DNA of 64,000 nt from Calothrix membranacea FACHB-236 (lineage in GTDB: Bacteria > Cyanobacteriota > Cyanobacteriia > Cyanobacteriales > Nostocaceae). Made by a program: the position numbers and the translations under genes. The notes under the pieces were generated by a model. That model saw only the letters and a list, made by a program, of their open reading frames with translations, was not told where the DNA came from and did not search any database. The DNA is taken from NCBI RefSeq assembly GCF_014696315.1, contig NZ_JACJPX010000015.1, positions 1 through 64,000 of the forward strand, in the 5' to 3' direction. Of the stretch, positions 1-64,000 are shown piece by piece. Positions within the stretch are counted from its first letter, which is position 1, and each line of letters starts with the position of its first letter.

Positions 1-1
1 A

Positions 2-88
2 AAGCTGTTTGGATTAGTCAAAACCAGGCGTAAGCGCCATCGAGAGATTGACGCTTACACCCAACAAATTTGGGCTTTATCTTCTTAA
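2..88 (+). pseudogene. C-terminal tail of a probable transposase, cut by the window edge
   Basis: An open frame runs in from the window edge and gives 28 residues, rich in Arg and Lys (it contains KTRRKRHREIDAYTQQ), before TAA. The stop lies directly beside a sequence (TTAAGTTGACACCAATGGG) that recurs as the arms of a MITE-like element near 4.3-4.6 kb. That is the layout expected of a transposase ending at its terminal inverted repeat. The family cannot be told from so short a tail, and whether the full gene is intact is outside the window. The transposase call is an inference from the repeat, not from a recognised domain. Confidence 0.35.
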
Positions 89-152
89 GTTGACACCAAT
101 GGGCACTGCCTTGCCCTCTAGAATACATTGATGTGTCGCAAACATTATTTGA
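84..152. repeat. Repeat end shared with the element near 4.3-4.6 kb (IS terminal repeat candidate)
   Basis: The sequence from TTAAGTTGACACCAATGGGC through to CAAACATTAT matches 4540-4605 at most positions, and its inner half matches the reverse complement of 4316-4353. It starts at the stop codon of the upstream partial frame, so it looks like the terminal repeat of an insertion sequence. Confidence 0.55.
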
Positions 153-241
153 ATTAGCATTAGAGATACACTAAATATCATTAATATTTCAGCTTATAAG
201 TAATTCATTAATTTTGAATTTTTAATTCGGAGCGAAGCGAC

Positions 242-3070
242 GTGACTCAAAGCCAAGATAATCAACCCGCTTGGTGGGAATCTGTACAAAAGATTTTAGA
301 TAACAAATTAGTCGGGTGGGGTATACCAGGGATTTTTGTGGCTATTGCGGCTGATCATGCCAAAAATGCCCGCTGGAAAGAGTTTGCCATCTTTTTAGGA
401 ATCACCTTTGTTATTGCACTCATCATTAGAATTGGTAGCAAGCTGCTTCCTTATTTCGATCAATTTTTGGATTGGTTACTTGCTACTCAAATTCCCAAAT
501 GGTGGACAACAGCCACAGACAGGTTTGGGGCAGAGTATCTTGCTAGATTAACAGCTGAATGTAAAGAATACCAGGGGCGCGGATTTAGTGGTGAAGGACT
601 GGATTTGGAAAATGTGTTTGTGCCCTTGGGCTTTAATTCCGAAACGCCAGTGTATAACCCTCAAGATTTGACTGCTGGTGATGAAACTGAGCCAGAGCAA
701 AACGAGGAAACAGCAGCTTCTAGAAGCATTGCAACTCACCAGGAAAGTGAAATTGGCAGTTTGCTGAAAAAGATTACGAAACAAAAATCGGCGTGGCGAC
801 GACTGGTAATTTTAGGGGCACCTGGTTCAGGAAAAACCACACTTTTAAGGCATATAACACTGCTGTTTGCTCTGCGAAAACAATCAAAATTGTATCGGGG
901 GTTGCCTCAACTTATTCCTGTTTTGTTGAGGTTGAGAGATGTTACTTCCGCCATTGTTGTAGATGATAAACCCTCGCTAGCGCAAGTAATTGCTAAAGCA
1001 ATGGGAGATGAATCAGAAAAAACTCAGCAGTGGTTTAACAAGCAGCTGAAAAACGGCAAGTGTTTGGTGATGTTAGATGGACTCGATGAAATTGCCGATG
1101 ATGAGCAACGCCAGCAGGTAAGCGCTTGGGTTTATGAACAACTCCAACATTATCAGCAGAAATTACCGTTCATTCTGACATCACGCCCACAAGCTTATAA
1201 TCAAGCTCCTCTACCAGATACTCCAGCTTATTTTGTGCGTTCATTCACCACAGAACAGCGCAATACTTTTCTTTTCAACTGGTATTTTAATCTAGAAAAA
1301 CGTAAAAATTCTGGAGGACAATCACAAAAGCAACTGAAGAAAATTGCTGAGTCTAAAAGAAATGAGTTAGTACGACAAATTGATGCAGTTCCGACCCTGC
1401 GCTTGATGGCAACAAATCCCCTGTTGCTGGCATTAATTATTAACACTTATAAGCAGAAAACAAGCCTTTCGCCAACCAGAACAGGACTTTATAAGCAAGT
1501 TTGTGATGTGCTTCTTCAAGGACGACAATCTGCTTCTGGAACTACTCGATATCCACTCAAGCCAGAGCAAAAGCAAGAAGCATTGCAAGCACTTGCACTG
1601 GAGATGACGAAACGCCAAGTACTTCAATTTACCCTAGATGAAAGAAATCAGGACAGTAATGTTTTTCTAGCCAAAGACTTTCTTCAGGCAGAATTAGCTC
1701 AAATGGTTGAGGCGGGAAGAGAGTTTAAACCAAAAGATTTTATTGAAAGAGATGATATTGGTGTGCGAGAATTGTTGAGCGATCGCAAACAAGAAAAACT
1801 CTATGAATTTACCCACCGCACCTTTCAGGAGTATTTAACGGCGGTTGAACTGACAAAGGCAGAACATGAGCCTGATGTATTAGCAGTTTTTGCCAAAGAT
1901 GAAAAACACCTGGATTGGTGGAGACAAACAATTTTGTTCTATGCAGGTCAGGTGAAAGTAGATAAACTGATTGATGCGGCATTGAACAAGCCAACAGTAG
2001 CTACCCTCACCCTGGCTTACGAATGTTTGCAGAACAAACTCAGAGTTAGTCCAGAGAAAGAGCAAGAACTACTGAACAAGGTAGAACAGGGGTTAAAGTC
2101 AGATGACTTGGAAATTTTTAAGCTAGCAGCATCAGTGCATCTGGAAAAACGGCTATACCACCTCAATGAAGATTGTTTTGTCGGGAGTTCAGAAAAAGAA
2201 GACCAGCCAGGAGTCGCCATAACAGAAACAGGTGATAAAATCTGGGCAGGACAAGTGGTAGATGATAGGGAGATAACTGAGGCAGAATATCGGTTGTTTC
2301 TCTTAGAGACAAGCAAGGCAATCAACAGCGATCTAATGTTGGAAATCAAACCAAATGGAATTGACTTTGCACAAGGAAATGCCTTTTGTACCTGGTTGAG
2401 TGAGAGAACTCGAGAACGATTTGGTGAAGCAGGAATCTGTTATATCAGAGAAACCTCAACAGACACATTCCGCCTAGTTCGGTTTCGCATTCCGGAAAAG
2501 TATCATCAGCTTGCTTACTATCTAGCAGCAGGTATGTGGCAAGAAGCTGACGAGGAAACATTAAAAGTGATGCTGGAAGTAGCGGGAAAGGAAAAAGCAC
2601 GCTTTCTGGGACTAGAAGACATTCAGCAATTTCCCTGTGAAGACTTGAGAATTATTGATAAATTATGGGTCGATTACAGCGATGGACGCTTTGGGTTTAG
2701 TGTGCAGAAAGATATTTATCTCAGTATAGGTGGAATCTTAGAAGGAAGTCGAACAAGTTCACCTTTTAGGATGGTTCTTGCTTCCTTTAAATGGATATAT
2801 GCTCGTTTTGGTGGTAGAGTGAGTTTTGACAACGACAATTTGTCCGAAGCTTTCGAGCGCTTCGGCGATCGCGTGGAGTGGAGAGTGAAAAAAGAGTGGA
2901 TTATTTTATCACAAGTGAAATATAATACCTCCTACCTCAGTGCCAGAAGGGGACACTTACCTGCACGCACCGTATACACCAAATTCAGTGCCATCGACCG
3001 CGCAGTCACACCGTGTAGCACGGGGGGTCTCTCTTATCTCGCGTCGAGACTTGTAAAATGTAACATATAA
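242..3070 (+). CDS. Membrane-anchored NACHT NTPase with C-terminal GUN4 domain
   Basis: A 942-residue STAND-type protein starting at GTG. Hydrophobic stretches at about residues 22-38 and 48-64 suggest membrane anchoring. The NACHT NTPase follows, with Walker A GAPGSGKTT (192-200), Walker B LVMLDGLDE (275-283) and a sensor-like ILTSRPQ near 313. A winged-helix/helical region and a linker (about 640-770) lead to a GUN4 domain at about 770-942, recognised by FPCEDLRIIDKLW, DGRFGFSVQK, FGDRVEWRV, GHLPA and the terminal SRLVKCNI. GUN4 domains bind porphyrins and, in the stand-alone protein, stimulate Mg-chelatase. NACHT proteins are NTP-driven switches, many of them in immunity. The fusion suggests a tetrapyrrole- or ligand-gated switch; this is inference. 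The GUN4 part carries an extra stretch of about 25 residues before FGDRVEW. Confidence 0.85.
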   Translation: MTQSQDNQPAWWESVQKILDNKLVGWGIPGIFVAIAADHAKNARWKEFAIFLGITFVIALIIRIGSKLLPYFDQFLDWLLATQIPKWWTTATDRFGAEYLARLTAECKEYQGRGFSGEGLDLENVFVPLGFNSETPVYNPQDLTAGDETEPEQNEETAASRSIATHQESEIGSLLKKITKQKSAWRRLVILGAPGSGKTTLLRHITLLFALRKQSKLYRGLPQLIPVLLRLRDVTSAIVVDDKPSLAQVIAKAMGDESEKTQQWFNKQLKNGKCLVMLDGLDEIADDEQRQQVSAWVYEQLQHYQQKLPFILTSRPQAYNQAPLPDTPAYFVRSFTTEQRNTFLFNWYFNLEKRKNSGGQSQKQLKKIAESKRNELVRQIDAVPTLRLMATNPLLLALIINTYKQKTSLSPTRTGLYKQVCDVLLQGRQSASGTTRYPLKPEQKQEALQALALEMTKRQVLQFTLDERNQDSNVFLAKDFLQAELAQMVEAGREFKPKDFIERDDIGVRELLSDRKQEKLYEFTHRTFQEYLTAVELTKAEHEPDVLAVFAKDEKHLDWWRQTILFYAGQVKVDKLIDAALNKPTVATLTLAYECLQNKLRVSPEKEQELLNKVEQGLKSDDLEIFKLAASVHLEKRLYHLNEDCFVGSSEKEDQPGVAITETGDKIWAGQVVDDREITEAEYRLFLLETSKAINSDLMLEIKPNGIDFAQGNAFCTWLSERTRERFGEAGICYIRETSTDTFRLVRFRIPEKYHQLAYYLAAGMWQEADEETLKVMLEVAGKEKARFLGLEDIQQFPCEDLRIIDKLWVDYSDGRFGFSVQKDIYLSIGGILEGSRTSSPFRMVLASFKWIYARFGGRVSFDNDNLSEAFERFGDRVEWRVKKEWIILSQVKYNTSYLSARRGHLPARTVYTKFSAIDRAVTPCSTGGLSYLASRLVKCNI

Positions 3071-3401
3071 AGCTTTCAGAAATTTGTAAACATTTATCAC
3101 AGCCTCCTTTCTCACGTAATAATCAACATTTCGAGAATCCGATACCTGGCACCACCGCTACGCGAACGCTTCATTTCATTACGTACCCTGCGGGAAGGCG
3201 TTCCCCCAACGCAATGACAGTAAATAGAGCGATCGCCGGTACTTGGATTGCTCCGCTTCATTTCATTACGCTCGCAATGACAGTCAATAAAGCGATCGCA
3301 TTTAGCCTCAACTTTACATTTGGGCGATTAGTGAGCAAGATTCTTCAATTAAAAAATACATAAAGCTGATTTTAGTAAGCAAAAAGCCATTTTACCTACT
3401 C
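3071..3401. other. Gene-free spacer with dispersed cyanobacterial repeats
   Basis: No coding frame is convincing. The stretch 3150-3300 carries two related repeat copies (CTTCATTTCATTACG ... CGCAATGACAG) and fragments such as CGCTACGCGAACGC and GGCGTTCCCCCAACGC that are common in Nostocales spacers. Confidence 0.6.
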
Positions 3402-3632
3402 AAAAAGCCTTAACAAGTTCTTAAAAAGCCTTAACGCCTGCTCATTTTGGTGTTTTACGCAAGCGAAAAGCCTTAACGAGTTCTCAAAAAGCCTTAACGC
3501 CTGCTTGTTTTAGTAAATCGCGCACTCGTTTTAGTGTTTTCCGCAGCTAAAAAGCCTTAATGAGTTATTAAAAAGCCTTAACGCCTGCTCATTTCGGTAA
3601 ATCGCGCACTCATTTTGGTGTTTTCCGCAAGT
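3402..3632. repeat. Three-unit tandem repeat (84-bp units)
   Basis: Three units begin with (A)AAAAGCCTTAAC: 3402-3464 (63 bp, with an internal deletion), 3465-3548 and 3549-3632 (84 bp each). Each holds two copies of the AAAAGCCTTAA core followed by CGCCTGCT, and the two long units also share AAATCGCGCACTC and GTGTTTTCCGCA. A further degenerate core lies at 3381. Confidence 0.8.
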
Positions 3633-3816
3633 TATCGGCAAATTACATTCTTAATTTACTTATTTGCCATTTTATCTTAGGAATTCACCTACTTATTACA
3701 GAAATATTCTTGTAGCAAAATTTATTGCAGATTTGCCGAAATCTTCTCAGGCTGATTGATACAGAAGTTTTTTAAGGTAAAGGTTAGTAACCATACTGAA
3801 GAACAAGGTGTAGAAT

Positions 3817-4242
3817 ATGGCTCGCCAAAAAAGAAGCTCGAAAATATTAGAAAGAGCCGTGCGTCGTGCTGCTAGCATGAACTCCATCGATCCAAATTTA
3901 GATGTCGGCAATGGACTGACTTTACCTGGCTTTCGCAGTCTCATTGAGAGAATGCAAACTCAAGAATATGCCTACAACACAGCCCTTTCTAACTTGGATG
4001 GGTTATACCGGGAAATGCTACAAACCGAGCAAGAATTAGGAGACATGACAGAGCTGATACTGTTGGGAGTTGCCACAAAATTTGGCAAAAGCAGTGTCGA
4101 GTATAGCCAGGCTGGAGGAGTACCGAAAAACCAGCGCCGCCGCCTAAGAAAAAGTGAGACACCTGCTAATTCTCAGCCAACATCATTGATTGCGACTGTG
4201 AATGACAACGGTAATGGTAAGGCAGCAGCAGCGACAAATTAG
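3817..4242 (+). CDS. Conserved hypothetical protein, basic N-terminus
   Basis: A 141-residue soluble protein with no domain I recognise. It opens with a basic segment (MARQKRSSKILERAVRRA), has a helical, probably coiled middle (about residues 45-85) and ends in a low-complexity tail rich in Asn, Gly, Ala and Thr. The charge pattern would suit nucleic-acid or protein contact but does not prove it. The start is the first ATG of the frame, with no strong Shine-Dalgarno sequence upstream. The 3' side runs into GC-rich repeat sequence and the MITE-like element. Confidence 0.6.
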   Translation: MARQKRSSKILERAVRRAASMNSIDPNLDVGNGLTLPGFRSLIERMQTQEYAYNTALSNLDGLYREMLQTEQELGDMTELILLGVATKFGKSSVEYSQAGGVPKNQRRRLRKSETPANSQPTSLIATVNDNGNGKAAAATN

Positions 4243-4284
4243 GCAAAGGGGCAGGGGGCAGGGAGCAGGGGGAGCAAGAGTCTA

Positions 4285-4605
4285 ATACCAATTTAAAAAA
4301 AGAATGCGACAGATGGTAGGGGCATGGCATTACCCATTGGTGTCAACTTAAGCTAAAAGCTATATAGGGCGGGCGTTGTGCAAAAACTTTCGCCCTCATC
4401 TCCTAACCCCTTCTCCCCCGGGAGAAGGGGAATTAAATCTCTTGCTCCCCCAGGAGAAGGGAAATTAAATCTCTTGCTCCCCTCTCCCGGTGGGAGAGGG
4501 GTTGGGGGTGAGGGCGAAACCTTGCAACCAAGCGGGTTTCACGTTCAGTTGACACCAATGGGCAGTGCCGTGCCCTCTAGATTATATTGATGTGTCACAA
4601 ACATT
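4285..4605. mobile_element. MITE-like element with imperfect terminal inverted repeats
   Basis: Left arm 4316-4353 and right arm 4540-4577 are imperfect inverted copies sharing CCCATTGGTGTCAACT and a GC-rich outer part; weaker similarity extends outward (TGTCGCA against TGTCACA). The core holds inverted CCCTCTCCC/GGGAGAGGGG-type repeats and no gene. The right arm matches the sequence beside the probable transposase tail at 84-152, so the element may be mobilised by that family. Boundaries are approximate. Confidence 0.55.
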
Positions 4606-4667
4606 ATATAAACCCAAGGCTGAACCGACTCATCCGAATGACGATTAGCTGATTCATCTAGAGTTGT

Positions 4668-4713
4668 TGACTGTTGACGGTTCACAGTTAACAGTCAACG
4701 GTCAACGGTCAAC
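4668..4713. repeat. Short inverted repeat cluster of GTTGAC/GTCAAC units
   Basis: Alternating GTTGACTGTTGAC and GTCAACGGTCAAC units can pair with each other. This is a small repeat downstream of the substrate-binding protein gene. A termination role is possible, but no T-tract follows directly. Confidence 0.45.
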
Positions 4714-4750
4714 AATGAACAATAGCAATAGAATTTTTTTTACTTGGAAT

Positions 4751-5842
4751 TCATTTTTTGGGTTGAAAAGGCGTATATTTACCCCCTAATGCTTCTACAA
4801 TCGTGCGCGTATTCGCTGCCATCATTTTGATATAGGTATCGCCATCACTTCCCTTAGCGCCGATAGAGTCAGAGAAAAGTTGACGTGGGGCTAGTTTAAC
4901 TCCAGCTTCTTGGGCTACAGTCTTAATTAAGGCAGGGTTAATGGTTGTTTCCGCAAAAATTGCATTAACGCCGATTTTCTTGATTGACTCAACCAATCGT
5001 TGTACTGTTTGGGCGCTTGGTTGTTCTTCGGTGCTGATGCCAATTAGTGTACCCGCGATCGCAATTTTATAAGCTTGTCCATAATATTGAAAGGCATCAT
5101 GGGTGGTAACAAGTTTGCGCTTATCTGCGGGAATGGTTTGAATTTGCTGATTAATCCAAATATGCAACTGCTTTAATTCATTGGTAAGTTGCGTTGCATT
5201 CTCAGTAAATTCCTCTTGATCTTCAGGCGATAACTTAATTAAACCATCCCGAATGGCATTGACCATTGCGATCGCATTTTCTGCACTACCCCAAACATGA
5301 GGATCGGGGACGGTTTCGCCTTTACCTTTATCTAACTCTAAAGGTTTGACAACTTCTCCCACCGCTAAACGCTTCACCTGTCCACCCGCAGCATTCATTA
5401 ACTTAATCAGCCCAGGTTCTAGGTTGTAGCCGTTATACAAAATCAAATTTGCTTTTTCCATCACTCGGCTATCTGCTGGTACTGGTTCATAAACATGAGG
5501 ATCTGTACCAGGTTTAAGAATTCCTACGACCTGAATTTCATCACCGCCAATCTCTGCAGTTAAATCCGCAATAATTGTGCTAGTTGCTACAACTTGCGGT
5601 TTACCACTATTTTGAGAACTATTACTTTCATTCCCTTGGCTACAACCAAATAAAGCCAAAGGCAGAAGTATTGCCAAGCATATCTGCGAAACAATGTGTT
5701 TGGGGTGGGGAATGGGGAATGGGGAATGGGGAATGGGTAATGGGTAATTGGGTGTTTGGTGTTTCTCCCTCATCTCCCTCATCCCCCCAATGCCCCATGC
5801 CCAATGCCCCATGCCCATCTCTCTCTTAAGTATTAGCTTCAT
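4751..5842 (-). CDS. mntC: Mn/Zn ABC transporter substrate-binding lipoprotein
   Basis: A 363-residue cluster-9 (ZnuA/MntC) binding protein that captures Mn2+ or Zn2+ outside the plasma membrane for the adjacent importer. Visible features are a lipobox ending ALFGC, metal-ligand motifs TDPHVYEP and DPHVWGSAEN, TTHDAFQYYG, FAETTINP and a late SDSIGAKGSDGD. It lacks the His-rich loop common in zinc-specific ZnuA proteins, which favours Mn, though Zn is not excluded. It is divergent from the ATPase gene across about 90 bp that must hold both promoters. The N-terminus is odd: about 45 residues ahead of the hydrophobic core are encoded by heptamer repeats (IPHSPFPIPHPK and similar). No Met follows the insert before the signal core, so translation must begin at or before it. 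Confidence 0.8.
   Translation of the reverse strand: MKLILKREMGMGHWAWGIGGMREMREKHQTPNYPLPIPHSPFPIPHPKHIVSQICLAILLPLALFGCSQGNESNSSQNSGKPQVVATSTIIADLTAEIGGDEIQVVGILKPGTDPHVYEPVPADSRVMEKANLILYNGYNLEPGLIKLMNAAGGQVKRLAVGEVVKPLELDKGKGETVPDPHVWGSAENAIAMVNAIRDGLIKLSPEDQEEFTENATQLTNELKQLHIWINQQIQTIPADKRKLVTTHDAFQYYGQAYKIAIAGTLIGISTEEQPSAQTVQRLVESIKKIGVNAIFAETTINPALIKTVAQEAGVKLAPRQLFSDSIGAKGSDGDTYIKMMAANTRTIVEALGGKYTPFQPKK
5700..5822. repeat. GGGAATG/CCCATGC heptamer repeats inside the mntC start region
   Basis: At least four GGGAATG units followed by GGGTAATG variants, then CTCCCTCAT units and CCCATGCCCAATG units, form an array that normally lies between genes but here lies inside an open frame. It encodes the abnormal Pro/His/Ile-rich leader of the binding protein. 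Confidence 0.75.
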
Positions 5843-5932
5843 TTATCTACAACATTACTTCTATCTATAGATTTTTTCATATTTCTCTCATTTTTATAGT
5901 AAGCTCAAGGAATAAAATATGAAAGCACAGTT

Positions 5933-6760
5933 ATGAAAAGTGTCTCTTTTTACAAAAAAATCAGCTTATCACCTAGAGAAGCTTGGGTAAGGTCTGCACA
6001 AGTTATACAAACTCATGAAATGAAATCTACAGAAGGCATTTGTATCTCCCATCTAGGGGTACACTACCGCACACAAGAAGCTTTGCGAGACGTTAATTGC
6101 ATCATTCAACCAGGTAAACTCACAGGTATTTTTGGCCCTAATGGTGCTGGCAAAAGTACTTTAATGAAGGCTATGTTGGGTTTAGTGCCAAAAAGCAGCG
6201 GTAATGCTTTATACCAAAGCAAGCCGTTGATGCAGCAACTAGAGAAAGTTGCTTATGTACCCCAGCGTAGCCAAATTGATTGGACTTACCCGGCTACAGT
6301 TTGGGATGTAGTCATGATGGGACGGGTAAAAAAAACTGGATGGTTGCGTAGTTTTTCTGCAGTTAGCCGCCAGGTAGCAAATAATGCCTTAGAAAGAGTG
6401 GGGATGACAAATTTTTGCGATCGCCCCATTGGAGAATTGTCTGGAGGACAGCAGCAGCGAGTATTTTTAGCCCGTGCTTTAGCCCAGCAAGCAGAAATTT
6501 TCTGCTTTGATGAACCATTAGTAGGTATTGATCAGAAGACTCAGACAGTAATTTTTGAAGTCTTCCATGAACTCGCAAACGCAGGCAAAATCGTCTTAGT
6601 AGTCAACCACGACTTAGGCGAATCTATCACCCACTTTGATGATTTAATATTATTAAACCAAGAATTAATCGCCACAGGTTCACGGCAGCAAGTACTCAAC
6701 GAAGAAAACTTAAACCGCGCCTATGGTGGGAAAGTTATGTACTTTTCTGATGCAGCGTAA
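5933..6760 (+). CDS. mntA: Mn/Zn ABC transporter ATP-binding protein
   Basis: A 275-residue cytoplasmic ATPase that powers metal import. It has Walker A GPNGAGKST at about residue 71, Q-loop PQRSQIDW (typical of the Mn/Zn/Fe-chelate ATPases), signature LSGGQQQR, Walker B IFCFDEP and switch His in VNHDLG. The frame opens with about 30 residues ahead of the usual domain start; a second Met at residue 30 (6020) is a possible alternative start. It lies 74 bp upstream of the permease gene on the same strand, with a heptamer repeat in the gap, and is divergent from the binding protein gene. Confidence 0.85.
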   Translation: MKSVSFYKKISLSPREAWVRSAQVIQTHEMKSTEGICISHLGVHYRTQEALRDVNCIIQPGKLTGIFGPNGAGKSTLMKAMLGLVPKSSGNALYQSKPLMQQLEKVAYVPQRSQIDWTYPATVWDVVMMGRVKKTGWLRSFSAVSRQVANNALERVGMTNFCDRPIGELSGGQQQRVFLARALAQQAEIFCFDEPLVGIDQKTQTVIFEVFHELANAGKIVLVVNHDLGESITHFDDLILLNQELIATGSRQQVLNEENLNRAYGGKVMYFSDAA

Positions 6761-6761
6761 A

Positions 6762-6833
6762 TGGTAATTGGTAAATGGTAATTGGTAATTGGTGATTGAA
6801 CAAACGACAAATGACAAATGACAAATGACAAAC
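6762..6833. repeat. Composite heptamer repeat (GGTAATT + ACAAATG)
   Basis: Units of GGTAATTGGTAAT are followed by ACAAATGACAAATGAC units, filling the gap between the ATPase and permease genes. The order matches the composite arrays near 14.0, 33.6 and 35.1 kb. Confidence 0.8.
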
Positions 6834-6834
6834 T

Positions 6835-7692
6835 ATGTTCCAAGCATTAATTGAGCCATTGCAATATGGCTTTATGCAGCGATCGCTAGTGATTGCTATT
6901 TTAGTCGGGTTGTTGTGTGCAGTCGTTGGTAGCTATTTGATGGTACAACGATTGGCGCTGCTGGGGGATGCTATCAGTCACTCAGTTTTGCCAGGACTAG
7001 CGATCGCCTTTATGGTGGGAGGTAATATTTTTGTTGGGGCTTTTATTGCAGGCGTTGTGAGTACAATGGCGATCGCACTCATTAGAACGCGATCGCCAAT
7101 TAAAGAAGATGCTGCAATGGGCATAGTTTTCTCTGCATTCTTTGCCCTTGGTATCACCTTAATTACTGTTATTCAAAAAGATAACAAAATCGACCTCAAT
7201 CACTTTTTATTCGGCAATATTCTAGGTGTAACTATTGATGAAGTGCGAGACACCGCCATCATTGCGGCGATTGTTTTGTTAGTAGTAGTTTTACTCTACA
7301 AAGAACTGTTATTTTACACCTTCGACCCTTTAGGCGCACAAGCCGCAGGTTTACCAGTCAATCGGCTGAATTTTGGATTAATGTTGCTGATTGCTTTAAC
7401 AATTGTCGCTAGCATGAAAGCGGTAGGTGTAATTCTCGTACTTTCATTATTAATTACCCCTGGTGCTACCGCCTATTTATTAGTTAAACGCCTCAATCAA
7501 GTAATGATTTTGGGTGCAGTTATTGGCGTAATTTCTAGTATTAGCGGAATGTACCTCAGTTACTTTTATAACTTACCTTCAGGCCCTGCGATTGTATTAG
7601 TAGTATCGGGATTATTTGTATTAGCATTATTATTTAGTCCTCGACACGGAATATTTGTACCGCAGCAGAAGAAGGAAATTGTCGAGAAGTAA
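6835..7692 (+). CDS. mntB: Mn/Zn ABC transporter permease
   Basis: A 285-residue integral membrane protein of the ABC-3 family with eight or nine hydrophobic helices. Family hallmarks are GDAISHSVLPGLAIAF near residues 45-60 and the AVGVILVLSLLITPGATAY segment near 195-215. It forms the membrane channel that works with the ATPase upstream and the divergently encoded binding protein. The start is the ATG directly after the repeat array. Mn against Zn specificity cannot be settled from the permease. Confidence 0.85.
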   Translation: MFQALIEPLQYGFMQRSLVIAILVGLLCAVVGSYLMVQRLALLGDAISHSVLPGLAIAFMVGGNIFVGAFIAGVVSTMAIALIRTRSPIKEDAAMGIVFSAFFALGITLITVIQKDNKIDLNHFLFGNILGVTIDEVRDTAIIAAIVLLVVVLLYKELLFYTFDPLGAQAAGLPVNRLNFGLMLLIALTIVASMKAVGVILVLSLLITPGATAYLLVKRLNQVMILGAVIGVISSISGMYLSYFYNLPSGPAIVLVVSGLFVLALLFSPRHGIFVPQQKKEIVEK

Positions 7693-7736
7693 ATTTGACA
7701 GTTAGGTGTGTTGTGCATTAAGATAACGCACCTTTT

Positions 7737-7944
7737 AGAGACTATTTATAAAGTAAATCTTAAGTAGGGTGTGTTACGGCTATGAAAGGATTTCGGACAC
7801 AGAGACAATAATATTTAGCCGTAACGCACCGTCGCGTGGATGGTGCGTTAGGCGCTAGGATAGTTATTTCATGACAAATTATCTTCAAAGTCAGCGCCTA
7901 ACACACCCTACAGTAATTTTATTTTTACTTTATAAATAACCTCT
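7737..7944. mobile_element. 208-bp inverted-repeat element, MITE-like
   Basis: The ends AGAGACTATTTATAAAGTAAA (7737 onward) and the reverse complement of TTTACTTTATAAATAACCTCT (to 7944) are near-perfect inverted copies. Inside them lie a second pair, TAGGGTGTGTTA and TAACACACCCTA, and a third pair around GTAACGCACC/GGTGCGTTA. A TA dinucleotide lies at or next to both outer edges. There is no coding frame. It fills most of the gap between the permease and GUN4 genes. Confidence 0.65.
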
Positions 7945-8004
7945 TACGAATTCAGTAATACATTAATCTAAAATTCTTATATTCAAAATCACTAACTTGC
8001 TTTT

Positions 8005-8493
8005 ATGGCAGGCAAAAAAGACATTAAACTCAGTTCCAGAAGAGGCGTAGACTATAGCAAACTACGCGACTTGCTAGCAGTAGGGAACTGGAAAGATGCT
8101 GATTATGAAACTTATCTGGTAATGCTTCAAGCAGTAGGGCTTAAAGAACATGGCTCCATACACGAAAGCCAACTGTTAAATTTTCCCTGTACTGACTTCC
8201 GCACCATTGACCGCCTGTGGGTAAAATATAGCGATGGAATCTTTGGCTTCAGTGTTCAAAAAGAAATTTACCTAAACGTTGGTGGTCAGCCTGACGGTAA
8301 GTATTACGAAGAAGCTTGGAATAAATTTGGCGATCGCGTGGGATGGCGAGTAGAAAACAGCTGGATTAATTACGATCAAGTTACTTTTGATACCTCTGCT
8401 CCCAGAGGACACCTCCCGATAGGTGAGTGTTTCAGCAGGGGTGTAGGAATAGAAGTAGTAATTTTTTCTCGCCTCGAGACTTGTAAAATGTAA
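8005..8493 (+). CDS. Stand-alone GUN4-domain protein
   Basis: A 162-residue protein that is almost entirely GUN4 domain: GVDYSKLRDLL, FPCTDFRTIDRLWVKYSDG, FGFSVQKEIY, FGDRVGWRV, GHLPIG and a terminal SRLETCKM. GUN4 proteins bind protoporphyrin IX and Mg-protoporphyrin IX and activate Mg-chelatase. The canonical cyanobacterial GUN4 is longer, with an N-terminal helical domain that is missing here, so this may be a paralogue rather than the chlorophyll-pathway protein. No Shine-Dalgarno sequence is obvious before ATG 8005. The fused GUN4 domain encoded about 5 kb upstream is its closest relative in the window. Confidence 0.8.
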   Translation: MAGKKDIKLSSRRGVDYSKLRDLLAVGNWKDADYETYLVMLQAVGLKEHGSIHESQLLNFPCTDFRTIDRLWVKYSDGIFGFSVQKEIYLNVGGQPDGKYYEEAWNKFGDRVGWRVENSWINYDQVTFDTSAPRGHLPIGECFSRGVGIEVVIFSRLETCKM

Positions 8494-8497
8494 TATT

Positions 8498-8818
8498 TTA
8501 TGCGAGATGACACTGTTGTTCAGAAATGAAAGTGAGTTGATCGCTAATCAGTAACGGAGTCAATAAGCTAGGTTGATGATTGCTCACTAGCCAATCATCA
8601 TAAGTATCTTTTTTGACATTGTATGTGTTCTCGAAAAATGAGCCGCAGGATGAAAGTTGCAAAAACTTAAGATTGTCCCAGGGGATAACTTCCCCCTTAG
8701 CAGTTGGAGAAAAAATCGCCGCAGAGTTTGCAATCAAGTATTCTCCAGCCATACTGTAATCTTGAATTACAGCAGAAAAAACCTGTGGTTCATGTTGCGA
8801 TCGCATCTTTTCTCTCAT
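8498..8818 (-). CDS. Hypothetical protein, 106 residues
   Basis: A soluble frame with balanced composition (for example EYLIANSAAIFSPTAKGEVIPW) and no recognised domain. It ends 4 bases from the GUN4 stop, so the two genes face tail to tail. No clear ribosome binding site is visible. It is kept because its composition reads like real protein and nothing overlaps it on the other strand, but it remains uncertain. Confidence 0.45.
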   Translation of the reverse strand: MREKMRSQHEPQVFSAVIQDYSMAGEYLIANSAAIFSPTAKGEVIPWDNLKFLQLSSCGSFFENTYNVKKDTYDDWLVSNHQPSLLTPLLISDQLTFISEQQCHLA

Positions 8819-8987
8819 TGACTAACAAAAATAATTGTAAGTATATTTTCTACTCTTAAATTATGATTCCGGTTAATTATATAACTTACATTCGTGATGT
8901 AAACAATTAGTGCGATCGCCTACCCATGCAGTCTGATCGTCAGCAATATAATGTATAATCCCGGACAGTTGAACTCCGCTCACGGGA

Positions 8988-9698
8988 ATGAGTATGGATA
9001 GAGCGCTCATAGATCAGCTGATAGAGACTGTTCATCAAGAGTTAATTCCCAAATTACAGGTTGAGAGCATAGCTCCCCACGATCCAGTAAAAATCAGCTA
9101 TCTTCCCTATCCTTGGCAAAAACTGGGAGTAGGAAATTATGCTGCGGTAGTTTATCACCCAGATTATCCCAACTGGGTTGTCAAGATTTATGCACCCGGA
9201 CGGCCTGGTTTTGAAGAAGAGGTAGAAGTTTACCGCCGTTTAGGTTCGCACCCGGCTTACTCGGAATGCCTATATGCTAAAGAAGGTCTTTTAATCCTGA
9301 AGCGGTTATATGGAGTCACACTTTATGACTCTATCCAGCGTGGACTGCGTATCCCCAAGCAAGTTATCCAAGATATCGATGAGGCCCTAGAGTATGCGCG
9401 GAAGCGGGGATTATATCCCCATGATGTACATGGGCGGAATGTCATGATGTATGAAGGAAGGGGATTAGTGGTAGATATTTCCGACTTTCTCCATGAAGAC
9501 AAATGTGCCAAATGGGACAACCTCAAAAGAGCATACTATTGGTTATATCGCCCCATCCTAGCCCCATTGCGCCTGAAAATTCCTTACTTATTGCTAGACG
9601 TTGTTCGCAAAACTTATCGCTTCTTCTCCAAGTTAAAAAAATCTTGCGAACACATCTTCTACAAAATTTCTAGAAGACACAAGAACAAGACACATTGA
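8988..9698 (+). CDS. Protein-kinase-like protein (short, divergent)
   Basis: A 236-residue protein with the reduced layout of an atypical kinase: glycine-loop-like LGVGNYAAVV (about residues 46-55), lysine in NWVVKIYAPG, acidic helix PGFEEEVEVYRRL, a catalytic-loop-like PHDVHGRNVMM (about 145-155) and VVDISDF in place of the DFG region. The last 60 residues are basic and hydrophobic (KIPYLLLDVVRKTYRFF), suggesting membrane or protein contact. The domain is smaller than a Hanks kinase and closer to RIO or aminoglycoside-kinase-like folds. It lies 75 bp upstream of holA on the same strand. Substrate unknown. Confidence 0.65.
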   Translation: MSMDRALIDQLIETVHQELIPKLQVESIAPHDPVKISYLPYPWQKLGVGNYAAVVYHPDYPNWVVKIYAPGRPGFEEEVEVYRRLGSHPAYSECLYAKEGLLILKRLYGVTLYDSIQRGLRIPKQVIQDIDEALEYARKRGLYPHDVHGRNVMMYEGRGLVVDISDFLHEDKCAKWDNLKRAYYWLYRPILAPLRLKIPYLLLDVVRKTYRFFSKLKKSCEHIFYKISRRHKNKTH

Positions 9699-9773
9699 TC
9701 AATCCCCCAGTCCCCAGTCCCCAATCCCCAATCTAGTGATACGGTGGAACAAGCGGAGAACTGAGATTTTTCT

Positions 9774-10763
9774 ATGCCAATTTACGTTTACTGGGGTGAA
9801 GATGATTTTGCCATAGAAAAGGCCGTGGCTGTGTTATGCGATCGCGTCCTCGATCCCCTATGGACAAGTTTTAACTACACTTCCTTGCTCCCAGATCAAG
9901 CTGATGCAGTAATTCAGGGATTAAATGAAGTCATGACACCCAGCTTCGGCGCTGGTGGACGGTTAGTCTGGCTAGTGAATACTACTTTATCTCAGCATTG
10001 TCCAGATAATGTGTTAGCAGAACTGACGCGCACCTTACCTGTCATTCCCGACAACTCATTTTTACTCCTCACCAGTCGCAACAAACCCGACGAACGCTTG
10101 AAAGCGACGAAACTTTTAAAACAATACGCTACTGAATTTCGGGAATTTCCGCTGATTCCCCCTTGGAAAACAGAGTTACTTGTGCAAGCAGTTCATCAAG
10201 CTGCTCATAGCACCGGCGTAAAATTGACAGCTAAGGCAATGGAAGTAATTGCTGAATCGGTAGGCAACGATACCCGCCTCCTCTACAATGAAATGGAGAA
10301 ATTGCGGCTCTATGGTGCGGGTAGCAATCAACCCCTAGATGTAGACACCATTACTAAGCTAGTTAGAAATACTACGCAAAATAGTTTACAATTAGCAGCA
10401 GCCATCAGAAATGGGGATACAGCCAAAGCCTTAGCCACCTTAAGCGATCTAATCAATGCTGCCGAGCCTGGTTTAAGAATAGTTGCAACATTGATTGGTC
10501 AATTTCGCACTTGGTTATGGGTAAAAATTATGATGGAAAGTGGTGAGCGCAATCCTCAAGAGATTGCTAAAGCTGCTGAAATTGGTAACCCCAAACGTAT
10601 TTACTTTTTACAACAGGAAGTCAAATCCCTTTCTGTACAGCAACTTACCTCTATTTTACCTCTGCTATTAGACTTAGAAGTTAGTCTCAAGCAAGGATAT
10701 TCAGATATGACAACACTTCAGACGAAGGTGATAGAACTTTGTCAAGTGTCTCAAGGAAACTGA
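9774..10763 (+). CDS. holA: DNA polymerase III subunit delta
   Basis: A 329-residue clamp-loader subunit that opens the beta sliding clamp. The order matches the family: an N-terminal AAA+-like domain starting MPIYVYWGEDDFAIEKAV, a middle with FLLLTSRNKPDERLKATKLL, then the helical lid (SVGNDTRLLYNEMEKLRLY) and C-terminal collar (QLAAAIRNGDTAKAL, FRTWLWVK). As usual for delta, no functional Walker A is seen. The start is the ATG that gives the conserved N-terminus. It is probably read with or just after the kinase-like gene. Confidence 0.88.
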   Translation: MPIYVYWGEDDFAIEKAVAVLCDRVLDPLWTSFNYTSLLPDQADAVIQGLNEVMTPSFGAGGRLVWLVNTTLSQHCPDNVLAELTRTLPVIPDNSFLLLTSRNKPDERLKATKLLKQYATEFREFPLIPPWKTELLVQAVHQAAHSTGVKLTAKAMEVIAESVGNDTRLLYNEMEKLRLYGAGSNQPLDVDTITKLVRNTTQNSLQLAAAIRNGDTAKALATLSDLINAAEPGLRIVATLIGQFRTWLWVKIMMESGERNPQEIAKAAEIGNPKRIYFLQQEVKSLSVQQLTSILPLLLDLEVSLKQGYSDMTTLQTKVIELCQVSQGN

Positions 10764-10871
10764 GTATAAATATAAAAATTTGATGGAGTAAGAAGTTTCT
10801 GGAACTTCTTACTTCTAAAATAATTCACAGTCATTATCATATTGCTACCCTAGTTCTGTGTCATATATCAT

Positions 10872-11351
10872 ATGAAAAACATTGCTGATTTCTTTTTTCT
10901 ACGAAGCTGGAAAAAAATACTTTCTCAAAGTCTGTCTTACAGTGCGATCGCTACTGCTGGTTTAGTAGCCAGCGTTTTAATGGTAAGTGGCAAAGTTAAT
11001 GCTCAAACACCACAACCAGTAAATACTGATGAAGTCAATAACTATGCTCAAGCTGTATTAGCAATGGAGCCAGCACGTCAACAAGCTTTTGACGAAATTA
11101 AAAAAATTATTGGTGGAAGTGAAATTCCCAAAATAATTTGTAATGATGCCAAAACTATCAGTAGTCTGCCAAAAAAAGCTCAAGATGTTGCGGTAAATTA
11201 CTGTACACGCTCTCAAAAAATAGTTGAAGATAATGGGTTAACCATTATACGCTTCAACCAAATTACTCTCAACCTCCAAAGTGACGAAAACTTAAAACGG
11301 CAGGTTTACAATAGATTATTAACTATTCAAAATTCTGCCAAACCTCGCTAA
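10872..11351 (+). CDS. Exported DUF4168-family protein
   Basis: A 159-residue protein with a long basic N-region, a hydrophobic core (ATAGLVASVLMVSG) and a likely signal peptidase site after VNAQ (about residue 45), so it should be periplasmic or outer-membrane associated. The mature part is helical, with VNNYAQAVLAMEPAR and an NLQSDENLKRQVYNRL end that match DUF4168. The function of the family is not known to me. Confidence 0.72.
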   Translation: MKNIADFFFLRSWKKILSQSLSYSAIATAGLVASVLMVSGKVNAQTPQPVNTDEVNNYAQAVLAMEPARQQAFDEIKKIIGGSEIPKIICNDAKTISSLPKKAQDVAVNYCTRSQKIVEDNGLTIIRFNQITLNLQSDENLKRQVYNRLLTIQNSAKPR

Positions 11352-11502
11352 ACACAAATTCATTAATCCTTAAAAAATACCCAATGAAAAGTTAGTAAAT
11401 ATTTAGAAATAGCAGGATTAATTTTATGTTAAACCTCCAGCTATATTGATATTTTGAATTGCTGAACAATTATTAATTAATGGTTCAACATCCCGATTTT
11501 GC

Positions 11503-11541
11503 GGGATCAATCCAAAATTCTTGAGCAAGCGGATTGATCCC
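11503..11541. terminator. Perfect 11-bp inverted repeat between convergent genes
   Basis: GGGATCAATCC (11503-11513) and GGATTGATCCC (11531-11541) can form a stem with a 17-base loop; a third related unit (GGTCAATCCAAAAT) follows. It lies between two genes that face each other. No long T-run follows on either strand, so termination is only a possibility. Confidence 0.4.
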
Positions 11542-11572
11542 TGAGGTCAATCCAAAATATGAAATTTTATAA

Positions 11573-12187
11573 CTACTGTTGCGATTCCATAAATGCTTGT
11601 CGTTTAGCATGGATATTTTTCATGTGCTTTTTGACAGTATTAACAGTAATGTACAACTTAGCAGCAATATCTTTATAACTATATTTACCTCGATAAAGAG
11701 ACCAAATTTCAGCTTCTCTTGCTGTCAAATCATATTTTTTCACTTCAGCGTTCGCAATATTTTTGAGAGATTGATATTGATTTTCAATTGTGACTAGAAA
11801 ATAAGGCATCTGCACAGTATTTAAATTTAGCCACCTCACCCGAATCCGAAAAATAGTTGTTTGATTAAATATAATTTCGTCTGAGAGAATCAGTTGTTGA
11901 TTATCTGTAAAAGTCCGGCTGTCAATTAAAGATTGGCAAAGCTGCTGAATAATTGGATGTACAAATTTTTTGTGGCAATTTTCTAGATTTAACTGCGAAC
12001 AAATCTGTTCAGCAGATGCATTAGCGTGTAACAGTTCACCCATCTCATTTAAAATTAAGATGCCATCTTCTAAGTTCTCAATCACTGCTTGGAAAAAATA
12101 AACTTGCATTAAGTCAGGATAATTAAGAATATCTGCCTTTTGCCGTTTAATTGCTTGTGTAGCCGAAGTTTGAGTGAGAGTAATCAT
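11573..12187 (-). CDS. PAS-LuxR-type transcriptional regulator
   Basis: A 204-residue protein with a PAS-like sensory domain (about residues 30-140: AVIENLEDGILILNEMGELL, then FRIRVRWLNL) and a C-terminal LuxR/GerE helix-turn-helix (about 150-200: YDLTAREAEIWSL, YKDIAAKLYITVNTVKKHM). It has no receiver domain, so it is likely to respond to a ligand or partner rather than phosphorylation. Targets are unknown; it faces the DUF4168 gene and has about 470 bp of spacer upstream. Confidence 0.8.
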   Translation of the reverse strand: MITLTQTSATQAIKRQKADILNYPDLMQVYFFQAVIENLEDGILILNEMGELLHANASAEQICSQLNLENCHKKFVHPIIQQLCQSLIDSRTFTDNQQLILSDEIIFNQTTIFRIRVRWLNLNTVQMPYFLVTIENQYQSLKNIANAEVKKYDLTAREAEIWSLYRGKYSYKDIAAKLYITVNTVKKHMKNIHAKRQAFMESQQ

Positions 12188-12656
12188 AGACTAATGAATC
12201 ATTAAAAGAATGTGTTATGAAATAGATTCCCAGAAATGTCTGCATATTGCTCAAAAGCTTTATGCATCTATAAACAAATGTTGACTTTTATTGATAACAG
12301 CAAAACTTACAGTGCTACTAACTAAAAAGTGCTGAGTTCTGAGTACGAATACTAGTTCTCAGTGATTAGTTAGCAACACAGTTATCTGCAACATTATTTA
12401 CATACAACTGAGGAATTATGTATTTCGGATGAAGTTGATCTTGTGTTTGGCGTTTGTCATTTATCATTAATTATTTTTCCCTCATCTCCCCTACTTCCTC
12501 ATCTATCTTCCCAAGTTCCTATAGAAAACATAGACACGACTCTATCTACTCTTGAACGCAAAATCATACCCATAGAATCACCCTAGGGGTGATTCAGAGC
12601 AATAGACAATACTACTAGACTGACAAAGCAAAACTCATTTTTGATACACATTATCT
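12188..12656. other. Spacer with inverted repeats between divergent genes
   Basis: The only structures seen are a CTAACT...AGTTAG-bounded repeat near 12318-12373 built from CTGAGT units, pyrimidine-rich CCCTCATCTCCCC sequence near 12480, and the palindrome at 12575. Promoters for the LuxR-type gene and for the antiporter must lie here. Confidence 0.5.
12575..12595. promoter_or_regulatory. Palindrome upstream of the antiporter gene (candidate operator)
   Basis: GAATCACCC and GGGTGATTC, separated by TAG, form a 9-bp inverted repeat about 60 bp upstream of the antiporter start. Size and position suit a dimeric repressor or activator site. A terminator is less likely because no T-tract follows. 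Confidence 0.4.
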
Positions 12657-13955
12657 ATGGTAGACACTTATATTCTTGACCTATTGGTCATTGGTCTACT
12701 TCTGTTGATAGTTACATTAGGATCTGGCTGGATTTCGCGTCTACCTCTATCCTTCGCTCTCATCTATCTAGTGGTTGGAATTTTCTTAGGCCCTTATGGC
12801 TTCGGACTGATTCAATTGCGGCGAGATGATGTATTTAATGCTGAATTTCTTGAACGCATCGCAGAACTTGTAGTAATTATTTCTGTATTTAGTTGTGGTT
12901 TAAAGATAGTCCGACCTCTGAAATTAGGAATTTGGGATATTACAGCGCGCCTCATTGGATTTTTGATGCCAATTTCCATTTTTGCCTTGGCTGCTGTGGG
13001 CAAATTTTTTTTAGGGATGAATTGGGGAGAAGCGATTTTATTGGGAGCAATTCTCGCACCAACTGACCCAGTATTAGCCTCAGAAGTCCAACTAACCGAT
13101 ACTAATGACCAAGATGAGTTACGCTTTGGTTTAACTTCCGAAGGTGGATTAAATGATGCTTTAGCATTTCCCTTCGTTTATTTTGGTATTTATGCCCTTA
13201 AAGACCCTAATTGGGATAATTGGTTAAAGAACTGGTTATTAGTCGATTTAATTTGGGCGATCGCATCTGGTATTGTTATGGGAATTATTGTTGCCAAAGC
13301 AATAGTTTGGCTTGATAAAAAAGTCCAAAAGCGCCGCCGTGCCGATGAGTTGATGGAAGACTTCATCGCTATTAGTATAATTTTTCTGACTTATTCATTA
13401 ACAGAAATTATCAATGGCTATGGATTTTTAGCAGTATTTGTAGCGGGTTTAGTTTCTCAACGCAGTTACCAAGATCCGGAAAAACCTCTAGCACAATTGG
13501 GGTTTATAGAAAAATTAGAAAAGCTTTTAGAAGTAGGCACAATTTTACTATTGGGAACGATATTGTTATTCCAGCCGATGCTCAATTATGGGATTCAATC
13601 TTTAATAGTAATAGTTATGTTATTTTTCGTCATCCGACCCGTAGGAGTTTGGATTAGCACTATAGGTAAACGTCCTTTAGATTCACCTCGCCGCACTTTA
13701 CATTCCGGAACTCGCTGGTTATTAGGTTGGTTTGGTATTCGTGGTGTTGGTTCTTTATATTATCTTGCCTATGCATTTGGTAATGGTTTAAAAGGTGAAT
13801 CTGCCGAAAAAATCTCTTGGATAACTTACACCACAATTGTTTTTTCTGTGATTGTGCATGGAATTACTTCAACTCCGTTAATGAAGTGGTATGAGAAACG
13901 TATTGTTACTCGGCAAAAGCCTCATACTCCTGCAACAATTGATGAATTTGAATAA
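12657..13955 (+). CDS. CPA1-family Na+/H+ antiporter
   Basis: A 432-residue membrane protein with about twelve hydrophobic helices, exchanging Na+ (or K+) for H+ across the membrane. It has the CPA1/NhaP ion-site signature GAILAPTDPVLAS near residues 132-144, LTSEGGLNDALAFP near 160-173 and GWFGIRGVGSLYYLAYA near 360. The tail is short and lacks a regulatory TrkA or CBS domain. A possible operator palindrome lies about 60 bp upstream. The ion preferred cannot be told. Confidence 0.85.
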   Translation: MVDTYILDLLVIGLLLLIVTLGSGWISRLPLSFALIYLVVGIFLGPYGFGLIQLRRDDVFNAEFLERIAELVVIISVFSCGLKIVRPLKLGIWDITARLIGFLMPISIFALAAVGKFFLGMNWGEAILLGAILAPTDPVLASEVQLTDTNDQDELRFGLTSEGGLNDALAFPFVYFGIYALKDPNWDNWLKNWLLVDLIWAIASGIVMGIIVAKAIVWLDKKVQKRRRADELMEDFIAISIIFLTYSLTEIINGYGFLAVFVAGLVSQRSYQDPEKPLAQLGFIEKLEKLLEVGTILLLGTILLFQPMLNYGIQSLIVIVMLFFVIRPVGVWISTIGKRPLDSPRRTLHSGTRWLLGWFGIRGVGSLYYLAYAFGNGLKGESAEKISWITYTTIVFSVIVHGITSTPLMKWYEKRIVTRQKPHTPATIDEFE

Positions 13956-13965
13956 TTGGAATTTG

Positions 13966-14095
13966 TCATTTGTTATTTGTCTGATCAGCAATTACCAATT
14001 ACCAATTACCAATTACCAATTACCAATTACCAATTACCAATTACCAATTACCCATTACCCATTACCCATTACCAATTACCCATTACCCATCACCA
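13966..14095. repeat. Composite heptamer array (TTTGTCA-like, then ATTACCA x many)
   Basis: TTTGTCATTTGTTATTTGTC is followed by CTGATCAGC and then about fifteen ATTACCA/ATTACCC units. The array runs into the 3' end of the minus-strand hybrid kinase gene, whose last codons (MGNG) are repeat-derived. Confidence 0.85.
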
Positions 14096-16376
14096 AAATT
14101 ACTTCATGCAAAGTATTCAATAAAACCTGTGCTGTAAAAGGTTTTGCCAAGAATTCTCGGATACCAAGGATCTGTTTTTGCTCATGCGGCTCATAGGCCA
14201 TTAGTCCACTCATGGCAATAATTTGGACATCTGGATTCATGCGCTGCAACATCTGTATAGTTTGAGAACCATCCATGACAGGCATCATCATATCTATTAA
14301 CACCACACTGATGTCATCTATATACTGAGCATAAAGTGCTAAAGCTCCAATGCCATCGCTAGCGGTTAAAACTCTGTAATTATGGGTTTCTAAGGTAGTT
14401 TTAGCAATCTCGCAAATCGAAACTTCATCATCTACTACTAAAATTAATTCGTTATTTCCACTGGGGAGATTTGTATTGGTGACTGTATTGGTTTCTGTGG
14501 CTTCTCTACTAGGTAAGTAGACTTTAAAACTGCTTCCTTGTCCTAACTCACTGTGTACACTGACAAAACCATTGTGGCTTTTAATAATGCTCATGACAGT
14601 AGAAAGCCCTAAACCTGTGCCTTTTCCTACTTCTTTAGTAGTAAAAAACGGCTCAAAGATGCGGTCAATGATTTCTGGAGGAATACCTGTTCCTGTATCG
14701 GCTATAGTAATGACAACATAAAAACCAGCTTCAGAATTTTCATGCATCTGAGCATAGTTTTCATCAATCCACAGGTTTTCGGCGTTAATTCTGAGAATAC
14801 CACCATCAGGCATTGCGTCACGGGCATTGACGCAGAGGTTCATTAATACTTGATGCAGTTGCGTTGCATCGGCAAAAACTGTCCAAAGATTGGGATTGAT
14901 ATCCGTTTTGGTTTCAATAGATTTGGGAAAGGTTCTGTGAGCAACCTGCGCGATATCTGATAGCAAATGTCGCACTTGCACCAATGTTCGGCTTCCTTCC
15001 ACTCCGCGAGTAAAGGAGAGAATTTGCTGGACTAAATCAGCGCCTCGCCTTGCACTGCTTTCTAATATCTCTAATAATTGCTGACTGTTTTCATCCAGGT
15101 TGGGAAATTTGGCGGGTAGTAGTTGCGCTGTTGCCAAGATAGGCGTGAGAATGTTGTTGAAATCATGAGCAATACCACTAGCCAGGCTACCCAGGCTTTC
15201 TAATCTTTGAGTGCGGAGAAATTGCGCCTCTAGTTGCTTTTTTTGGGTGATATCAGTACTGACTTTGAGAATAGATTTGGGGTTACCAGCTTCATCGCGC
15301 ATCAGCGTCCAGCGACTTTCTACGATGATGTCTTTGGCATCTTTGGTGACTTGCTGTAATTCACCTTGCCATTTACCTTCTTTGGCTAAGATTGACTGTA
15401 TTTCTGAGAATGATGGCGAAGTTTCCCCATTTTTACCTAAAAGGAAAGTAGCATTTCTGCCGACGATTTCTGCTGTCGTCCATCCATAAAGCCTTTCTGC
15501 GCCTTTATTCCAGAATAGGATATGATTTTTCAGGTTACAAACTGCGATCGCATCTATGGAGATATCCAATAAAGCTGCTTGTTCGTAGATTTTTTGTGCT
15601 GCTTGTTTGCGATCGGTAATATCTTCAAATGTACCGACATGGCCTAAAAATCGTCTTTCTGTGGAATACATTGGGCTAGCTAACGCCCGCACCCAGCGAA
15701 TTTCTTCTTGGGGGGTAAGTAGCCTATACTCGTCAACCCAAGTACTTTGTTCTAAGACTGTTCTTTGCCAATCCTGAGAAACTTCAGCTCTATCTTCTGG
15801 GTGAACTGCTTGAATCCAGCCATAGCCTACACTCTGCTGTTCGCTAAAGCCGGAAATGTCATACCATAAAGGATTGCTATAGATCAGCTGACCTTGGGCA
15901 TCAGTTTGAAATATAGCCAAAGGAGCTGAAGAACACAGAGTACGGAAGCGGTCTTCACTTTCTCGAAAAGCCTGTTCTGCACTATGTCTTTTATACCGTT
16001 CCTGTGCTTCTCGTAACTCTCGCTCTACCGCAGGCACTAGGCGGGCCATATTACCTTTGATTATATAGTCGTGCGCGCCCGCTTTCATGGCTGCAACTGC
16101 AATATCCTCACCAATTGTGCCGGACACAATGATAAATGGTAAATCCAGCTTTTGCTTTTGCAGAAGTTTTAGGGCTGCTAAACCACTAAAGGCAGGTAGA
16201 CTGTAATCTGCAATGATGATATCCCATAATCTTTGATTGAGTGCTGCCTGCATGGAATCTGCGGTATCAACACGCACATATTCCACTGTGTATCCGCCCC
16301 GACGTAACTCTCTTAGAACTAGGAGAGTATCATCTTCAGAATCCTCAACAATTAGAACACGCAGGAGGGGTTTCAT
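14076..16376 (-). CDS. Hybrid sensor kinase (REC-PAS-PAS-HisKA-HATPase-REC)
   Basis: A 766-residue cytoplasmic phosphorelay protein. The N-terminal receiver has its phospho-acceptor Asp at 57 (IIIADYSLP). Two PAS domains follow at about 145-260 and 265-380, then the dimerisation domain with phospho-His 404 (GIAHDFNNIL), the ATPase domain (N-box LMNLCVNARDAM, DTGTGIP, GKGTGLGLSTV) and a second receiver from about 640 (VVDDE, VVLIDMMMP, AKPF). It starts 13 bp after the Rcp-type regulator, behind an AGGAAG ribosome binding site, so it is the last gene of a three-gene operon. The input signal is unknown; the operon's first kinase may feed its N-terminal receiver. Confidence 0.9.
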   Translation of the reverse strand: MKPLLRVLIVEDSEDDTLLVLRELRRGGYTVEYVRVDTADSMQAALNQRLWDIIIADYSLPAFSGLAALKLLQKQKLDLPFIIVSGTIGEDIAVAAMKAGAHDYIIKGNMARLVPAVERELREAQERYKRHSAEQAFRESEDRFRTLCSSAPLAIFQTDAQGQLIYSNPLWYDISGFSEQQSVGYGWIQAVHPEDRAEVSQDWQRTVLEQSTWVDEYRLLTPQEEIRWVRALASPMYSTERRFLGHVGTFEDITDRKQAAQKIYEQAALLDISIDAIAVCNLKNHILFWNKGAERLYGWTTAEIVGRNATFLLGKNGETSPSFSEIQSILAKEGKWQGELQQVTKDAKDIIVESRWTLMRDEAGNPKSILKVSTDITQKKQLEAQFLRTQRLESLGSLASGIAHDFNNILTPILATAQLLPAKFPNLDENSQQLLEILESSARRGADLVQQILSFTRGVEGSRTLVQVRHLLSDIAQVAHRTFPKSIETKTDINPNLWTVFADATQLHQVLMNLCVNARDAMPDGGILRINAENLWIDENYAQMHENSEAGFYVVITIADTGTGIPPEIIDRIFEPFFTTKEVGKGTGLGLSTVMSIIKSHNGFVSVHSELGQGSSFKVYLPSREATETNTVTNTNLPSGNNELILVVDDEVSICEIAKTTLETHNYRVLTASDGIGALALYAQYIDDISVVLIDMMMPVMDGSQTIQMLQRMNPDVQIIAMSGLMAYEPHEQKQILGIREFLAKPFTAQVLLNTLHEVILVMGNG

Positions 16377-16389
16377 TGTTGCTGACTTC

Positions 16390-16833
16390 CTAAACAGGCG
16401 GTGTCTCGTTCATTAGGAGCCAATACATTCCTAGTTGTCGGACTGCTTCTGTAAACTGGAGAAAATCTACAGGTTTGCGGATATAACTGTTGCAACCCAA
16501 ACTATAACTTTTCAGTAAATCTTGCTCTTCGCTGGAGGTAGTGAGAATTACTACAGGTAATAAGCTAGTGCGTTTGTCTTCTCGCAAGCGACGCAATACT
16601 TCCATACCATCGATACGAGGTAGCTTGAGATCTAACAAAATCACAGTAGGTTTGATGCTGATATCTCTACCAGCATGAACTCCAGTACCAAATAGATAAT
16701 CTAGAGCTTCTACACCATCACGAGCTACCACTATCTCATTACTGATGTGATTGCGCCTAAGTGCCCGGATAGCTAAAGCTTCGTCATCAGGATTATCTTC
16801 CACCAACAGAATCATTTTATTGCTCAAGCTCAT
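16390..16833 (-). CDS. Rcp-type single-domain response regulator
   Basis: A 147-residue receiver-only protein like cyanobacterial Rcp1. It has acidic pocket VEDNPDDE, phospho-acceptor Asp 68 (VILLDLKLP), Thr in ILTTSSEEQD and Lys in YIRKPVDF. The frame is open further upstream, but ATG 16833 is chosen because GAGGAGG lies at the right distance and the ATG overlaps the stop of the upstream kinase as ATGA, which indicates translational coupling. It is the likely phosphate acceptor of that kinase. Confidence 0.9.
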   Translation of the reverse strand: MSLSNKMILLVEDNPDDEALAIRALRRNHISNEIVVARDGVEALDYLFGTGVHAGRDISIKPTVILLDLKLPRIDGMEVLRRLREDKRTSLLPVVILTTSSEEQDLLKSYSLGCNSYIRKPVDFLQFTEAVRQLGMYWLLMNETPPV

Positions 16834-18254
16834 CCGTTTGCCTCCTCTGCTACTAATGTAAAGTAAAAAGTAGCGCCTTGTTCGACAATTCCTTCTGCCC
16901 ACACCCTGCCACCATGCCGATGCACAATGCGTTGTACTATGGCTAGACCAATTCCTGTACCAGGGAATTCATCTATTCTGTGTAGCCGTTGAAAGGGGCT
17001 AAATAACTTGTTGGCGTAGGCCATATCAAAGCCAGCGCCATCATCTCGAATAAAGTAAATGGGGATGTCACTTGCTTGAGTTATAGTACCAAACTCAATT
17101 TTGGCTTGGGTGTGCTTGCTGGTGAATTTCCATGCATTATCTAGTAAATTTGTCAATAACATTTGTAAGAGTCGGCTATCTCCTTGAGCGATAAGTCCTG
17201 GTTGAATGATGTACTCAACCTGTCGCCCTGACTGACTTTCTTGTATTTCTGTGCAGATTTCCCTAGCTAATAAACTTAAATCCACAGATTCTAACTGCAT
17301 CTCGCTACGCATCAACCGAGATAAGTTCAGCAAATCATCAATTAATTGCCCCATGCGCTGAGTAGCTGACCGAATTCGCCGGAGGTAGTCCTGGGCTGCG
17401 TCATCCAATTCGCCTTCATAGTCTTCGAGAAGCGCCTGACTGAAGCCATCAATACTACGTAATGGGGCACGCAGATCATGGGAGACTGAGTAGCTAAAAG
17501 CTTCTAACTCCCTATTTACTACTTGTAATTCCAGGATTGCTCTTTGCAATCCTTGGTTGAGGTTGCGAACTGCTTGTTCTGCTTGCTGGCGTTCTTCAAC
17601 TTCTGCTTGTAAATCCGCTAAAAGTTCGGCGTGCTGTAGGGCGACAGCCAGATGATTGGCAATTTGAGTAGCAAACTCAATTTCTGTACTGTGCCATGTT
17701 CGGGAAGTACGGCATTGATGTATACACAACAATCCCCAGAGGTTTTTACCTTGTAACAGAGGTACCACCAAGTTTGCTTTGATATTAAATTGTGCCAGCA
17801 CCCGAATATGGCAATCACTCAGCCCACAATTGTAAATATCCGCAACTGCTTGTACCCGTCCTTGCTGATACTGAACCGCAAACTGCTCCCCAAAGCAATG
17901 ATCGTGGATTCTTTGCGCCATAGCTGATGGAAAAGCTGGGTCTACATCCTCAGAAACAAATTCCCCATCATCCCAGCCAGAATCGGGATAGAAACGAAAC
18001 ATCCCCACTCTATCTGCTAGCAAAAGTTGGCGCACTTCTGTAGCTGTGGCTTGAAAAATCGTTTCTAAGTCGATTGGTTCCCGCAGTCGGCTAATTACAC
18101 GAAATAATGTTTTTTGCCGCTCAATGAGAAAATTGGCTTGATTGAGTTCATCATGTAAGGATTGGGCTTCTTCTGTGAAAATCTGCTGGATATTTTGGAA
18201 TAGGGCTTCATCTCGGCATAAATCCCGCAGTCTTGCCAATCTCTCTGGGTTCAT
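16830..18254 (-). CDS. GAF histidine kinase, probable DXCF-type cyanobacteriochrome
   Basis: A 474-residue protein with a bilin-type GAF domain (about 55-215) and a bacteriophytochrome-style kinase: phospho-His 259 (YSVSHDLRAPLRSI), N-box NLLDNAWKF and GTGIGLAIV. The GAF has the canonical chromophore Cys-His pair at C148-H149 and, exactly 28 residues earlier, D118-H-C120-F, the second-cysteine DXCF motif of blue/green-type cyanobacteriochromes; LWGLLCIHQC closes the domain. That points to a covalently bound phycocyanobilin or phycoviolobilin photosensor. It lies just downstream of a CpcS-like bilin lyase gene and is coupled to an Rcp-type regulator. Bilin binding is inferred, not shown. Confidence 0.85.
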   Translation of the reverse strand: MNPERLARLRDLCRDEALFQNIQQIFTEEAQSLHDELNQANFLIERQKTLFRVISRLREPIDLETIFQATATEVRQLLLADRVGMFRFYPDSGWDDGEFVSEDVDPAFPSAMAQRIHDHCFGEQFAVQYQQGRVQAVADIYNCGLSDCHIRVLAQFNIKANLVVPLLQGKNLWGLLCIHQCRTSRTWHSTEIEFATQIANHLAVALQHAELLADLQAEVEERQQAEQAVRNLNQGLQRAILELQVVNRELEAFSYSVSHDLRAPLRSIDGFSQALLEDYEGELDDAAQDYLRRIRSATQRMGQLIDDLLNLSRLMRSEMQLESVDLSLLAREICTEIQESQSGRQVEYIIQPGLIAQGDSRLLQMLLTNLLDNAWKFTSKHTQAKIEFGTITQASDIPIYFIRDDGAGFDMAYANKLFSPFQRLHRIDEFPGTGIGLAIVQRIVHRHGGRVWAEGIVEQGATFYFTLVAEEANG

Positions 18255-18411
18255 TCTTTTTTGTCGGGTGCTGGTAGTGGTTTGTGGAGAAAGGGAACAG
18301 GAAGAGTTAGTAGTGATGAGAGTATTGTAGGCGATCGCATAGCCTTAAAAATTTCATCTCCCAACACAGAGGGGCACAATTATATATTGTGCCCCTACAA
18401 TTACTGAGTTG

Positions 18412-18443
18412 CAGAGACGCGATTAATCGCGTCTGTACAAGAG
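18412..18443. repeat. Dispersed palindrome, GACGCGATTAATCGCGTC type
   Basis: This is a single copy of the palindrome that is amplified seven-fold near 32.7 kb; a related degenerate copy occurs near 31502-31524. It lies between the CpcS-like and GAF-kinase genes. Confidence 0.7.
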
Positions 18444-18482
18444 TCATTATTCATTTCTCCCCTGCTCCCAATCCCCTAAGCT

Positions 18483-19052
18483 CTACTTTGATGCGGAATT
18501 AGCCGCTTGTGATGCTTTGGCATTTGCTGGCGCACCACCCATACGAATTTCAGATGAGAAAGAAGCCATACTAAAGCCGTCTTTGCCTTTGACAACACTT
18601 ACCCGCATCCGTAAGTTAGGGCTAGCAAACCACAGCCGTTCTTCAGACCACATGGTTTCAGACTCAGTAGTTAAGGTTAGGGCTTCATCACTGCCTAGCT
18701 TATAACGTCCAGTGACTAGGGATTTTTCCCCATCACTCATTTTGTGCAGTAATTTACCTTCATTAGATTTATCTTCATCTGCTACTAAAACTAACAGCGA
18801 AGAGCCACTATATTTTTCTGCCTTAAATTCCTTTGTGCCGTTCCATGTAACTTTAGCACCACAAGAAACTTTGCTAGAGTTAACTTCGTGCTGTTCGCAC
18901 AATTTGATTACCTCTGGATGGTCTGCTGCTAAAAACTCAAAGATAATATCTGATTTACTACCTTCCGATTGATTGGTAGTCACAAGGTGACTAGTACGAT
19001 GAGAAAACCATTTACCAGCACTCAACTCCAAAAACTCTTCTATATTCATCAT
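18483..19052 (-). CDS. CpcS/CpeS-type phycobilin lyase-like protein
   Basis: A 189-residue protein of the CpcS/CpeS lipocalin-fold family, which attaches phycocyanobilin to cysteine of phycobiliproteins. The family start [19 protein letters not shown] is clear, as are [19 protein letters not shown] and SFSSEIR; the C-terminal 15 residues are Ala-rich and poorly conserved. The genes CpcS, CpcU, CpeS and relatives are hard to tell apart by eye, so no symbol is given. It is preceded by a HEAT-repeat gene and followed by the GAF kinase, all on one strand. The neighbourhood suggests bilin handling. Confidence 0.85.
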
Positions 19053-19140
19053 TAAAACTGCCCTGCATCAAAATGCCGAAAATCCCACTTATTAAAAGGT
19101 AGCAGGAGGCGTTACTAAACAAGTCTGAAGTCTATCAATT

Positions 19141-19175
19141 TTGGATTTTGGATTTTGGATTTTGGATTTTTACAA
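19141..19175. repeat. TTTTGGA short tandem repeat
   Basis: Four TTTTGGA(T) units in a row in the gap between the lyase-like and HEAT-repeat genes. Confidence 0.75.
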
Positions 19176-19193
19176 TCCTTCAGCCTTCAGCCT

Positions 19194-19868
19194 TTATCCT
19201 TCATTGGTTTCGAGTCGTTGTAGGGAATAGCTTGCAGCCGCAGCAACGTTGGGATTGCTATCTTTTTCTAGGTATTTTAAGGCTGAGATACTCTTGGGGG
19301 TGGGAAGATTGCCTAAAGCTTCTGCTAGACGTTGCCGTACTAACCAATCATCTGACTGAGCAAAGCGTAAGATGAGATCGACAGATTCAATGTCTTTAAT
19401 TTCTCCTAATGCCGCGATCGCAGCTTGGTGTAATATCACCTCATCACTGTCTAAGGCTTTCACCAAGACCTCATGGGCACGGGGGTCTTTAATGTTACCC
19501 AAGGCGACTGCTACGCTAAAGCGTACTAACCAATCTGTATCTTCGTAAAATGTCCGTGACAATACCTCAAAGGCTCTCGCATCACCTAAATAGCCTAAAG
19601 CTCCTGCTGCATCAGCACGGATACCATAATCTGGGTCATTTTCCAGAATTTTTACCAAAATTGGGTAAGATTCCGGGGTTTGCTTAATTCCTAAAGCAAA
19701 TATTGCCATTGAGCGTAATTGCAGCGATTCATCATCCAAAACCTTTTTAATTAAAGGTAAGGCATCCTCTGCTGGAACATTGCGGAGATTAGCCAAGGCT
19801 ACCATGCGATCGCGCAGGTTGGGGCTTTCTAACTGGTCAGAAATTTCCTTTAAGCTGAGAGCAACCAT
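19194..19868 (-). CDS. HEAT-repeat protein (CpcE/NblB-like)
   Basis: A 224-residue all-helical protein made of about six HEAT-like repeats of roughly 31 residues (for example DYGIRADAAGALGYLGDARA, DWLVRFSVAVALGNIKDPRA, DWLVRQRLAEALGNL). Proteins of this class in cyanobacteria include the bilin lyase subunit CpcE and the phycobilisome degradation factor NblB. The repeat family alone does not say which role applies. The next gene on the same strand is a CpcS-like lyase, which favours a phycobiliprotein role. The start is the first Met, just before the first repeat. Confidence 0.78.
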   Translation of the reverse strand: MVALSLKEISDQLESPNLRDRMVALANLRNVPAEDALPLIKKVLDDESLQLRSMAIFALGIKQTPESYPILVKILENDPDYGIRADAAGALGYLGDARAFEVLSRTFYEDTDWLVRFSVAVALGNIKDPRAHEVLVKALDSDEVILHQAAIAALGEIKDIESVDLILRFAQSDDWLVRQRLAEALGNLPTPKSISALKYLEKDSNPNVAAAASYSLQRLETNEG

Positions 19869-20334
19869 TTAGATTAAAAGAATTTGTTTACTTATCTTTA
19901 CTTTACAAAATAAATTCTCATAAAGCCCATTATCTAGTTGGCGGTTATCCGAAGAGGCAAGGGAGCAGGGGGCAGGGAGATGGAATAATTTTTAGCTCCT
20001 GACGGCTTTGTTGCGTGAATAGGCAAAATGGTAAATTTTACTTATCGCCTATAAGCTAATCGTCATTTAAATTGCATCATTGTTTTTGCTGGTAAAAGCT
20101 GCAAACCCTCTCCCTTGCTCCCTGCCCACTGCGGCCTCAATGTGCATATTAAATGCTTAACAGCTTATTCTCTTGCCGCCCACACAATCAAGACGACCTA
20201 AAGTTGAAGCTGCTTTGCCAGTGACGGCGGTACTGCTAATCTCAGCCCCAGGGATACCCGTTTTTACTTCTAAGGATATAAGTTTAATTTAATTAAAAGA
20301 TATTAAATTTAAAGATTAATTCAGATAAAAAGTT
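19869..20334. other. Spacer without a gene
   Basis: It holds purine-rich GGGAGCAGGGGGCAGGGAG repeat sequence near 19960, its pyrimidine-rich counterpart near 20105, and GGCTTTGTTGCGTGAATA near 20005, which resembles the end of an insertion sequence. Nothing else is recognised; the promoter of the EF-hand gene must lie at the right end. Confidence 0.5.
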
Positions 20335-20565
20335 ATGGCAACTGAGCAAGAGCTTCAATCTCTTTTTAATACCTTGGATATGGATCAAGATGGCAAAATC
20401 TCCATTAATGAGCTTTTTTTAAGCCCTGGGTTAAGTGCAATCATCTCGGCTGAAACAGGTGTCAGTAGCCCCCAGGAATTGCTAGCTATGCATGGAGATA
20501 AAGACGGTAGTATCTCCTTTGAAGAGTTAAAGGAAGTAGTTAAGAAAGCAAGTAATTTAACCTAG
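20335..20565 (+). CDS. EF-hand calcium-binding protein (CSE-like)
   Basis: A 76-residue protein with two EF-hand loops. The first, DMDQDGKISINE, has all expected acidic and Gly positions; the second, HGDKDGSISFEE, has His at loop position 1 in place of Asp, so calcium binding there may be weaker. Size and two-loop layout match the small calcium sensor CSE of filamentous cyanobacteria, linked to control of photosynthesis; that identity is an inference. No signal peptide is seen, so it should be cytoplasmic. Confidence 0.82.
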   Translation: MATEQELQSLFNTLDMDQDGKISINELFLSPGLSAIISAETGVSSPQELLAMHGDKDGSISFEELKEVVKKASNLT

Positions 20566-20777
20566 CAGTCAAAAAATCAATACCAAAATCCCTCTCTAGC
20601 CCACGCTTTGAGGGATTTGCAATTTCAAGGTTAAAATACAAAATAAGTAACTCATTAACTGTTCTACATCCCAAGGTTATGTAGTGAGGAAATGATGTAA
20701 TCCCTGCTGGTTATCTAATCCTGTAAGTTTTGCTATTTCTGCATTTTCAAGGCTGTTCTCTGCGTCAACGAAAAATT

Positions 20778-23700
20778 TCACGACTCATTTAAGCTCGCTA
20801 TAGGTATTTGAATGATAAACTCAGTTCCTTTTCCTAGAGAGGAATTGCATTCCAGTAACCCAGCGTGTTTATCTACTACAATTTGCCGCGCGATCGCCAA
20901 TCCTAATCCTGTTCCTTTACCTACAGCTTTCGTAGTAAATAAATGCTCGAATATCTGCTGTTTTACTTCTGCACTCATCCCCAGAGCATTATCAGCAATA
21001 GAAATCTTTACTTGCTTCCCTTGTAGTAAAGTTTTAATGGTAATTTGATTAGGATGTGCTTGAATTTCTGCAAAACTCCGCCCATTATTTGCTTCTTCTA
21101 AAGCATCAATGGCATTTGCTAAAATATTCATAAATACCTGATTTAATTGTCCAGGGAAGCATTCAACCTGTGGCACATTACCATAATCAGTAACTACCTC
21201 AATAGCTGGACGTTGTTCGTTAGCTTTGAGACGATGTTTCAGAATTAAAATGGTGCTATCGATACCTTCATGGATATTAAAAGGTACTTTGTAATCTTTA
21301 TCTGCTCGTGAAAAAGTGCGAAGACTGGTACTAATATTTTTCAGGCGATCGCACGCCATGACCATTGCATCCATCATCTTCGGTAAGTCTTCTTGGATGT
21401 AATCTAGGTCAATTTCTGTGGCGTGGTCAATAATTGCTTCACTGGGATGAGGTAGAGTTTGCTGATATAAGTTCAGATGTTCGCTCAGATCGGCAATTGT
21501 GGGTTTAGCTTGTTTAAGACTGGCAGAAATAAACCCGAGAGGATTGTTCATTTCATGGGCTACACCTGCTACTAGATTTCCCAATGCTGACATTTTTTCA
21601 CTTTGGACAATTTGTAATTGAACTTGTTGTAAATCTTCTAATGCTTGTTGGACTTTTTGATAAAGTCGAGCATTTTCTAAAGAGATAGCTGCTTGGGAGG
21701 AAAGTAGATTAATTACTTGCAAGCGTTCTTGGGTAAATACTCCGCTTGTGAGTTGATTTTCTAGATAGAGAATACCTACTAAATTTCCTTGGTTAATAAT
21801 TGGTGTGCATAAGATACTTTTTGGTTGATATGTGAGTATATATTCGCTAATTAGTCCAGGAATCTCTATTTGACAATTATCTATAACAATAGGTAATTGG
21901 GTATTTTTGACATAATTGATGATTTTTATGGGTACATCTTGGCAGATATCTAGTAATTGTAAGTCAAGGATTGTCTGGATTTCACCTTGAGAATTAATAG
22001 AAGTGATTGCTCGGATTTTCCAAATATCTTCTTGGGGGAGAATTAAGACAGATTTTTTTGCACCGGAGTTTTCTAAGATAATTTTGGTGAGACTGGTGAG
22101 AAGTTCATCTAATTCGATACTACTAGAAATAGTTTGAGCCGCTTTTAGTACGCTGGTAAAATCTAGAATTTCAGAAATATTGCTGCTACTAGCCGTGGAA
22201 CTATGAGCAGACGAAGATGTTTTACGAAAGACAATGGTGGAAATTGTTTCCCAGGGATTGGGGTTAATTCGTCTTTGTTGCAGGATGGGTTTTAGTAGTT
22301 GGGGATAGCGTGTTTCTAGGTCATCGGTTTTGGCTGAACTGCCCCAACGGGTATAACAATAGTAGGCTTGTTGCATATATCCTGCGGCGACAGTTTCTTT
22401 TCCCCAATCAAGGTAGAATTTAGCTGCTAGTTCGTTGGCTAAGGCTTCTTCTTGAGTGAAGCCGTTGCTTTTGGCAAGAGAAATAGCGCGATCGTAATAA
22501 TCTCCAGCTTCATAATTTCTTTCTAAAACTCGATATTTTTCTGCATTTACCAGGTTGAATTTATGTAAATAATTCATTGGGGCGTGACCAGCCCAAACTT
22601 CCATTTTTTCCTGATTAGTTTGAACTTTTTCTAGAATTGCTTGTTGCTCAGAAAGTGAAACTCTAGAATACAAAGCTAATCTTACTAAAGAATCATAAAA
22701 ATAAAACAAAGGTACAACAACCAGCCCAGTAACTCCTCCTAAAGACTGTTCTGCCATTTCCGCATTATTTAATGCCTTCTCATAATCATTGAATAAATAA
22801 CTGATGAATAGTTTATTAACAAACAGGTGATTAATTGTATATAAATCATTAGCTTGTTGATGAGTAGCCAACATAGTCTCTTCATCATAAGCTTTACCCA
22901 CTAACTTATCTAAATGCTCAGATTTGCCCTGGAGGTTTAAAACAGTTTGGTAATAAATTGAACTCCAATAAAAAGCAACTTGTTGCTTAATTTTTTGCAA
23001 AGAATCAACATAAACGTTAAAATCTTTTTCCAGAGTTTCTAGTTCCTTACCTAACCAAAAAGAATGAACTGGATAAATATAAGCACAATAACCAGCATAT
23101 TCAAGGTCGCCTGTTTCTAATCCTGTAGCATAACCCTCGATCGCAGGTAATAATGTGTCCTTAATATGCTGTTGCCAATGGGCTATGTGGGCATTAACAA
23201 CGGTCAATATCTTCGCTTTTAGTTCTGAGGAATTAAATTTCGATAATATGCCCAAAGCCAATTTTCCAAATTCACAGCCAGCGTTAATATCACTGAAGGC
23301 TCCACAAAGCAGCAATCCATACAAACTATAACCATAGGCAGAAACGGGCGTATTACCGTATTTAATTGATAACTGAACCATTGCAAAAGTGATTAAGGGA
23401 ACCATTACCGGGTCACTTTGAAAAGCCGCAGGTAGGACTCGCATTAAAATTTTCATCGCAGCGATATTTTCTGGTTTTATCATTATCGGTAAATGAACTA
23501 ATTCACCGATAGATTTCCCCTGTAAATTGTCAATAACTTGCTGCAAACCTTGTTGAATATCTAAGGGTGTTGGTTGTTCGGGAAATTGAATGCCTAATTG
23601 TTGCAGAATTGAACGGGCAATTTGGATTCCTTCTATTTGTTTGCTTTGCATAATGCAAGCAGTAATCTGAATTTCGTAAATAGAAACCTTATCTAGTAAT

Positions 23701-26228
23701 GTTTTGGCATTTTGCAGAATAATTTTTGTTAGCTGTTGCATCTGCTCAAAATTACCACTTAAGTAAGCAGCTTCAGCAGCTAATTCATGTAATTCTAATG
23801 TTAATTGATATTGCTTTTCCCAGCTATCTTCGCAGAGTAATTCTAACCCAATTAGCGAATAATCCACAGCCGCAGTATAAGCAGTCGCAGCTTTGGCTTT
23901 TGTGCCAGCAATGAGATTTAATTGCGCTAATTGATTTCGTTCTTGGATATCGTCAATTAATGCCCTACCAATATTTAACTGATTGACAATATCAAAAATC
24001 TGTTCTCCTTGTTTGGCTGGGGGATTGCTTTGCAAAAGCGTAGGCGTAGCCCGCAGTAAGCATCGCCCAATTTGTAAATGTGTCTTTTGTCTGTCTGCTT
24101 CCTGGATCAGAGAATAAGCTGCTTGTTGAATACGGTCATGTAAAAATTTATATTTAAATATGTGGCGATCGCTAATTTTCAGTTGAGTTTTTTCTTCAGC
24201 ATCTTGATAAAACTTATAAACCGCACTTTGGGGCAAAATAAAATCTGACTGCAAAGCTTTCCACAAAGACGCAGCAGTTTCTACTGCCGATAATTGGCAA
24301 ACAATCGACAATGTTTTTAAATCAAAAGAATTGCCAATACAAGCAGCATATTTTAATACTTGCTGAGTTGATTCTGGTAGTTTTAGTAATTGAAATACCA
24401 TAAACTCAACAACATCGGAGGTAAGGGTTTGCTGATTTATTTGAGAGATATCACATTCCCAGCATCCTGCTCGCCAATTAAAATCAATTAATCCATCTTC
24501 ATGTAATGACTTAAGAAATTGCGTAGCAAAAAAAGGATTTCCCTGTGTTTTGCGATAAATTAATTGTGAAAGTGGAACTGCCAAATCTTCTGTACACTTT
24601 AATGTATCAACTACGAGTTGATTTAATGTCGAGCGGCTCAGAGGTTGTAGAGTGAGTGTATTCACAATTGCCCCCGCGTTGCTAATGCCTTTTAAGGTCA
24701 TGATCAACGGATGAGCGTTCGATACCTCATTATCTCGATACGCACCAATTAAGAGTAAATATCCTTGATTGATTTCTGCTATTAATAATTGAATTAACTT
24801 TAAAGAAGCCAAATCAGCCCATTGTAAATCATCCAAAAATATCACTAATGGATGTTCTTTACTAGTAAATAGTTGTAAAAACTTCTGGAATAATAAATTA
24901 AATCTATTTTGAGCCGCAGTACCGGATAATTCTGTTGCAGGTGGTTGTTGACCAATAATTCTTTCTAATTCGGGAATGACATCAATAATCACCTGTCCAT
25001 CGTTCCCTAATGCCTGAATAATTTTACTTTTCCATTGTTGGATTTGAGCATCACTTTCAGCGAGTAATTGTCCCATCAAATCGCGAAATGCTTGGACAAA
25101 TGCTGAAAAAGGAAGATTTCGATTAAATTGGTCAAATTTGCCTTTAATAAAATATCCCCGTTGTTTAACAATGGGTTTATGAACTTCGTTAACTACGACA
25201 GTTTTACCGATACCAGAAAACCCAGCAACTAACATGAGTTCGCTGTCACCCTGAGAAACCCTGGCAAATGCTGCTAATAGCTGCTCAACTTCCTTTTCTC
25301 TACCATATAATTTTTCAGGGATGAGAAAGCGATCGCAAATATCCCGCTTACCAATTTCAAAATCCTGAATTTCCCCGGTTTCTGTGATTTGTTCTAAACA
25401 TTTTTCTAAATCATGCTTTAATCCTAATGCGCTTTGATAACGGTCTTCCGCATTTTTCGCCATTAGTTTCATCACAATATCTGACAGTACTGGCGGAATC
25501 TCTTCCCTGTTCCCTAATACCGCAGGCATTTTAGCAATATGACTATGTACCAACTCCATCAAATCGGTTGATTGAAATGGTAATTGACCAGTTAATAATT
25601 CGTAAAAAGTTACGCCTAAAGAATAAAAATCAGTGCGATAGTCAATTACCCGATTCATTCTCCCCGTTTGTTCGGGTGATAGATAGAATATTGTTCCTTC
25701 CAAAACTTGAGGATTTTTTAGGGATTCGGTTTCTCTTGGTAGTAAGGAAGCAATACTAAAATCTATTAATTTAACTTGTTTTGTTTCAGGATTAATTAAA
25801 ATATTGGCGGGTTTAATATCTTTATGAATAATTTTATGATGATAGAAAAAATCTAAGGTATCGCACAAAGAGATAGCAATTGGTAAAAATTCCTGTAGAG
25901 GCTTTATATGTAAAGTCTGATGAGTAAAATAATCCTTAAGGGAAATTCCCCCAAAGTCTTCCATCACCAATATATAACCATTTTGGTAAGTTTCTAAGCT
26001 ATAGGTTTGGATGATGCCTCGGAAGTCAAGATTTTTAGCAATAGTATATTGATTACGAAATTGTACTAGTTCGCTAAAGCTAGGATAAGGATTTTTCAGC
26101 AGTTTAATGACTACTCTTAAGGAATCTTGTTCTCGGATGGCTCGATATACCAAAGTTTTGGAACCATCATAAATGATTTCTTTGACTTGATATCCGGGAA
26201 TACTAACTTGAGTGCTAACCATACTCAT
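20778..26228 (-). CDS. Ser/Thr kinase - AAA ATPase - GAF - histidine kinase hybrid
   Basis: A protein of about 1816 residues of the HstK-type family found in filamentous cyanobacteria. In order: a Hanks-type kinase (about 10-275, IHKDIKPANIL and KLIDFSIA), an AAA/STAND ATPase (Walker A GFSGIGKT, LVIFLDDLQWAD), a long helical TPR-like region, a GAF domain near 1360-1510, a coiled segment, the dimerisation domain (GVAHEMNNPLGF) and ATPase (NILANAIDAL, GKGTGLGLAI). The frame opens 64 codons earlier, but MSMVSTQVSIPGYQV at 26228 is the family start and the extension would run into the divergent gene's leader. The GAF lacks a bilin cysteine pair. It probably links Ser/Thr and His phosphorylation; signal unknown. 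Confidence 0.88.
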   Translation of the reverse strand: MSMVSTQVSIPGYQVKEIIYDGSKTLVYRAIREQDSLRVVIKLLKNPYPSFSELVQFRNQYTIAKNLDFRGIIQTYSLETYQNGYILVMEDFGGISLKDYFTHQTLHIKPLQEFLPIAISLCDTLDFFYHHKIIHKDIKPANILINPETKQVKLIDFSIASLLPRETESLKNPQVLEGTIFYLSPEQTGRMNRVIDYRTDFYSLGVTFYELLTGQLPFQSTDLMELVHSHIAKMPAVLGNREEIPPVLSDIVMKLMAKNAEDRYQSALGLKHDLEKCLEQITETGEIQDFEIGKRDICDRFLIPEKLYGREKEVEQLLAAFARVSQGDSELMLVAGFSGIGKTVVVNEVHKPIVKQRGYFIKGKFDQFNRNLPFSAFVQAFRDLMGQLLAESDAQIQQWKSKIIQALGNDGQVIIDVIPELERIIGQQPPATELSGTAAQNRFNLLFQKFLQLFTSKEHPLVIFLDDLQWADLASLKLIQLLIAEINQGYLLLIGAYRDNEVSNAHPLIMTLKGISNAGAIVNTLTLQPLSRSTLNQLVVDTLKCTEDLAVPLSQLIYRKTQGNPFFATQFLKSLHEDGLIDFNWRAGCWECDISQINQQTLTSDVVEFMVFQLLKLPESTQQVLKYAACIGNSFDLKTLSIVCQLSAVETAASLWKALQSDFILPQSAVYKFYQDAEEKTQLKISDRHIFKYKFLHDRIQQAAYSLIQEADRQKTHLQIGRCLLRATPTLLQSNPPAKQGEQIFDIVNQLNIGRALIDDIQERNQLAQLNLIAGTKAKAATAYTAAVDYSLIGLELLCEDSWEKQYQLTLELHELAAEAAYLSGNFEQMQQLTKIILQNAKTLLDKVSIYEIQITACIMQSKQIEGIQIARSILQQLGIQFPEQPTPLDIQQGLQQVIDNLQGKSIGELVHLPIMIKPENIAAMKILMRVLPAAFQSDPVMVPLITFAMVQLSIKYGNTPVSAYGYSLYGLLLCGAFSDINAGCEFGKLALGILSKFNSSELKAKILTVVNAHIAHWQQHIKDTLLPAIEGYATGLETGDLEYAGYCAYIYPVHSFWLGKELETLEKDFNVYVDSLQKIKQQVAFYWSSIYYQTVLNLQGKSEHLDKLVGKAYDEETMLATHQQANDLYTINHLFVNKLFISYLFNDYEKALNNAEMAEQSLGGVTGLVVVPLFYFYDSLVRLALYSRVSLSEQQAILEKVQTNQEKMEVWAGHAPMNYLHKFNLVNAEKYRVLERNYEAGDYYDRAISLAKSNGFTQEEALANELAAKFYLDWGKETVAAGYMQQAYYCYTRWGSSAKTDDLETRYPQLLKPILQQRRINPNPWETISTIVFRKTSSSAHSSTASSSNISEILDFTSVLKAAQTISSSIELDELLTSLTKIILENSGAKKSVLILPQEDIWKIRAITSINSQGEIQTILDLQLLDICQDVPIKIINYVKNTQLPIVIDNCQIEIPGLISEYILTYQPKSILCTPIINQGNLVGILYLENQLTSGVFTQERLQVINLLSSQAAISLENARLYQKVQQALEDLQQVQLQIVQSEKMSALGNLVAGVAHEMNNPLGFISASLKQAKPTIADLSEHLNLYQQTLPHPSEAIIDHATEIDLDYIQEDLPKMMDAMVMACDRLKNISTSLRTFSRADKDYKVPFNIHEGIDSTILILKHRLKANEQRPAIEVVTDYGNVPQVECFPGQLNQVFMNILANAIDALEEANNGRSFAEIQAHPNQITIKTLLQGKQVKISIADNALGMSAEVKQQIFEHLFTTKAVGKGTGLGLAIARQIVVDKHAGLLECNSSLGKGTEFIIQIPIASLNES

Positions 26229-26371
26229 TGTATATTTGCGAGTTTCGCATTTAGTATTCCCAAATATGCAACAGTATTTAGCATCGCTGTAAAAACATTG
26301 ACATCTATCATTTAGATGGGCAATTCCAGGTAACACAATTGGTAATGACTTACGTAGGGTAGCAAAATTAA

Positions 26372-26965
26372 ATGAAAAAAAACAAATCTCAGAGATTGAT
26401 GAGTTTTCCGGGGATGACAACCTTAATAGCAGTGATTGCTACTGTAGTTGTACTACTAGGGGGGACATTTGAATTTGCTTTTGCGTCGCAACCTAATGCT
26501 CAATTAGATATTGAAAAATTGACGGTTTGCTACGCCTTGGGAACAGATGCAATTGGGAGAGGAGATTTGCAAGGAGGAAAGAATATTTATCCGGACTGCT
26601 TTACACCGAATGCAACGATTACAGCAGTTTTCCCTAATGGAGACACCCAGACATATATCGGCACCAATGCTTGGGCAGATTTTGTTTATAGTGTATTCCA
26701 AGGGAATGGCTATGTAGCTACCCAGCATTTGATAGGTACAATCAACATTAACGTGAATGGTAATAATGCAACGATGACTTCCTATCTCCATGCAACTCAC
26801 AAACGTTCTGAAACTAGCATTGATGTTGCTAATGGTACTTATGAAGATGAGGTTATCCAACAAAATGGGCGTTGGAAAATTCGCCGTCGCACATTGAAAC
26901 TCATCACCTTCTTGAACCTTTCTTCTCCTCCTAGTCCTCAGCGTTTAATGATGCCTTCAAACTAG
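26372..26965 (+). CDS. Exported NTF2/SnoaL-like protein
   Basis: A 197-residue protein with an N-terminal hydrophobic signal (TLIAVIATVVVLLGGTFEFAFA), cut probably after FASQ, then an NTF2-like cone-shaped domain: LDIEKLTVCYALGTDAIGRGD, CFTPNATITAVFPNGD, ATQHLIGTININVNG and the closing NGRWKIRRRTLKL. Such domains are small-molecule pockets or enzymes of many kinds; no catalytic residues can be assigned. The gene is divergent from the giant kinase gene with a spacer of about 140 bp. Confidence 0.72.
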   Translation: MKKNKSQRLMSFPGMTTLIAVIATVVVLLGGTFEFAFASQPNAQLDIEKLTVCYALGTDAIGRGDLQGGKNIYPDCFTPNATITAVFPNGDTQTYIGTNAWADFVYSVFQGNGYVATQHLIGTININVNGNNATMTSYLHATHKRSETSIDVANGTYEDEVIQQNGRWKIRRRTLKLITFLNLSSPPSPQRLMMPSN

Positions 26966-27268
26966 GTTAATTTTTAGGAAACTCCAAAAAATAAATTATT
27001 CCGCTTAAAGTCGTTGACTGTTGAATGTCAGCAATAACAATGGAATATTTTTTGAATTGGAAGTACCTGATTGTCGTAATGGTAATAGTAAATCATTTAC
27101 TTATTACCATTGCTGACTCATAGCATGATCAGCAGCACTACCCCTAAATTTCATCAATTCTGCCCAACTTTTTACGTGTATATACTTTTATTTTGCTGGC
27201 TTGACAACATAATAATTACATATAAATACGGATGCGACTCCTCGATAATTCCCTTATTTTCAAGCAAA

Positions 27269-27457
27269 ATGAGTACAAACACCGCTTTTCATATAATCAT
27301 TGTAATGGTATCTTTTATTATCTTAATAAGTGCGATCGCACTTCTAATCAAGCCGATAGCTAAAAGCTGTATTCAAAGATACAAGCGATATCGCTTCATT
27401 AAGCGTAGAAGGGAGCAATTTTATAGGGAATTGAGAGATTTAATGGCACAGAGATAG
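27269..27457 (+). CDS. Small membrane protein, one helix with a basic tail
   Basis: A 62-residue frame from MSTNTAF with one hydrophobic helix (IIIVMVSFIILISAIALLI) followed by a strongly basic tail (KRYRFIKRRREQFYREL). The frame is open upstream to 27110, but those residues look unlike protein and the start at 27269 gives a typical small inner-membrane protein. No clear ribosome binding site is seen. Function unknown. Confidence 0.4.
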   Translation: MSTNTAFHIIIVMVSFIILISAIALLIKPIAKSCIQRYKRYRFIKRRREQFYRELRDLMAQR

Positions 27458-27521
27458 CTATTAAACATCATTTATTTTTTCAAGTGGGCTGAATGGCCCT
27501 ATAGAATCAGCATAATAAATC

Positions 27522-29270
27522 CTATGACAGATAGTTACGACCTGACTGATGAATTGGAATTTCTATGAAAAATTCGGTTCCCTGTTCTAGTACAGAATGA
27601 CAGTACAACTTGCCCCCGTGATTGGCCACCACAATTTGATAACTAATGGATAAACCTAAGCCTGTGCCTTTCCCTACTGGTTTGGTGGTAAAGAAGGGGT
27701 CAAATAACTTCGCTTTTACTGCTTCATCCATCCCTGAGCCGTTATCGCTAATGTGAATTGAGATAGTTTTATCTGCCAATATTTGCGTAGCAATACAAAT
27801 TGTAGGATGAGTTTTTTGTTGTAATTTTTGATGAGTGGAAAATTGTTGATTGAATGTTAACTCTTCTATAGCATCGATCGCATTTGATAAAATATTCATG
27901 AAAACCTGATTTAGTTGACCTGGGTAACACTCAACCAAGGGTAACTGACCGTAATTTTTAATTACTTCAATTTTGCCAGAGTCTGTTTGTGCATTGAGAC
28001 GGTTTTGCAGGAGTAGCAACGTACTTTCAATGCCCTCATGCACATTTGCTGCTTTAAACTCAGCTTCATCCAGACGCGAAAAGTTGCGTAGAGATTGCAC
28101 GATTCCCCGAATGCGTTCTGTTCCCACTTTTATAGAACTGAGCAGTTTGGGAAAGTCTTGTTGAAGAAATTCTAGGTCAATAGCTTCCACTGCTGTCTGG
28201 ATTGTTTCTGTGGAATCAGGATATTGTTGTTGGTAAAGGTCGATTAATTGTAATAAATCCTGAGTGTAGTTATTAATATGAGTGAGATTGCCGTGAATAA
28301 AGCAAACTGGATTGTTAATTTCGTGAGCCACACCCGCAACCAGATTGCCTAAAGCAGACATTTTCTCACTTTGAATAATTTGCATTTGAGCTTGCTGCAA
28401 ACCTTGGATAGCTTTCTCCAAATCTTGGGCTTGCTGCCGTAGCTGTGCTTCTGACTCTAGTAAAGCGGCTTGGGCTTGCTTTCGCTGCGCCACTTCTTGT
28501 TCAAGTTTTTGATAAGCTTCTACTCTTGTAGCCGCCTGTTGAATTGTCTGGGCAAGGAATTGGATTTCGTTATTTGGCAATCCACTGGGCATAACAAAAT
28601 GGTCAATGCTGTGACTATCAGTAACGGCTTTATTCAAACGTTGGAGTGGATGTAAGACAAATCGCTGAATTATTATTGTCATCAGCACTAAAATTGCTGA
28701 CATCCCAATGAGTAGGATAATGGTAGAGGTATAGAGGGTGTGCCAAGCTTGCTGTTGTAGTTCTTTGACATCCAGAATAGCGATCGCTAACCCGCGTCGG
28801 TTTGCCTGACCAAACAGTGTGCTACTAAAGGGCAAAATTTCAACTAATGCTGGCTTACCATCTATCGTGATTCTGAAACTCCCTTCTAAAGCTGCTTGAG
28901 AAGTCTGTTTGAGCATAGGAGCCAATTCTGGGTGAATTGAAGCATAAGGTGGGTTTTGTAGTTCTGCTCCACTCCTTGCTATGGTTTGTCCATTTGGACT
29001 GACGATCGCGACTTCTATCACTGTTGGCAGTGTGGCATAGTTTTGTACCACTCGCTTGATAATGCTCGTATTTCCCAGTTCGATTAATCCTTCTGTGGAA
29101 AACCCAACTCCCTGGGTAATCGATTGAGCACGTTGTTCTAGTTCCTGCTCCAGCTTTGATTGAATCAAGAAGTAGTTTAATCCCAATGTAGTTAAGCCAA
29201 CTGTTGCTAAAGAAATTCCAAAACCCATCAGTAGTTGGTGGGATAAGTGATTTTTAGATGGCTGGCTCAT
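27522..29270 (-). CDS. Membrane histidine kinase coupled to a binding protein
   Basis: A 582-residue sensor kinase: first membrane helix about 14-35, periplasmic domain to about 175 (TVIEVAIVSPNGQTIARSG), second helix about 178-203, a HAMP-like linker, a coiled coil, phospho-His in GVAHEINNPVCFI, N-box NILSNAIDAI and GKGTGLGLSI. The start at 29270 is preferred over the Met three codons upstream: its ATG overlaps the stop of the binding-protein gene as ATGA and an AGGA lies eight bases upstream. The tight coupling suggests that the binding protein presents its ligand to this kinase. No response regulator gene is adjacent. Confidence 0.88.
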   Translation of the reverse strand: MSQPSKNHLSHQLLMGFGISLATVGLTTLGLNYFLIQSKLEQELEQRAQSITQGVGFSTEGLIELGNTSIIKRVVQNYATLPTVIEVAIVSPNGQTIARSGAELQNPPYASIHPELAPMLKQTSQAALEGSFRITIDGKPALVEILPFSSTLFGQANRRGLAIAILDVKELQQQAWHTLYTSTIILLIGMSAILVLMTIIIQRFVLHPLQRLNKAVTDSHSIDHFVMPSGLPNNEIQFLAQTIQQAATRVEAYQKLEQEVAQRKQAQAALLESEAQLRQQAQDLEKAIQGLQQAQMQIIQSEKMSALGNLVAGVAHEINNPVCFIHGNLTHINNYTQDLLQLIDLYQQQYPDSTETIQTAVEAIDLEFLQQDFPKLLSSIKVGTERIRGIVQSLRNFSRLDEAEFKAANVHEGIESTLLLLQNRLNAQTDSGKIEVIKNYGQLPLVECYPGQLNQVFMNILSNAIDAIEELTFNQQFSTHQKLQQKTHPTICIATQILADKTISIHISDNGSGMDEAVKAKLFDPFFTTKPVGKGTGLGLSISYQIVVANHGGKLYCHSVLEQGTEFFIEIPIHQSGRNYLS

Positions 29271-30325
29271 AACTTCCATCCTGTCATAGCTTCATTGACA
29301 AGTGCGGTATTAATATCTACATCTTGCCGAATCACTCGACCATGACGCGGATCTGCTTGCAGCAGTCGTACAATTTCTACCTTTGCCTCATTAAGACGAC
29401 CGTCTGCGGCAAACATCCGTTTATTTAAAGTAATATCCCCTTTTTTTAACCCAGCATAATCACTGGCAAAAGACTTACCATTTTGCCCTAGTTTTTCTGC
29501 TACAGTGTTAAACACTTTTGTCGGCTGCGTTTCAACAGCGTGCATCACATCAAACCAAGCTAGTATAAATTGCTTGAGCTCTGCTTTTTTTGTTTTGACT
29601 AAACTGTCACTAGACATCAAGATATCAATCACCAGACTGTCCACTTGCTTTGTGGTGTGAATCACATTCCCCTTAATACTCTTGGCAGTCTCTCCTAACA
29701 TCGGTTCCCACAGCACAGCAGCATCAATTTCACCTTTTCTGATTTTCTCAGATGCTACATCATTGGAGAAATCTCGAATCTCAACTTCAGAAGGCTTGAT
29801 TTGATGGGCTTTCAAGGCTTCCAGCAAAATTAAATGGTTGACAGTTCCTAGCTTTGCCCCAACTTTTTTACCGCGCAAATCTGCAACGGATTTAATTTTT
29901 GGATGGGCAACAATTCCGTCTGCTCCTGCAGAGATATTGGTTGTCATTAATACCACTGGCTGATCATTGCCGGGATCAACTTGCATCACATCCCAGAAAG
30001 AAACAAATGCTGCATCTAGTCCACCTCGGAGTACAGCCCGACTGGAATCTTGCTGGTTATCAAATTGCACCAACTCAACTTCTAGCCCTCGCTGTTTGAA
30101 GATTTCAGAGGGTTGAGCATAGCGTACAATATCAAACCCTGCCCAGCTGGTAATTCCCACCCGAAGCGGTTTAAAAGATTGGTTTTGTCCAAGACTACAG
30201 CCACTGTTCACAAAGGTAAGGCAAACGGTGATTAAAAACAAACACAACAAGGTAGGCTTGATACCTAACCTCAGCTTTTGCTCCCACCAGATACCCAATT
30301 TGCCAATAATCTGAGCAACTTTCAT
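29267..30325 (-). CDS. NrtA/SsuA/TauA-like periplasmic binding lipoprotein
   Basis: A 352-residue NMT1/THI5-type binding protein with a lipoprotein signal ending VNSGC (about residue 43). Fold motifs are LRVGITSWAGFDIV, RGGLDAAFVSFWDVMQV, VADLRGKKVGAKLGT, GEIDAAVLWEPM and ADPRHGRVI. Relatives bind nitrate, sulfonates, taurine or pyrimidine precursors; the ligand cannot be read here. No permease or ATPase gene accompanies it. Instead its stop codon overlaps the start of a membrane histidine kinase, so a sensory role is more likely than transport. Confidence 0.85.
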   Translation of the reverse strand: MKVAQIIGKLGIWWEQKLRLGIKPTLLCLFLITVCLTFVNSGCSLGQNQSFKPLRVGITSWAGFDIVRYAQPSEIFKQRGLEVELVQFDNQQDSSRAVLRGGLDAAFVSFWDVMQVDPGNDQPVVLMTTNISAGADGIVAHPKIKSVADLRGKKVGAKLGTVNHLILLEALKAHQIKPSEVEIRDFSNDVASEKIRKGEIDAAVLWEPMLGETAKSIKGNVIHTTKQVDSLVIDILMSSDSLVKTKKAELKQFILAWFDVMHAVETQPTKVFNTVAEKLGQNGKSFASDYAGLKKGDITLNKRMFAADGRLNEAKVEIVRLLQADPRHGRVIRQDVDINTALVNEAMTGWKL

Positions 30326-30569
30326 GACCTACAAATCCTAACTCTGGGAAAAGTGTACTTAAAACCAATGATTCCCAAAAAGTTAGTAGGCATAACGTTT
30401 CTGACTTTTCCCGTTAAGTCTGGAAACACACTTCAATCAAACAGGTGACAAGCCCGATGAAGGTCAGTGATCGCCTTCACTCGACCACAAAAATTTGACG
30501 AACTTAGATAAAGGCGATCGCGGAATATAAGTATGGTCAATCATCTTTTTTCCTATCTATAGGAATTCA

Positions 30570-30791
30570 CTTTGATTGGGGGCTAAAATCAGCGAATGGC
30601 GAGATAAAAACTTAGAAATATTTTGGTTACCATCTTATTCTCCCCAATTAAATCTTATAGAAATTCTTTGGCGATTTATGAAATATGAATGGATCGAAAT
30701 AGATGCTTATCTAAGTTGGCATAATCTAGTTAGCTATGTCGAAAAAGTCATCCGAAATTTTGGACAAGAATATACAATTAATTTTGCGTAA
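30570..30791 (+). pseudogene. IS630-family transposase, C-terminal remnant
   Basis: About 70 residues of a DDE transposase end: IFWLPSYSPQLNLIEILWRF, holding the last catalytic Glu, then KYEWIEID and the terminal EYTINFA. The N-terminal catalytic Asp residues are absent and no usual start exists, so this is a decayed fragment. It points to a past insertion beside the binding-protein gene. Confidence 0.8.
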
Positions 30792-30800
30792 GTACTTAAA

Positions 30801-31313
30801 TCAAGATTGTGAAATTGACTTTGAACTAACAAAGACTGTTGGAATAGCCATCACCATTAACATGACTAAGTTAGCAACCCAAAACAACATAACAATGCCA
30901 AACCCCACTAATGTCAAATAGGAAAATGTTAACTGTGTGAATCCGTCTATTAGTTGCCATAACCGAAAAGCTGTGTAGACAAAACCAATGGGTACAACAA
31001 CACTTGGCACTAACCACTTACTAAAGGCGCGTTCGCTAATGAGTTGCACTACGACTATCAACAGGTAACTCCCCCAGAATACCCATGAAGATGTTTGTCT
31101 CCAATCTAGAGCTAACAAGCACATCGGTAACAAAACTCCAGCAATCAAGGCTAACTTGACCCACCATCGCAGAAATTGCCATTGTTTCTCACTAAATCCA
31201 ATTTCTGTTGTAAATGGTAAACGTCGAGCTTTCACGCCAAAACCATAGCCAAGCGCTAGACTTGTTGTAATTAGAATAAACAGTGCCAAAATTAATTCAT
31301 TATTAACTGTCAT
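30801..31313 (-). CDS. Conserved integral membrane protein
   Basis: A 170-residue protein with about five hydrophobic segments (LILALFILITTSLALGYGF; LALIAGVLLPMCLLAL; VFWGSYLLIVVVQLI; VVVPIGFVYTAFRLW; LTLVGFGIVMLFWVANLVML) and short loops. I recognise no catalytic or transport motif. The 3' end faces the transposase remnant, with 9 bp between them. Confidence 0.65.
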   Translation of the reverse strand: MTVNNELILALFILITTSLALGYGFGVKARRLPFTTEIGFSEKQWQFLRWWVKLALIAGVLLPMCLLALDWRQTSSWVFWGSYLLIVVVQLISERAFSKWLVPSVVVPIGFVYTAFRLWQLIDGFTQLTFSYLTLVGFGIVMLFWVANLVMLMVMAIPTVFVSSKSISQS

Positions 31314-31546
31314 TGGCTCTAAAGTACCAAATCTTATACCCTTAGTTTAATCTGCTTCTCACATCCTCTCGGCCTACAACAGAAATAGAAACTTCTGAAG
31401 TATACAGGCTTACAAAATCAGAGAATTATACTGAAGCAATATCTTAATGAATTAAGTGTCTTTTTTCTGTTTCATGCAACATAGCCGCTCCTGACTCTTG
31501 TACAGACGCGATTGATTGCGTCTGTTGCAACTCAGAAATCAGAATT

Positions 31547-31960
31547 TCACTCAATGACTGGTTTTCTGGCTAATTTAATTAGTTTTCGCTTAGTTTTACT
31601 TTCCAGGCGCTTTTTTTGAGAACTGCGAGTTGGTTTAGTTGGTCGGCGTTTTCTCTTGATGACAACGACGCTGTTAATCAGTTCTTGAAGTCTTTGTAGA
31701 GCCTCTTCCCGGTTTTGCTCTTGGCTGCGGTGTTCTTGAGCTTTGATGACAACAACTCCCTCTTGGTTAATGCGTTTGTCGTTTAGCTTGAGTAGTTGCT
31801 CTTTATAGTAAGTCGGTAATGATGAAGCCTCAATATCAAAGCGTAAGTGAATAGCCGTAGAAACCTTGTTAACGTTTTGACCACCTGCTCCTTGTGAGCG
31901 AATCGCGCTAATTTCGATTTCGCTATCCGGGATGATGATATTGTGAGAAATTTGTAGCAT
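31547..31960 (-). CDS. arfB: Peptidyl-tRNA hydrolase ArfB (ribosome rescue)
   Basis: A 137-residue release-factor-like protein that frees stalled ribosomes lacking a stop codon. It has the catalytic GGQ in SQGAGGQNVNKVSTAIHLRF (about residues 23-42) and the basic C-terminal tail (KRKRRPTKPTRSSQKKRLESK) that enters the empty mRNA channel in ArfB/YaeJ. Length matches the family and it lacks the other release-factor domains. It is a single gene with about 230 bp on either side. Confidence 0.9.
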   Translation of the reverse strand: MLQISHNIIIPDSEIEISAIRSQGAGGQNVNKVSTAIHLRFDIEASSLPTYYKEQLLKLNDKRINQEGVVVIKAQEHRSQEQNREEALQRLQELINSVVVIKRKRRPTKPTRSSQKKRLESKTKRKLIKLARKPVIE

Positions 31961-32090
31961 AACTTAATATACAGCATCCAAATTGCGTAGGGTTAGCCTG
32001 TTGTAGACATCGCCCTACACTGATTCATCCATCCTCTTGGTTACAGAATAACTTACGCGGGAGAGCGATCGCCTAAATCTTCTAGCTGAT

Positions 32091-32618
32091 TTAAATATTT
32101 AAATCGCGCAAAGCCAGACGAATTTGTTCTACACGCCTGCGGTTGACACCCAAATCTGAATCGCCCAAGCGAGATGCTGAACGCACATGGATTACTGATT
32201 CATTGGGAGGTAGATAAAACTCTACATCATCAACAAATTTAAAAATGCGGCTTTTAGAAAGAGCATGGATGTAATTGTTTGTTTGTTCGACAATTTCTGT
32301 GCGGGGAACAACGCCCAGAACTTTTATCAAAGTTTCTCGTACTTGATCGCGGTTGAGATGATAGGGAATTGGGTCAATGGCGTGTTTTGCATCAGCATCT
32401 TGGCTGACAACACAGTTAGGGGAAGTCGGACAAGAACTTAGATGACCATTATTCACTCCCAAACCGGAAACAGCAGCCCAAGAAGCGGTAGGAAGGATAA
32501 AACTCATCATCAGAGTTAGGAATATTGCCAAAGTAATACTCCACAAGCGTTGCGGCGTGAAAGCTGTTAGGAGACGATGCATGATGAATTTATTCCTCAA
32601 AGATTGAATAGCACTCAA
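32091..32618 (-). CDS. Exported DUF1499-family protein
   Basis: A 175-residue protein with a signal sequence (LWSITLAIFLTLMMSFILPTASWA) and a DUF1499 domain: CPTSPNCVVSQDAD near the mature N-terminus, then FKFVDDVEFYLPP, VIHVRSASRLGDSDLGVNRRRVEQIR. A second Met at residue 13 (32582) would give a more usual signal length. The biochemical role of the family is unknown to me. The 16-bp palindromic tandem repeat lies about 30 bp upstream of its start. Confidence 0.75.
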   Translation of the reverse strand: MSAIQSLRNKFIMHRLLTAFTPQRLWSITLAIFLTLMMSFILPTASWAAVSGLGVNNGHLSSCPTSPNCVVSQDADAKHAIDPIPYHLNRDQVRETLIKVLGVVPRTEIVEQTNNYIHALSKSRIFKFVDDVEFYLPPNESVIHVRSASRLGDSDLGVNRRRVEQIRLALRDLNI

Positions 32619-32648
32619 TTATTGTCGGTCATTTAGTGCGATCGCCTT

Positions 32649-32770
32649 GTAGAGACGCGATTAATCGCGTCTCTGATTAATCGCGTCTCTGATTAATCGC
32701 GTCTCTGATTAATCGCGTCTCTGATTAATCGCGTCTCTGATTAATCGCGTCTCTGATTAATCGCGTCTCT
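32649..32770. repeat. Seven tandem copies of a 16-bp palindromic unit
   Basis: Seven exact GATTAATCGCGTCTCT units (32659-32770) follow one AGAGACGC half-site, so each junction forms the 24-bp palindrome built on GCGATTAATCGC. Single copies of the palindrome occur at 18412 and, degenerate, near 31502. It lies between the divergent DUF1499 and Hsp20 genes. Confidence 0.9.
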
Positions 32771-33033
32771 ACAACCAGGGGAGAAGATTCTAAATTCTTA
32801 TCGCTTTTAAAATTCGATAATTTCAGTTCTGAAATACCGTAATTATAGTGTTGCTTATTCTGGTTTACCGTACCTGAAAATTCGAGTATGCCGTACTTAT
32901 TTAAGCTGTTTTATTGAGTGCGGTAATCATCAAAGATTGAGTGGTAAAAACCGAATTTACACTTGTAGTTGCTATTCATAATATGAATATGTAAGCGAAA
33001 AGCGAAACGCAAAATAAACAAATAAAGACAAAG

Positions 33034-33050
33034 TTTCAAGAGGAAAAGTT
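33034..33050 (+). promoter_or_regulatory. Strong ribosome binding site of the Hsp20 gene
   Basis: AAGAGGAAAAGTT directly precedes the ATG at optimal spacing. The AT-rich leader upstream (from about 32980) could form a weak temperature-sensitive structure as in other cyanobacterial hsp20 genes, but I could not show one. Confidence 0.5.
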
Positions 33051-33503
33051 ATGACATTAGTTCGTTGGAATCCTTGGAGAGAAATTGACACCCTACAACG
33101 TCAACTCAATGACCTTTTTGAAGATACCAGAGTTCCATCTGCTTTGTTTGAAAGAGGCGGAGTCAGAGTTCCCGCCGCTGAGTTACAAGAAACTGAAACT
33201 GCTATTCTGCTGAAGCTAGAAATTCCAGGTATGGAAGCCAAAGACCTGGATGTGCAAGTAACAGAGAAAGCTGTTTACGTTAGCGCTGAACGCAAGCAAG
33301 AAACAAAAACTGAAGAAAAAGGTACTACTAAGAGCGAATTTTACTACGGTAAATTTCAACGTGTAATTCCTCTACCTGCAAGAGTAGAAAACACTAGCGT
33401 CACCGCAGATTACAAAGATGGCATTTTGAATTTGACACTGCCCAAAGTAGAAGCAGAAAAAAATAAAGTCGTCAAAATTAATTTGGATCAAGCATCTGCG
33501 TAA
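33051..33503 (+). CDS. hspA: Small heat-shock protein, Hsp20/alpha-crystallin family
   Basis: A 150-residue ATP-independent chaperone that holds unfolding proteins. The N-terminal arm MTLVRWNPWREIDTLQRQLN, the alpha-crystallin domain (about 45-140) with LKLEIPGMEAKDLDVQV, the conserved DYKDGILNLTLPK, and a short tail are all present. Length and start match cyanobacterial HspA. A consensus ribosome binding site precedes it and a strong terminator follows, so it is monocistronic. Confidence 0.9.
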   Translation: MTLVRWNPWREIDTLQRQLNDLFEDTRVPSALFERGGVRVPAAELQETETAILLKLEIPGMEAKDLDVQVTEKAVYVSAERKQETKTEEKGTTKSEFYYGKFQRVIPLPARVENTSVTADYKDGILNLTLPKVEAEKNKVVKINLDQASA

Positions 33504-33567
33504 ATCTATTTCCAACGAATGCACAATTGTAATGTTTTTGCGCGTTTAGTGATGTAATTTAAATCCC

Positions 33568-33601
33568 AGCTCAGTTGTATTTAGACAACTGAGCTTTTTT
33601 T
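33568..33601 (+). terminator. Rho-independent terminator of the Hsp20 gene
   Basis: A perfect 11-bp stem, AGCTCAGTTGT and ACAACTGAGCT, around an ATTTAG loop, followed directly by a run of T. It lies about 65 bp after the stop codon. Confidence 0.92.
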
Positions 33602-33614
33602 ATAGCCGATGTTT

Positions 33615-33692
33615 TGGGTTTGTTAATTGTCATTTGTCATTTGTCATTTGTTGTTTGTCTGATACCCATTACCAATCCCCAATCCCCCAATG
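33615..33692. repeat. Composite heptamer array (TTTGTCA units, then CCATTACC/CCCCAAT units)
   Basis: Three ATTTGTC units, TTGTTTGTCTGAT and ACCCATTACCAATCCCCAATC form the same two-part order as the arrays at 13966 and (inverted) 35053. The rest of this 390-bp spacer, to 33892, shows no gene. Confidence 0.75.
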
Positions 33693-33892
33693 TCTAACTT
33701 GTTGCCGATGACAAGCAGGGCTGAAAATTGTTGCAATAAGTCAGTCGGTGGAAAGAAACGAAATTATGTTACGAAACATAAATAGGCTTAAAATCCTTAC
33801 AAATGACAATTTACTAAGGACAAATGACAGCCAAAGCCAGTTATCTATAACTTACGCCGACTACTAAAAGCTAGTTTTGCCAAGCAGTAATC

Positions 33893-35023
33893 ATGACAAA
33901 CCGCGTTTTAATTTTGGGAGGAAGGGGGAGGATTGGTAGCAGTGTTGCTCAAGATATCGCCACCCACACCCAAGCAAAAATTACAGTTACCGGACGTTCC
34001 CCAGGAAATGAAGGGGATGTTGACGCGAGGTGGCTAACTACCAAACTGGACTGGAATCTGGGAACAGATGTAGAGTTTTTGGTGTTGGACTTAGCGGAAG
34101 TTGATAGACTGCAAGAAGCGATCGCTAATTCCAATTTGGTTATCCACTGTGCTGGCCCCTTTCACTACCGAGATACTCAAGTTCTAGAAATTTGTATTGA
34201 AAACGGTGTCAACTATTTAGATGTCAGCGACCATCGGTCTTATACTAGTAAAGCTTTGAAGTTAAACGAACGGGCTGCTGCTGCTAATGTCACGGCAATT
34301 ATTAATACGGGGATTTTTCCTGGTATTTCTAACAGCATGGTGCGTCAATGTGTGGAGCAATTTGATAAACCAGAAAAAATTCACTTAAGTTATTTAGTAT
34401 CCGGTTCTGGCGGTGCTGGTATCACTGTAATGCGAACAACTTTTTTGGGGTTACAGTATCCGTTTGAAGCTTGGATTGATGGCAATTGGCAATTAGTTAA
34501 ACCATACAGTGAAAGAGAAATTGTTAATTTTGCATCCCCCTATGGAAGTACTGGCGTTTACTGGTTTGATATGCCAGAAACTTTTACGATGCCCCATTCT
34601 TTCCCCTCAGTAAAAACTGTAATTACAAAATTTGGTTCAGTACCTGATTTTTATAATCACATGACTTGGATAGCGGCGCATATTTTCCCTAAATGGTTAA
34701 TGCAGCGTCCAGCCATGATTGAATTTCTCTCTCATGTCAGTCATTTTATGACAGATGTGACGAATCCTTTCACCGGAATTGGTGTAGCAGTCCGTGCAGA
34801 AGTTACAGGTCAAAAAGATGGTAAAACAGCCGTTTATTGTGCCGATTTATTGCATGAAAATACTGCCTTAGCTTCTGGTTGTGGTACAGGTAGTATCGCT
34901 CAATTGCTCCTAGAAGGCAAACTGAAAAAACCAGGAGTTGCACCTGTAGAAGAAGCATTGCCTACAGATTTATTTATGGAAACTATGAAAAGTCGAGGGA
35001 TTGAGATTCATCATAATTGGTAG
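33893..35023 (+). CDS. Saccharopine-dehydrogenase-like oxidoreductase
   Basis: A 376-residue soluble enzyme with an N-terminal Rossmann fold (RVLILGGRGRIGSSVAQ, residues 4-20; the Gly-rich loop and following Arg of TVTGRSP suit NADP). Next come LVIHCAGPFHYRDTQVLEIC and YLDVSDHRSY, typical of the saccharopine dehydrogenase-like group, and IINTGIFPGISNSM. Members act on varied substrates, including lipids and carotenoid-like compounds; the substrate here is not known. The gene stands alone between two heptamer arrays. Confidence 0.78.
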   Translation: MTNRVLILGGRGRIGSSVAQDIATHTQAKITVTGRSPGNEGDVDARWLTTKLDWNLGTDVEFLVLDLAEVDRLQEAIANSNLVIHCAGPFHYRDTQVLEICIENGVNYLDVSDHRSYTSKALKLNERAAAANVTAIINTGIFPGISNSMVRQCVEQFDKPEKIHLSYLVSGSGGAGITVMRTTFLGLQYPFEAWIDGNWQLVKPYSEREIVNFASPYGSTGVYWFDMPETFTMPHSFPSVKTVITKFGSVPDFYNHMTWIAAHIFPKWLMQRPAMIEFLSHVSHFMTDVTNPFTGIGVAVRAEVTGQKDGKTAVYCADLLHENTALASGCGTGSIAQLLLEGKLKKPGVAPVEEALPTDLFMETMKSRGIEIHHNW

Positions 35024-35052
35024 GGATTGGGGAACTCGGGGCCCCCTCTGGG

Positions 35053-35155
35053 GATAAGGGGTAATTGGTAATTGGTAATTGGTAATTGGTAATTGGTAAT
35101 TGGTTATCAGACAAATAACAAATGACAAATGACAAATGACGAATGACAAACACCA
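35053..35155. repeat. Composite heptamer array (GGTAATT x6, then ACAAATG units)
   Basis: About six GGTAATT units, GGTTATCAGACAAATAAC and four ACAAATG-like units fill the gap between convergent genes. It is the inverted form of the array at 13966-14095, with a matching junction (ATCAGACAAA against TTTGTCTGAT). Confidence 0.85.
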
Positions 35156-35163
35156 AAATATCT

Positions 35164-38100
35164 TTAATCTTTGACTTCCAAAAGCTGTTTAATTCTTGTT
35201 GTTAATTGATTGAGTTGGATGGGTTTGGGGATATAGTCGTTTGCGCCGACTGCTAAACATTTTTCTCTATCACCTGGCATGGCTAAGGCTGTGAGGGCAA
35301 TGATGGGAATATTTACGAAGTTTTGCTCTAATCGAATCTGCTTGATTGCTTCTATCCCATCCATTCCCGTCATTTGAATATCCATCAAAATTAAGTCGGG
35401 AAGTTGGGTTTTGGTGAGGGCGATCGCTTCTTGGCCATTTTTGGCCAAGATGATCTCGAAGCCTTTTGCCTCTAAATAACTAGTGATTGTCAAAACATTA
35501 GCTTCGTTATCTTCTGCTAGTAAAATTAGGGGTGAATTTGTGACTGTTTCGTGGAAGATGTAGTTTAGCTCAGGTGATGGGTTCGCTGGCTCAAAAGCAG
35601 GTTCACAATTGCCACAGGGTAAATCAACCGTAAAGCAACTTCCTACACCCAGTTCACTACTCACCCCTACTTTACCGCCATGTAATTCTACAATCCGCTT
35701 GGTGAGAGCTAGCCCTAATCCTGTACCAGCGTATTGACGGTTTAAAGCACCATCAATTTGGATGAAGGGTTTAAAAAGTTTGTTGAGATTTTCTGGGGCA
35801 ATCCCAATACCTGTATCAATTACGGCAATGCGAATGAAACCTGCCGGGGATGTCTTTTCTACTTCTAAAGTATGACAGCTAACTTCTAAAGTGATTCGCC
35901 CGTATTCTGGTGTGAATTTCACAGCATTATTGAGGAGGTTAATCAAAACTTGGCGGATGCGTCGTTCATCAAGTAAAAGTCTTGGTAGCTGTGGGGCAAT
36001 TTTCACTTCCAGCTGAATGCGTTTTTGGTAAGCTTGCTGTTTAATAAACGCTAAACTGGATTCGCAAAGCTGATCGATAGGTATGGGAGTGTAGCCTAAT
36101 TCCAGCTGCCCTGCTTCTATTTTAGATAAATCCAGGATGTCGTTAATTAATTCCAATAGATGATTACCACTGCGCTCAATGGTTTGCAAACTCTGTCTTT
36201 GCTTCTCATTAATTGCTCCAAATATCTCGTCCTGCAACACTTCCGACATACCCAAAATGGCATTTAGCGGGGTGCGTAGTTCATGACTCATGTTGGCGAG
36301 AAATTCATCTTTCAGGCGGGTAGCACGGGCGAGTTCGGCATTGGAAGCAGCAAGTTGTTCATTTGTTAAGTGCAGTTGAGCTTCTGCTAGTTTGCGTGTA
36401 GTAACATCGCGATCCATGCCCCGATAGCCGCGAAATTCTTTATTTTCATCAAAAATAGGAACTGCGCTCGTTTCTAAAGTAACTAGTCGTCCATCTTTAT
36501 GAAGGTTAGTATTTTCAAGGCATTGAAAGGGAGCTTGAACTGAGATAAATTTCATAAACTCCTGCAATACTCTTGCGGCTTCTTGTTGTGGCATTAAATC
36601 AAATGGACTTTTGCCAATAATTTCTTCTGGAGAATATCCTAAAACATTGATGATTTGTGGACTAGCATAGGTGTAAACGCCAAATTCATTAATTTCCCAC
36701 ACCCAATCGCTAGATGTTTCTACAAGGTTACGGAAGCGTTCTTTGCTGTGCTGCAGATCCAATTCTAATTGTTTGATAGCAGTAATATCTCTGGCTGTTC
36801 CTACTAGAGCATAAACTTCACCATTGTCATGCTTTAGTGGTACTTTAATCGTATCAAAAGTAATGGTATTACCTGAGAAATGCAGAGTTTCTTGGATGCG
36901 TAATGATGCTCCCAATTCAAAAACTTGCTGATTTTGCAGGGCGAAATATTCTGCATCTTGGTTCGGAAAAAGTTCAAAAATAGTTTTTCCTTCTATTTGC
37001 TCGCGAGGTTGCTGAAATACTTTTTGAGCATAGCTATCGTTACAGTAAATAGTTCGCATATCCTGACGAGCTATCACAAATAAATAGTCGGGAATCGTAT
37101 CAATAACGCCTCGTAATTCCGCTGTGCGCTTAGTAACTTCTTCCTCTAAAGTTTGATTTTGTTTTTCTAAAATTTCTAAGAGGCGATCGCGCTCTTGTTG
37201 TGTTTGTTTGCGCTCTGTAATATCTTCCCCGATGGCACCAATACGATAAGTTTTCCCAGTTGGATCTTTGATAGGGAAGCATCTGCCCCATATCCACCGA
37301 ATTGAGCCATCAGGTCGAATAATCCTGTACTCTTCACTAAAGAATCCCTTGCCACTTGCGGCTTCATAAGCAACAGCAATACGCGGCACATCATCTGGGT
37401 GCATAGCAGCCATCCATGAGTTAGGATTTTTATACAAGCTTTCTATAGTTTGTCCCCAGACTTGTTCATAAGTAGGGTTAGCATAAAGTAACTCTCCCGA
37501 GTCAACTTGACGGAGTAACATTACTTGTCTGCTATTTTCGGCAAACTGGCGAAATTTCTCTTCACTATCCCTAAGTGCATTCTCAGATTTTTTGCGTTCG
37601 GTGATGTTTTGCGCCATGAAGATACCCGCAATTACATTACCTTGTTCATCTCGCACCGGTAGATGATGTGTGAGGTACAATTTATCTTCATAAGGAAGCT
37701 CTGCAATTACAGCTTCCCCAGCTAGCGCCTGTTTCATCAGCGGGACGGTTATTTCACATACTTCTGGCGGAAAGATTTCCCAAATTGTTTTTCCTTCCAT
37801 TTCTGCTTTGTTCAAACCTACACCAGCAAGTTCTAAGCCTCCAACCAGAAGGTAGCGCAATTCATGGTCAAATAGCACTACTGCACCATTAGGAAAGTTA
37901 TCTACTAGGGTGCGATAAAGTTGTTGGCTGCGCCGCAAAGCTGCTTCTGCTTGTTTGCTAGGACTGATATTAGTGATTGTGCCAACATAACCAATCACCT
38001 TTCCTTCGGGATCTGTTTCGGGTACAGCTTGCCCAAATACCCAAGTTTCAGCGCCATCTGGTTGCACAAATCGATATTCTAAACACAACCGTTCGCCTGT

Positions 38101-40092
38101 TTGGATAAGACGATGCCATTGCGACTCAACTAAATTTCTATCTTCTGGGTGGAGAACTACTTGCCATCCGCACCCTAACGCTTCTTCATAAGTCAAGCTT
38201 GTTTCTTGACACCAGCGTTCATTGACATACAAAAAATTTCCTTGAGCATCTGCACGGTAAATGCCAACGGGAGCTGATGCTGCTAGAGTTGCATAACGTC
38301 GTTCGCTTTCCTGTAATGCCTGTTCAATTTCCTTACGTTCTGTCATGTCTTCATAGCTGGCTACAACGCCAATAATCTCACCCTCAGCGTTGTGTAATGG
38401 TATTTTATTAGTGTGTAGCCATCTGTTAGTATTGCCAATTTTGGTAAATGGTTCTTCAATACTAAATTTGGCTTGACCAGATTCCATAACGATGCGATCG
38501 TCTGCCTGATACAGTGGTGCTTGCTCTCGCCACACCATATCAAAGTCTGTTTTGCCAATAATTTCTTGAATAGATGAATGTCCACTATCTAAAAGTAATT
38601 GGCGGTTGCAACCCAAGTAACGGCAGTTTCTATCTTTCCAAAAGATAGCTATAGGCAGGCTATCCATGACAACCTGCAAGAGAATTTGGCTTTCTTGAAG
38701 TGCCTTTTGTGCCTTTTTGTGTTCGTTAATATCTCGCCCTTCTGGAATCAGCATGACTACTTTTCCTGATTCATCTTTCACGGGACGAATCGAAAAGTCT
38801 AAAGTAAGTATTTGCTCGTCTGCATTCAAAATTTCTACTTCGTAGCGGATAAATTCACCTTGAGCTGCACGGGCGATCGCTTGTTTTAATTTGTCTTGAA
38901 CTGTGGGAGAAAATGTCCACCACTCGGTTTCCCAAAACGGTCGATTGATGACATCTTCTAATTGCAATCGCCGAAAATCTAAAGCTGTTTGGTTTACCTC
39001 GAGTATAATTCCCTCGGTTGTTAACAACCCTGCCAATTGAAAACTGTGATTGAAAATAGCCCGAAATCTCTGTTCGCTCGCTTGCAGTTGCTCTGTTCGT
39101 TCTTGTACCTTCTGTTCTAAAGATTTGTTGAGATTTTGCAGTTTTTCACACAGTTCTGCTTGTTGAATGGCTACAGCCAGCTGCACAGCAAGTTGCTGAA
39201 GTAAGTCAAGTTCATTTGTTTGCCACTCACGAGTATTGCTGCACTGGTGAGCAATTAGTAACCCCCAAAGTTGATTTGTCGCAGATCCCTGGCTGTTTGC
39301 TTCTGTGTTCAACAAAATTGGTACAACCAGAATAGCCTTAACTTCTAGTTGCTCTAGTAATTCGATATGGCAAGCTGTGAGTCCAGTATGATAAATATTA
39401 GAAATTGCTTTGATTTCGCCATCACAATAGACTAGTCTCTGATTTTCTCGAAAGCAAGCGTCGTTAATTTGATAGTTGAGAGAACTTCTCCACTGAGGTA
39501 GTACTGACTCGGCAGAAATTTTGCCATTCATCTCATGGTCAAACTGGTACACAATCGCCCGATCTGCATTGAGAAATTGCCGCACCTCTTGAATGGCTGT
39601 TGCTAAAATTTCCTCTAAACGTAAAAATTGACGAATGCGGAGTAGCATTTGTGCTAACAACAGTTGTTGTTGCTCCTGCATCCGAATCTGCCGCTTCAGT
39701 TGAGTTTTTTCTAAAACAGTATGAATAGCACGGCAGAATCCAGTTTGGGTAAGTTTGTCTTTGATTAAATAATCGGAAGCACCAGCTTTGATAGCTTGAA
39801 TTGCGATCGCAGTATCCCCCAGCCCCGTTAACATAATCACTGGCAGTTGAAAACTGTCAAATTCCAACCGCAACTGGTCGAGAAATTTTAAGCTATCTAT
39901 CTCTAGTAACTGAGAATCTAAAAGTATGAGGTCTGGCTTGTTTTGTACCAGGTATGTCCATGCTTCTAATTCTGTCTCCACCTCAACTACATTATAGGTA
40001 GCACTTCTATCTTGATTTAAATAACGGCGGTATAATGTCCGTTCTTCGGCTGAATCCTCCAGAATTAAAATTGAGTAATGAGATATTGGCAT
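35164..40092 (-). CDS. Multi-PAS hybrid histidine kinase with a DXCF-type GAF
   Basis: A 1642-residue sensor. The N-terminal receiver has Asp 59 (LILLDSQLL). The GAF domain (about 155-320) shows D211-A-C213-F and, 28 residues on, C241-H242, the two-cysteine spacing of DXCF cyanobacteriochromes, plus LWGLLIAHQC. A coiled coil and at least seven PAS/PAC units follow (repeated DITERK-type ends), then phospho-His in LANMSHELRTPLNAI, ATPase motifs (LINLLNNAVKF, GTGLGLALT) and a final receiver (LILMDIQMTGMDG, PIALTA, IPKPI). It should integrate light or redox with several PAS-sensed signals. Bilin binding is an inference. It stands alone, with a gene-poor region upstream. Confidence 0.9.
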   Translation of the reverse strand: MPISHYSILILEDSAEERTLYRRYLNQDRSATYNVVEVETELEAWTYLVQNKPDLILLDSQLLEIDSLKFLDQLRLEFDSFQLPVIMLTGLGDTAIAIQAIKAGASDYLIKDKLTQTGFCRAIHTVLEKTQLKRQIRMQEQQQLLLAQMLLRIRQFLRLEEILATAIQEVRQFLNADRAIVYQFDHEMNGKISAESVLPQWRSSLNYQINDACFRENQRLVYCDGEIKAISNIYHTGLTACHIELLEQLEVKAILVVPILLNTEANSQGSATNQLWGLLIAHQCSNTREWQTNELDLLQQLAVQLAVAIQQAELCEKLQNLNKSLEQKVQERTEQLQASEQRFRAIFNHSFQLAGLLTTEGIILEVNQTALDFRRLQLEDVINRPFWETEWWTFSPTVQDKLKQAIARAAQGEFIRYEVEILNADEQILTLDFSIRPVKDESGKVVMLIPEGRDINEHKKAQKALQESQILLQVVMDSLPIAIFWKDRNCRYLGCNRQLLLDSGHSSIQEIIGKTDFDMVWREQAPLYQADDRIVMESGQAKFSIEEPFTKIGNTNRWLHTNKIPLHNAEGEIIGVVASYEDMTERKEIEQALQESERRYATLAASAPVGIYRADAQGNFLYVNERWCQETSLTYEEALGCGWQVVLHPEDRNLVESQWHRLIQTGERLCLEYRFVQPDGAETWVFGQAVPETDPEGKVIGYVGTITNISPSKQAEAALRRSQQLYRTLVDNFPNGAVVLFDHELRYLLVGGLELAGVGLNKAEMEGKTIWEIFPPEVCEITVPLMKQALAGEAVIAELPYEDKLYLTHHLPVRDEQGNVIAGIFMAQNITERKKSENALRDSEEKFRQFAENSRQVMLLRQVDSGELLYANPTYEQVWGQTIESLYKNPNSWMAAMHPDDVPRIAVAYEAASGKGFFSEEYRIIRPDGSIRWIWGRCFPIKDPTGKTYRIGAIGEDITERKQTQQERDRLLEILEKQNQTLEEEVTKRTAELRGVIDTIPDYLFVIARQDMRTIYCNDSYAQKVFQQPREQIEGKTIFELFPNQDAEYFALQNQQVFELGASLRIQETLHFSGNTITFDTIKVPLKHDNGEVYALVGTARDITAIKQLELDLQHSKERFRNLVETSSDWVWEINEFGVYTYASPQIINVLGYSPEEIIGKSPFDLMPQQEAARVLQEFMKFISVQAPFQCLENTNLHKDGRLVTLETSAVPIFDENKEFRGYRGMDRDVTTRKLAEAQLHLTNEQLAASNAELARATRLKDEFLANMSHELRTPLNAILGMSEVLQDEIFGAINEKQRQSLQTIERSGNHLLELINDILDLSKIEAGQLELGYTPIPIDQLCESSLAFIKQQAYQKRIQLEVKIAPQLPRLLLDERRIRQVLINLLNNAVKFTPEYGRITLEVSCHTLEVEKTSPAGFIRIAVIDTGIGIAPENLNKLFKPFIQIDGALNRQYAGTGLGLALTKRIVELHGGKVGVSSELGVGSCFTVDLPCGNCEPAFEPANPSPELNYIFHETVTNSPLILLAEDNEANVLTITSYLEAKGFEIILAKNGQEAIALTKTQLPDLILMDIQMTGMDGIEAIKQIRLEQNFVNIPIIALTALAMPGDREKCLAVGANDYIPKPIQLNQLTTRIKQLLEVKD

Positions 40093-40977
40093 ATATGATT
40101 TTATTTGTGTAATTATACGTAATTGTTATTACTTACAACACTCGAAAAAAAGGTGAAAATCTGTAAGTTCATCTATAATGAAAGTATGCTTGCAAAGCAG
40201 AGTTCATAAAAATGCTGACATTATTTTTAGTTAAAAATATAACAGGTAACCAATAAATATATTCCATATTATTGAGAATAAAAACTATACTGAATAAATT
40301 TATAGTTACTTAATCCTGAGAACTAGTGCTGTAAAGTTGTTACAAAGTGTAACCTAAAATGTGTAGTTTAAAATTTCAGCATTGGGACTGACTTGTGCCT
40401 CATGCCTCTGCCTTGATTGATAAGGCTAAAATACTTACCCCACAAGCTTTACACATTAATTCTTAATCTCCTCGGTGCAAGCGGACAACACATTTGTGGC
40501 AACTAAACGTTAGCGCCTGAAGATTGTAACCGTTTTTAGGCAATGCTATTTCCCAATATTAGGCGATCGCACAGCGTCTCTAATCATGAAATGCTATGAC
40601 TAAAAGCCACAAGTCTTTTTACCTGTACCAGCCACTGCTATATCTAGCGCAATACTACTCAGTTAAGGGTTTTAAACTCAAAATTGGTTGTGGGAAAAGG
40701 CTAAAGGCTATTTATAAAGGAAGGCACCATTTTTCTCGGTGCCGTACTCTCGCTGTTAACACACCCTACATCTGTTAATCTGTCTTTTGAGGCAAAAAAT
40801 AAATAATAGCTATTTCTTAGGCAAGAAGTTTTTTAACAATATTGTGATGAATATATAACTTCAGACATCTGCCTTAAATTAATATTCTCAAACTCTCTCT
40901 AGAGAAAGAACTCTTGAGACATTTTATTCTCTAAATTGATGTTAGTAAATGCATAGTTTTAAATCACCGCAATAGTT
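40093..40977. other. 885-bp spacer without a convincing gene
   Basis: AT-rich sequence. A 60-codon frame at 40596-40778 on the plus strand is possible but has the composition of spacer DNA. On the minus strand near 40420-40540, short segments with paired cysteines (CHKCVV, CKACG) are broken by stop codons and may be a decayed zinc-finger protein. The promoter of the small acidic protein gene lies at the right end. Confidence 0.45.
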
Positions 40978-41307
40978 ATGACTAATGAACCAAACGAGCA
41001 GATTAAACAACCAGTAAGCGAAGATTGGCATGCCCAAGACGAGCCTAATGTAAAAGAAAGAAACTTAACAGCCAATCCTGGAGATAGAATTGCCGACGAA
41101 CCTCAGTCAGTGGAAGAGAAGGCTCAACAAGTTGCTGTAGACTCACCAGACATTACAGGCGATCACATTACAGTTCCTACTTACTTCGTTGTCGATGAAC
41201 CAAATGGTGAAAAGAAAGCACTTCACCATGTTAAAGACGCTGAAGAAATTTCTGATGTAATTCGACAAGCAAGAGTTGACGAAAACGGCAATCGTATTTG
41301 GTGGTAG
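40978..41307 (+). CDS. Small acidic hypothetical protein
   Basis: A 109-residue, highly charged, acidic protein without cysteine or membrane segment. The first 60 residues look disordered (EPNEQIKQPVSEDWHAQDEP); the second half (ITVPTYFVVDEPNGEKKALH and a following helix) looks folded and ends in NRIWW. I recognise no family. It resembles stress-associated hydrophilic proteins in composition only. Confidence 0.6.
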   Translation: MTNEPNEQIKQPVSEDWHAQDEPNVKERNLTANPGDRIADEPQSVEEKAQQVAVDSPDITGDHITVPTYFVVDEPNGEKKALHHVKDAEEISDVIRQARVDENGNRIWW

Positions 41308-41455
41308 TAATTAAATTTACGCTTTGCTAAATAACGGTCAAAAATTACAGCTTTTTTCCGCTTAATAAACTAAACAGGTAGGGGCGTGCAACTGTACGCC
41401 CCTACCCAAGTATTTTTTAGCAAAAGTTTATAAATCTGTACGTATGGGTGGGTAA

Positions 41456-41677
41456 TTATTTATTACTGACTTCCGTTTTGAACCAACATCTAAAGCTAAT
41501 AATCATATTTTTCACAATCAAGGCAGTATATATAAAAGGCGGAAGTTAAATGATGGGCAGGAATTTGATATAGCGAAAATATTTTATCAGCCAGATGAGC
41601 TACAAAAGCATCTGGAAAAAGTTGATTTTATCGCTGATGTTGATATTACTAAGCATTATTTTATCGGCGTTGCATAA
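41456..41677 (+). pseudogene. SAM-dependent methyltransferase, C-terminal remnant
   Basis: About 73 residues ending HYFIGVA, with YKRRKLNDGQEFDIAKIFYQ and DELQKHLEKVDFIADV, match the last part of class I methyltransferases as I know the family. No start codon, no SAM-binding motifs, and a stop codon lies immediately upstream. The end (GGCGTTGCATAAATGCGGGA) may be an insertion-sequence border that replaced the native C-terminus. Confidence 0.65.
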
Positions 41678-41837
41678 ATGCGGGATGATTGGGGGTAAAC
41701 TTTCCATCCATCGGTAACATAAAAGTAGCATTGCCAGCGGCAAACAATATCCCCTAAAGGTTTAAATGTTTAAGCTTCCCTTTTGGTATCGTAGGATTCA
41801 AACGGAGAATAGTTAAAGATGGTGGCATGATTTTGAG

Positions 41838-42264
41838 TCACAAATTAGGAATTATCAATTTGGGAATATCGTCTGGAGAATGAGCAATCCAATCAGCACC
41901 GTGAGTTTTCAATTCTTCCTCAGTTCCGTAGCCATAGGTAACGCCGATGGTTTTAACTTGATTTTTCTTGGCTCCGATCATGTCATGTTTGCGTTAGCGT
42001 TCGCGCAGCGTCTCGTTCGCGGTAGCGTTGCGTAGCAAAGAGAAGCTTAACGAAGTTATCGCCTACCATAAAAACGGTAGAGGGTGAAAGATTCTCTTCC
42101 CGTAAAACATGCCCTATTAAGTCGCCTTTAACACTACGGGTTCCATCCAGTTCGCTACCGTAAATCCCATTAAATAGAGGCGATAAGCCAAAATGTTCAA
42201 TAATACGGATGGTATAAATGTAAGGTTTAGAAGTAGCGATAAAGGTTTTGTAACCATAAGCCTT
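41838..42264 (-). pseudogene. HAD-family phosphatase remnant, broken by a repeat insertion
   Basis: On the minus strand, AYGYKTFIATSKPYIYTIRI, FGLSPLFNGIYGSELDGTRS, KGDLIGHVLRE and STVFMVGD are followed, after an insert, by HDMIGAKKNQVKTIGVTYGY and a clean C-terminus at TGA 41838-41840. These are HAD motifs II, III and IV of a phosphoglycolate-phosphatase-like enzyme. The N-terminal part with the nucleophile Asp is missing and the insert at 41991-42050 shifts the frame, so the gene is dead. Confidence 0.75.
41991..42050. repeat. GCG-rich dispersed repeat inserted in the HAD remnant
   Basis: GCGTTAGCGTTCGCGCAGCG and related units (CTCGTTCGCGGTAGCGTTGC) of the type common in Nostocales spacers. 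They separate the GD of HAD motif IV from its HD, which marks the insertion point within a formerly continuous frame. Confidence 0.7.
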
Positions 42265-42560
42265 CGTTGTTCACATTTCATCTTATCTGCGAACCCACAC
42301 CCACACCACACTACCTAAAAATAATTAATTATCACTTTTATAATATCTAAAAATAGTTAATTAGCAATTCAATTAAAAAGAAATAGTATTGTACAGAACT
42401 TAAATTCAATGCTTCCAATCTGTGGAGATATTTTGGATTCAAAGACTTGTAAATAAGTGCGATCGCTAGGCTTTCTTAGGGTGCGTTACTTCGTGAACGT
42501 ACCATCTAATTCCTAGCTTTTCATTCAGTAAATCATTGAAAACTAAGGAGAAAATTTGAT

Positions 42561-42947
42561 ATGGATCTTGTACAACAAGTTATTGCATTGACAAACACTG
42601 AACGTGCTAAACATGGTTTACGAGCATTGCAATGGAATGAGCAACTGTTCAAAGCGGCACAAGGACATTCTCAAAACATGGCACACGGCGATTTCTTCGA
42701 GCATGGTGATCCCGTTAAACGTGCCAAAGACCAAGGATATCCATCTTCCTTTGTTGGAGAGAATATTGCAGCAGGCAGACCTACGCCAGAAGCTGTAATG
42801 CAACAGTGGCTGAATAGCCCAGGACACCGCGCTAATATTCTTAATTCAGACTATACAGAAATTGGTGTCGGTCATTGCTATCTAGAGAACGATCCAGGTC
42901 GATATCAATACAAACATTATTGGACGCAAGTCTTTGGAAAACGCTAA
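42561..42947 (+). CDS. CAP-domain (SCP/PR-1-like) protein without signal peptide
   Basis: A 128-residue protein that is a bare CAP domain: LTNTERAKHGLRALQWNEQL, AQGHSQNMAHGDFFEHGD, VGENIAAG, WLNSPGHRANILNSDYTEIG and HYWTQVFGK. The His and Glu of the CAP cavity are all present. Family members are usually secreted, but this one begins directly with the domain after AAGGAG and ATG, so it is either cytoplasmic or exported by another route. The next gene on the same strand is a beta/gamma-crystallin; the gap is 190 bp and both have similar leader sequences. Confidence 0.88.
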   Translation: MDLVQQVIALTNTERAKHGLRALQWNEQLFKAAQGHSQNMAHGDFFEHGDPVKRAKDQGYPSSFVGENIAAGRPTPEAVMQQWLNSPGHRANILNSDYTEIGVGHCYLENDPGRYQYKHYWTQVFGKR

Positions 42948-43138
42948 CCCAGACGAGCACACAGCAAACCATTTAAATGCAAATTGCACGCCCATAAGAG
43001 CTAACAAACATATCTGATATTACACAATATGTTGCTCATCTCAGACTCGTAATCTGCTTCTTTCAATTAGCAGAAAAGACGCAAGCAATTCTCAAAATAC
43101 TTCTGTTCAGATACTTATCTAAAATCAAGGAGAAAACA

Positions 43139-43396
43139 ATGGCAGCTATCGTTCTATTTACAGACAGAGACTTTCAAGGAGGCTCTGGAACATTCACGAC
43201 TTCAGTACCAAATCTGGTAAATTTCAACCTCAACGATACGATTTCATCTTTTAAGATTCTAGACGGACGTTGGGAATTCTATAGAGATGTCGATTTTCAA
43301 AACTCCTATGGTGTTGTTTTAGAACCAGGGGAATATTCTTGGGTCGAAGATGTCGGCATTACGAATGATAACATGTCTTCTTTAAGACCTGTTTAG
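43139..43396 (+). CDS. Single-domain beta/gamma-crystallin
   Basis: An 85-residue protein formed by one beta/gamma-crystallin domain of two Greek-key motifs: VLFTDRDFQGGSGTFTTSV, then NDTISSFKIL, and WEFYRDVDFQNSYGVVLEPG with NDNMSSLRPV. The N/D-D-x-S-S pattern (NDTISS and NDNMSS) is the calcium-binding signature, so two Ca2+ sites are likely. No signal peptide. AAGGAG precedes the ATG, as for the CAP gene upstream. Confidence 0.88.
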   Translation: MAAIVLFTDRDFQGGSGTFTTSVPNLVNFNLNDTISSFKILDGRWEFYRDVDFQNSYGVVLEPGEYSWVEDVGITNDNMSSLRPV

Positions 43397-43868
43397 CAGG
43401 CAAATAAATGTAGAAATAGCTGCTTTCAATGGCAGTTAAGCTGCAACGCATCTAATTTGTATATATTGTGCGGGCATCTTGCCTGCACAACAATTATCTT
43501 GCGTTTTTGGTTTATATAATTTAGCTGCACATCAGCTTATTGAGTGCGATCGCAATACAAGCGTAGCAATGTCCTGTAGGTTGGGTGGAGGCTTTGCGTA
43601 ACCCAACCTATAAGATTCGGAAAATAAAGATTATTTAAATCACAAAAATATATAAATTCAACGATTAAGAGAAGCTTCAAACAATTTATAACATTTGGGT
43701 TACAACAGCAAATCTAGATTTTTCATATCGCTGCAAATATCTCTTGTGTGTTTTTGCCCAGCTTACAAAACTGAAGAAATTTGCATCAAACTGATTAGCA
43801 CTTATCAAAATTATATCGGTTCATAAGTCAGGCAGCAGCTTGACATTACACCAACCCTTCAATGCTCT
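43397..43868. other. Spacer without a gene
   Basis: It contains the small repeat TATTGTGCGGGCATCTTGCC with its partner GCACAACAATTA near 43460-43495, and a TAGGTTGGGTGGAGGC / AACCCAACCTA inverted repeat near 43577-43612. The promoter of the permease gene must lie at the right end. Confidence 0.5.
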
Positions 43869-45272
43869 ATGAACAGACAAGCAATCCCATTTTCCAAGCC
43901 CCTATCCTGGCGCGATCGCATTAGTCAATTTTTTCGGTTTAAACAGTTGGGAACGAACTTCCGCACAGAATTACTAGCTGGTTTTACTATCTTTATGACC
44001 ACGGCTCCGATTCTGGTCGTGAATGCTCATATTTTAGGAAATGCGATATTTCTACAGCAGGCTGGAGATTTATTTGAGCAAATTTTGGTGGCACTTGCCC
44101 TTTGTGCTGCGGTATCTAGCTTCCTAATTGGACTACTAACTAATTATCCTTTTGTCCTGGGATCGGCGACTGGAGCCGCCGCACTATTTACTTTCTCTAT
44201 CGTGCTAGGCATGGGAATGAATTGGCGATTGGCACTAACTGCTGTCCTAGTTGAGGGAATTCTCTTCACAGCGTTGTCTGTCAGTCCACTCCGTCGCCAA
44301 CTGTATAATGCCATTCCCAATTCGCTAAAACAGGCGATGGTGATTGGCTTGGGTCTGTTTCTCTCATATATTGCGCTGTCGGGAAAAGTAGCTTCTCTTC
44401 AGGTCGGTGCAGGGATTATCATCGCCAATACTGCCACGCTGACTAGTCTAGGAACACTAAAGCAGCCTGCTACACTGATTGCAATTTTTGGGATTTTATT
44501 GACGACACTGCTCACGGTGCGGAAGGTCAAAGGCGCATTCCTATTTGTGATTTTTAGCACTGCTGCGCTCGGTTGGCTGACAGGAGTTGCACCCCTTCCT
44601 AAAGGCATTCTTGCCCTGCCCCAGTTGCCTCAAGACTTGATTGGACAAGCGATCGTTGGAGTACAATATCTCACCTGGTCGCAACTGGGAAATTTTGTGG
44701 CAGTCGTTTTTGTGCTGCTATTTATGTCCCTATCCGATGCGATGAGTTTCAATGTGTTAGGGCGACAAATCGACTGCATTCAGCCCGACGGTGAACTATG
44801 CCGCTCCAAACAAGCCTTATTATCCAACGCACTCGGAACCGTTTTTGGTGCGATCGTGGGTAGTACTCCTGTCATGCCTTATCTAGTAGCTGCTTCTGGC
44901 ATCTTTGAAGGCGGGCGTAGTGGATTCGTCGCGATCGTGGTTGGGTTACTATTTCTCCTTTCGACGTTGTTCACGCCCCTATTTGCCGCGATTCCTGCGT
45001 TTGCTACTGCTCCTATTCCGCTAATGATTGGTGTCTTAATGATGAGTGGTGTGCGTTTGATCAATTGGAATGATTTAGCAGAAGCAATTCCGGCATTCCT
45101 AGTCATTTTAATTACACCCCTGACTTTTTCGATCGCCGATGGCATGGCAGCAGGCTTTATTGCTCACGCGGTTGCAACCGTTGCTCAGAGAAATCGGCAA
45201 GGGATGCGATCTAGTCTAGTTCTGGCAGGTATTGCTGTAGCTTACTTCACGCTGATCACGATGCAGGCTTAG
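43869..45272 (+). CDS. NCS2/AzgA-type purine permease
   Basis: A 467-residue transporter with about 12-14 hydrophobic segments. Features of the AzgA/PbuG branch are TELLAGFTIFMTTAPILVVN near residues 38-57, GSATGAAALFTFSI, IGLGLFLSYIAL, LFMSLSDAMSFNVLGRQ (the family's DT/TG site region, here SLSDAM) and GSTPVMPYLVAASGIFEGGRSG near 330-350. Branch members import guanine, hypoxanthine or adenine with protons. The variant SLSDAM and TPVMPY residues may change specificity. No purine-metabolism gene is adjacent. Confidence 0.82.
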   Translation: MNRQAIPFSKPLSWRDRISQFFRFKQLGTNFRTELLAGFTIFMTTAPILVVNAHILGNAIFLQQAGDLFEQILVALALCAAVSSFLIGLLTNYPFVLGSATGAAALFTFSIVLGMGMNWRLALTAVLVEGILFTALSVSPLRRQLYNAIPNSLKQAMVIGLGLFLSYIALSGKVASLQVGAGIIIANTATLTSLGTLKQPATLIAIFGILLTTLLTVRKVKGAFLFVIFSTAALGWLTGVAPLPKGILALPQLPQDLIGQAIVGVQYLTWSQLGNFVAVVFVLLFMSLSDAMSFNVLGRQIDCIQPDGELCRSKQALLSNALGTVFGAIVGSTPVMPYLVAASGIFEGGRSGFVAIVVGLLFLLSTLFTPLFAAIPAFATAPIPLMIGVLMMSGVRLINWNDLAEAIPAFLVILITPLTFSIADGMAAGFIAHAVATVAQRNRQGMRSSLVLAGIAVAYFTLITMQA

Positions 45273-45273
45273 T

Positions 45274-45480
45274 CTCAGTAAGATTGCTAGAAGATCTCAA
45301 AGCTCGTGAGGTAATTTACAATTACGAAATTTCCGATCCTAAATAGTCCGATTTATACCCCAAAACCTATGTAGTTGCACACCCTGCTATAGAAGTGTTT
45401 GTAGACCTTCAATCAGAATTTCCTGATACCAAAGTGATTTACAAGCCATTGCCAATGAGAATAAACGGTGCCCAGTAAAA
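45274..45480 (+). pseudogene. Possible gene remnant with an in-frame stop
   Basis: One frame reads RLLEDLKAREVIYNYEISDP, a TAG, then YPKTYVVAHPAIEVFVDLQS and FPDTKVIYKPLPM. It reads like real protein but I cannot name the family. The end overlaps the 3' end of the CHAT gene on the other strand, so the last codons may be chance. Confidence 0.3.
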
Positions 45481-48400
45481 AGGGTGACTGAGGTGATGCC
45501 TTACCTGTGGTGATAAATTATCGTTGATGCCTCTTTGCTGACCTATGGTTGCATAGTTTCCAGTAATTAGAGCAATTTGCGCTTGACGCAGAGCTTCGGC
45601 TTTCGTTATCTTTCCTTGTGCTATTTTAGTATAAAAAGCATTCATTAAAGCTTGCGTACCGCCATCATCTACCGACCATAAAGAAGCGATCGCAGCTCTA
45701 GCACCGGTTTGTTGCATTTGGTAGCCAAAACCGAGAATTTCCCTACCGTCGCCTAACCTATCTCCTAATCCAGTTTCACAAGCTGAAAGTACGACTAGAT
45801 CGACATTCGGTAACCGCCAATTTTGGATATCTCGTAGTGTAGCGCGATCGCCATTACCAAATAAAATAAATGATTCTTCTGGTTGTCCATTGGTAAATGC
45901 GGCGTGAGTAGCCAGATGTACGACGGAGTAATCATTCATCTGCAATACAATATCTTGATTGAATTGCTCATCTAAGAGTTTTTTGGTGCGAGGAACAGTT
46001 AGCGCCAGATTTTCTACTTCCACACCTGCAAAGGGTAAGCCAGAGAATTTAAACCGCCGAGTTCCTACCTCAAAGCTATAGTTTCCTTGGGTAAAGGCGG
46101 CTGCTAACACATTTAACTGATTCTGCGGTTTGGTGTTGAGGTCAGTTAAGCTCACAGCAGTGATATTATTAATGCTGAAACGCTCGACTAACCATTGTTG
46201 ACCATCATACAAGGCAGCTAGGGGAATATAACGCAGCTGTCCGTCTGGGGCGTAGATGATGGTTTTAGTTTTAGCTTGAGCTAAATCATTTTCTAGGGGT
46301 TTGATTAGCCAATTATAAAGCTGTTGAGCCGGAACTTTCACCCCGGGGGTACGTTTTGGTAATGCCGAACGAAATTCCGCGATCGCGCGGTTGAGTTCTG
46401 CTTGTTTAACAGCAACGGTGCGGCGCAGTGGCGGTGCATAAGGGGTGACTAAAATCAGTTCTAAGCGATCGCTCAACACCAAAGGATAGATAATCGCAGC
46501 ATCTTGCTGAAGTTTTTTCAGGTTATCCTGTAAGGCTGTAGCAGAGGACTCTAAGTTAAAACCCTGTCCTTGGGTGGTTTGCTGAAGTTGCCCGATCCAT
46601 TCTCGCACTTTAGGGCTTTCGAGGAAAGCGTTAAACTGTTTGGCAATCTCCTGCTGAGTTTTTCTCAATGCGATGATACGCTGGGTTTGGGCTGGTGTGC
46701 GCTTAGTAACTGGAATACTTTCGAGTTGGGCGAGTTCTTTACCTAGTGCGATCGCTTGATCAATTTCTGTCGTCATCCCCTGGCGTATTTGCTGTTCTTG
46801 AGGACGTTCAGCAATACCAGTCGCAGTATTATCACTCCCCCGAACATTGCGGAGATAGTCTTCAATTTCCTGAACTTTGAGTAAATCTAGCACCCGTTGC
46901 GCTTCCAAGACTCGATTTTGTTGCAGCAGGATATCGGCTAGGTGACGATAATCTTGAGCAATAATTTCGGTGTAAGATTGCTGTTGTTCTTTGGAAAGTT
47001 CCCTAATATTTTGGCGAATCGCTTCTCTGGCATTAACTGATTGTTTAAAGAAAATAATTGCTAATTCAGGTTGGTTTTGTTTTTCTAGTAAATAACCGAT
47101 AGTATTCAGAATCTCTCCTTCACCTTCTTTATTGCCAATTGACTGAGCAATTACCAAACTTTGCTGTAAGAAGTTCCAGGCTAATTGATATTCTCCTTGC
47201 TCAAAGTAAACCTTGCCGATAGCGTGGAGAGTTACACCTTCTGAATATCTGGCATTAAATTGTTGGTAAATAGCTAAAGCTGACTGCAAAAAATCTAATG
47301 CTAATTGATATTTTCCTTGCTTGAAGTAAACCAGCCCAATACTATATAATGTCGTTCCTTCTAGATTTTTTTGTTCTTTTTGATCATCAACCTTTTTAAT
47401 AACTGTTAAAGCTTGGCGATGTAAATCCAATGCTAATTCGTACTTTCCTTGCCTGGAGTGAATATTCCCTATAGCATTGATAGCTCTGGCTTCACCCGCA
47501 ATGTCTCCAATACGATTACCGTCGATTTCTAGTAATACGGGTTTTCTGGCAGTTTTTAAGGCTTCTTGATAGGATTTTAAAGCTAGTTCGTATTGTCCTA
47601 GTACCTCATAAATCCGTCCCATATTGAACTCGACTCCTACCCAATGCCCTAAAATTTCGTAGCGAATTGGTAAGGCTTGTTGATAGTAATCTAAAGCTAA
47701 TTTATATTCTCCCAAACTGCTGTAAATTATAGCCATTTGGTTGAGCGTTTTCCATACTGTTTCTTGATGACCAAGTTTTTTGGCAATTTCTAAGACTTGG
47801 CGGAAATTCTCTAAAGCTGCTTGATATTGACCTTGCTGGGAAAATTGACTACCTTGCTGATAGTAAATTCTCCCCATAAAGTTGAGGCTTGATTTTTCTC
47901 CAGATTTATCGCCTATTTCTCTGTAAATAGACAAAGCTTGCTGGTAGTATTCTAATGCTTGCCGATCATCTTTTTGGCGGTCGTAAACTTGTCCTATTTC
48001 ATAGAAAGTCTTCGCAATACCTGCTTTATCTTCTAGCTGTTGATAAACCGATAAAGCTGTCTCTAATGTTTTAATGGCTCTGGCATACTTCTTGTCTCTA
48101 GATTGCCCTCTACCTTCTTTAAATATTTGATCTGCTTTGATTTTTTCTCGTGTTTGAGCAAAGAAAATCACTCCTCCTTCCGGTTTAAAAGTAGTAATTT
48201 GACCAGAATCAAAACGAATTTTTACACTTTCATAATTAACAGCACCACTGAGGGGAAGTTTACTGAGGAGAGTTGCTTTGTTATCAGTCAGTTTCTCAAT
48301 TTCTTGTTTAATCGCCAACCCTTGCTGATAGGACTCTAAAGCTGCTTGATTTTGTCCTGACTTTTCATAAACTAGTCCCATTTGAGTGAGAATTACTGCT

Positions 48401-51189
48401 TCCCAAGGACTGTTTTTTTGTTGGCGGACAATTGCCAAAGCTTGCTGGTAAGATTGCAAGGCAAATTGATATTGTTGTTTGAGATATTCTCCTTGGGAAG
48501 TGTAACTATTTCCCGCCGCAAACAGAACGACTGCTTCACCCTCTAGCCGATTTATTTGCACAATGGGTTTTTTAGTTTCATCTTTGCCAACTTCGGTAAT
48601 CAAAATTGCTTTCTTACCAGTGATTTCTTCCTCACTACGGTTGCTAATTTCTTGTTTAAATGCAACTGCTTGCTGTCGATGTTCCTGCGCCGCTTGAGGT
48701 TGTCCTAGCTTTTCGTAAATTGTGCCAATACTGTTGAGGAGTGCTTCTGGATTTGGCTTTGCATAAGCTATTCTAAACCGACGAAAATATTCTTCTTGCC
48801 CATATCGACGAATCAGATATTCTTCAGAAAAATAGTAGCCTTGATTTTTAGGGTCACGAGCGATCGCCAATGCTTGTTGATAAGCTTGTAAGGCAGCTGG
48901 GTACTGTCCTAAATTTTCGTAAGCCTTGCCAATCTGCGTTAGGAGAATAGGTATTTGACTAGCAATACGGTTACCGCTATTTTCCTTATTAGCAATTGCC
49001 AGAGATTCCTGGTACGCCTGTAAAGCAGCTTGGTGTTGTCCTAGTGCTGCGTAAACTTCCCCTATACTTCTTTTAATTCTCTGTTCCTGCTGATAGTAAG
49101 TTCCCTCTATTGTTAATCTCCGCCAGCGCGATTCTTTACTTTCCTGGCTTTCCATCTCTGCGCGGATCATGTTTAAAGCTTCGCTGTAGGAATTCAATGC
49201 AGCTTGGTGTTGTCCTAGCGCTGCGTAAATATCCCCCATATTCGCGAGGGTGTCTTCTTCCTCATTTTCTGTAAACCCTGCCCATCCAGGCAACCCTGCA
49301 ATTACCTCTAGTTTTTTTTGCCCAAAAGTAGTAAAAGTAGTAGCGATCGCACCTGTTACCTTGTTCTCCTGTATCGTTATCCCTGAGCTATTATTCGCCA
49401 GAGTAGTAATAGGAGTAGTAATCGGTTCTCCCTCTCCTATCTTAATTACACCCTTGGTGATTCCTTCTTCCAACCCCATTCCTTCTGGGTTTTGAAAATT
49501 AACATCGGTGCCATAAGCTACTCGAATAGTATGGGGTATTGGCTGTTTTGCTGCACGTTCATCTACTTCTCTTCTAATTGCCAAGCTTTGCTTGTAACTA
49601 TCTAAAGCTGCGGGAAATTGTGCCAAAGTTTCATAAATTGTCCCCATTTGATTGAGAATTACCCATTCCCAAGGGCGATTCTGTTGTTGGCGAACAATTG
49701 CCAAGGCTTGCTGATAAGATTCTAAGGCGGCTTGGTATCGTCGGTTATTTGCATGAGCTTCGCCATTTCTGTAATGGATTAGTGCTTCTCCATCCAGCAG
49801 AGTGATCAAAGTCGGTCTTTTTTTGGGCGTGCTGTAGGTAACAAGAGTTGCCACTTTGACAATCTCTGTGGGAAAATTCACACCCATACCCATTTCCTGC
49901 CTAATCGTCAAAGCTTGCTCTTGATATTCCTGAGCGGTTTGAGGATAGCCCAGGCTACTGTAGATAGAGCCAATACTATCGAGGATTTTTTCTTCGAGAA
50001 AGCGATCGCCTATCTGTCGCGCTATCGGTAAAGCTTGTTTATAATACTCCAGAGCAGTTTCCGGACGTTTACGCCCTTTATTGTTGTAAACAAACCCCAT
50101 TCTATAGAGAATTTTAGCTTGCAAAGGGCGATCGCTAATCTCACGGGTAATGGCTAAAGCTTGCTCATACAAATCCAGTGAAATCGGTCTAGATTCCCTT
50201 TGCGGATCGAATCCCCAGTTGTAATCTTTGCCCAGATTGAAGATAACAGCTGCTTCCCCAGAGTGGTTACCCACTTCACGCATCTTAACTAAGGCTTGCT
50301 CGTAAAATTTTAGGGCTTCTTCCTGCTTATTTAAAGCACCGTAACTCATGCCAATACCGTTAAGACTCCAGCCAACGCCCCCACGGTTGCCAACAGATCC
50401 CATAATAGCTAATGCTTGCTGGTAATACTTAAGAACATCGTTATACGATTTGATTTCTTCCGGCTTCTTAATTGCCTGGTAGTACAGCTTTAATTGGATA
50501 TAACTCAAGTAAGTATTTCCCAATCCAATTAAGGTTAGAGCTTCCCCTGCTCTATCTTTCACCTCGCGCCGCATTAATAAAGCTTGCTCATAGAATTTCA
50601 GGGCATTTTCATACTTTCCTTGGGTTTCGTAAACTGCGGCAATATCATGCAAAGATGCAGCTTCTTCAGCACGGTTGCCCAATTCACGTATAATCGCCAA
50701 AGCTTGTTCGTGATACTTCAGCGCAGTTTGAGTTTCACCCTGATGGCGATTAACTTCCCCCAGATGATTGAGCGCTAATGCTTCCCCTAAGCGATGTTTT
50801 TGGTTGCGGAAAATAGTTAAAGCTGACTGCAAACTTTCTTGGGCTTTTTGATATTGACTCAGCCTGGTGTAAACTTCTCCTAGCTTGTTGAGGGTTTCGG
50901 CTACACGAGTATTATCTCCAATTGCCCGATAAATATTTAATGCTTGTTGAAAAGACTGTAATGCATCTGGGAATTGGCTAGTCTCAAGCTGTTTATTCCC
51001 TTGCTCGAAAAATTTCTCTGCTTTAGCTTTGGAGGGATTTGGGGTTTGAGCTAATACTTGGCGATTTACTGCTAATTGCTCTTTTAAAACTTGTTCTTGA
51101 GCAACACAAAAGCTTACCAATCCATTACCAATTGCAAAGGTGGTTAAGAAAGTAGCAAGCGTAATTAGCTGAACTCTTTGGAATGGCAT
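45439..51189 (-). CDS. Giant exported TPR-CHAT protein
   Basis: A 1916-residue protein with an N-terminal signal (LITLATFLTTFAIGNGLVSF), about twenty-five tetratricopeptide repeats built on ALxxYQQALAIxR and broken by several linkers, a helical segment, and a C-terminal CHAT caspase-like protease domain (about the last 330 residues). The catalytic dyad is visible as His in VVHLATHAAF and Cys in VVLSACETGLGD; GARAAIASLWSVDD and the C-terminal HPFYWAPFILIGNG complete the domain. TPR-CHAT proteins are frequent in filamentous cyanobacteria; functions are mostly unknown, although some CHAT proteases act in programmed death or defence. Substrate unknown. Confidence 0.9.
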   Translation of the reverse strand: MPFQRVQLITLATFLTTFAIGNGLVSFCVAQEQVLKEQLAVNRQVLAQTPNPSKAKAEKFFEQGNKQLETSQFPDALQSFQQALNIYRAIGDNTRVAETLNKLGEVYTRLSQYQKAQESLQSALTIFRNQKHRLGEALALNHLGEVNRHQGETQTALKYHEQALAIIRELGNRAEEAASLHDIAAVYETQGKYENALKFYEQALLMRREVKDRAGEALTLIGLGNTYLSYIQLKLYYQAIKKPEEIKSYNDVLKYYQQALAIMGSVGNRGGVGWSLNGIGMSYGALNKQEEALKFYEQALVKMREVGNHSGEAAVIFNLGKDYNWGFDPQRESRPISLDLYEQALAITREISDRPLQAKILYRMGFVYNNKGRKRPETALEYYKQALPIARQIGDRFLEEKILDSIGSIYSSLGYPQTAQEYQEQALTIRQEMGMGVNFPTEIVKVATLVTYSTPKKRPTLITLLDGEALIHYRNGEAHANNRRYQAALESYQQALAIVRQQQNRPWEWVILNQMGTIYETLAQFPAALDSYKQSLAIRREVDERAAKQPIPHTIRVAYGTDVNFQNPEGMGLEEGITKGVIKIGEGEPITTPITTLANNSSGITIQENKVTGAIATTFTTFGQKKLEVIAGLPGWAGFTENEEEDTLANMGDIYAALGQHQAALNSYSEALNMIRAEMESQESKESRWRRLTIEGTYYQQEQRIKRSIGEVYAALGQHQAALQAYQESLAIANKENSGNRIASQIPILLTQIGKAYENLGQYPAALQAYQQALAIARDPKNQGYYFSEEYLIRRYGQEEYFRRFRIAYAKPNPEALLNSIGTIYEKLGQPQAAQEHRQQAVAFKQEISNRSEEEITGKKAILITEVGKDETKKPIVQINRLEGEAVVLFAAGNSYTSQGEYLKQQYQFALQSYQQALAIVRQQKNSPWEAVILTQMGLVYEKSGQNQAALESYQQGLAIKQEIEKLTDNKATLLSKLPLSGAVNYESVKIRFDSGQITTFKPEGGVIFFAQTREKIKADQIFKEGRGQSRDKKYARAIKTLETALSVYQQLEDKAGIAKTFYEIGQVYDRQKDDRQALEYYQQALSIYREIGDKSGEKSSLNFMGRIYYQQGSQFSQQGQYQAALENFRQVLEIAKKLGHQETVWKTLNQMAIIYSSLGEYKLALDYYQQALPIRYEILGHWVGVEFNMGRIYEVLGQYELALKSYQEALKTARKPVLLEIDGNRIGDIAGEARAINAIGNIHSRQGKYELALDLHRQALTVIKKVDDQKEQKNLEGTTLYSIGLVYFKQGKYQLALDFLQSALAIYQQFNARYSEGVTLHAIGKVYFEQGEYQLAWNFLQQSLVIAQSIGNKEGEGEILNTIGYLLEKQNQPELAIIFFKQSVNAREAIRQNIRELSKEQQQSYTEIIAQDYRHLADILLQQNRVLEAQRVLDLLKVQEIEDYLRNVRGSDNTATGIAERPQEQQIRQGMTTEIDQAIALGKELAQLESIPVTKRTPAQTQRIIALRKTQQEIAKQFNAFLESPKVREWIGQLQQTTQGQGFNLESSATALQDNLKKLQQDAAIIYPLVLSDRLELILVTPYAPPLRRTVAVKQAELNRAIAEFRSALPKRTPGVKVPAQQLYNWLIKPLENDLAQAKTKTIIYAPDGQLRYIPLAALYDGQQWLVERFSINNITAVSLTDLNTKPQNQLNVLAAAFTQGNYSFEVGTRRFKFSGLPFAGVEVENLALTVPRTKKLLDEQFNQDIVLQMNDYSVVHLATHAAFTNGQPEESFILFGNGDRATLRDIQNWRLPNVDLVVLSACETGLGDRLGDGREILGFGYQMQQTGARAAIASLWSVDDGGTQALMNAFYTKIAQGKITKAEALRQAQIALITGNYATIGQQRGINDNLSPQVRHHLSHPFYWAPFILIGNGL

Positions 51190-51854
51190 CTAAAAACTAC
51201 CCATTTTTTTGCAGCAGAAATTTATTTTTCTGTTAACATTAGCTAGAAATGCCCCTGTTTTAATGTTCTAAAACTTCCTTGAGTTTTGAATCAATGTTAG
51301 GTTAACATTGCCTTTCAAATTACACTGAGAAAAGTTCAATCTAGATACATAATTTTACATAAGTAATTATAGCGATCGCTAAATAATAAAACTTCAGGAC
51401 TGACGCAACTTGCACAGTGATCCTCTGGCATAAGAGTCAAGGGGAGCCAGCGCCGTGGGCGGGTTTCCCGACTTGAGGCGACTGGCGTTCAAAAATTGAG
51501 GTTTTTTGGATTCTTGACATTTGAACGCCAGTTCACTCAACGGAGGGAACCTCCGCACGTGACTGGCTCCCCTAGACAAACCTCAACGAAAAGTTTTTTT
51601 GGTTGAGAAAGAATTCGCTAGAAGCGAATCAGAGTAAGAGTTTGAATGAATATTCTGGTGCATTCAAGCATTTCTTGTATGGAGTTAAGTGCATAAATTC
51701 ATAAAGACTACCCCATTTACTTAAATGAAAGAGATAAAACCCCGGTACCGTTCTCAATCTGTGAGCAAGGAGCCAAAACAAGTTGGTCATAGACTTTTTT
51801 AGAACATCACTTATCGCTTTCAATTTAATGAATTAAAAATACAGGTGATTAATT
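51190..51854. other. Spacer with a large nested inverted repeat
   Basis: No coding frame is convincing. The main structure is the nested inverted repeat at 51441-51572. The left part (51190-51400) is AT-rich and holds the promoter of the TPR-CHAT gene; the right part leads to the serine hydrolase gene. Confidence 0.5.
51441..51572. repeat. Nested inverted repeat, 132 bp
   Basis: The outer arms GGGGAGCCAG (51441-51450) and CTGGCTCCCC (51563-51572) are perfect. The inner arms ACTGGCGTTCAAA (51481-51493) and TTTGAACGCCAGT (51520-51532) are also perfect, with a 26-base loop. GC content is well above the surroundings. It could be a small non-autonomous element or a structured RNA. Confidence 0.8.
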
Positions 51855-53780
51855 ATGAATACACTGCAGTCTATAGGCAAAGGCTGGCAAGAACTTGAGG
51901 AAAAAGTCGATAGTTTTGTAGAAGCCTTAATTACGAAAAATAATTTACCTGGAATGACTATTGCTGTTACCAAACAAGGGAGACTTCTGCTCTCGAAAGG
52001 CTACGGTTATGCGCTTGTAGAAGGAACAAGAAAGTTACCGATGAAACCTTGCCTTCGCAGTAGAATCGGCAGTGTAACCAAGGCTGTCGTCACCGGGCCA
52101 TCGGCCTTCCAGTTGATGAAATCCAAAAACATCGATCCCAAGTCAACTAAGCTTTATGGCCCGAAAGGATTATTTGGTGGCATTTTTGATGCAGACATCG
52201 ATATTGGCATCAAAGCTCATGCTCCCAAATCAGCCAAATGGAAGGAATGGTACGAAAAAATTACTATTCAAAATCTGCTAGATCATAGAGCTGGTTTTAG
52301 CAGAAGCGGGGATGTGGAAGGTGCGGCTAAGATGTTTGATGTGCCGCAAGATCAGCTGACCTATGAACAAGCACATCGTCACTTTCTGCGTACCCGTGAA
52401 CTGCTTTATGAGCCTGGAACAACTCCCCCTGATGGTCTAGATCCATACTCTAATCATGGCTTTGGCTTGTGGACTTTGCTCATAGAGAAGATATCGGGGA
52501 AATCCTATTTGGACTATGTTCGAGAAGACTTTCTCCAGCCGATGAAACTACACAATTCTGTGCAGCCAGAAAGAGCAAATCCAGATTCCTGTGATGCTTG
52601 GAATCATCAATACGATGCTGACCAAAAGCTGGAAGTATTTCCCTTTGAGGAACATGGTCTAGGCTTGGCTGCTGGGGGATTTAGAGCCTCGGCGCAGGAT
52701 CTTCTTCGCTTGACGGCCTTACTCGATAAAAAGTACACCACAGCAGAGCTTGATAGCATGGGTTGGGGTAAGACATCAAAGGGCAAACTACAACACAACG
52801 GTTTGATTGGCGGTGGAACGGCGTTTGTGGCGATGTTCCCTAATGGCTATATATCTAGTACCAATGTGGATCTGAGCGAGGTTCACGTTGCCGTTGTTAC
52901 CAATATCCGCACCAGCACTGGCGATTTAAGCAATCTGGCAGACAAAATCGTCCTCGCAGTACCTGTTTCTGATGTACCTGCAACCTTCGATTTGTGGAAA
53001 CAGCCCAATTCCAAATGTTCCTGCGAATACGTTCGACTTGGGGTAGCAGCAAACCAGTATCAGCAGGTTTTTAACGAAGCCACTAAATCAGGCTATCGGC
53101 TCGAATGGATTGATGGTTATACCGATGACGGAAAAGTATACTTCAATGTGATCTTCCGCACCAACGACCCTGCGATCGCTTGGGTAAGTCATCACAACAT
53201 GACAGGTACGACCTATCAACAAAATTCCGACAAGTACCGCGATCAGGGTTTTTCGTTGGCACACGTGGATTCTTACGGGGTCGGTAATGAAGTCCGTTAT
53301 GCGGCTATCTGGACTAAATCAGGTGAGGCTTTTACCGCTTATCACGGCAAGACCCCAGCCGATCATCAGCAAGCATTCGATTCACTAACCAGCAATGGAT
53401 GGAGACCCAAGGTCATATCCGTAGCTTCAGTGCAAGGTAAACTGTTTTATACTGCTCTGTATACTAAGACAGCGATCGGCAACTTTGAAGCCCGCTCATT
53501 TCTCACCCCCGCAGAATACCAGACCAAATTTGATGACAACAGTACTAACGGGCGATATCTCCACTACCTGAACACCTATGTTCACGAAGGGAAACTCCGC
53601 TTCAGTGCCATTTGGGCTTCTCTACCCAAAGTGTCCGGTTTTAAAGCCAACCACGGACTAACTGATAGTAAATTCCAAAGTATTTGGGAAGATATGCTCA
53701 GTGCCGGTTTGAGTACACAGGCGATCGCTGGCTATGAAGATGCTGGCAATGTCAGATTTGCTGCCTACTGGACTAAGTAG
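51855..53780 (+). CDS. Serine hydrolase (class C beta-lactamase fold) with C-terminal repeats
   Basis: A 641-residue protein. The N-terminal domain (about 1-365) has the penicillin-binding/class C signature: S73-V-T-K76, Y198-S-N200 and H314-N-G316. The C-terminal part (about 385-641) holds five repeats of about 50 residues (for example YRLEWIDGYTDDGKVYFNVI, GFSLAHVDSYG, VRFAAYWTK), resembling the bacterial tandem repeat seen in polyglycine hydrolases. Members are peptidases or esterases rather than true lactamases. No signal peptide is visible, which is odd for this class. It has a long 5' spacer and is convergent with the ABC exporter gene. Confidence 0.85.
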   Translation: MNTLQSIGKGWQELEEKVDSFVEALITKNNLPGMTIAVTKQGRLLLSKGYGYALVEGTRKLPMKPCLRSRIGSVTKAVVTGPSAFQLMKSKNIDPKSTKLYGPKGLFGGIFDADIDIGIKAHAPKSAKWKEWYEKITIQNLLDHRAGFSRSGDVEGAAKMFDVPQDQLTYEQAHRHFLRTRELLYEPGTTPPDGLDPYSNHGFGLWTLLIEKISGKSYLDYVREDFLQPMKLHNSVQPERANPDSCDAWNHQYDADQKLEVFPFEEHGLGLAAGGFRASAQDLLRLTALLDKKYTTAELDSMGWGKTSKGKLQHNGLIGGGTAFVAMFPNGYISSTNVDLSEVHVAVVTNIRTSTGDLSNLADKIVLAVPVSDVPATFDLWKQPNSKCSCEYVRLGVAANQYQQVFNEATKSGYRLEWIDGYTDDGKVYFNVIFRTNDPAIAWVSHHNMTGTTYQQNSDKYRDQGFSLAHVDSYGVGNEVRYAAIWTKSGEAFTAYHGKTPADHQQAFDSLTSNGWRPKVISVASVQGKLFYTALYTKTAIGNFEARSFLTPAEYQTKFDDNSTNGRYLHYLNTYVHEGKLRFSAIWASLPKVSGFKANHGLTDSKFQSIWEDMLSAGLSTQAIAGYEDAGNVRFAAYWTK

Positions 53781-53890
53781 ATAATTCAAGTTCTTGCGAT
53801 CGCTTGTTAGGAATCCAAGCGATCGCTAATCTCGTGATGCTTGCTCCCTGCTCCCCTGCTTTTTCAAGTCAGCCGCAAGGGCAAAACAAC

Positions 53891-55681
53891 CTAAATCCCA
53901 GACTGTACACGCCACAGGCTCGTATAAATTCCATCAAGGGCGATTAATTCTTTATGTGTACCCTGCTCTACAATTTGACCCCGATCTATCACATATATGC
54001 AATGACTATGGCGAATTGTCGAAAGTCGGTGAGCGATCGCAATTGTTGTCCGATTGACTGTAATCTTTTCTAAAGAACGTTGAATTGCTGCTTCCGTTTC
54101 ATTATCTACCGCAGATGTCGCCTCATCTAAAATCAAAATTGGCGGATTTTTCAAAACTGCTCTAGCGATCGCAATCCGTTGGCGTTGTCCCCCAGATAAC
54201 TTTTGACCTCGTTCCCCAACTATCGTTTCATAACCTTGGGGAAGCTGCATAATAAAATCATGGGCTTCAGCTACTTTTGCTGCATCAATAATGGCTGCAT
54301 CAGTCGCATCAAAAGTACCGTAGGCAATATTTTCTGCCACCGTACCATGAAATAAAAACACATCTTGACTAACTAAGCCAATACTATGACGCAAATCATA
54401 CAAATTTAACTTTTGAATATCAACTCCATCAATTGTAATTGCACCACTAGAAACATCATAAAAACGCAATAATAATTTCACTAAAGTGCTTTTACCCGAA
54501 CCCGTCGAGCCAACAATAGCAATAGTTGTTCCAGCAGGAATATGTAACGATAAATTCTTAACTATGGCTGCACTGTTACGATAGTTAAAAGTAACATTTT
54601 TAAATTCAACTTCACCCCGCACTTGTTCCACTACTAAAGGCACATCTCCCGTAGTAATTTGGATAGGAGTATCTAACAAATCCATCACCCGCCGAGTAGA
54701 AGCCATTGCTCTTTGATAGTGGTCAAAAGTTTCCCCTAAAAACACCAATGGCCACAATAATCTTTGCACAAGCACCAGTAAAACACTGTAATTACCTATA
54801 GATATTTTTCCTGCGTATGCAGCCATTCCCCCCAAAAATAATAAAGCCGTAAACCCTGCTAAAACCAACATTCTGATTAAGGGAACAAAAGCCGCGGAAA
54901 GTTTAATTGCTTTGGTATTACTTTTTCTATAGGCTTCACTTTCTTCCGCTAATCTGGCATTTTCATAATTTTCTGCTGTGAAACTTTTAATTGTGGTAAT
55001 TCCACTAATATTATTAGCCAGCCTTGAGTTGAGAAAACTAACTTTTTCTCTAACATCAGCATAACGGGGTTCAAGACGTTTTTGATATACCAATGAACCC
55101 CAAAGAATAAAAGGCATAGGTAACATTGCTGCCAGAGTAATGTTAACTGGCAAAATAAAAAATGCACCAATCATCAAAATTATCAAGGAAGTTGTCACTT
55201 GAATAACTTCATTTGCGCCCCCATTTAAAAAGTCTTCAAGTTGGTTAATGTCATCGCTGAGAATTGACATCAAACCACCTGTACTGCTGTCCTCAAAATA
55301 AGCTGATTCTAATTGTTGTAAATGATTGTAAGCATCTAAGCGTAAATTATGCTGGATATTTTGCGCCACATTGCGCCAAAGGCGATCGTAAGCATACTGA
55401 GAAAGGGATTCAAATACCCAAATAATAACAGTGATTAACGACAGTAGAGCAAATTGCCATACTACTTCTTTAATACCAAACTGAGCAATAACAGAATTTT
55501 GTTGTTGGACTAATATATCTACAGCAATACCAACTAACCAAGGTGGTGCTATATCTAAAATAGTATTAATTACAGAATAGGTAGATGCTTGATAAATTTG
55601 CCCACGATATTTGTGTCCATAGTTAAGTAACCGTTGAAGTGGAGAGCTTTTGTGAGATGAAAAAGAAAGTTCTACTGTCAT
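53891..55681 (-). CDS. ABC exporter, fused permease and ATPase
   Basis: A 596-residue half-transporter, presumably a homodimer. Six membrane helices lie in residues 30-330; the ATPase has Walker A GSTGSGKST, Q-loop GLVSQDVFLF, signature LSGGQRQRIAIARA, Walker B ILILDEATS and His in IAIAHRLSTIRH. It belongs to the MsbA/multidrug/lipid group; the substrate is not readable. The start is supported by the family N-terminus. No accessory or outer-membrane partner lies next to it. Confidence 0.88.
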   Translation of the reverse strand: MTVELSFSSHKSSPLQRLLNYGHKYRGQIYQASTYSVINTILDIAPPWLVGIAVDILVQQQNSVIAQFGIKEVVWQFALLSLITVIIWVFESLSQYAYDRLWRNVAQNIQHNLRLDAYNHLQQLESAYFEDSSTGGLMSILSDDINQLEDFLNGGANEVIQVTTSLIILMIGAFFILPVNITLAAMLPMPFILWGSLVYQKRLEPRYADVREKVSFLNSRLANNISGITTIKSFTAENYENARLAEESEAYRKSNTKAIKLSAAFVPLIRMLVLAGFTALLFLGGMAAYAGKISIGNYSVLLVLVQRLLWPLVFLGETFDHYQRAMASTRRVMDLLDTPIQITTGDVPLVVEQVRGEVEFKNVTFNYRNSAAIVKNLSLHIPAGTTIAIVGSTGSGKSTLVKLLLRFYDVSSGAITIDGVDIQKLNLYDLRHSIGLVSQDVFLFHGTVAENIAYGTFDATDAAIIDAAKVAEAHDFIMQLPQGYETIVGERGQKLSGGQRQRIAIARAVLKNPPILILDEATSAVDNETEAAIQRSLEKITVNRTTIAIAHRLSTIRHSHCIYVIDRGQIVEQGTHKELIALDGIYTSLWRVQSGI

Positions 55682-56127
55682 TGCTATGGTTACAATTTGG
55701 GATTTGATGTTTTTAGGTAGCAGATACGATGTCTCACGACAAGTCGCTTCTCTACGAGACGCTACGCGAACGCGCCAACGCCTTCAACCAAAATATATAA
55801 AGTTTACTACTTTTTGATCTGTGACTTCTATCCGAAAACGGCAAATTTCTATCCCAAAAAGGTAATTTATAGATAACTGTGGCAATCTATACAATAGATA
55901 CTGAAAAATAATAATATTAGGTGCTTTGAGAATGTTTTATGCAAAGAGATTGCAGATAAAGTACGCAAATTTGAAATTGATGGGATAGTTTTCCCACCAG
56001 AAGAACAATGGCCAAATTTACAGATAAACAAGGTGTGATTAAGGTTAAATTTATGGTTGGTTGGCTAGAAATTTAAATAAGTCATCAATTACTGCATCAA
56101 CCGCAAGTAAATTACCTGCTCTCCAAG
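55682..56127. other. Spacer with a short decayed gene fragment
   Basis: CGCTTCTCTACGAGACGCTA and CGCGAACGC repeat units lie near 55745-55785. At about 55926-56031 a plus-strand frame reads KEIADKVRKFEIDGIVFPPE and then stops; it lacks a start and looks like a remnant of an unidentified gene. Confidence 0.4.
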
Positions 56128-57075
56128 TCATAGATATTTGGATAGGTCATCAATTATTCTATTCGCTCCCATCGCCCCCCCGACACTCCAATTTACCTTG
56201 TATACTTGCTTATTTTGAACAGCTTTCAGTTTTGACCAAATTGGCTTTTGTAAGAAAGCTAAAAAGTCAGGATTTGTTGATTTAAAATCTTGACTCAAGT
56301 GTTCTGTCATAATAAATAATATATCTGCATCATATTTGGGTAAAACTTCAATACTTAAAGTTAAATCTAGTTGTTTTTGATTTTTCTGAACTAGTGGTAA
56401 CCCAACGTCACTCAGAATTTGCCCATAAGTAAGAAAATCTGGTCTGTAGCTATAAAAAATATCCGCCGCACCCGCAAGATGAATTACAGATATTGTTTTT
56501 GACTGTAATTGTTTTCCTAATTGCTGTCGTAATTTTTCAATGCGATTTTGATACTGATTCAAGAGTTCTTCGGCGCGATCGCTCTTTCCCAAAACCTGGG
56601 CTACATATCGTAGTCTTGCTTTAAAATCGTACATGGTGGGAAAATCGATCAATACAGTAGGCGCAATGCTAGAAAGCAATTCATAAGAACCTTTAAGCCA
56701 TGTTAACCCCAAAATTAAATCTGGTTTTAAACTGAGAATTTTTTCTAGGGAAGGCTGAGTTCCAATGTTTCCCACCACTGGAACGTCAGCAAGTAAATCA
56801 CTGGGTATACCTCGAAATTTTTCCTCACATTCCTGACAATACGCCACACCAACTGGCTTTATCCCTAACGCCAGTACAGAATCGAGAACTATATTTTCTT
56901 CTAATACAACAACTCGCTGCGGTTTCAGGGGAACTTTAACTTCACCTAAAATATTACTAACGGTTTTTGTGGCTATTTGGTTGTTTACTGTCTGGGGTAT
57001 GTTGTGGTTACAAGCTGCGATCGCTACAACCAGAAATATTGTCAGTAGGAATAGTAAAAATTTGGAATTACGCAT
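56128..57075 (-). CDS. Iron-siderophore ABC transporter binding lipoprotein
   Basis: A 315-residue FecB/FhuD-type protein that accepts ferric siderophore in the periplasm. It has a lipoprotein signal (LLTIFLVVAIAAC), then KPQRVVVLEENIVLDSVLALGIKPVG, EKILSLKPDLILG and WSKLKAVQNKQVYKV. The start at 57075 is chosen because its ATG overlaps the receptor's stop as TAATG, with GGGA upstream; the frame is open four codons further. It is translationally coupled to the receptor gene. The permease and ATPase genes are not next to it. Confidence 0.88.
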   Translation of the reverse strand: MRNSKFLLFLLTIFLVVAIAACNHNIPQTVNNQIATKTVSNILGEVKVPLKPQRVVVLEENIVLDSVLALGIKPVGVAYCQECEEKFRGIPSDLLADVPVVGNIGTQPSLEKILSLKPDLILGLTWLKGSYELLSSIAPTVLIDFPTMYDFKARLRYVAQVLGKSDRAEELLNQYQNRIEKLRQQLGKQLQSKTISVIHLAGAADIFYSYRPDFLTYGQILSDVGLPLVQKNQKQLDLTLSIEVLPKYDADILFIMTEHLSQDFKSTNPDFLAFLQKPIWSKLKAVQNKQVYKVNWSVGGAMGANRIIDDLSKYL

Positions 57076-59684
57076 TAAAAATCCCAAGAAATTGTACCTG
57101 AGATGGTGAATGGATCGCCTCGCAACACGAAATCTCTATTGGTAACAGAGACAAAATAGTCTGTATCAAATATATTTTTCATATTCAATGCAAATCTGAG
57201 CCTATCTCGGCGGTAAAAAATGCTCGCATCGGTGCGGAGATAACTAGGTACTTCAAATGAATTGTCTAAATCTCCGGCGCGATCGCCAATATAAAATAGT
57301 CCTAAACCAAATCCCAATCCTCTTAAATCCCCTGATGATATTTCGTAAGTTGTCCAAAGATTAAAACTATTTTCGGGGGTATTAGTCAAGCGATTCCCAG
57401 AAGCAAAATTATTATCTGCAATAATTTTCGCATCTGTGTAAGCATAGCCAGCAAAAATTTTCCATCCTGGTAATATTTCCCCAGCAATGTCAAATTCAAT
57501 TCCTTGACTACGTTGTTCACCCGTTTGAATAGAAAAGCGGGAATTATTGGGATCTGTAGTTAACAGGTTGGAACGTGTCAAACTATAAAGGGAAAGGGTG
57601 CTGGAAAGTCGCTCATTCCAATCGGCTTTGATACCAACTTCATACTGAGTACCCCGTTCGGGTTGAAATAGAATCCCATCCGCCGATCTACCTTCTGTGG
57701 GGTTAAAAGACTGACTGTAACTAGCGTACAATGAAATGGCGGAAATGGGTTTATAGACAATACCCACACGAGGTGTAAAGGCATCACCCGCTTGAATATC
57801 AGTGGTATTATTTAAAAAATTTTGGTTTTCCTGTGTAAATAAATCAAACCTACCACCTAATAAAAGCTGGAAGTTGTCAGCAAATTTAATCTGGTCTTGA
57901 ATATAGATACCTAGAGTATCTGTTAAACGAGAACCATCTTCATAGATTGCATCAATCCGACCTACAATTGGCTGACGATAGACAGGATTATAAATATCAA
58001 GTGGAGTTAATTCTGCTAAATCAATGCCGAAATTGTTAAAGTTATCAAATCGGCTCATATTGACACCAAACAATAACTGATGTTCAATTGATCCAGTGAA
58101 AAAACGTCCTGATATATCTGTTGTCAGGTTATAGATATTAGAGTCACTTTCGGAACTATAAGTGCTACGATTAGCTGTGCGACCATCAGCGTCAAGACCA
58201 AGAAAAAACGCTTGATTGTTATCAGCATTATGCTCAAAGGTGACGCGAAAATCATTTCGTAATGACCAATTTTCGCTAAATTTATGCTCTAAGCGATACC
58301 CTAACCGGGTGGTTTCGATTTGAGTATCGCCTTCTGGTTCATACACTGTGCGATTGCGGGGAATGCGACTACCATCTGGCCCAGGTAGCACTGTACCAAC
58401 GGCTGGTAAGACAACAACTGTCCGAGAATCGATGGTTTTCTGGGAATATTCACCCTCAAAAGTCAAGGTTGTATTTTTGCCGAGCGCTGCACTAATTACA
58501 GGTGCTACAAAGAATGATCTATTACCAATAAAATCAATGTAACTGCCAGAATTTTGGTAGGCAAGATTGAGCCGATACAGAAGTGTTTTGGAATCATTTA
58601 AAGGCCCGGAAAAATCAATACCACCTCGATATAAGTCATAGTTTCCCACTGTGGCTTCTATATTATAAAAGGGGTTAGCTAGGGGCTGTTTAGTGACTAT
58701 ATTTACTGTGCCACCTGGGTTGCCTAAACCATATAATACGGAAGCTGGGCCTTTGAGAACTTCTACCCTTTCCACATTGTATAAATCTCTAGTTTCCGTC
58801 AATGTGCGATCGGGTAACCCATTATTTAAGACGTTACCACTAAAAATCTCAAAGCCTCGAATTGTAAAAGAATCTGCTCTGTCCCCAGATCCCCTGGTGG
58901 GATTCACACCACTAACATTTCTCAACGCATCACCTAAACGAGTGGCTCGTTGCTCTTGGAGAACTTGTTGGGGAACAACCTGAATTGATTGAGGAATATC
59001 CCTTAGTGGTGTATCCGTTCTAGTTCCTACCGATGCTGCTGGTACTCGATATTGATCTTGTTCTCCCGTCACCACCAACTCAATTGGTTCATCCGGCTGT
59101 GCTGCTGGTTGCTCTGGGATTGGTGGTGTTTCTGGTTGTTGCGTTGTGACTTTTGCAGATATCACAGCCAAAATTAAGCCTTCATCTCCATCAAATAACT
59201 CCACCTCAGGTAAAACTGTTTCTCCTACCACCGTCACCCGCACAGTATTACTGTCAATATTTGTCGCATTTATCTCTGTAATTCCCGATATTGGTTTTTC
59301 AGATTTAAACGTGAAAGCATCGCCATTGGCTAGTTGTAATTGTCCGCCAGTGATATCGACAATAAAATTATTACCTGTACTGCGATTTGTGACTTGCAGT
59401 TTATCCCCTTGGGTTGTCTCTAAAATTACCTCCACACCTTTATCTGTGGGATTGGCTTTTACTCCTGTAATAGCGATTGCCTCCGGCACTGCGCTCCGCG
59501 CAATCGCATTTGTATCCGCAGGAGAATTCGTTGGTGTTTGTACCAGCAACTGCGCGCTAGTTGCGTTAAGTTGCTTATTCTCTGACTTTGTATTAGCCGC
59601 AGCAGGTTGAGACGCAAGTAATACTAAAGCTACAATCCATAGTTGCCTATGCCATAACCCAAAAGCCACTAAAGATTTTTGCAT
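57075..59684 (-). CDS. TonB-dependent siderophore receptor with AMIN domain
   Basis: An 869-residue outer-membrane receptor. In order: a signal peptide (LWIVALVLLASQPAAA), an AMIN domain (about 70-185, VEVILETTQGDKLQV), a Pro/Gln-rich linker, a plug domain (about 215-335: TDTPLRDIPQSIQVVPQQV, VLKGPASVLYGLGNPGGTVN) and a 22-strand barrel ending in the aromatic SGTISWDF. The AMIN domain is typical of cyanobacterial receptors and may contact peptidoglycan. The plug motifs match ferric-hydroxamate receptors of the FhuA group. Residues 59-70 are encoded by a palindromic dispersed repeat. An AGGAG ribosome binding site precedes ATG. Confidence 0.9.
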   Translation of the reverse strand: MQKSLVAFGLWHRQLWIVALVLLASQPAAANTKSENKQLNATSAQLLVQTPTNSPADTNAIARSAVPEAIAITGVKANPTDKGVEVILETTQGDKLQVTNRSTGNNFIVDITGGQLQLANGDAFTFKSEKPISGITEINATNIDSNTVRVTVVGETVLPEVELFDGDEGLILAVISAKVTTQQPETPPIPEQPAAQPDEPIELVVTGEQDQYRVPAASVGTRTDTPLRDIPQSIQVVPQQVLQEQRATRLGDALRNVSGVNPTRGSGDRADSFTIRGFEIFSGNVLNNGLPDRTLTETRDLYNVERVEVLKGPASVLYGLGNPGGTVNIVTKQPLANPFYNIEATVGNYDLYRGGIDFSGPLNDSKTLLYRLNLAYQNSGSYIDFIGNRSFFVAPVISAALGKNTTLTFEGEYSQKTIDSRTVVVLPAVGTVLPGPDGSRIPRNRTVYEPEGDTQIETTRLGYRLEHKFSENWSLRNDFRVTFEHNADNNQAFFLGLDADGRTANRSTYSSESDSNIYNLTTDISGRFFTGSIEHQLLFGVNMSRFDNFNNFGIDLAELTPLDIYNPVYRQPIVGRIDAIYEDGSRLTDTLGIYIQDQIKFADNFQLLLGGRFDLFTQENQNFLNNTTDIQAGDAFTPRVGIVYKPISAISLYASYSQSFNPTEGRSADGILFQPERGTQYEVGIKADWNERLSSTLSLYSLTRSNLLTTDPNNSRFSIQTGEQRSQGIEFDIAGEILPGWKIFAGYAYTDAKIIADNNFASGNRLTNTPENSFNLWTTYEISSGDLRGLGFGLGLFYIGDRAGDLDNSFEVPSYLRTDASIFYRRDRLRFALNMKNIFDTDYFVSVTNRDFVLRGDPFTISGTISWDF
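59473..59507. repeat. Palindromic repeat inside the AMIN-receptor gene
   Basis: GCGATTGC (59473-59480) and GCAATCGC (59500-59507) bracket a GC-rich core (CTCCGGCACTGCGCTCCGC). This is a dispersed repeat usually found between genes; here it is read in frame as AIARSAVPEAIA. Confidence 0.65.
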
Positions 59685-59810
59685 AACTCCTACACCAATA
59701 GATAAAAATTCTCAATTACCTCAGTAGAGTTAGATTACGAGGTTAGCAATAGTTCCGTCTATCTGTAGAGCTGCATTTTTTTGTCACTGAAACGGCTTGT
59801 CACGAAAACT

Positions 59811-60848
59811 TTAAAATTTTGATGATATTAATTCATTTTTTTTACCAAATTGAAACTCTTTCGGTGAAACTCCAAATTTCTGTTTAAAAGCCTTAGCAAA
59901 ATAACCTAAATGTGAATAGCCGACAGCATTCGCGACTTCTGCAACTTGTATTTTACTACCTGCTAACATGATTTTTGCTTGCTCCATACGGTAATCGTGT
60001 AAATAACCAAATACCGTAGTTCCAAACACTTCTCGGAAACAGTAACGCAATTTGCGATCGCCTAAACCAACTAATTGTGCTAACTCCAACAATGATGGTG
60101 GATTTTCGGCTCGATGCATGATAATATCTCTGGCATGGTAGGCTTTTTCAATATCTATAGGTCGTAAATTTGCCACTGCTGGCATCGTTGGTTCGTGATG
60201 TGAAAACTGATTTAATTGCAGTGCTAATAATTCTAAAACTTTACTTTCTAAATAAATCCGTTTCATCATTCCTTGAAACGGAGGTTTGAGTAGTTGTTGC
60301 AACACCATAAACATCGCAGGTGTGATTTCTCCCACGGGATAATGAAATCTAGGGGGCGAATTTTTATTAATTAATGCTTGTAAAGCAGTGGGTAGAGATG
60401 CAAAACCTTGACTAAAATTTTTAAATACTTCTATATCTATATGGATAGTAATAAAAAGAATAATCTCTTCCGCCGCAAAATCATGAATTTCATCTACATT
60501 AGGCAAATAAAATAAATAGTTTTTACCTACTTGCTCAACATAATCATCAGGAATTTCTTTCATTCCTGGAGTAATTGTTCGACAGTTACCAGAAAGATGA
60601 AATTTAGAAATTAATGGATAACGATGACCATGAATACTCCAATATTTTAAGTTTTGATGCTGTTTTGAATCGGCTACAATTAATTTCAATCCTGGACGTA
60701 GCTCAACCGTGTAAGTAAATTCAGTAAAAAAATTATTTTCTAACTGGTAAATTTCATCAAAGCCATCATTGTTTAATGAAAGTTTTTTATTATTATTGAT
60801 ACCTTCTTCCCATAATTCGTCATATTCTTTTTCGGTGAATATATACAT
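59811..60848 (-). CDS. AraC-family (PchR-like) siderophore regulator
   Basis: A 345-residue activator. The N-terminal sensing half (about 1-230) resembles PchR-type proteins, which bind ferric siderophore. The C-terminal AraC double helix-turn-helix covers about 245-340: PPSLLELAQLVGLGDRKLRY, FGYLHDYRMEQAKIML and VAEVANAVGYSHLGYFAKAF. It lies between the two receptor gene pairs and probably controls one or both. A Fur-box-like sequence lies about 120 bp upstream of its start. Confidence 0.88.
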   Translation of the reverse strand: MYIFTEKEYDELWEEGINNNKKLSLNNDGFDEIYQLENNFFTEFTYTVELRPGLKLIVADSKQHQNLKYWSIHGHRYPLISKFHLSGNCRTITPGMKEIPDDYVEQVGKNYLFYLPNVDEIHDFAAEEIILFITIHIDIEVFKNFSQGFASLPTALQALINKNSPPRFHYPVGEITPAMFMVLQQLLKPPFQGMMKRIYLESKVLELLALQLNQFSHHEPTMPAVANLRPIDIEKAYHARDIIMHRAENPPSLLELAQLVGLGDRKLRYCFREVFGTTVFGYLHDYRMEQAKIMLAGSKIQVAEVANAVGYSHLGYFAKAFKQKFGVSPKEFQFGKKNELISSKF

Positions 60849-60966
60849 CTTTAATGATTTAAGAGTTTTACGCTGATTCTATAGTTAAAATTGCCACATA
60901 CAGTTAGTGACAGAAAATTTTGCCAAACCGCTCTCTCAAACTAGCAACAGCTTGGATAGCCAAATA

Positions 60967-60983
60967 GTAATTATTATCAATAA
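60967..60983 (-). promoter_or_regulatory. Fur-box-like sequence upstream of the AraC-type regulator
   Basis: Read on the minus strand, TTATTGATAATAATTAC agrees with the Fur consensus ATAATGATAATCATTAT at 13 of 17 positions. Place and direction suit iron repression of the regulator gene. AT-rich chance matches are common, so the call is tentative. Confidence 0.4.
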
Positions 60984-61061
60984 ATATACGATAATTACCT
61001 GAGTAAATCAACAGATCCCTAAATATTCTGCAATATCTACAAAATCAGCACCTCACCCTGA

Positions 61062-61322
61062 GAGCGATCGCATATTCAACGAGGACGAGAAGTAGAAGCG
61101 TGTCAGCTTATTATGCGTCAATTAACTCGACGTGTAGGAGAATTATCGCAGGAAATACGTCAGCGCATTGAATCCCTTTCTTTGGAACAGTTGGAAAATC
61201 TGGGAGAGGCTTTGCTTGATTTTACGAGTATGGCTGATTTAGATGCTTGGTTGTCAGGGTTGGGCGATTATGCTCAAAGCAATAAAGAGTTAATTTTGAT
61301 TAACTGTTTTAGCCAAGGGTAA
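61062..61322 (+). pseudogene. DUF4351 C-terminal remnant of an Rpn-type nuclease/transposase
   Basis: The open frame gives REVEACQLIMRQLTRRVGEL, then IESLSLEQLENLGEALLDF and MADLDAWL, the DUF4351 domain that ends Rpn-family (PD-(D/E)XK) proteins. A stop at 61059 and the absence of the nuclease part show a truncated copy. Only the segment from ATG 61113 could be translated. The 3' end overlaps the siderophore-binding gene by 33 bases, tail to tail. Confidence 0.7.
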
Positions 61323-62336
61323 TAGTTGTTCTTGTAAAGATTTAAGCGTAATCTGTGTACCACTAGGTGAAGGTAAACCTAGACAAATATAAGTAGGAAT
61401 AAAGTAGACTCGGTTTTTTCTACTCGCAGTTAATGACTGAGCGAGAGTGTTGGTATTCCAAGATTTTTGCACAGATTGCAATTGAATTTTAGCAAAACTG
61501 TTTGTATTTTCTATTTTGCTTAACTCAACTATGTTATGTCCTTGGATAATGATTAAATCGGCATCAAGTTGAGGTAATATTTCTACCGAAATTGGTTGAG
61601 TAATATTTATTGGTTTACTTTGGGAAACAGTAGCCAGTTTAAATCCAATATCCTCTAATAAAGCACCACAAAAATCTAGAGAAGTGACCAGATTGATTGA
61701 GGAGTTGAGTTGTTCTGAGGACACCATGAGAACTTTTGGATAGGCTTTAACAACAGGTGCTAATAATTGACGGGTTGCTTCTATTTGCTGATGATGGGCT
61801 GCTATGATTTTTTTAGCTTGATGAGTGCGTCCTAATACTTGAGCGATCGCTTGTAGAGAATCTTGCCATTTATCGCTACCAACATACTCAAATAGCAATG
61901 TGGGAGCAATTTTTGATAGTTGAGTATATTGTTGCTGATTTCCCCGAATATCCCCCAAAATTAAATCTGGCTGGAGTCGGATAATAGTTTCTAGGGATGG
62001 ATTGCTACTCATACCCAGGTTAGCAACTGGTTGGGTGATGCGATCGCCTAAATAGGGAATCTGTTCTTGAGGACGATCAAAATCACCACGACGATTGCTA
62101 AATACTTCCGCGTAGCCAATCGGCTGTACATCCAATGAAAGTACAATATCTAACATTTTGGGATTGAGAACCACAATCCGTTGTGGCTGTCCACAAATCT
62201 GCGTTTCTCCCCCCAGATGTCGCACTGTTTGACAATCACCTTTGGGTGTGCGACGGGAAGATAGTATGTCAGACGGTTGGCGATGACAACCGAAAAGTGA
62301 GACTAAAATTAAACAACTTAACAGCAATAATCGCAC
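61290..62336 (-). CDS. Second iron-siderophore binding lipoprotein
   Basis: A FecB/FhuD-type binding protein of about 348 residues: lipoprotein signal LLLLSCLILVSLFGC, then PQRIVVLNPKMLDIVLSLDV, LETIIRLQPDLILG and SVEILPQLDADLIIIQG. Two starts are possible: TTG at 62348, two bases from the receptor's stop, or GTG at 62336, which has AGGG at a good distance and is preferred here. It follows the second receptor gene directly, as in the other receptor-binding protein pair. An unusual Cys-containing segment (CQTVRHLGGETQICGQ) lies just before the fold. Confidence 0.87.
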   Translation of the reverse strand: MRLLLLSCLILVSLFGCHRQPSDILSSRRTPKGDCQTVRHLGGETQICGQPQRIVVLNPKMLDIVLSLDVQPIGYAEVFSNRRGDFDRPQEQIPYLGDRITQPVANLGMSSNPSLETIIRLQPDLILGDIRGNQQQYTQLSKIAPTLLFEYVGSDKWQDSLQAIAQVLGRTHQAKKIIAAHHQQIEATRQLLAPVVKAYPKVLMVSSEQLNSSINLVTSLDFCGALLEDIGFKLATVSQSKPINITQPISVEILPQLDADLIIIQGHNIVELSKIENTNSFAKIQLQSVQKSWNTNTLAQSLTASRKNRVYFIPTYICLGLPSPSGTQITLKSLQEQLLPLAKTVNQN

Positions 62337-62349
62337 AATTACCCTCAAG

Positions 62350-64000
62350 CTAAAAACTCACCGAAATCGAACCCACCACTGTAAATGGTTCTCCGGGAAG
62401 ACCTGCATTTGTGCGGCTACCAAATCCCCCCCGACTGTTTGTATATTCAACATCAAATAGATTGCGGAAATTAAGAGCAAACTTCCAATTATCTCGGCGG
62501 TAAAATAATGCTGCATTGGTGAGGAAATAGCTATCTAGGGTAAAACTATTATTTAAATCTCCCGGACGTTCACCAATATAGTTAATTCCGAGTCCCCCAC
62601 CCAACCCTTGCAAACTCCCGCTTTGAATTTCGTAGGTTGTCCACAAACTAGCTTTGTGTTCAGGAATTCCTGTCAATCTGTTACCCACAGGAATAGTATT
62701 ATCTTGAGTGACTTTTGCATCTGTATAGCTATAGGAAGCAATAATATTCCAACCCGGTAAAATTTTGCCTGTCAAGTCGAATTCTACACCTTGGCTGCGC
62801 TGTTCACCAGTGGCGATGGAAATACCAAAACCGGGAAAATTGGGATCTTCCGTTGCGACATTCTGCTTGGTAACGTCAAAATAAGCTAACGTCGCCAACA
62901 AATTCCCGCCTAATAGTTCTGTTTTTACCCCAACTTCAAATCCTTCTCCCCGTTCAGGTTCTAAGGGGTTGCCATCTGCGTCGATGTCATCCACACTGGG
63001 GTTAAATGATCGCGAATAACTGCCGTAAAGGGAAACATTGGGAATTGGTTGATAAACTACACCGATTCTGGGTGTCCAGGCAGAATCATTTTGAGTTGTA
63101 TCACCACCTGGGTAAAATAAAGCAGGTATATTCTCATTTCTTTGTGCTACTGTTTCATAGCGCAAACCCAACAGTAGATTTAATTGTTCAGAGATTTCAA
63201 TTTGATCTTGCAGATAAATTCCTAAGCGATCGATTTCCGAATCGCGGTCAAACAGCAACGTATCAAATTCTGGTCGATTTACGCCATAGCTGGGATTGAA
63301 AACATTAATGGGGAATGAGGTAAAGTTAGCTAAAGCAAAGCGACTGGTATTAGTGCGACTCAAATCTGCACCAAATAGTAAAGTATGTTTGAGTCCACCA
63401 GTGGTAAATTTACCAACAACGTTAGTTTGTAAGGCGTAATTGCGAGAATTGAAATCATCCAAAGCAAAAACTCGCTGAAGGTCGCCAGTTGTTTCATCAA
63501 ATCCTAGAAAGATGCTGAGTTTATCAGAGAAAACAGTAGAATCTGTGAAGCGAAAAGCATTGCGAATTGACCAGTTATCGCTAAATTTGTGGTCTACAGA
63601 TAAATTCAGACTCAAGAAATCACGCCTTAGAAAATCATCGGGTTCATTGAAAATGCGATCGCGCGGAGTATCAACAACACCATCCCCAAAAGCAACTTTA
63701 CCCGAATCCCAAGGCTGTTCGCGGTTAGAGACTTGTAAATCAAAAGCCAACTGAGTGCGTGAAGCGGAGCTATCCCGAAGGGAATCGCTAATTTCCCAAG
63801 TTAACGCCGATGCGATAAAAAATTGCTTAAATTCTTGATCAAAATCTCTAAAACCATCTCGCTGAGAATAAACAGCATTCAACCGATATAGTAGCCGTTT
63901 ATCATCTGTTAAAGGCCCAGAAATATCTATCTGTGGACGAATTAAGCCATCAGAACCAAATTGTAGTTCAGTTTGATAAAAGGGTTCAGATAGAGGTTTT
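62350..64000 (-). CDS. Second TonB-dependent siderophore receptor (partial at window end)
   Basis: About 550 C-terminal residues of an outer-membrane receptor; the frame stays open to the window edge, so signal, any AMIN domain and the plug are outside. Barrel motifs seen are WSIRNAFRFTDS, LGIYLQDQIEISEQLNLLLG, SLYGSYSRSFNPSV, LEPERGEGFEVGVK and the closing GEPFTVVGSISVSF. It is similar throughout to the first receptor, so the two are paralogues, likely for different siderophores. A palindromic repeat has been inserted in frame at 63757-63788. Confidence 0.88.
   Translation of the reverse strand, partial: KPLSEPFYQTELQFGSDGLIRPQIDISGPLTDDKRLLYRLNAVYSQRDGFRDFDQEFKQFFIASALTWEISDSLRDSSASRTQLAFDLQVSNREQPWDSGKVAFGDGVVDTPRDRIFNEPDDFLRRDFLSLNLSVDHKFSDNWSIRNAFRFTDSTVFSDKLSIFLGFDETTGDLQRVFALDDFNSRNYALQTNVVGKFTTGGLKHTLLFGADLSRTNTSRFALANFTSFPINVFNPSYGVNRPEFDTLLFDRDSEIDRLGIYLQDQIEISEQLNLLLGLRYETVAQRNENIPALFYPGGDTTQNDSAWTPRIGVVYQPIPNVSLYGSYSRSFNPSVDDIDADGNPLEPERGEGFEVGVKTELLGGNLLATLAYFDVTKQNVATEDPNFPGFGISIATGEQRSQGVEFDLTGKILPGWNIIASYSYTDAKVTQDNTIPVGNRLTGIPEHKASLWTTYEIQSGSLQGLGGGLGINYIGERPGDLNNSFTLDSYFLTNAALFYRRDNWKFALNFRNLFDVEYTNSRGGFGSRTNAGLPGEPFTVVGSISVSF
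63757..63788. repeat. Dispersed repeat inserted in frame in the second receptor gene
   Basis: GCGTGAAGCGGAGCTATCCC followed by GAAGGGAATCGC is a repeat type frequent in Nostocales spacers. Here it encodes about ten residues (SLRDSSASR) in what should be a barrel strand or periplasmic turn. Confidence 0.65.

What the first reader, a model, noticed from the sequence alone, without database searches (positions are those of the whole stretch)
242..3070. Membrane-anchored NACHT switch with a GUN4 tetrapyrrole-type sensor
Walker A and B of a NACHT domain and an almost complete set of GUN4 motifs lie in one frame, with two hydrophobic stretches at the N-terminus. NACHT proteins sense a ligand through the C-terminus and act through the N-terminus; a GUN4 domain there suggests tetrapyrrole (or phage/stress ligand) sensing coupled to a membrane effector. 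The fusion layout is seen; the role is inference.
Basis: partly seen in the sequence, partly recalled or inferred. Interest (0 to 1): 0.68.

Follow-up and report, generated by a model that had tools for sequence, protein, structure and literature searches.

The report
Immune-like receptor with hypervariable GUN4 tip
A cyanobacterial receptor that looks like animal inflammasome proteins carries, where a pigment-binding domain was expected, a tip whose sequence differs completely between close relatives next to a fixed DNA tag, which suggests an unrecognised way of varying immune-like sensors.

Summary
The fusion is real: residues 186-347 are NACHT, 752-911 GUN4 (Pfam 3.6e-16, 4e-34), after a short hydrophobic N-terminus. 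Tetrapyrrole sensing is not supported: the LxNxLR motif is absent and position 196 is not Phe, while all 29 canonical GUN4s read keep both.

What replaces the motif is new. After GHLP comes a 27-202 nt stretch that is unalignable between close relatives (14 pairs with 80-89% upstream DNA identity: tails 23-56%; shuffled baseline 48%). A conserved 47-nt DNA core follows, equally conserved in three reading frames, each ending in a short LxSR tail (SSLASRLVNCNI, LFSRVETCKL, LLSRRDL). Of 94 core sites in 90 loci fetched by core alone, 90 have a GUN4 gene ending there, with caspase, kinase, CHAT, KAP, AAA or NACHT parts in representatives. No retroelement template or matching reverse transcriptase was found in the own genome. 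A convergent Y1 transposase gene, intact or decayed, follows in 35 of 90 loci.

Best reading: the GUN4 fold is a scaffold for a hypervariable, CDR3-like recognition loop on death/defence receptors. Hypervariability is shown; writer, ligand and defence role are inferred.

The parts
242..3070 (+). NACHT-GUN4 gene, 942 aa (GTG start, TAA stop)
   Evidence: 13 of 217 family genomes, own included, hold an ortholog at 75% identity or more over most of its length
308..517 (+). N-terminal helical, membrane-type segment (residues 23-92; hydrophobic core 44-72)
   Evidence: Kyte-Doolittle, model helices 23-41 and 45-92 (pLDDT mostly 45-69 there)
797..1282 (+). NACHT domain (residues 186-347), Walker A GAPGSGKTT, Walker B LVMLDGLDE
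   Evidence: Pfam PF05729 E 3.6e-16; VIA Z 21.0 to NOD2 5irn, rmsd 5.4, 413 residues
1283..2161 (+). helical region after NACHT (residues 348-640), NLR-like in the model
2162..2491 (+). short FGE/C-type-lectin-like stretch (residues about 641-750)
   Evidence: PF03781 hit in 10 of 26 family members, best 2.5e-6, and in relative L075 residues 693-772; the window protein itself has no listed hit; no FGE structure listed
2495..2974 (+). GUN4 domain (residues 752-911)
   Evidence: Pfam E 4e-34; Z 18.7 to 4xkc
2768..2950 (+). GUN4 second half (residues 843-903) with variable codons among fixed scaffold residues
   Evidence: codon table of 11 orthologs
2951..2962 (+). GHLP framework motif, upstream edge of the hypervariable tail
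2963..3031 (+). hypervariable tail (residues 908-930), unalignable between orthologs; sits where canonical GUN4 has LSNQLRGVRVIA or similar
3028..3071 (+). conserved core DNA element; codes the end SYLASRLVKCNI here, other frames in relatives
   Evidence: E 8.3e-14; A3; three frames
3030..3153 (+). extended element; its distal part is, in several relatives, the reverse-strand 3' end of a convergent Y1 transposase gene (no such ORF here)
   Evidence: R1 E 2.1e-32; ORF list
8005..8493 (+). second GUN4 gene (GUN4 only, 162 aa) with the same core at its end
   Evidence: Pfam 1.8e-40; core at 8459-8500, E 2.3e-10

Best explanation
The protein is an NLR-like NACHT switch: membrane-type N-terminus (effector), NACHT ATPase, a short lectin-like stretch, and a GUN4 fold as sensor. 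The GUN4 part most likely no longer reads tetrapyrroles. Its lid, which in canonical GUN4 carries the LxNxLR tetrapyrrole motif, has been replaced by a hypervariable loop held between two fixed points: GHLP and a terminal helix. The helix is written in a conserved DNA core that gives a similar L-x-S-R tail and a nearby stop in every reading frame, so a loop of any length and phase still yields an anchored protein. A mechanism tied to this site rewrites the loop, and whole GUN4 modules are also exchanged between receptors. Ligand binding by the loop (most likely a foreign, e.g. phage, molecule) would trigger NACHT assembly and the membrane effector. Shown: fold, loss of motif, hypervariability, frame-tolerant element, GUN4 linkage, module swap. 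Inferred: a dedicated writer, its nature, the ligand, the defence role.
For: Mean pairwise identity of 13 orthologs per 20 residues (gaps as mismatches) is 0.60-1.0 up to residue 840, then 0.51, 0.47, 0.31, 0.27, 0.18. Window vs syntenic L034: 90-100% DNA per 60 nt in 241-2040, 63-69% in 2881-3060, 92% in 3061-3120; intergenic 3246-3900 is 96.2% over 660 bp. 14 close pairs (18 loci): tails 0.23-0.56, baseline 0.49 unrelated / 0.48 shuffled, core 0.82-1.00. 90 of 94 core sites have a GUN4 ORF ending there; 84 run into the core, 6 stop 7-54 nt before it. 81 tails: stops at +28 (14), +35 (34), +42 (33), core similarly conserved in all three groups. All three frames closed in 82 of 94 cores, 11% of shuffled cores. 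LxNxLR 0 of 81 vs 29 of 29 canonical. Partners in representatives: caspase, kinase, CHAT, KAP, AAA. Module swap L044/L050: about 0.5 identity over NACHT, 0.86-1.00 over GUN4, tail and downstream.
Against: No writing event was caught and no writer identified; with one genome per species I compare species, not strains. The GUN4-only gene at 8005-8493 also bears the core yet is 95-98% identical to L034 to its end, so a core does not imply recent change. In the L034 pair divergence begins earlier (82-93% in 2101-2640), and the DNA right behind the element also differs (0.67 and 0.47 in 3121-3240, with a 134-nt insertion in L034). Codon periodicity in tails is reduced, not absent (Cramer V 0.045, p 0.002, vs 0.082 upstream). 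R1 and R2 were built from GUN4 ends, so GUN4 linkage is partly by construction. No phage or defence phenotype was tested.
Confidence: 0.58

Rival explanations
1. Tetrapyrrole sensor (first reader; proposed in general for fused GUN4 by Kaur et al. 2020, PMC7159879, passage): the GUN4 part binds porphyrin or bilin and reports photosynthetic state to the NACHT switch.
For: GUN4 fold kept (Z 18.7 to a porphyrin complex); Tyr at position 192 in 63 of 81 element-bearing GUN4s, as in 29 of 29 canonical ones; CrGUN4 N219G lost bilin but kept porphyrin binding (PMC10156173 section 7).
Against: LxNxLR 0 of 81 vs 29 of 29 canonical; Phe196 replaced; in the window's clade position 192 falls among variable residues 888-889 (my alignment); the contact lid varies in length and sequence.
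Confidence: 0.12
2. Diversity-generating retroelement (DGR) target: the tail is a variable region rewritten from a template by an adenine-mutating reverse transcriptase.
For: Position at the 3' end of a receptor gene, a conserved 3' flank, and DGR-varied NACHT/CLec proteins in multicellular bacteria (PMC10907252 passages); PMC7517822 lists GUN4-like among less common domains of cyanobacterial DGR variable proteins (passage).
Against: Tails vary from 27 to 202 nt; variable codons differ at all three positions; the PF00078 search of the own genome gave one protein, 570 aa, RT_UG34 type; the own tail region matches only GUN4 paralog ends and chance-level short stretches in the own genome, and core copies there lie at GUN4 ends apart from weak hits. 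Other genomes were not searched for DGRs.
Confidence: 0.05
3. Ordinary fast evolution: the C-terminus is a free end under weak or diversifying selection, with indels and recombination; the core is conserved for another reason (3' UTR, terminator, transposase end).
For: Module exchange is seen; the distal element overlaps a Y1 transposase 3' end in relatives; DNA behind the element also differs in the L034 pair; 16 of 81 tails depart from the pooled composition.
Against: Intergenic DNA further on is 96.2% identical over 660 bp while the tail is replaced; RNAalifold finds no structure in the element; the core is kept in three frames, coding or not, and closes all three; the same pattern recurs at 81 tails with different effectors.
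Confidence: 0.18
4. Silent-cassette gene conversion: variants come from a store of GUN4 ends, the core serving as homology.
For: Tandem GUN4 genes and several cores in some genomes; swapped GUN4 modules.
Against: No donor for the own tail in the own genome; the arrays read are mostly GUN4 genes with their own upstream parts, not headless cassettes; one headless GUN4 fragment (L147) lacks the core.
Confidence: 0.07

Closest known systems
DGR-diversified NACHT/STAND-CLec sensors of multicellular bacteria (PMC10907252, passages)
   Same: NACHT-type receptors with a hypervariable C-terminal sensor in multicellular bacteria; proposed antigen sensing; module shuffling.
   Different: Scaffold is GUN4, not C-type lectin; length varies; no template repeat or DGR-type reverse transcriptase found in the own genome; variable codons change at all positions.
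Fused GUN4 proteins of cyanobacteria (PMC7159879, PMC8195603, PMC2853523; passages)
   Same: GUN4 joined to kinase, caspase, trypsin, TIR or in TRADD-N systems; already in print.
   Different: The passages treat GUN4 as tetrapyrrole-binding or signalling; the hypervariable tail, the DNA core and a NACHT-GUN4 fusion are not named in what I read.
GUN4 paralogs without bilin motif (PMC10156173, section 7 and passages)
   Same: Loss of LxNxLR in cyanobacterial paralogs.
   Different: That paper infers loss of bilin binding; no hypervariable replacement or element in the parts I read.
Antibody/T-cell receptor CDR3 junctions (recalled)
   Same: Loop of variable length between two fixed framework parts, mostly without a visible template, G-rich.
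   Different: No rearranging segments seen; the downstream framework is readable in all three frames; writer unknown.
RAYT / TnpA_REP single-strand transposases (PMC6006769, passages)
   Same: A Y1_Tnp gene or remnant follows the element convergently in 35 of 90 loci.
   Different: No REP-type repeat was shown for the element; many are remnants; no such ORF next to the window gene.

Membership tests
NACHT / STAND NTPase (NLR-like) | Walker A and B in a NACHT domain above curated cut-off | tested here: met
   59.9 bits vs 26.7; motifs in the sequence
NACHT / STAND NTPase (NLR-like) | NLR fold of the NACHT and following helical region | tested here: met
   Z 21.0 NOD2 (rmsd 5.4, 413 residues), 20.6 NLRP3 (5.6, 416); model pLDDT 70.5
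NACHT / STAND NTPase (NLR-like) | ligand-triggered, ATP-dependent oligomer that turns on the N-terminal effector | not testable with these tools
   needs protein work
Tetrapyrrole-binding GUN4 | GUN4 fold | tested here: met
   Z 18.7, rmsd 1.8, 144 residues to 4xkc; Pfam
Tetrapyrrole-binding GUN4 | LxNxLR motif after HLP | tested here: not met
   window A-R-T-V-Y-T; 0 of 81 element sites; 29 of 29 canonical have it
Tetrapyrrole-binding GUN4 | Phe196 (Synechocystis) = AtPhe191 | tested here: not met
   Val892 in the window by my alignment; Leu/Ile/Val in 73 of 81; Phe in 29 of 29 canonical
Tetrapyrrole-binding GUN4 | binds porphyrin or bilin | not testable with these tools
   assay needed
DGR target protein | DGR reverse transcriptase in the genome | tested here: not met
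   one PF00078 protein, 570 aa, RT_UG34; own genome only
DGR target protein | template repeat differing at adenines | tested here: not met
   no second copy of the tail in the own genome beyond paralog ends and chance-level stretches
DGR target protein | fixed-length variable region (recalled) | tested here: not met
   27-202 nt, median 64, 81 sites
FGE / C-type lectin domain | PF03781 match in the protein | tested here: inconclusive
   10 of 26 members match, best 2.5e-6; not among the 25 listed families of the window protein, 32 in all; no FGE structure listed
PD-T4-6 (PADLOC) | N-terminal part of the model (kinase, recalled) | tested here: not met
   match covers model 310-428 of 450 only, residues 753-912, the GUN4 part
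Silent-cassette antigenic variation | donor copies in the genome | tested here: not met
   (own genome); the arrays read elsewhere are mostly genes with upstream parts

The most novel reading that the evidence does not exclude
Cyanobacteria own a dedicated, non-retroelement system that writes largely untemplated, length-variable loops into GUN4-fold sensors, at a site fixed by a three-frame 'anchor' DNA element, giving CDR3-like repertoires to caspase, kinase, CHAT, AAA and NACHT death/defence receptors. A Y1 single-strand transposase may be the ancestral or trans-acting writer. It would be a prokaryotic counterpart of junctional receptor diversification.
Probability: 0.4. Interest if true: 0.97.

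Novelty: categorically new. Interest (0 to 1): 0.86.

Why it matters
The receptor parts are of known kinds; the rating is for the hypervariable GUN4 tail with its frame-tolerant DNA element, whose writing is inferred. If right, it changes the printed reading of fused GUN4 as a photosynthesis sensor, names a new scaffold for variable recognition beside the lectin fold, and gives a testable prokaryotic case of length-variable receptor diversification outside retroelements. The core has a match in 83 of 99 genomes of the family sampled (E 0.01) and in 58 of 292 of a phylum sample (E 0.001).

Tried and rejected
Tetrapyrrole sensor: weakened by the lost motif. DGR: see rivals. RNA structure: RNAalifold gives no pair on A2. 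A remote template: the own-genome R1 hits are six GUN4 ends plus C100:22047 (E 0.007), which lies among response-regulator genes and shares no tail, and four hits of E 0.2-1.8 not followed. Templated origin of tails from their own flanks: direct matches of 11 nt or more in 5 of 81 against 0.35 expected; inverted matches of 10 nt or more 0 of 81, so it explains few. Defence islands: not tested systematically; one plasmid neighbourhood only. Viral contigs: 32 distant NACHT relatives, matched only outside GUN4; exact core pattern 0. Plasmids: no record has one place covering 80% of the protein; core on 3 Nostoc plasmids. PADLOC PD-T4-6 hit is the GUN4 part only. FGE fold for the linker: not listed by the fold searches, which does not exclude it. 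Core sites without a GUN4 ORF by my criteria: L243, L275 site 1, L301, and L289 site 1, which had no qualifying ORF though its DNA reads GUN4-like by eye; L338 and L341 also show none. The own-genome C118 GUN4 gene ends in a look-alike (LFLRLETCQL) without a detected core.

Rows dropped: A1 holds 26 of 30 proteins (L053, L055, L057, L058 left out as partial or broken). Codon table: 11 of 13 orthologs (L042, L047 left out). A2: 28 of 39 hits; A3: 32 of 48. Tail statistics: 81 of 94 sites; partner clusters: 83 proteins, single linkage, members not checked one by one. Of the 90 loci, 30 came automatically and 60 were taken by me from the listed rows near the top of the E-value list, not at random; one (L249) is from the own genome. 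Of the 6 papers listed for GUN4 with NACHT I opened 3.
Full report
1. The observation. Window 242-3070 (+) is one frame of 942 aa. Pfam gives NACHT at residues 186-347 (E 3.6e-16) and GUN4 at 752-911 (E 4e-34), both over their cut-offs. The N-terminus holds one clear hydrophobic stretch (44-72) and a weaker helix before it. A whole-chain model (pLDDT 70.5, pTM 0.60) aligns best with NLR proteins: NOD2 5irn Z 21.0, rmsd 5.4, 413 residues; NLRP3 7vtp Z 20.6, 5.6, 416. The linker and GUN4 modelled together (pLDDT 71.9, pTM 0.73) align with GUN4-porphyrin complexes at Z 18.7, rmsd 1.8, 144 residues; the first unrelated row is at 2.9. So the fusion is confirmed.

2. Family. 30 of 217 genomes of the own family have a match at E 1e-100 or better; 13 of them, own included, have an ortholog at 75% identity or more over most of the length. 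In a phylum sample 16 of 386 match at 1e-60, some only outside GUN4. Named relatives include Nostoc linckia FACHB-104, Nostoc mirabile, Anabaena azotica and a Nodularia MAG. Of 26 members aligned (4 partial ones left out) all match NACHT and GUN4, and 10 match the FGE-sulfatase (C-type lectin) model, best 2.5e-6; the window protein has no such listed hit, so a short lectin-like linker is likely but not proven. Relative L068 has NACHT, a weaker GUN4 and a full FGE domain.

3. The tetrapyrrole reading. [quoted passage not shown] PMC8967248 (passages) ties AtPhe191 (SynPhe196) and AtArg211 (SynArg214) to porphyrin affinity. A canonical GUN4 was found in 59 of 60 family genomes; of 30 loci read, 29 gave a sequence, and all 29 keep LxNxLR, Tyr at 192 and Phe at 196; none of the 30 loci has the core. 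In the window protein HLP is followed by A-R-T-V-Y-T. Among 81 GUN4 genes with the element described below, 0 have LxNxLR, 1 has Asn at its place, 7 have Arg at its place, and position 196 is Leu, Ile or Val in 73; Tyr192 is kept in 63. Bilin binding is therefore unlikely and porphyrin binding doubtful, not excluded.

4. Hypervariability. Along 13 orthologs the mean pairwise identity per 20 residues (gaps as mismatches) is 0.60-1.0 up to residue 840, then 0.51, 0.47, 0.31, 0.27 and 0.18, and 0.15 for the last two residues. Between the window and the syntenic L034 locus the DNA is 90-100% identical per 60 nt in 241-2040, 82-93% in 2101-2640, 98% in 2641-2700, 80-87% in 2701-2880, 63-69% in 2881-3060, and 92% in 3061-3120. 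Right behind the element it is again 0.67 and 0.47 with a 134-nt insertion in L034 (3121-3240), and from 3246 to 3900 it is 96.2% over 660 bp. So the tail is replaced while DNA on both sides at some distance is nearly identical; the stretch directly behind the element differs too. In the second half of GUN4 single codons vary at all three positions among fixed scaffold residues (11 orthologs).

5. The element. After the tail comes DNA that is conserved whatever frame the gene enters it in. A 28-row alignment gives about 128 positions (A2), a 32-row one a 47-nt core (A3); RNAalifold finds no pairs on A2. In the own genome the long model finds the window gene, an AAA-GUN4 gene, two caspase-GUN4 genes and two GUN4-only genes; one weak unrelated place (C100) ranks between them and four chance-level hits below (Pfam on two of these genes). 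That is 6 of 13 GUN4 places.

6. Test by element alone. The core model has a match at E 0.01 in 83 of 99 genomes of the family. From those I read 90 loci, 94 core sites: 90 sites have a GUN4 ORF that stops there; 84 of these run into the core and 6 stop 7-54 nt before it. The model was built from GUN4 ends, so this linkage is partly by construction; what the test adds is that the core was rarely found elsewhere, and how the genes end. In 81 sites with a readable tail, translation stops at +28 (14), +35 (34) or +42 (33) of the core, reading like LLSRRDL, LFSRVETCKL or SSLASRLVNCNI, and the core is similarly conserved in each group, including what lies after the stop. All three frames are closed inside the core in 82 of 94 sites, and in 11% of shuffled cores. 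The three read-outs share L-x-S-R, and canonical GUN4 ends in a comparable SLFAHPAW or SLLSHPAW after LSNQLRGVRVIA or similar (8 printed). In the models the element-coded helix (927-939) has pLDDT about 70-88 while the loop before it is below 50. So the hypervariable loop takes the place of the tetrapyrrole segment, between GHLP and the terminal helix.

7. The tails. Length 27-202 nt, median 64; base fractions by codon position are A .21/.20/.18, C .14/.16/.15, G .37/.31/.35, T .29/.33/.33, against clear periodicity in the 300 nt before. A stricter test against the 90 nt before gives Cramer V 0.045 (p 0.002) in tails and 0.082 upstream, so periodicity is reduced, not nil. Single tails can lack A (L230, L239, L262) or C (L298). 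In 14 pairs (18 loci, pairs overlapping) with 80-89% identity upstream the tails are 0.23-0.56 identical, core 0.82-1.00; unrelated tails give 0.49, shuffled ones 0.48. Copies of flanking DNA of 11 nt or more occur in 5 of 81 tails against 0.35 expected.

8. Modules. Of 83 element-bearing proteins the largest single-linkage clusters of the parts before GUN4 hold 33 (representative caspase; at least L228 in it is TIR-like by eye), 23 (representative kinase) and 10 (834-849 aa, like the AAA_35-GUN4 protein of the own genome by eye); smaller ones hold CHAT, KAP and NACHT types (Pfam on representatives). L044 and L050, from two genomes of one genus, differ over NACHT (about 0.5 identity) but are 0.86-1.00 identical from the GUN4 start through the tail and beyond; L046 has an N-terminus of the L049 type (0.93 and 0.82 in the first 180 nt) on a NACHT of the window type. 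Three units appear to move: effector, switch, sensor.

9. A possible writer. A convergent Y1_Tnp gene or remnant (Pfam 3.9e-19 for the L038 copy) follows the element in 35 of 90 loci; PMC6006769 (passages) raises the possibility that such proteins are domesticated for single-strand DNA editing. Next to the window gene there is no such ORF. This is a lead, not a result. DGR is disfavoured: see rivals.

10. Role. NACHT, caspase, kinase and CHAT partners, and neighbours such as a restriction enzyme and a TIR protein on one Nostoc plasmid, fit defence or cell death. PMC10811720 (table passage) lists a GUN4/kinase gene among mutated genes of one phage-resistant Nostoc 7120 substrain; I did not check whether that gene has the core. 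No phenotype was tested here.

11. Print. Fused GUN4 is known with kinase, caspase, trypsin and TIR, and in TRADD-N and ternary systems (PMC7159879, PMC8195603, PMC2853523; passages). Searches for GUN4 with NACHT, with diversity-generating, with hypervariable, GUN4 domain with cyanobacteria, RAYT with cyanobacteria, and two wider diversification searches listed nothing that by title, abstract start or read passages describes this element; most listed papers were not opened, and the library holds open-licence papers only.

Noticed in passing
window 8005-8493: A second GUN4 gene (GUN4 only, 162 aa) behind a transporter-like gene cluster, with a core at its end; 95-98% identical to L034 to its end, so not recently rewritten, with a 274-nt insertion in L034 just behind the core.
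   Followed up: partly
L148:1811-3520 (-), own genome contig C141: A 570-aa reverse transcriptase matching PADLOC RT_UG34 (3.6e-208) near a recombinase-like gene: a candidate defence reverse transcriptase.
   Followed up: partly
L337:2407-5346 (-): One 980-aa frame with three core copies about 530 nt apart, two of them inside the frame: apparently tandem GUN4 units with internal cores.
   Followed up: no
L343 (12 kb): Several GUN4 genes in a row with cores of differing strength, each with its own tail.
   Followed up: no
L075:382-3561 (-), L072: NACHT proteins whose FGE-like part holds a long run of DLYRDLNR-type repeats before its closing strand.
   Followed up: no
L068:7-3735 (-): NACHT, a weaker GUN4 and a full FGE domain whose end looks like a DGR variable region by eye.
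   Followed up: no
PADLOC model PD-T4-6: The model matches the GUN4 part of all three GUN4 fusion proteins given to it, so it can flag GUN4 proteins that are not this defence system.
   Followed up: partly
window 3390-3630: Imperfect direct repeats (AAAAGCCTTAAC type) in the intergenic DNA after the gene.
   Followed up: no
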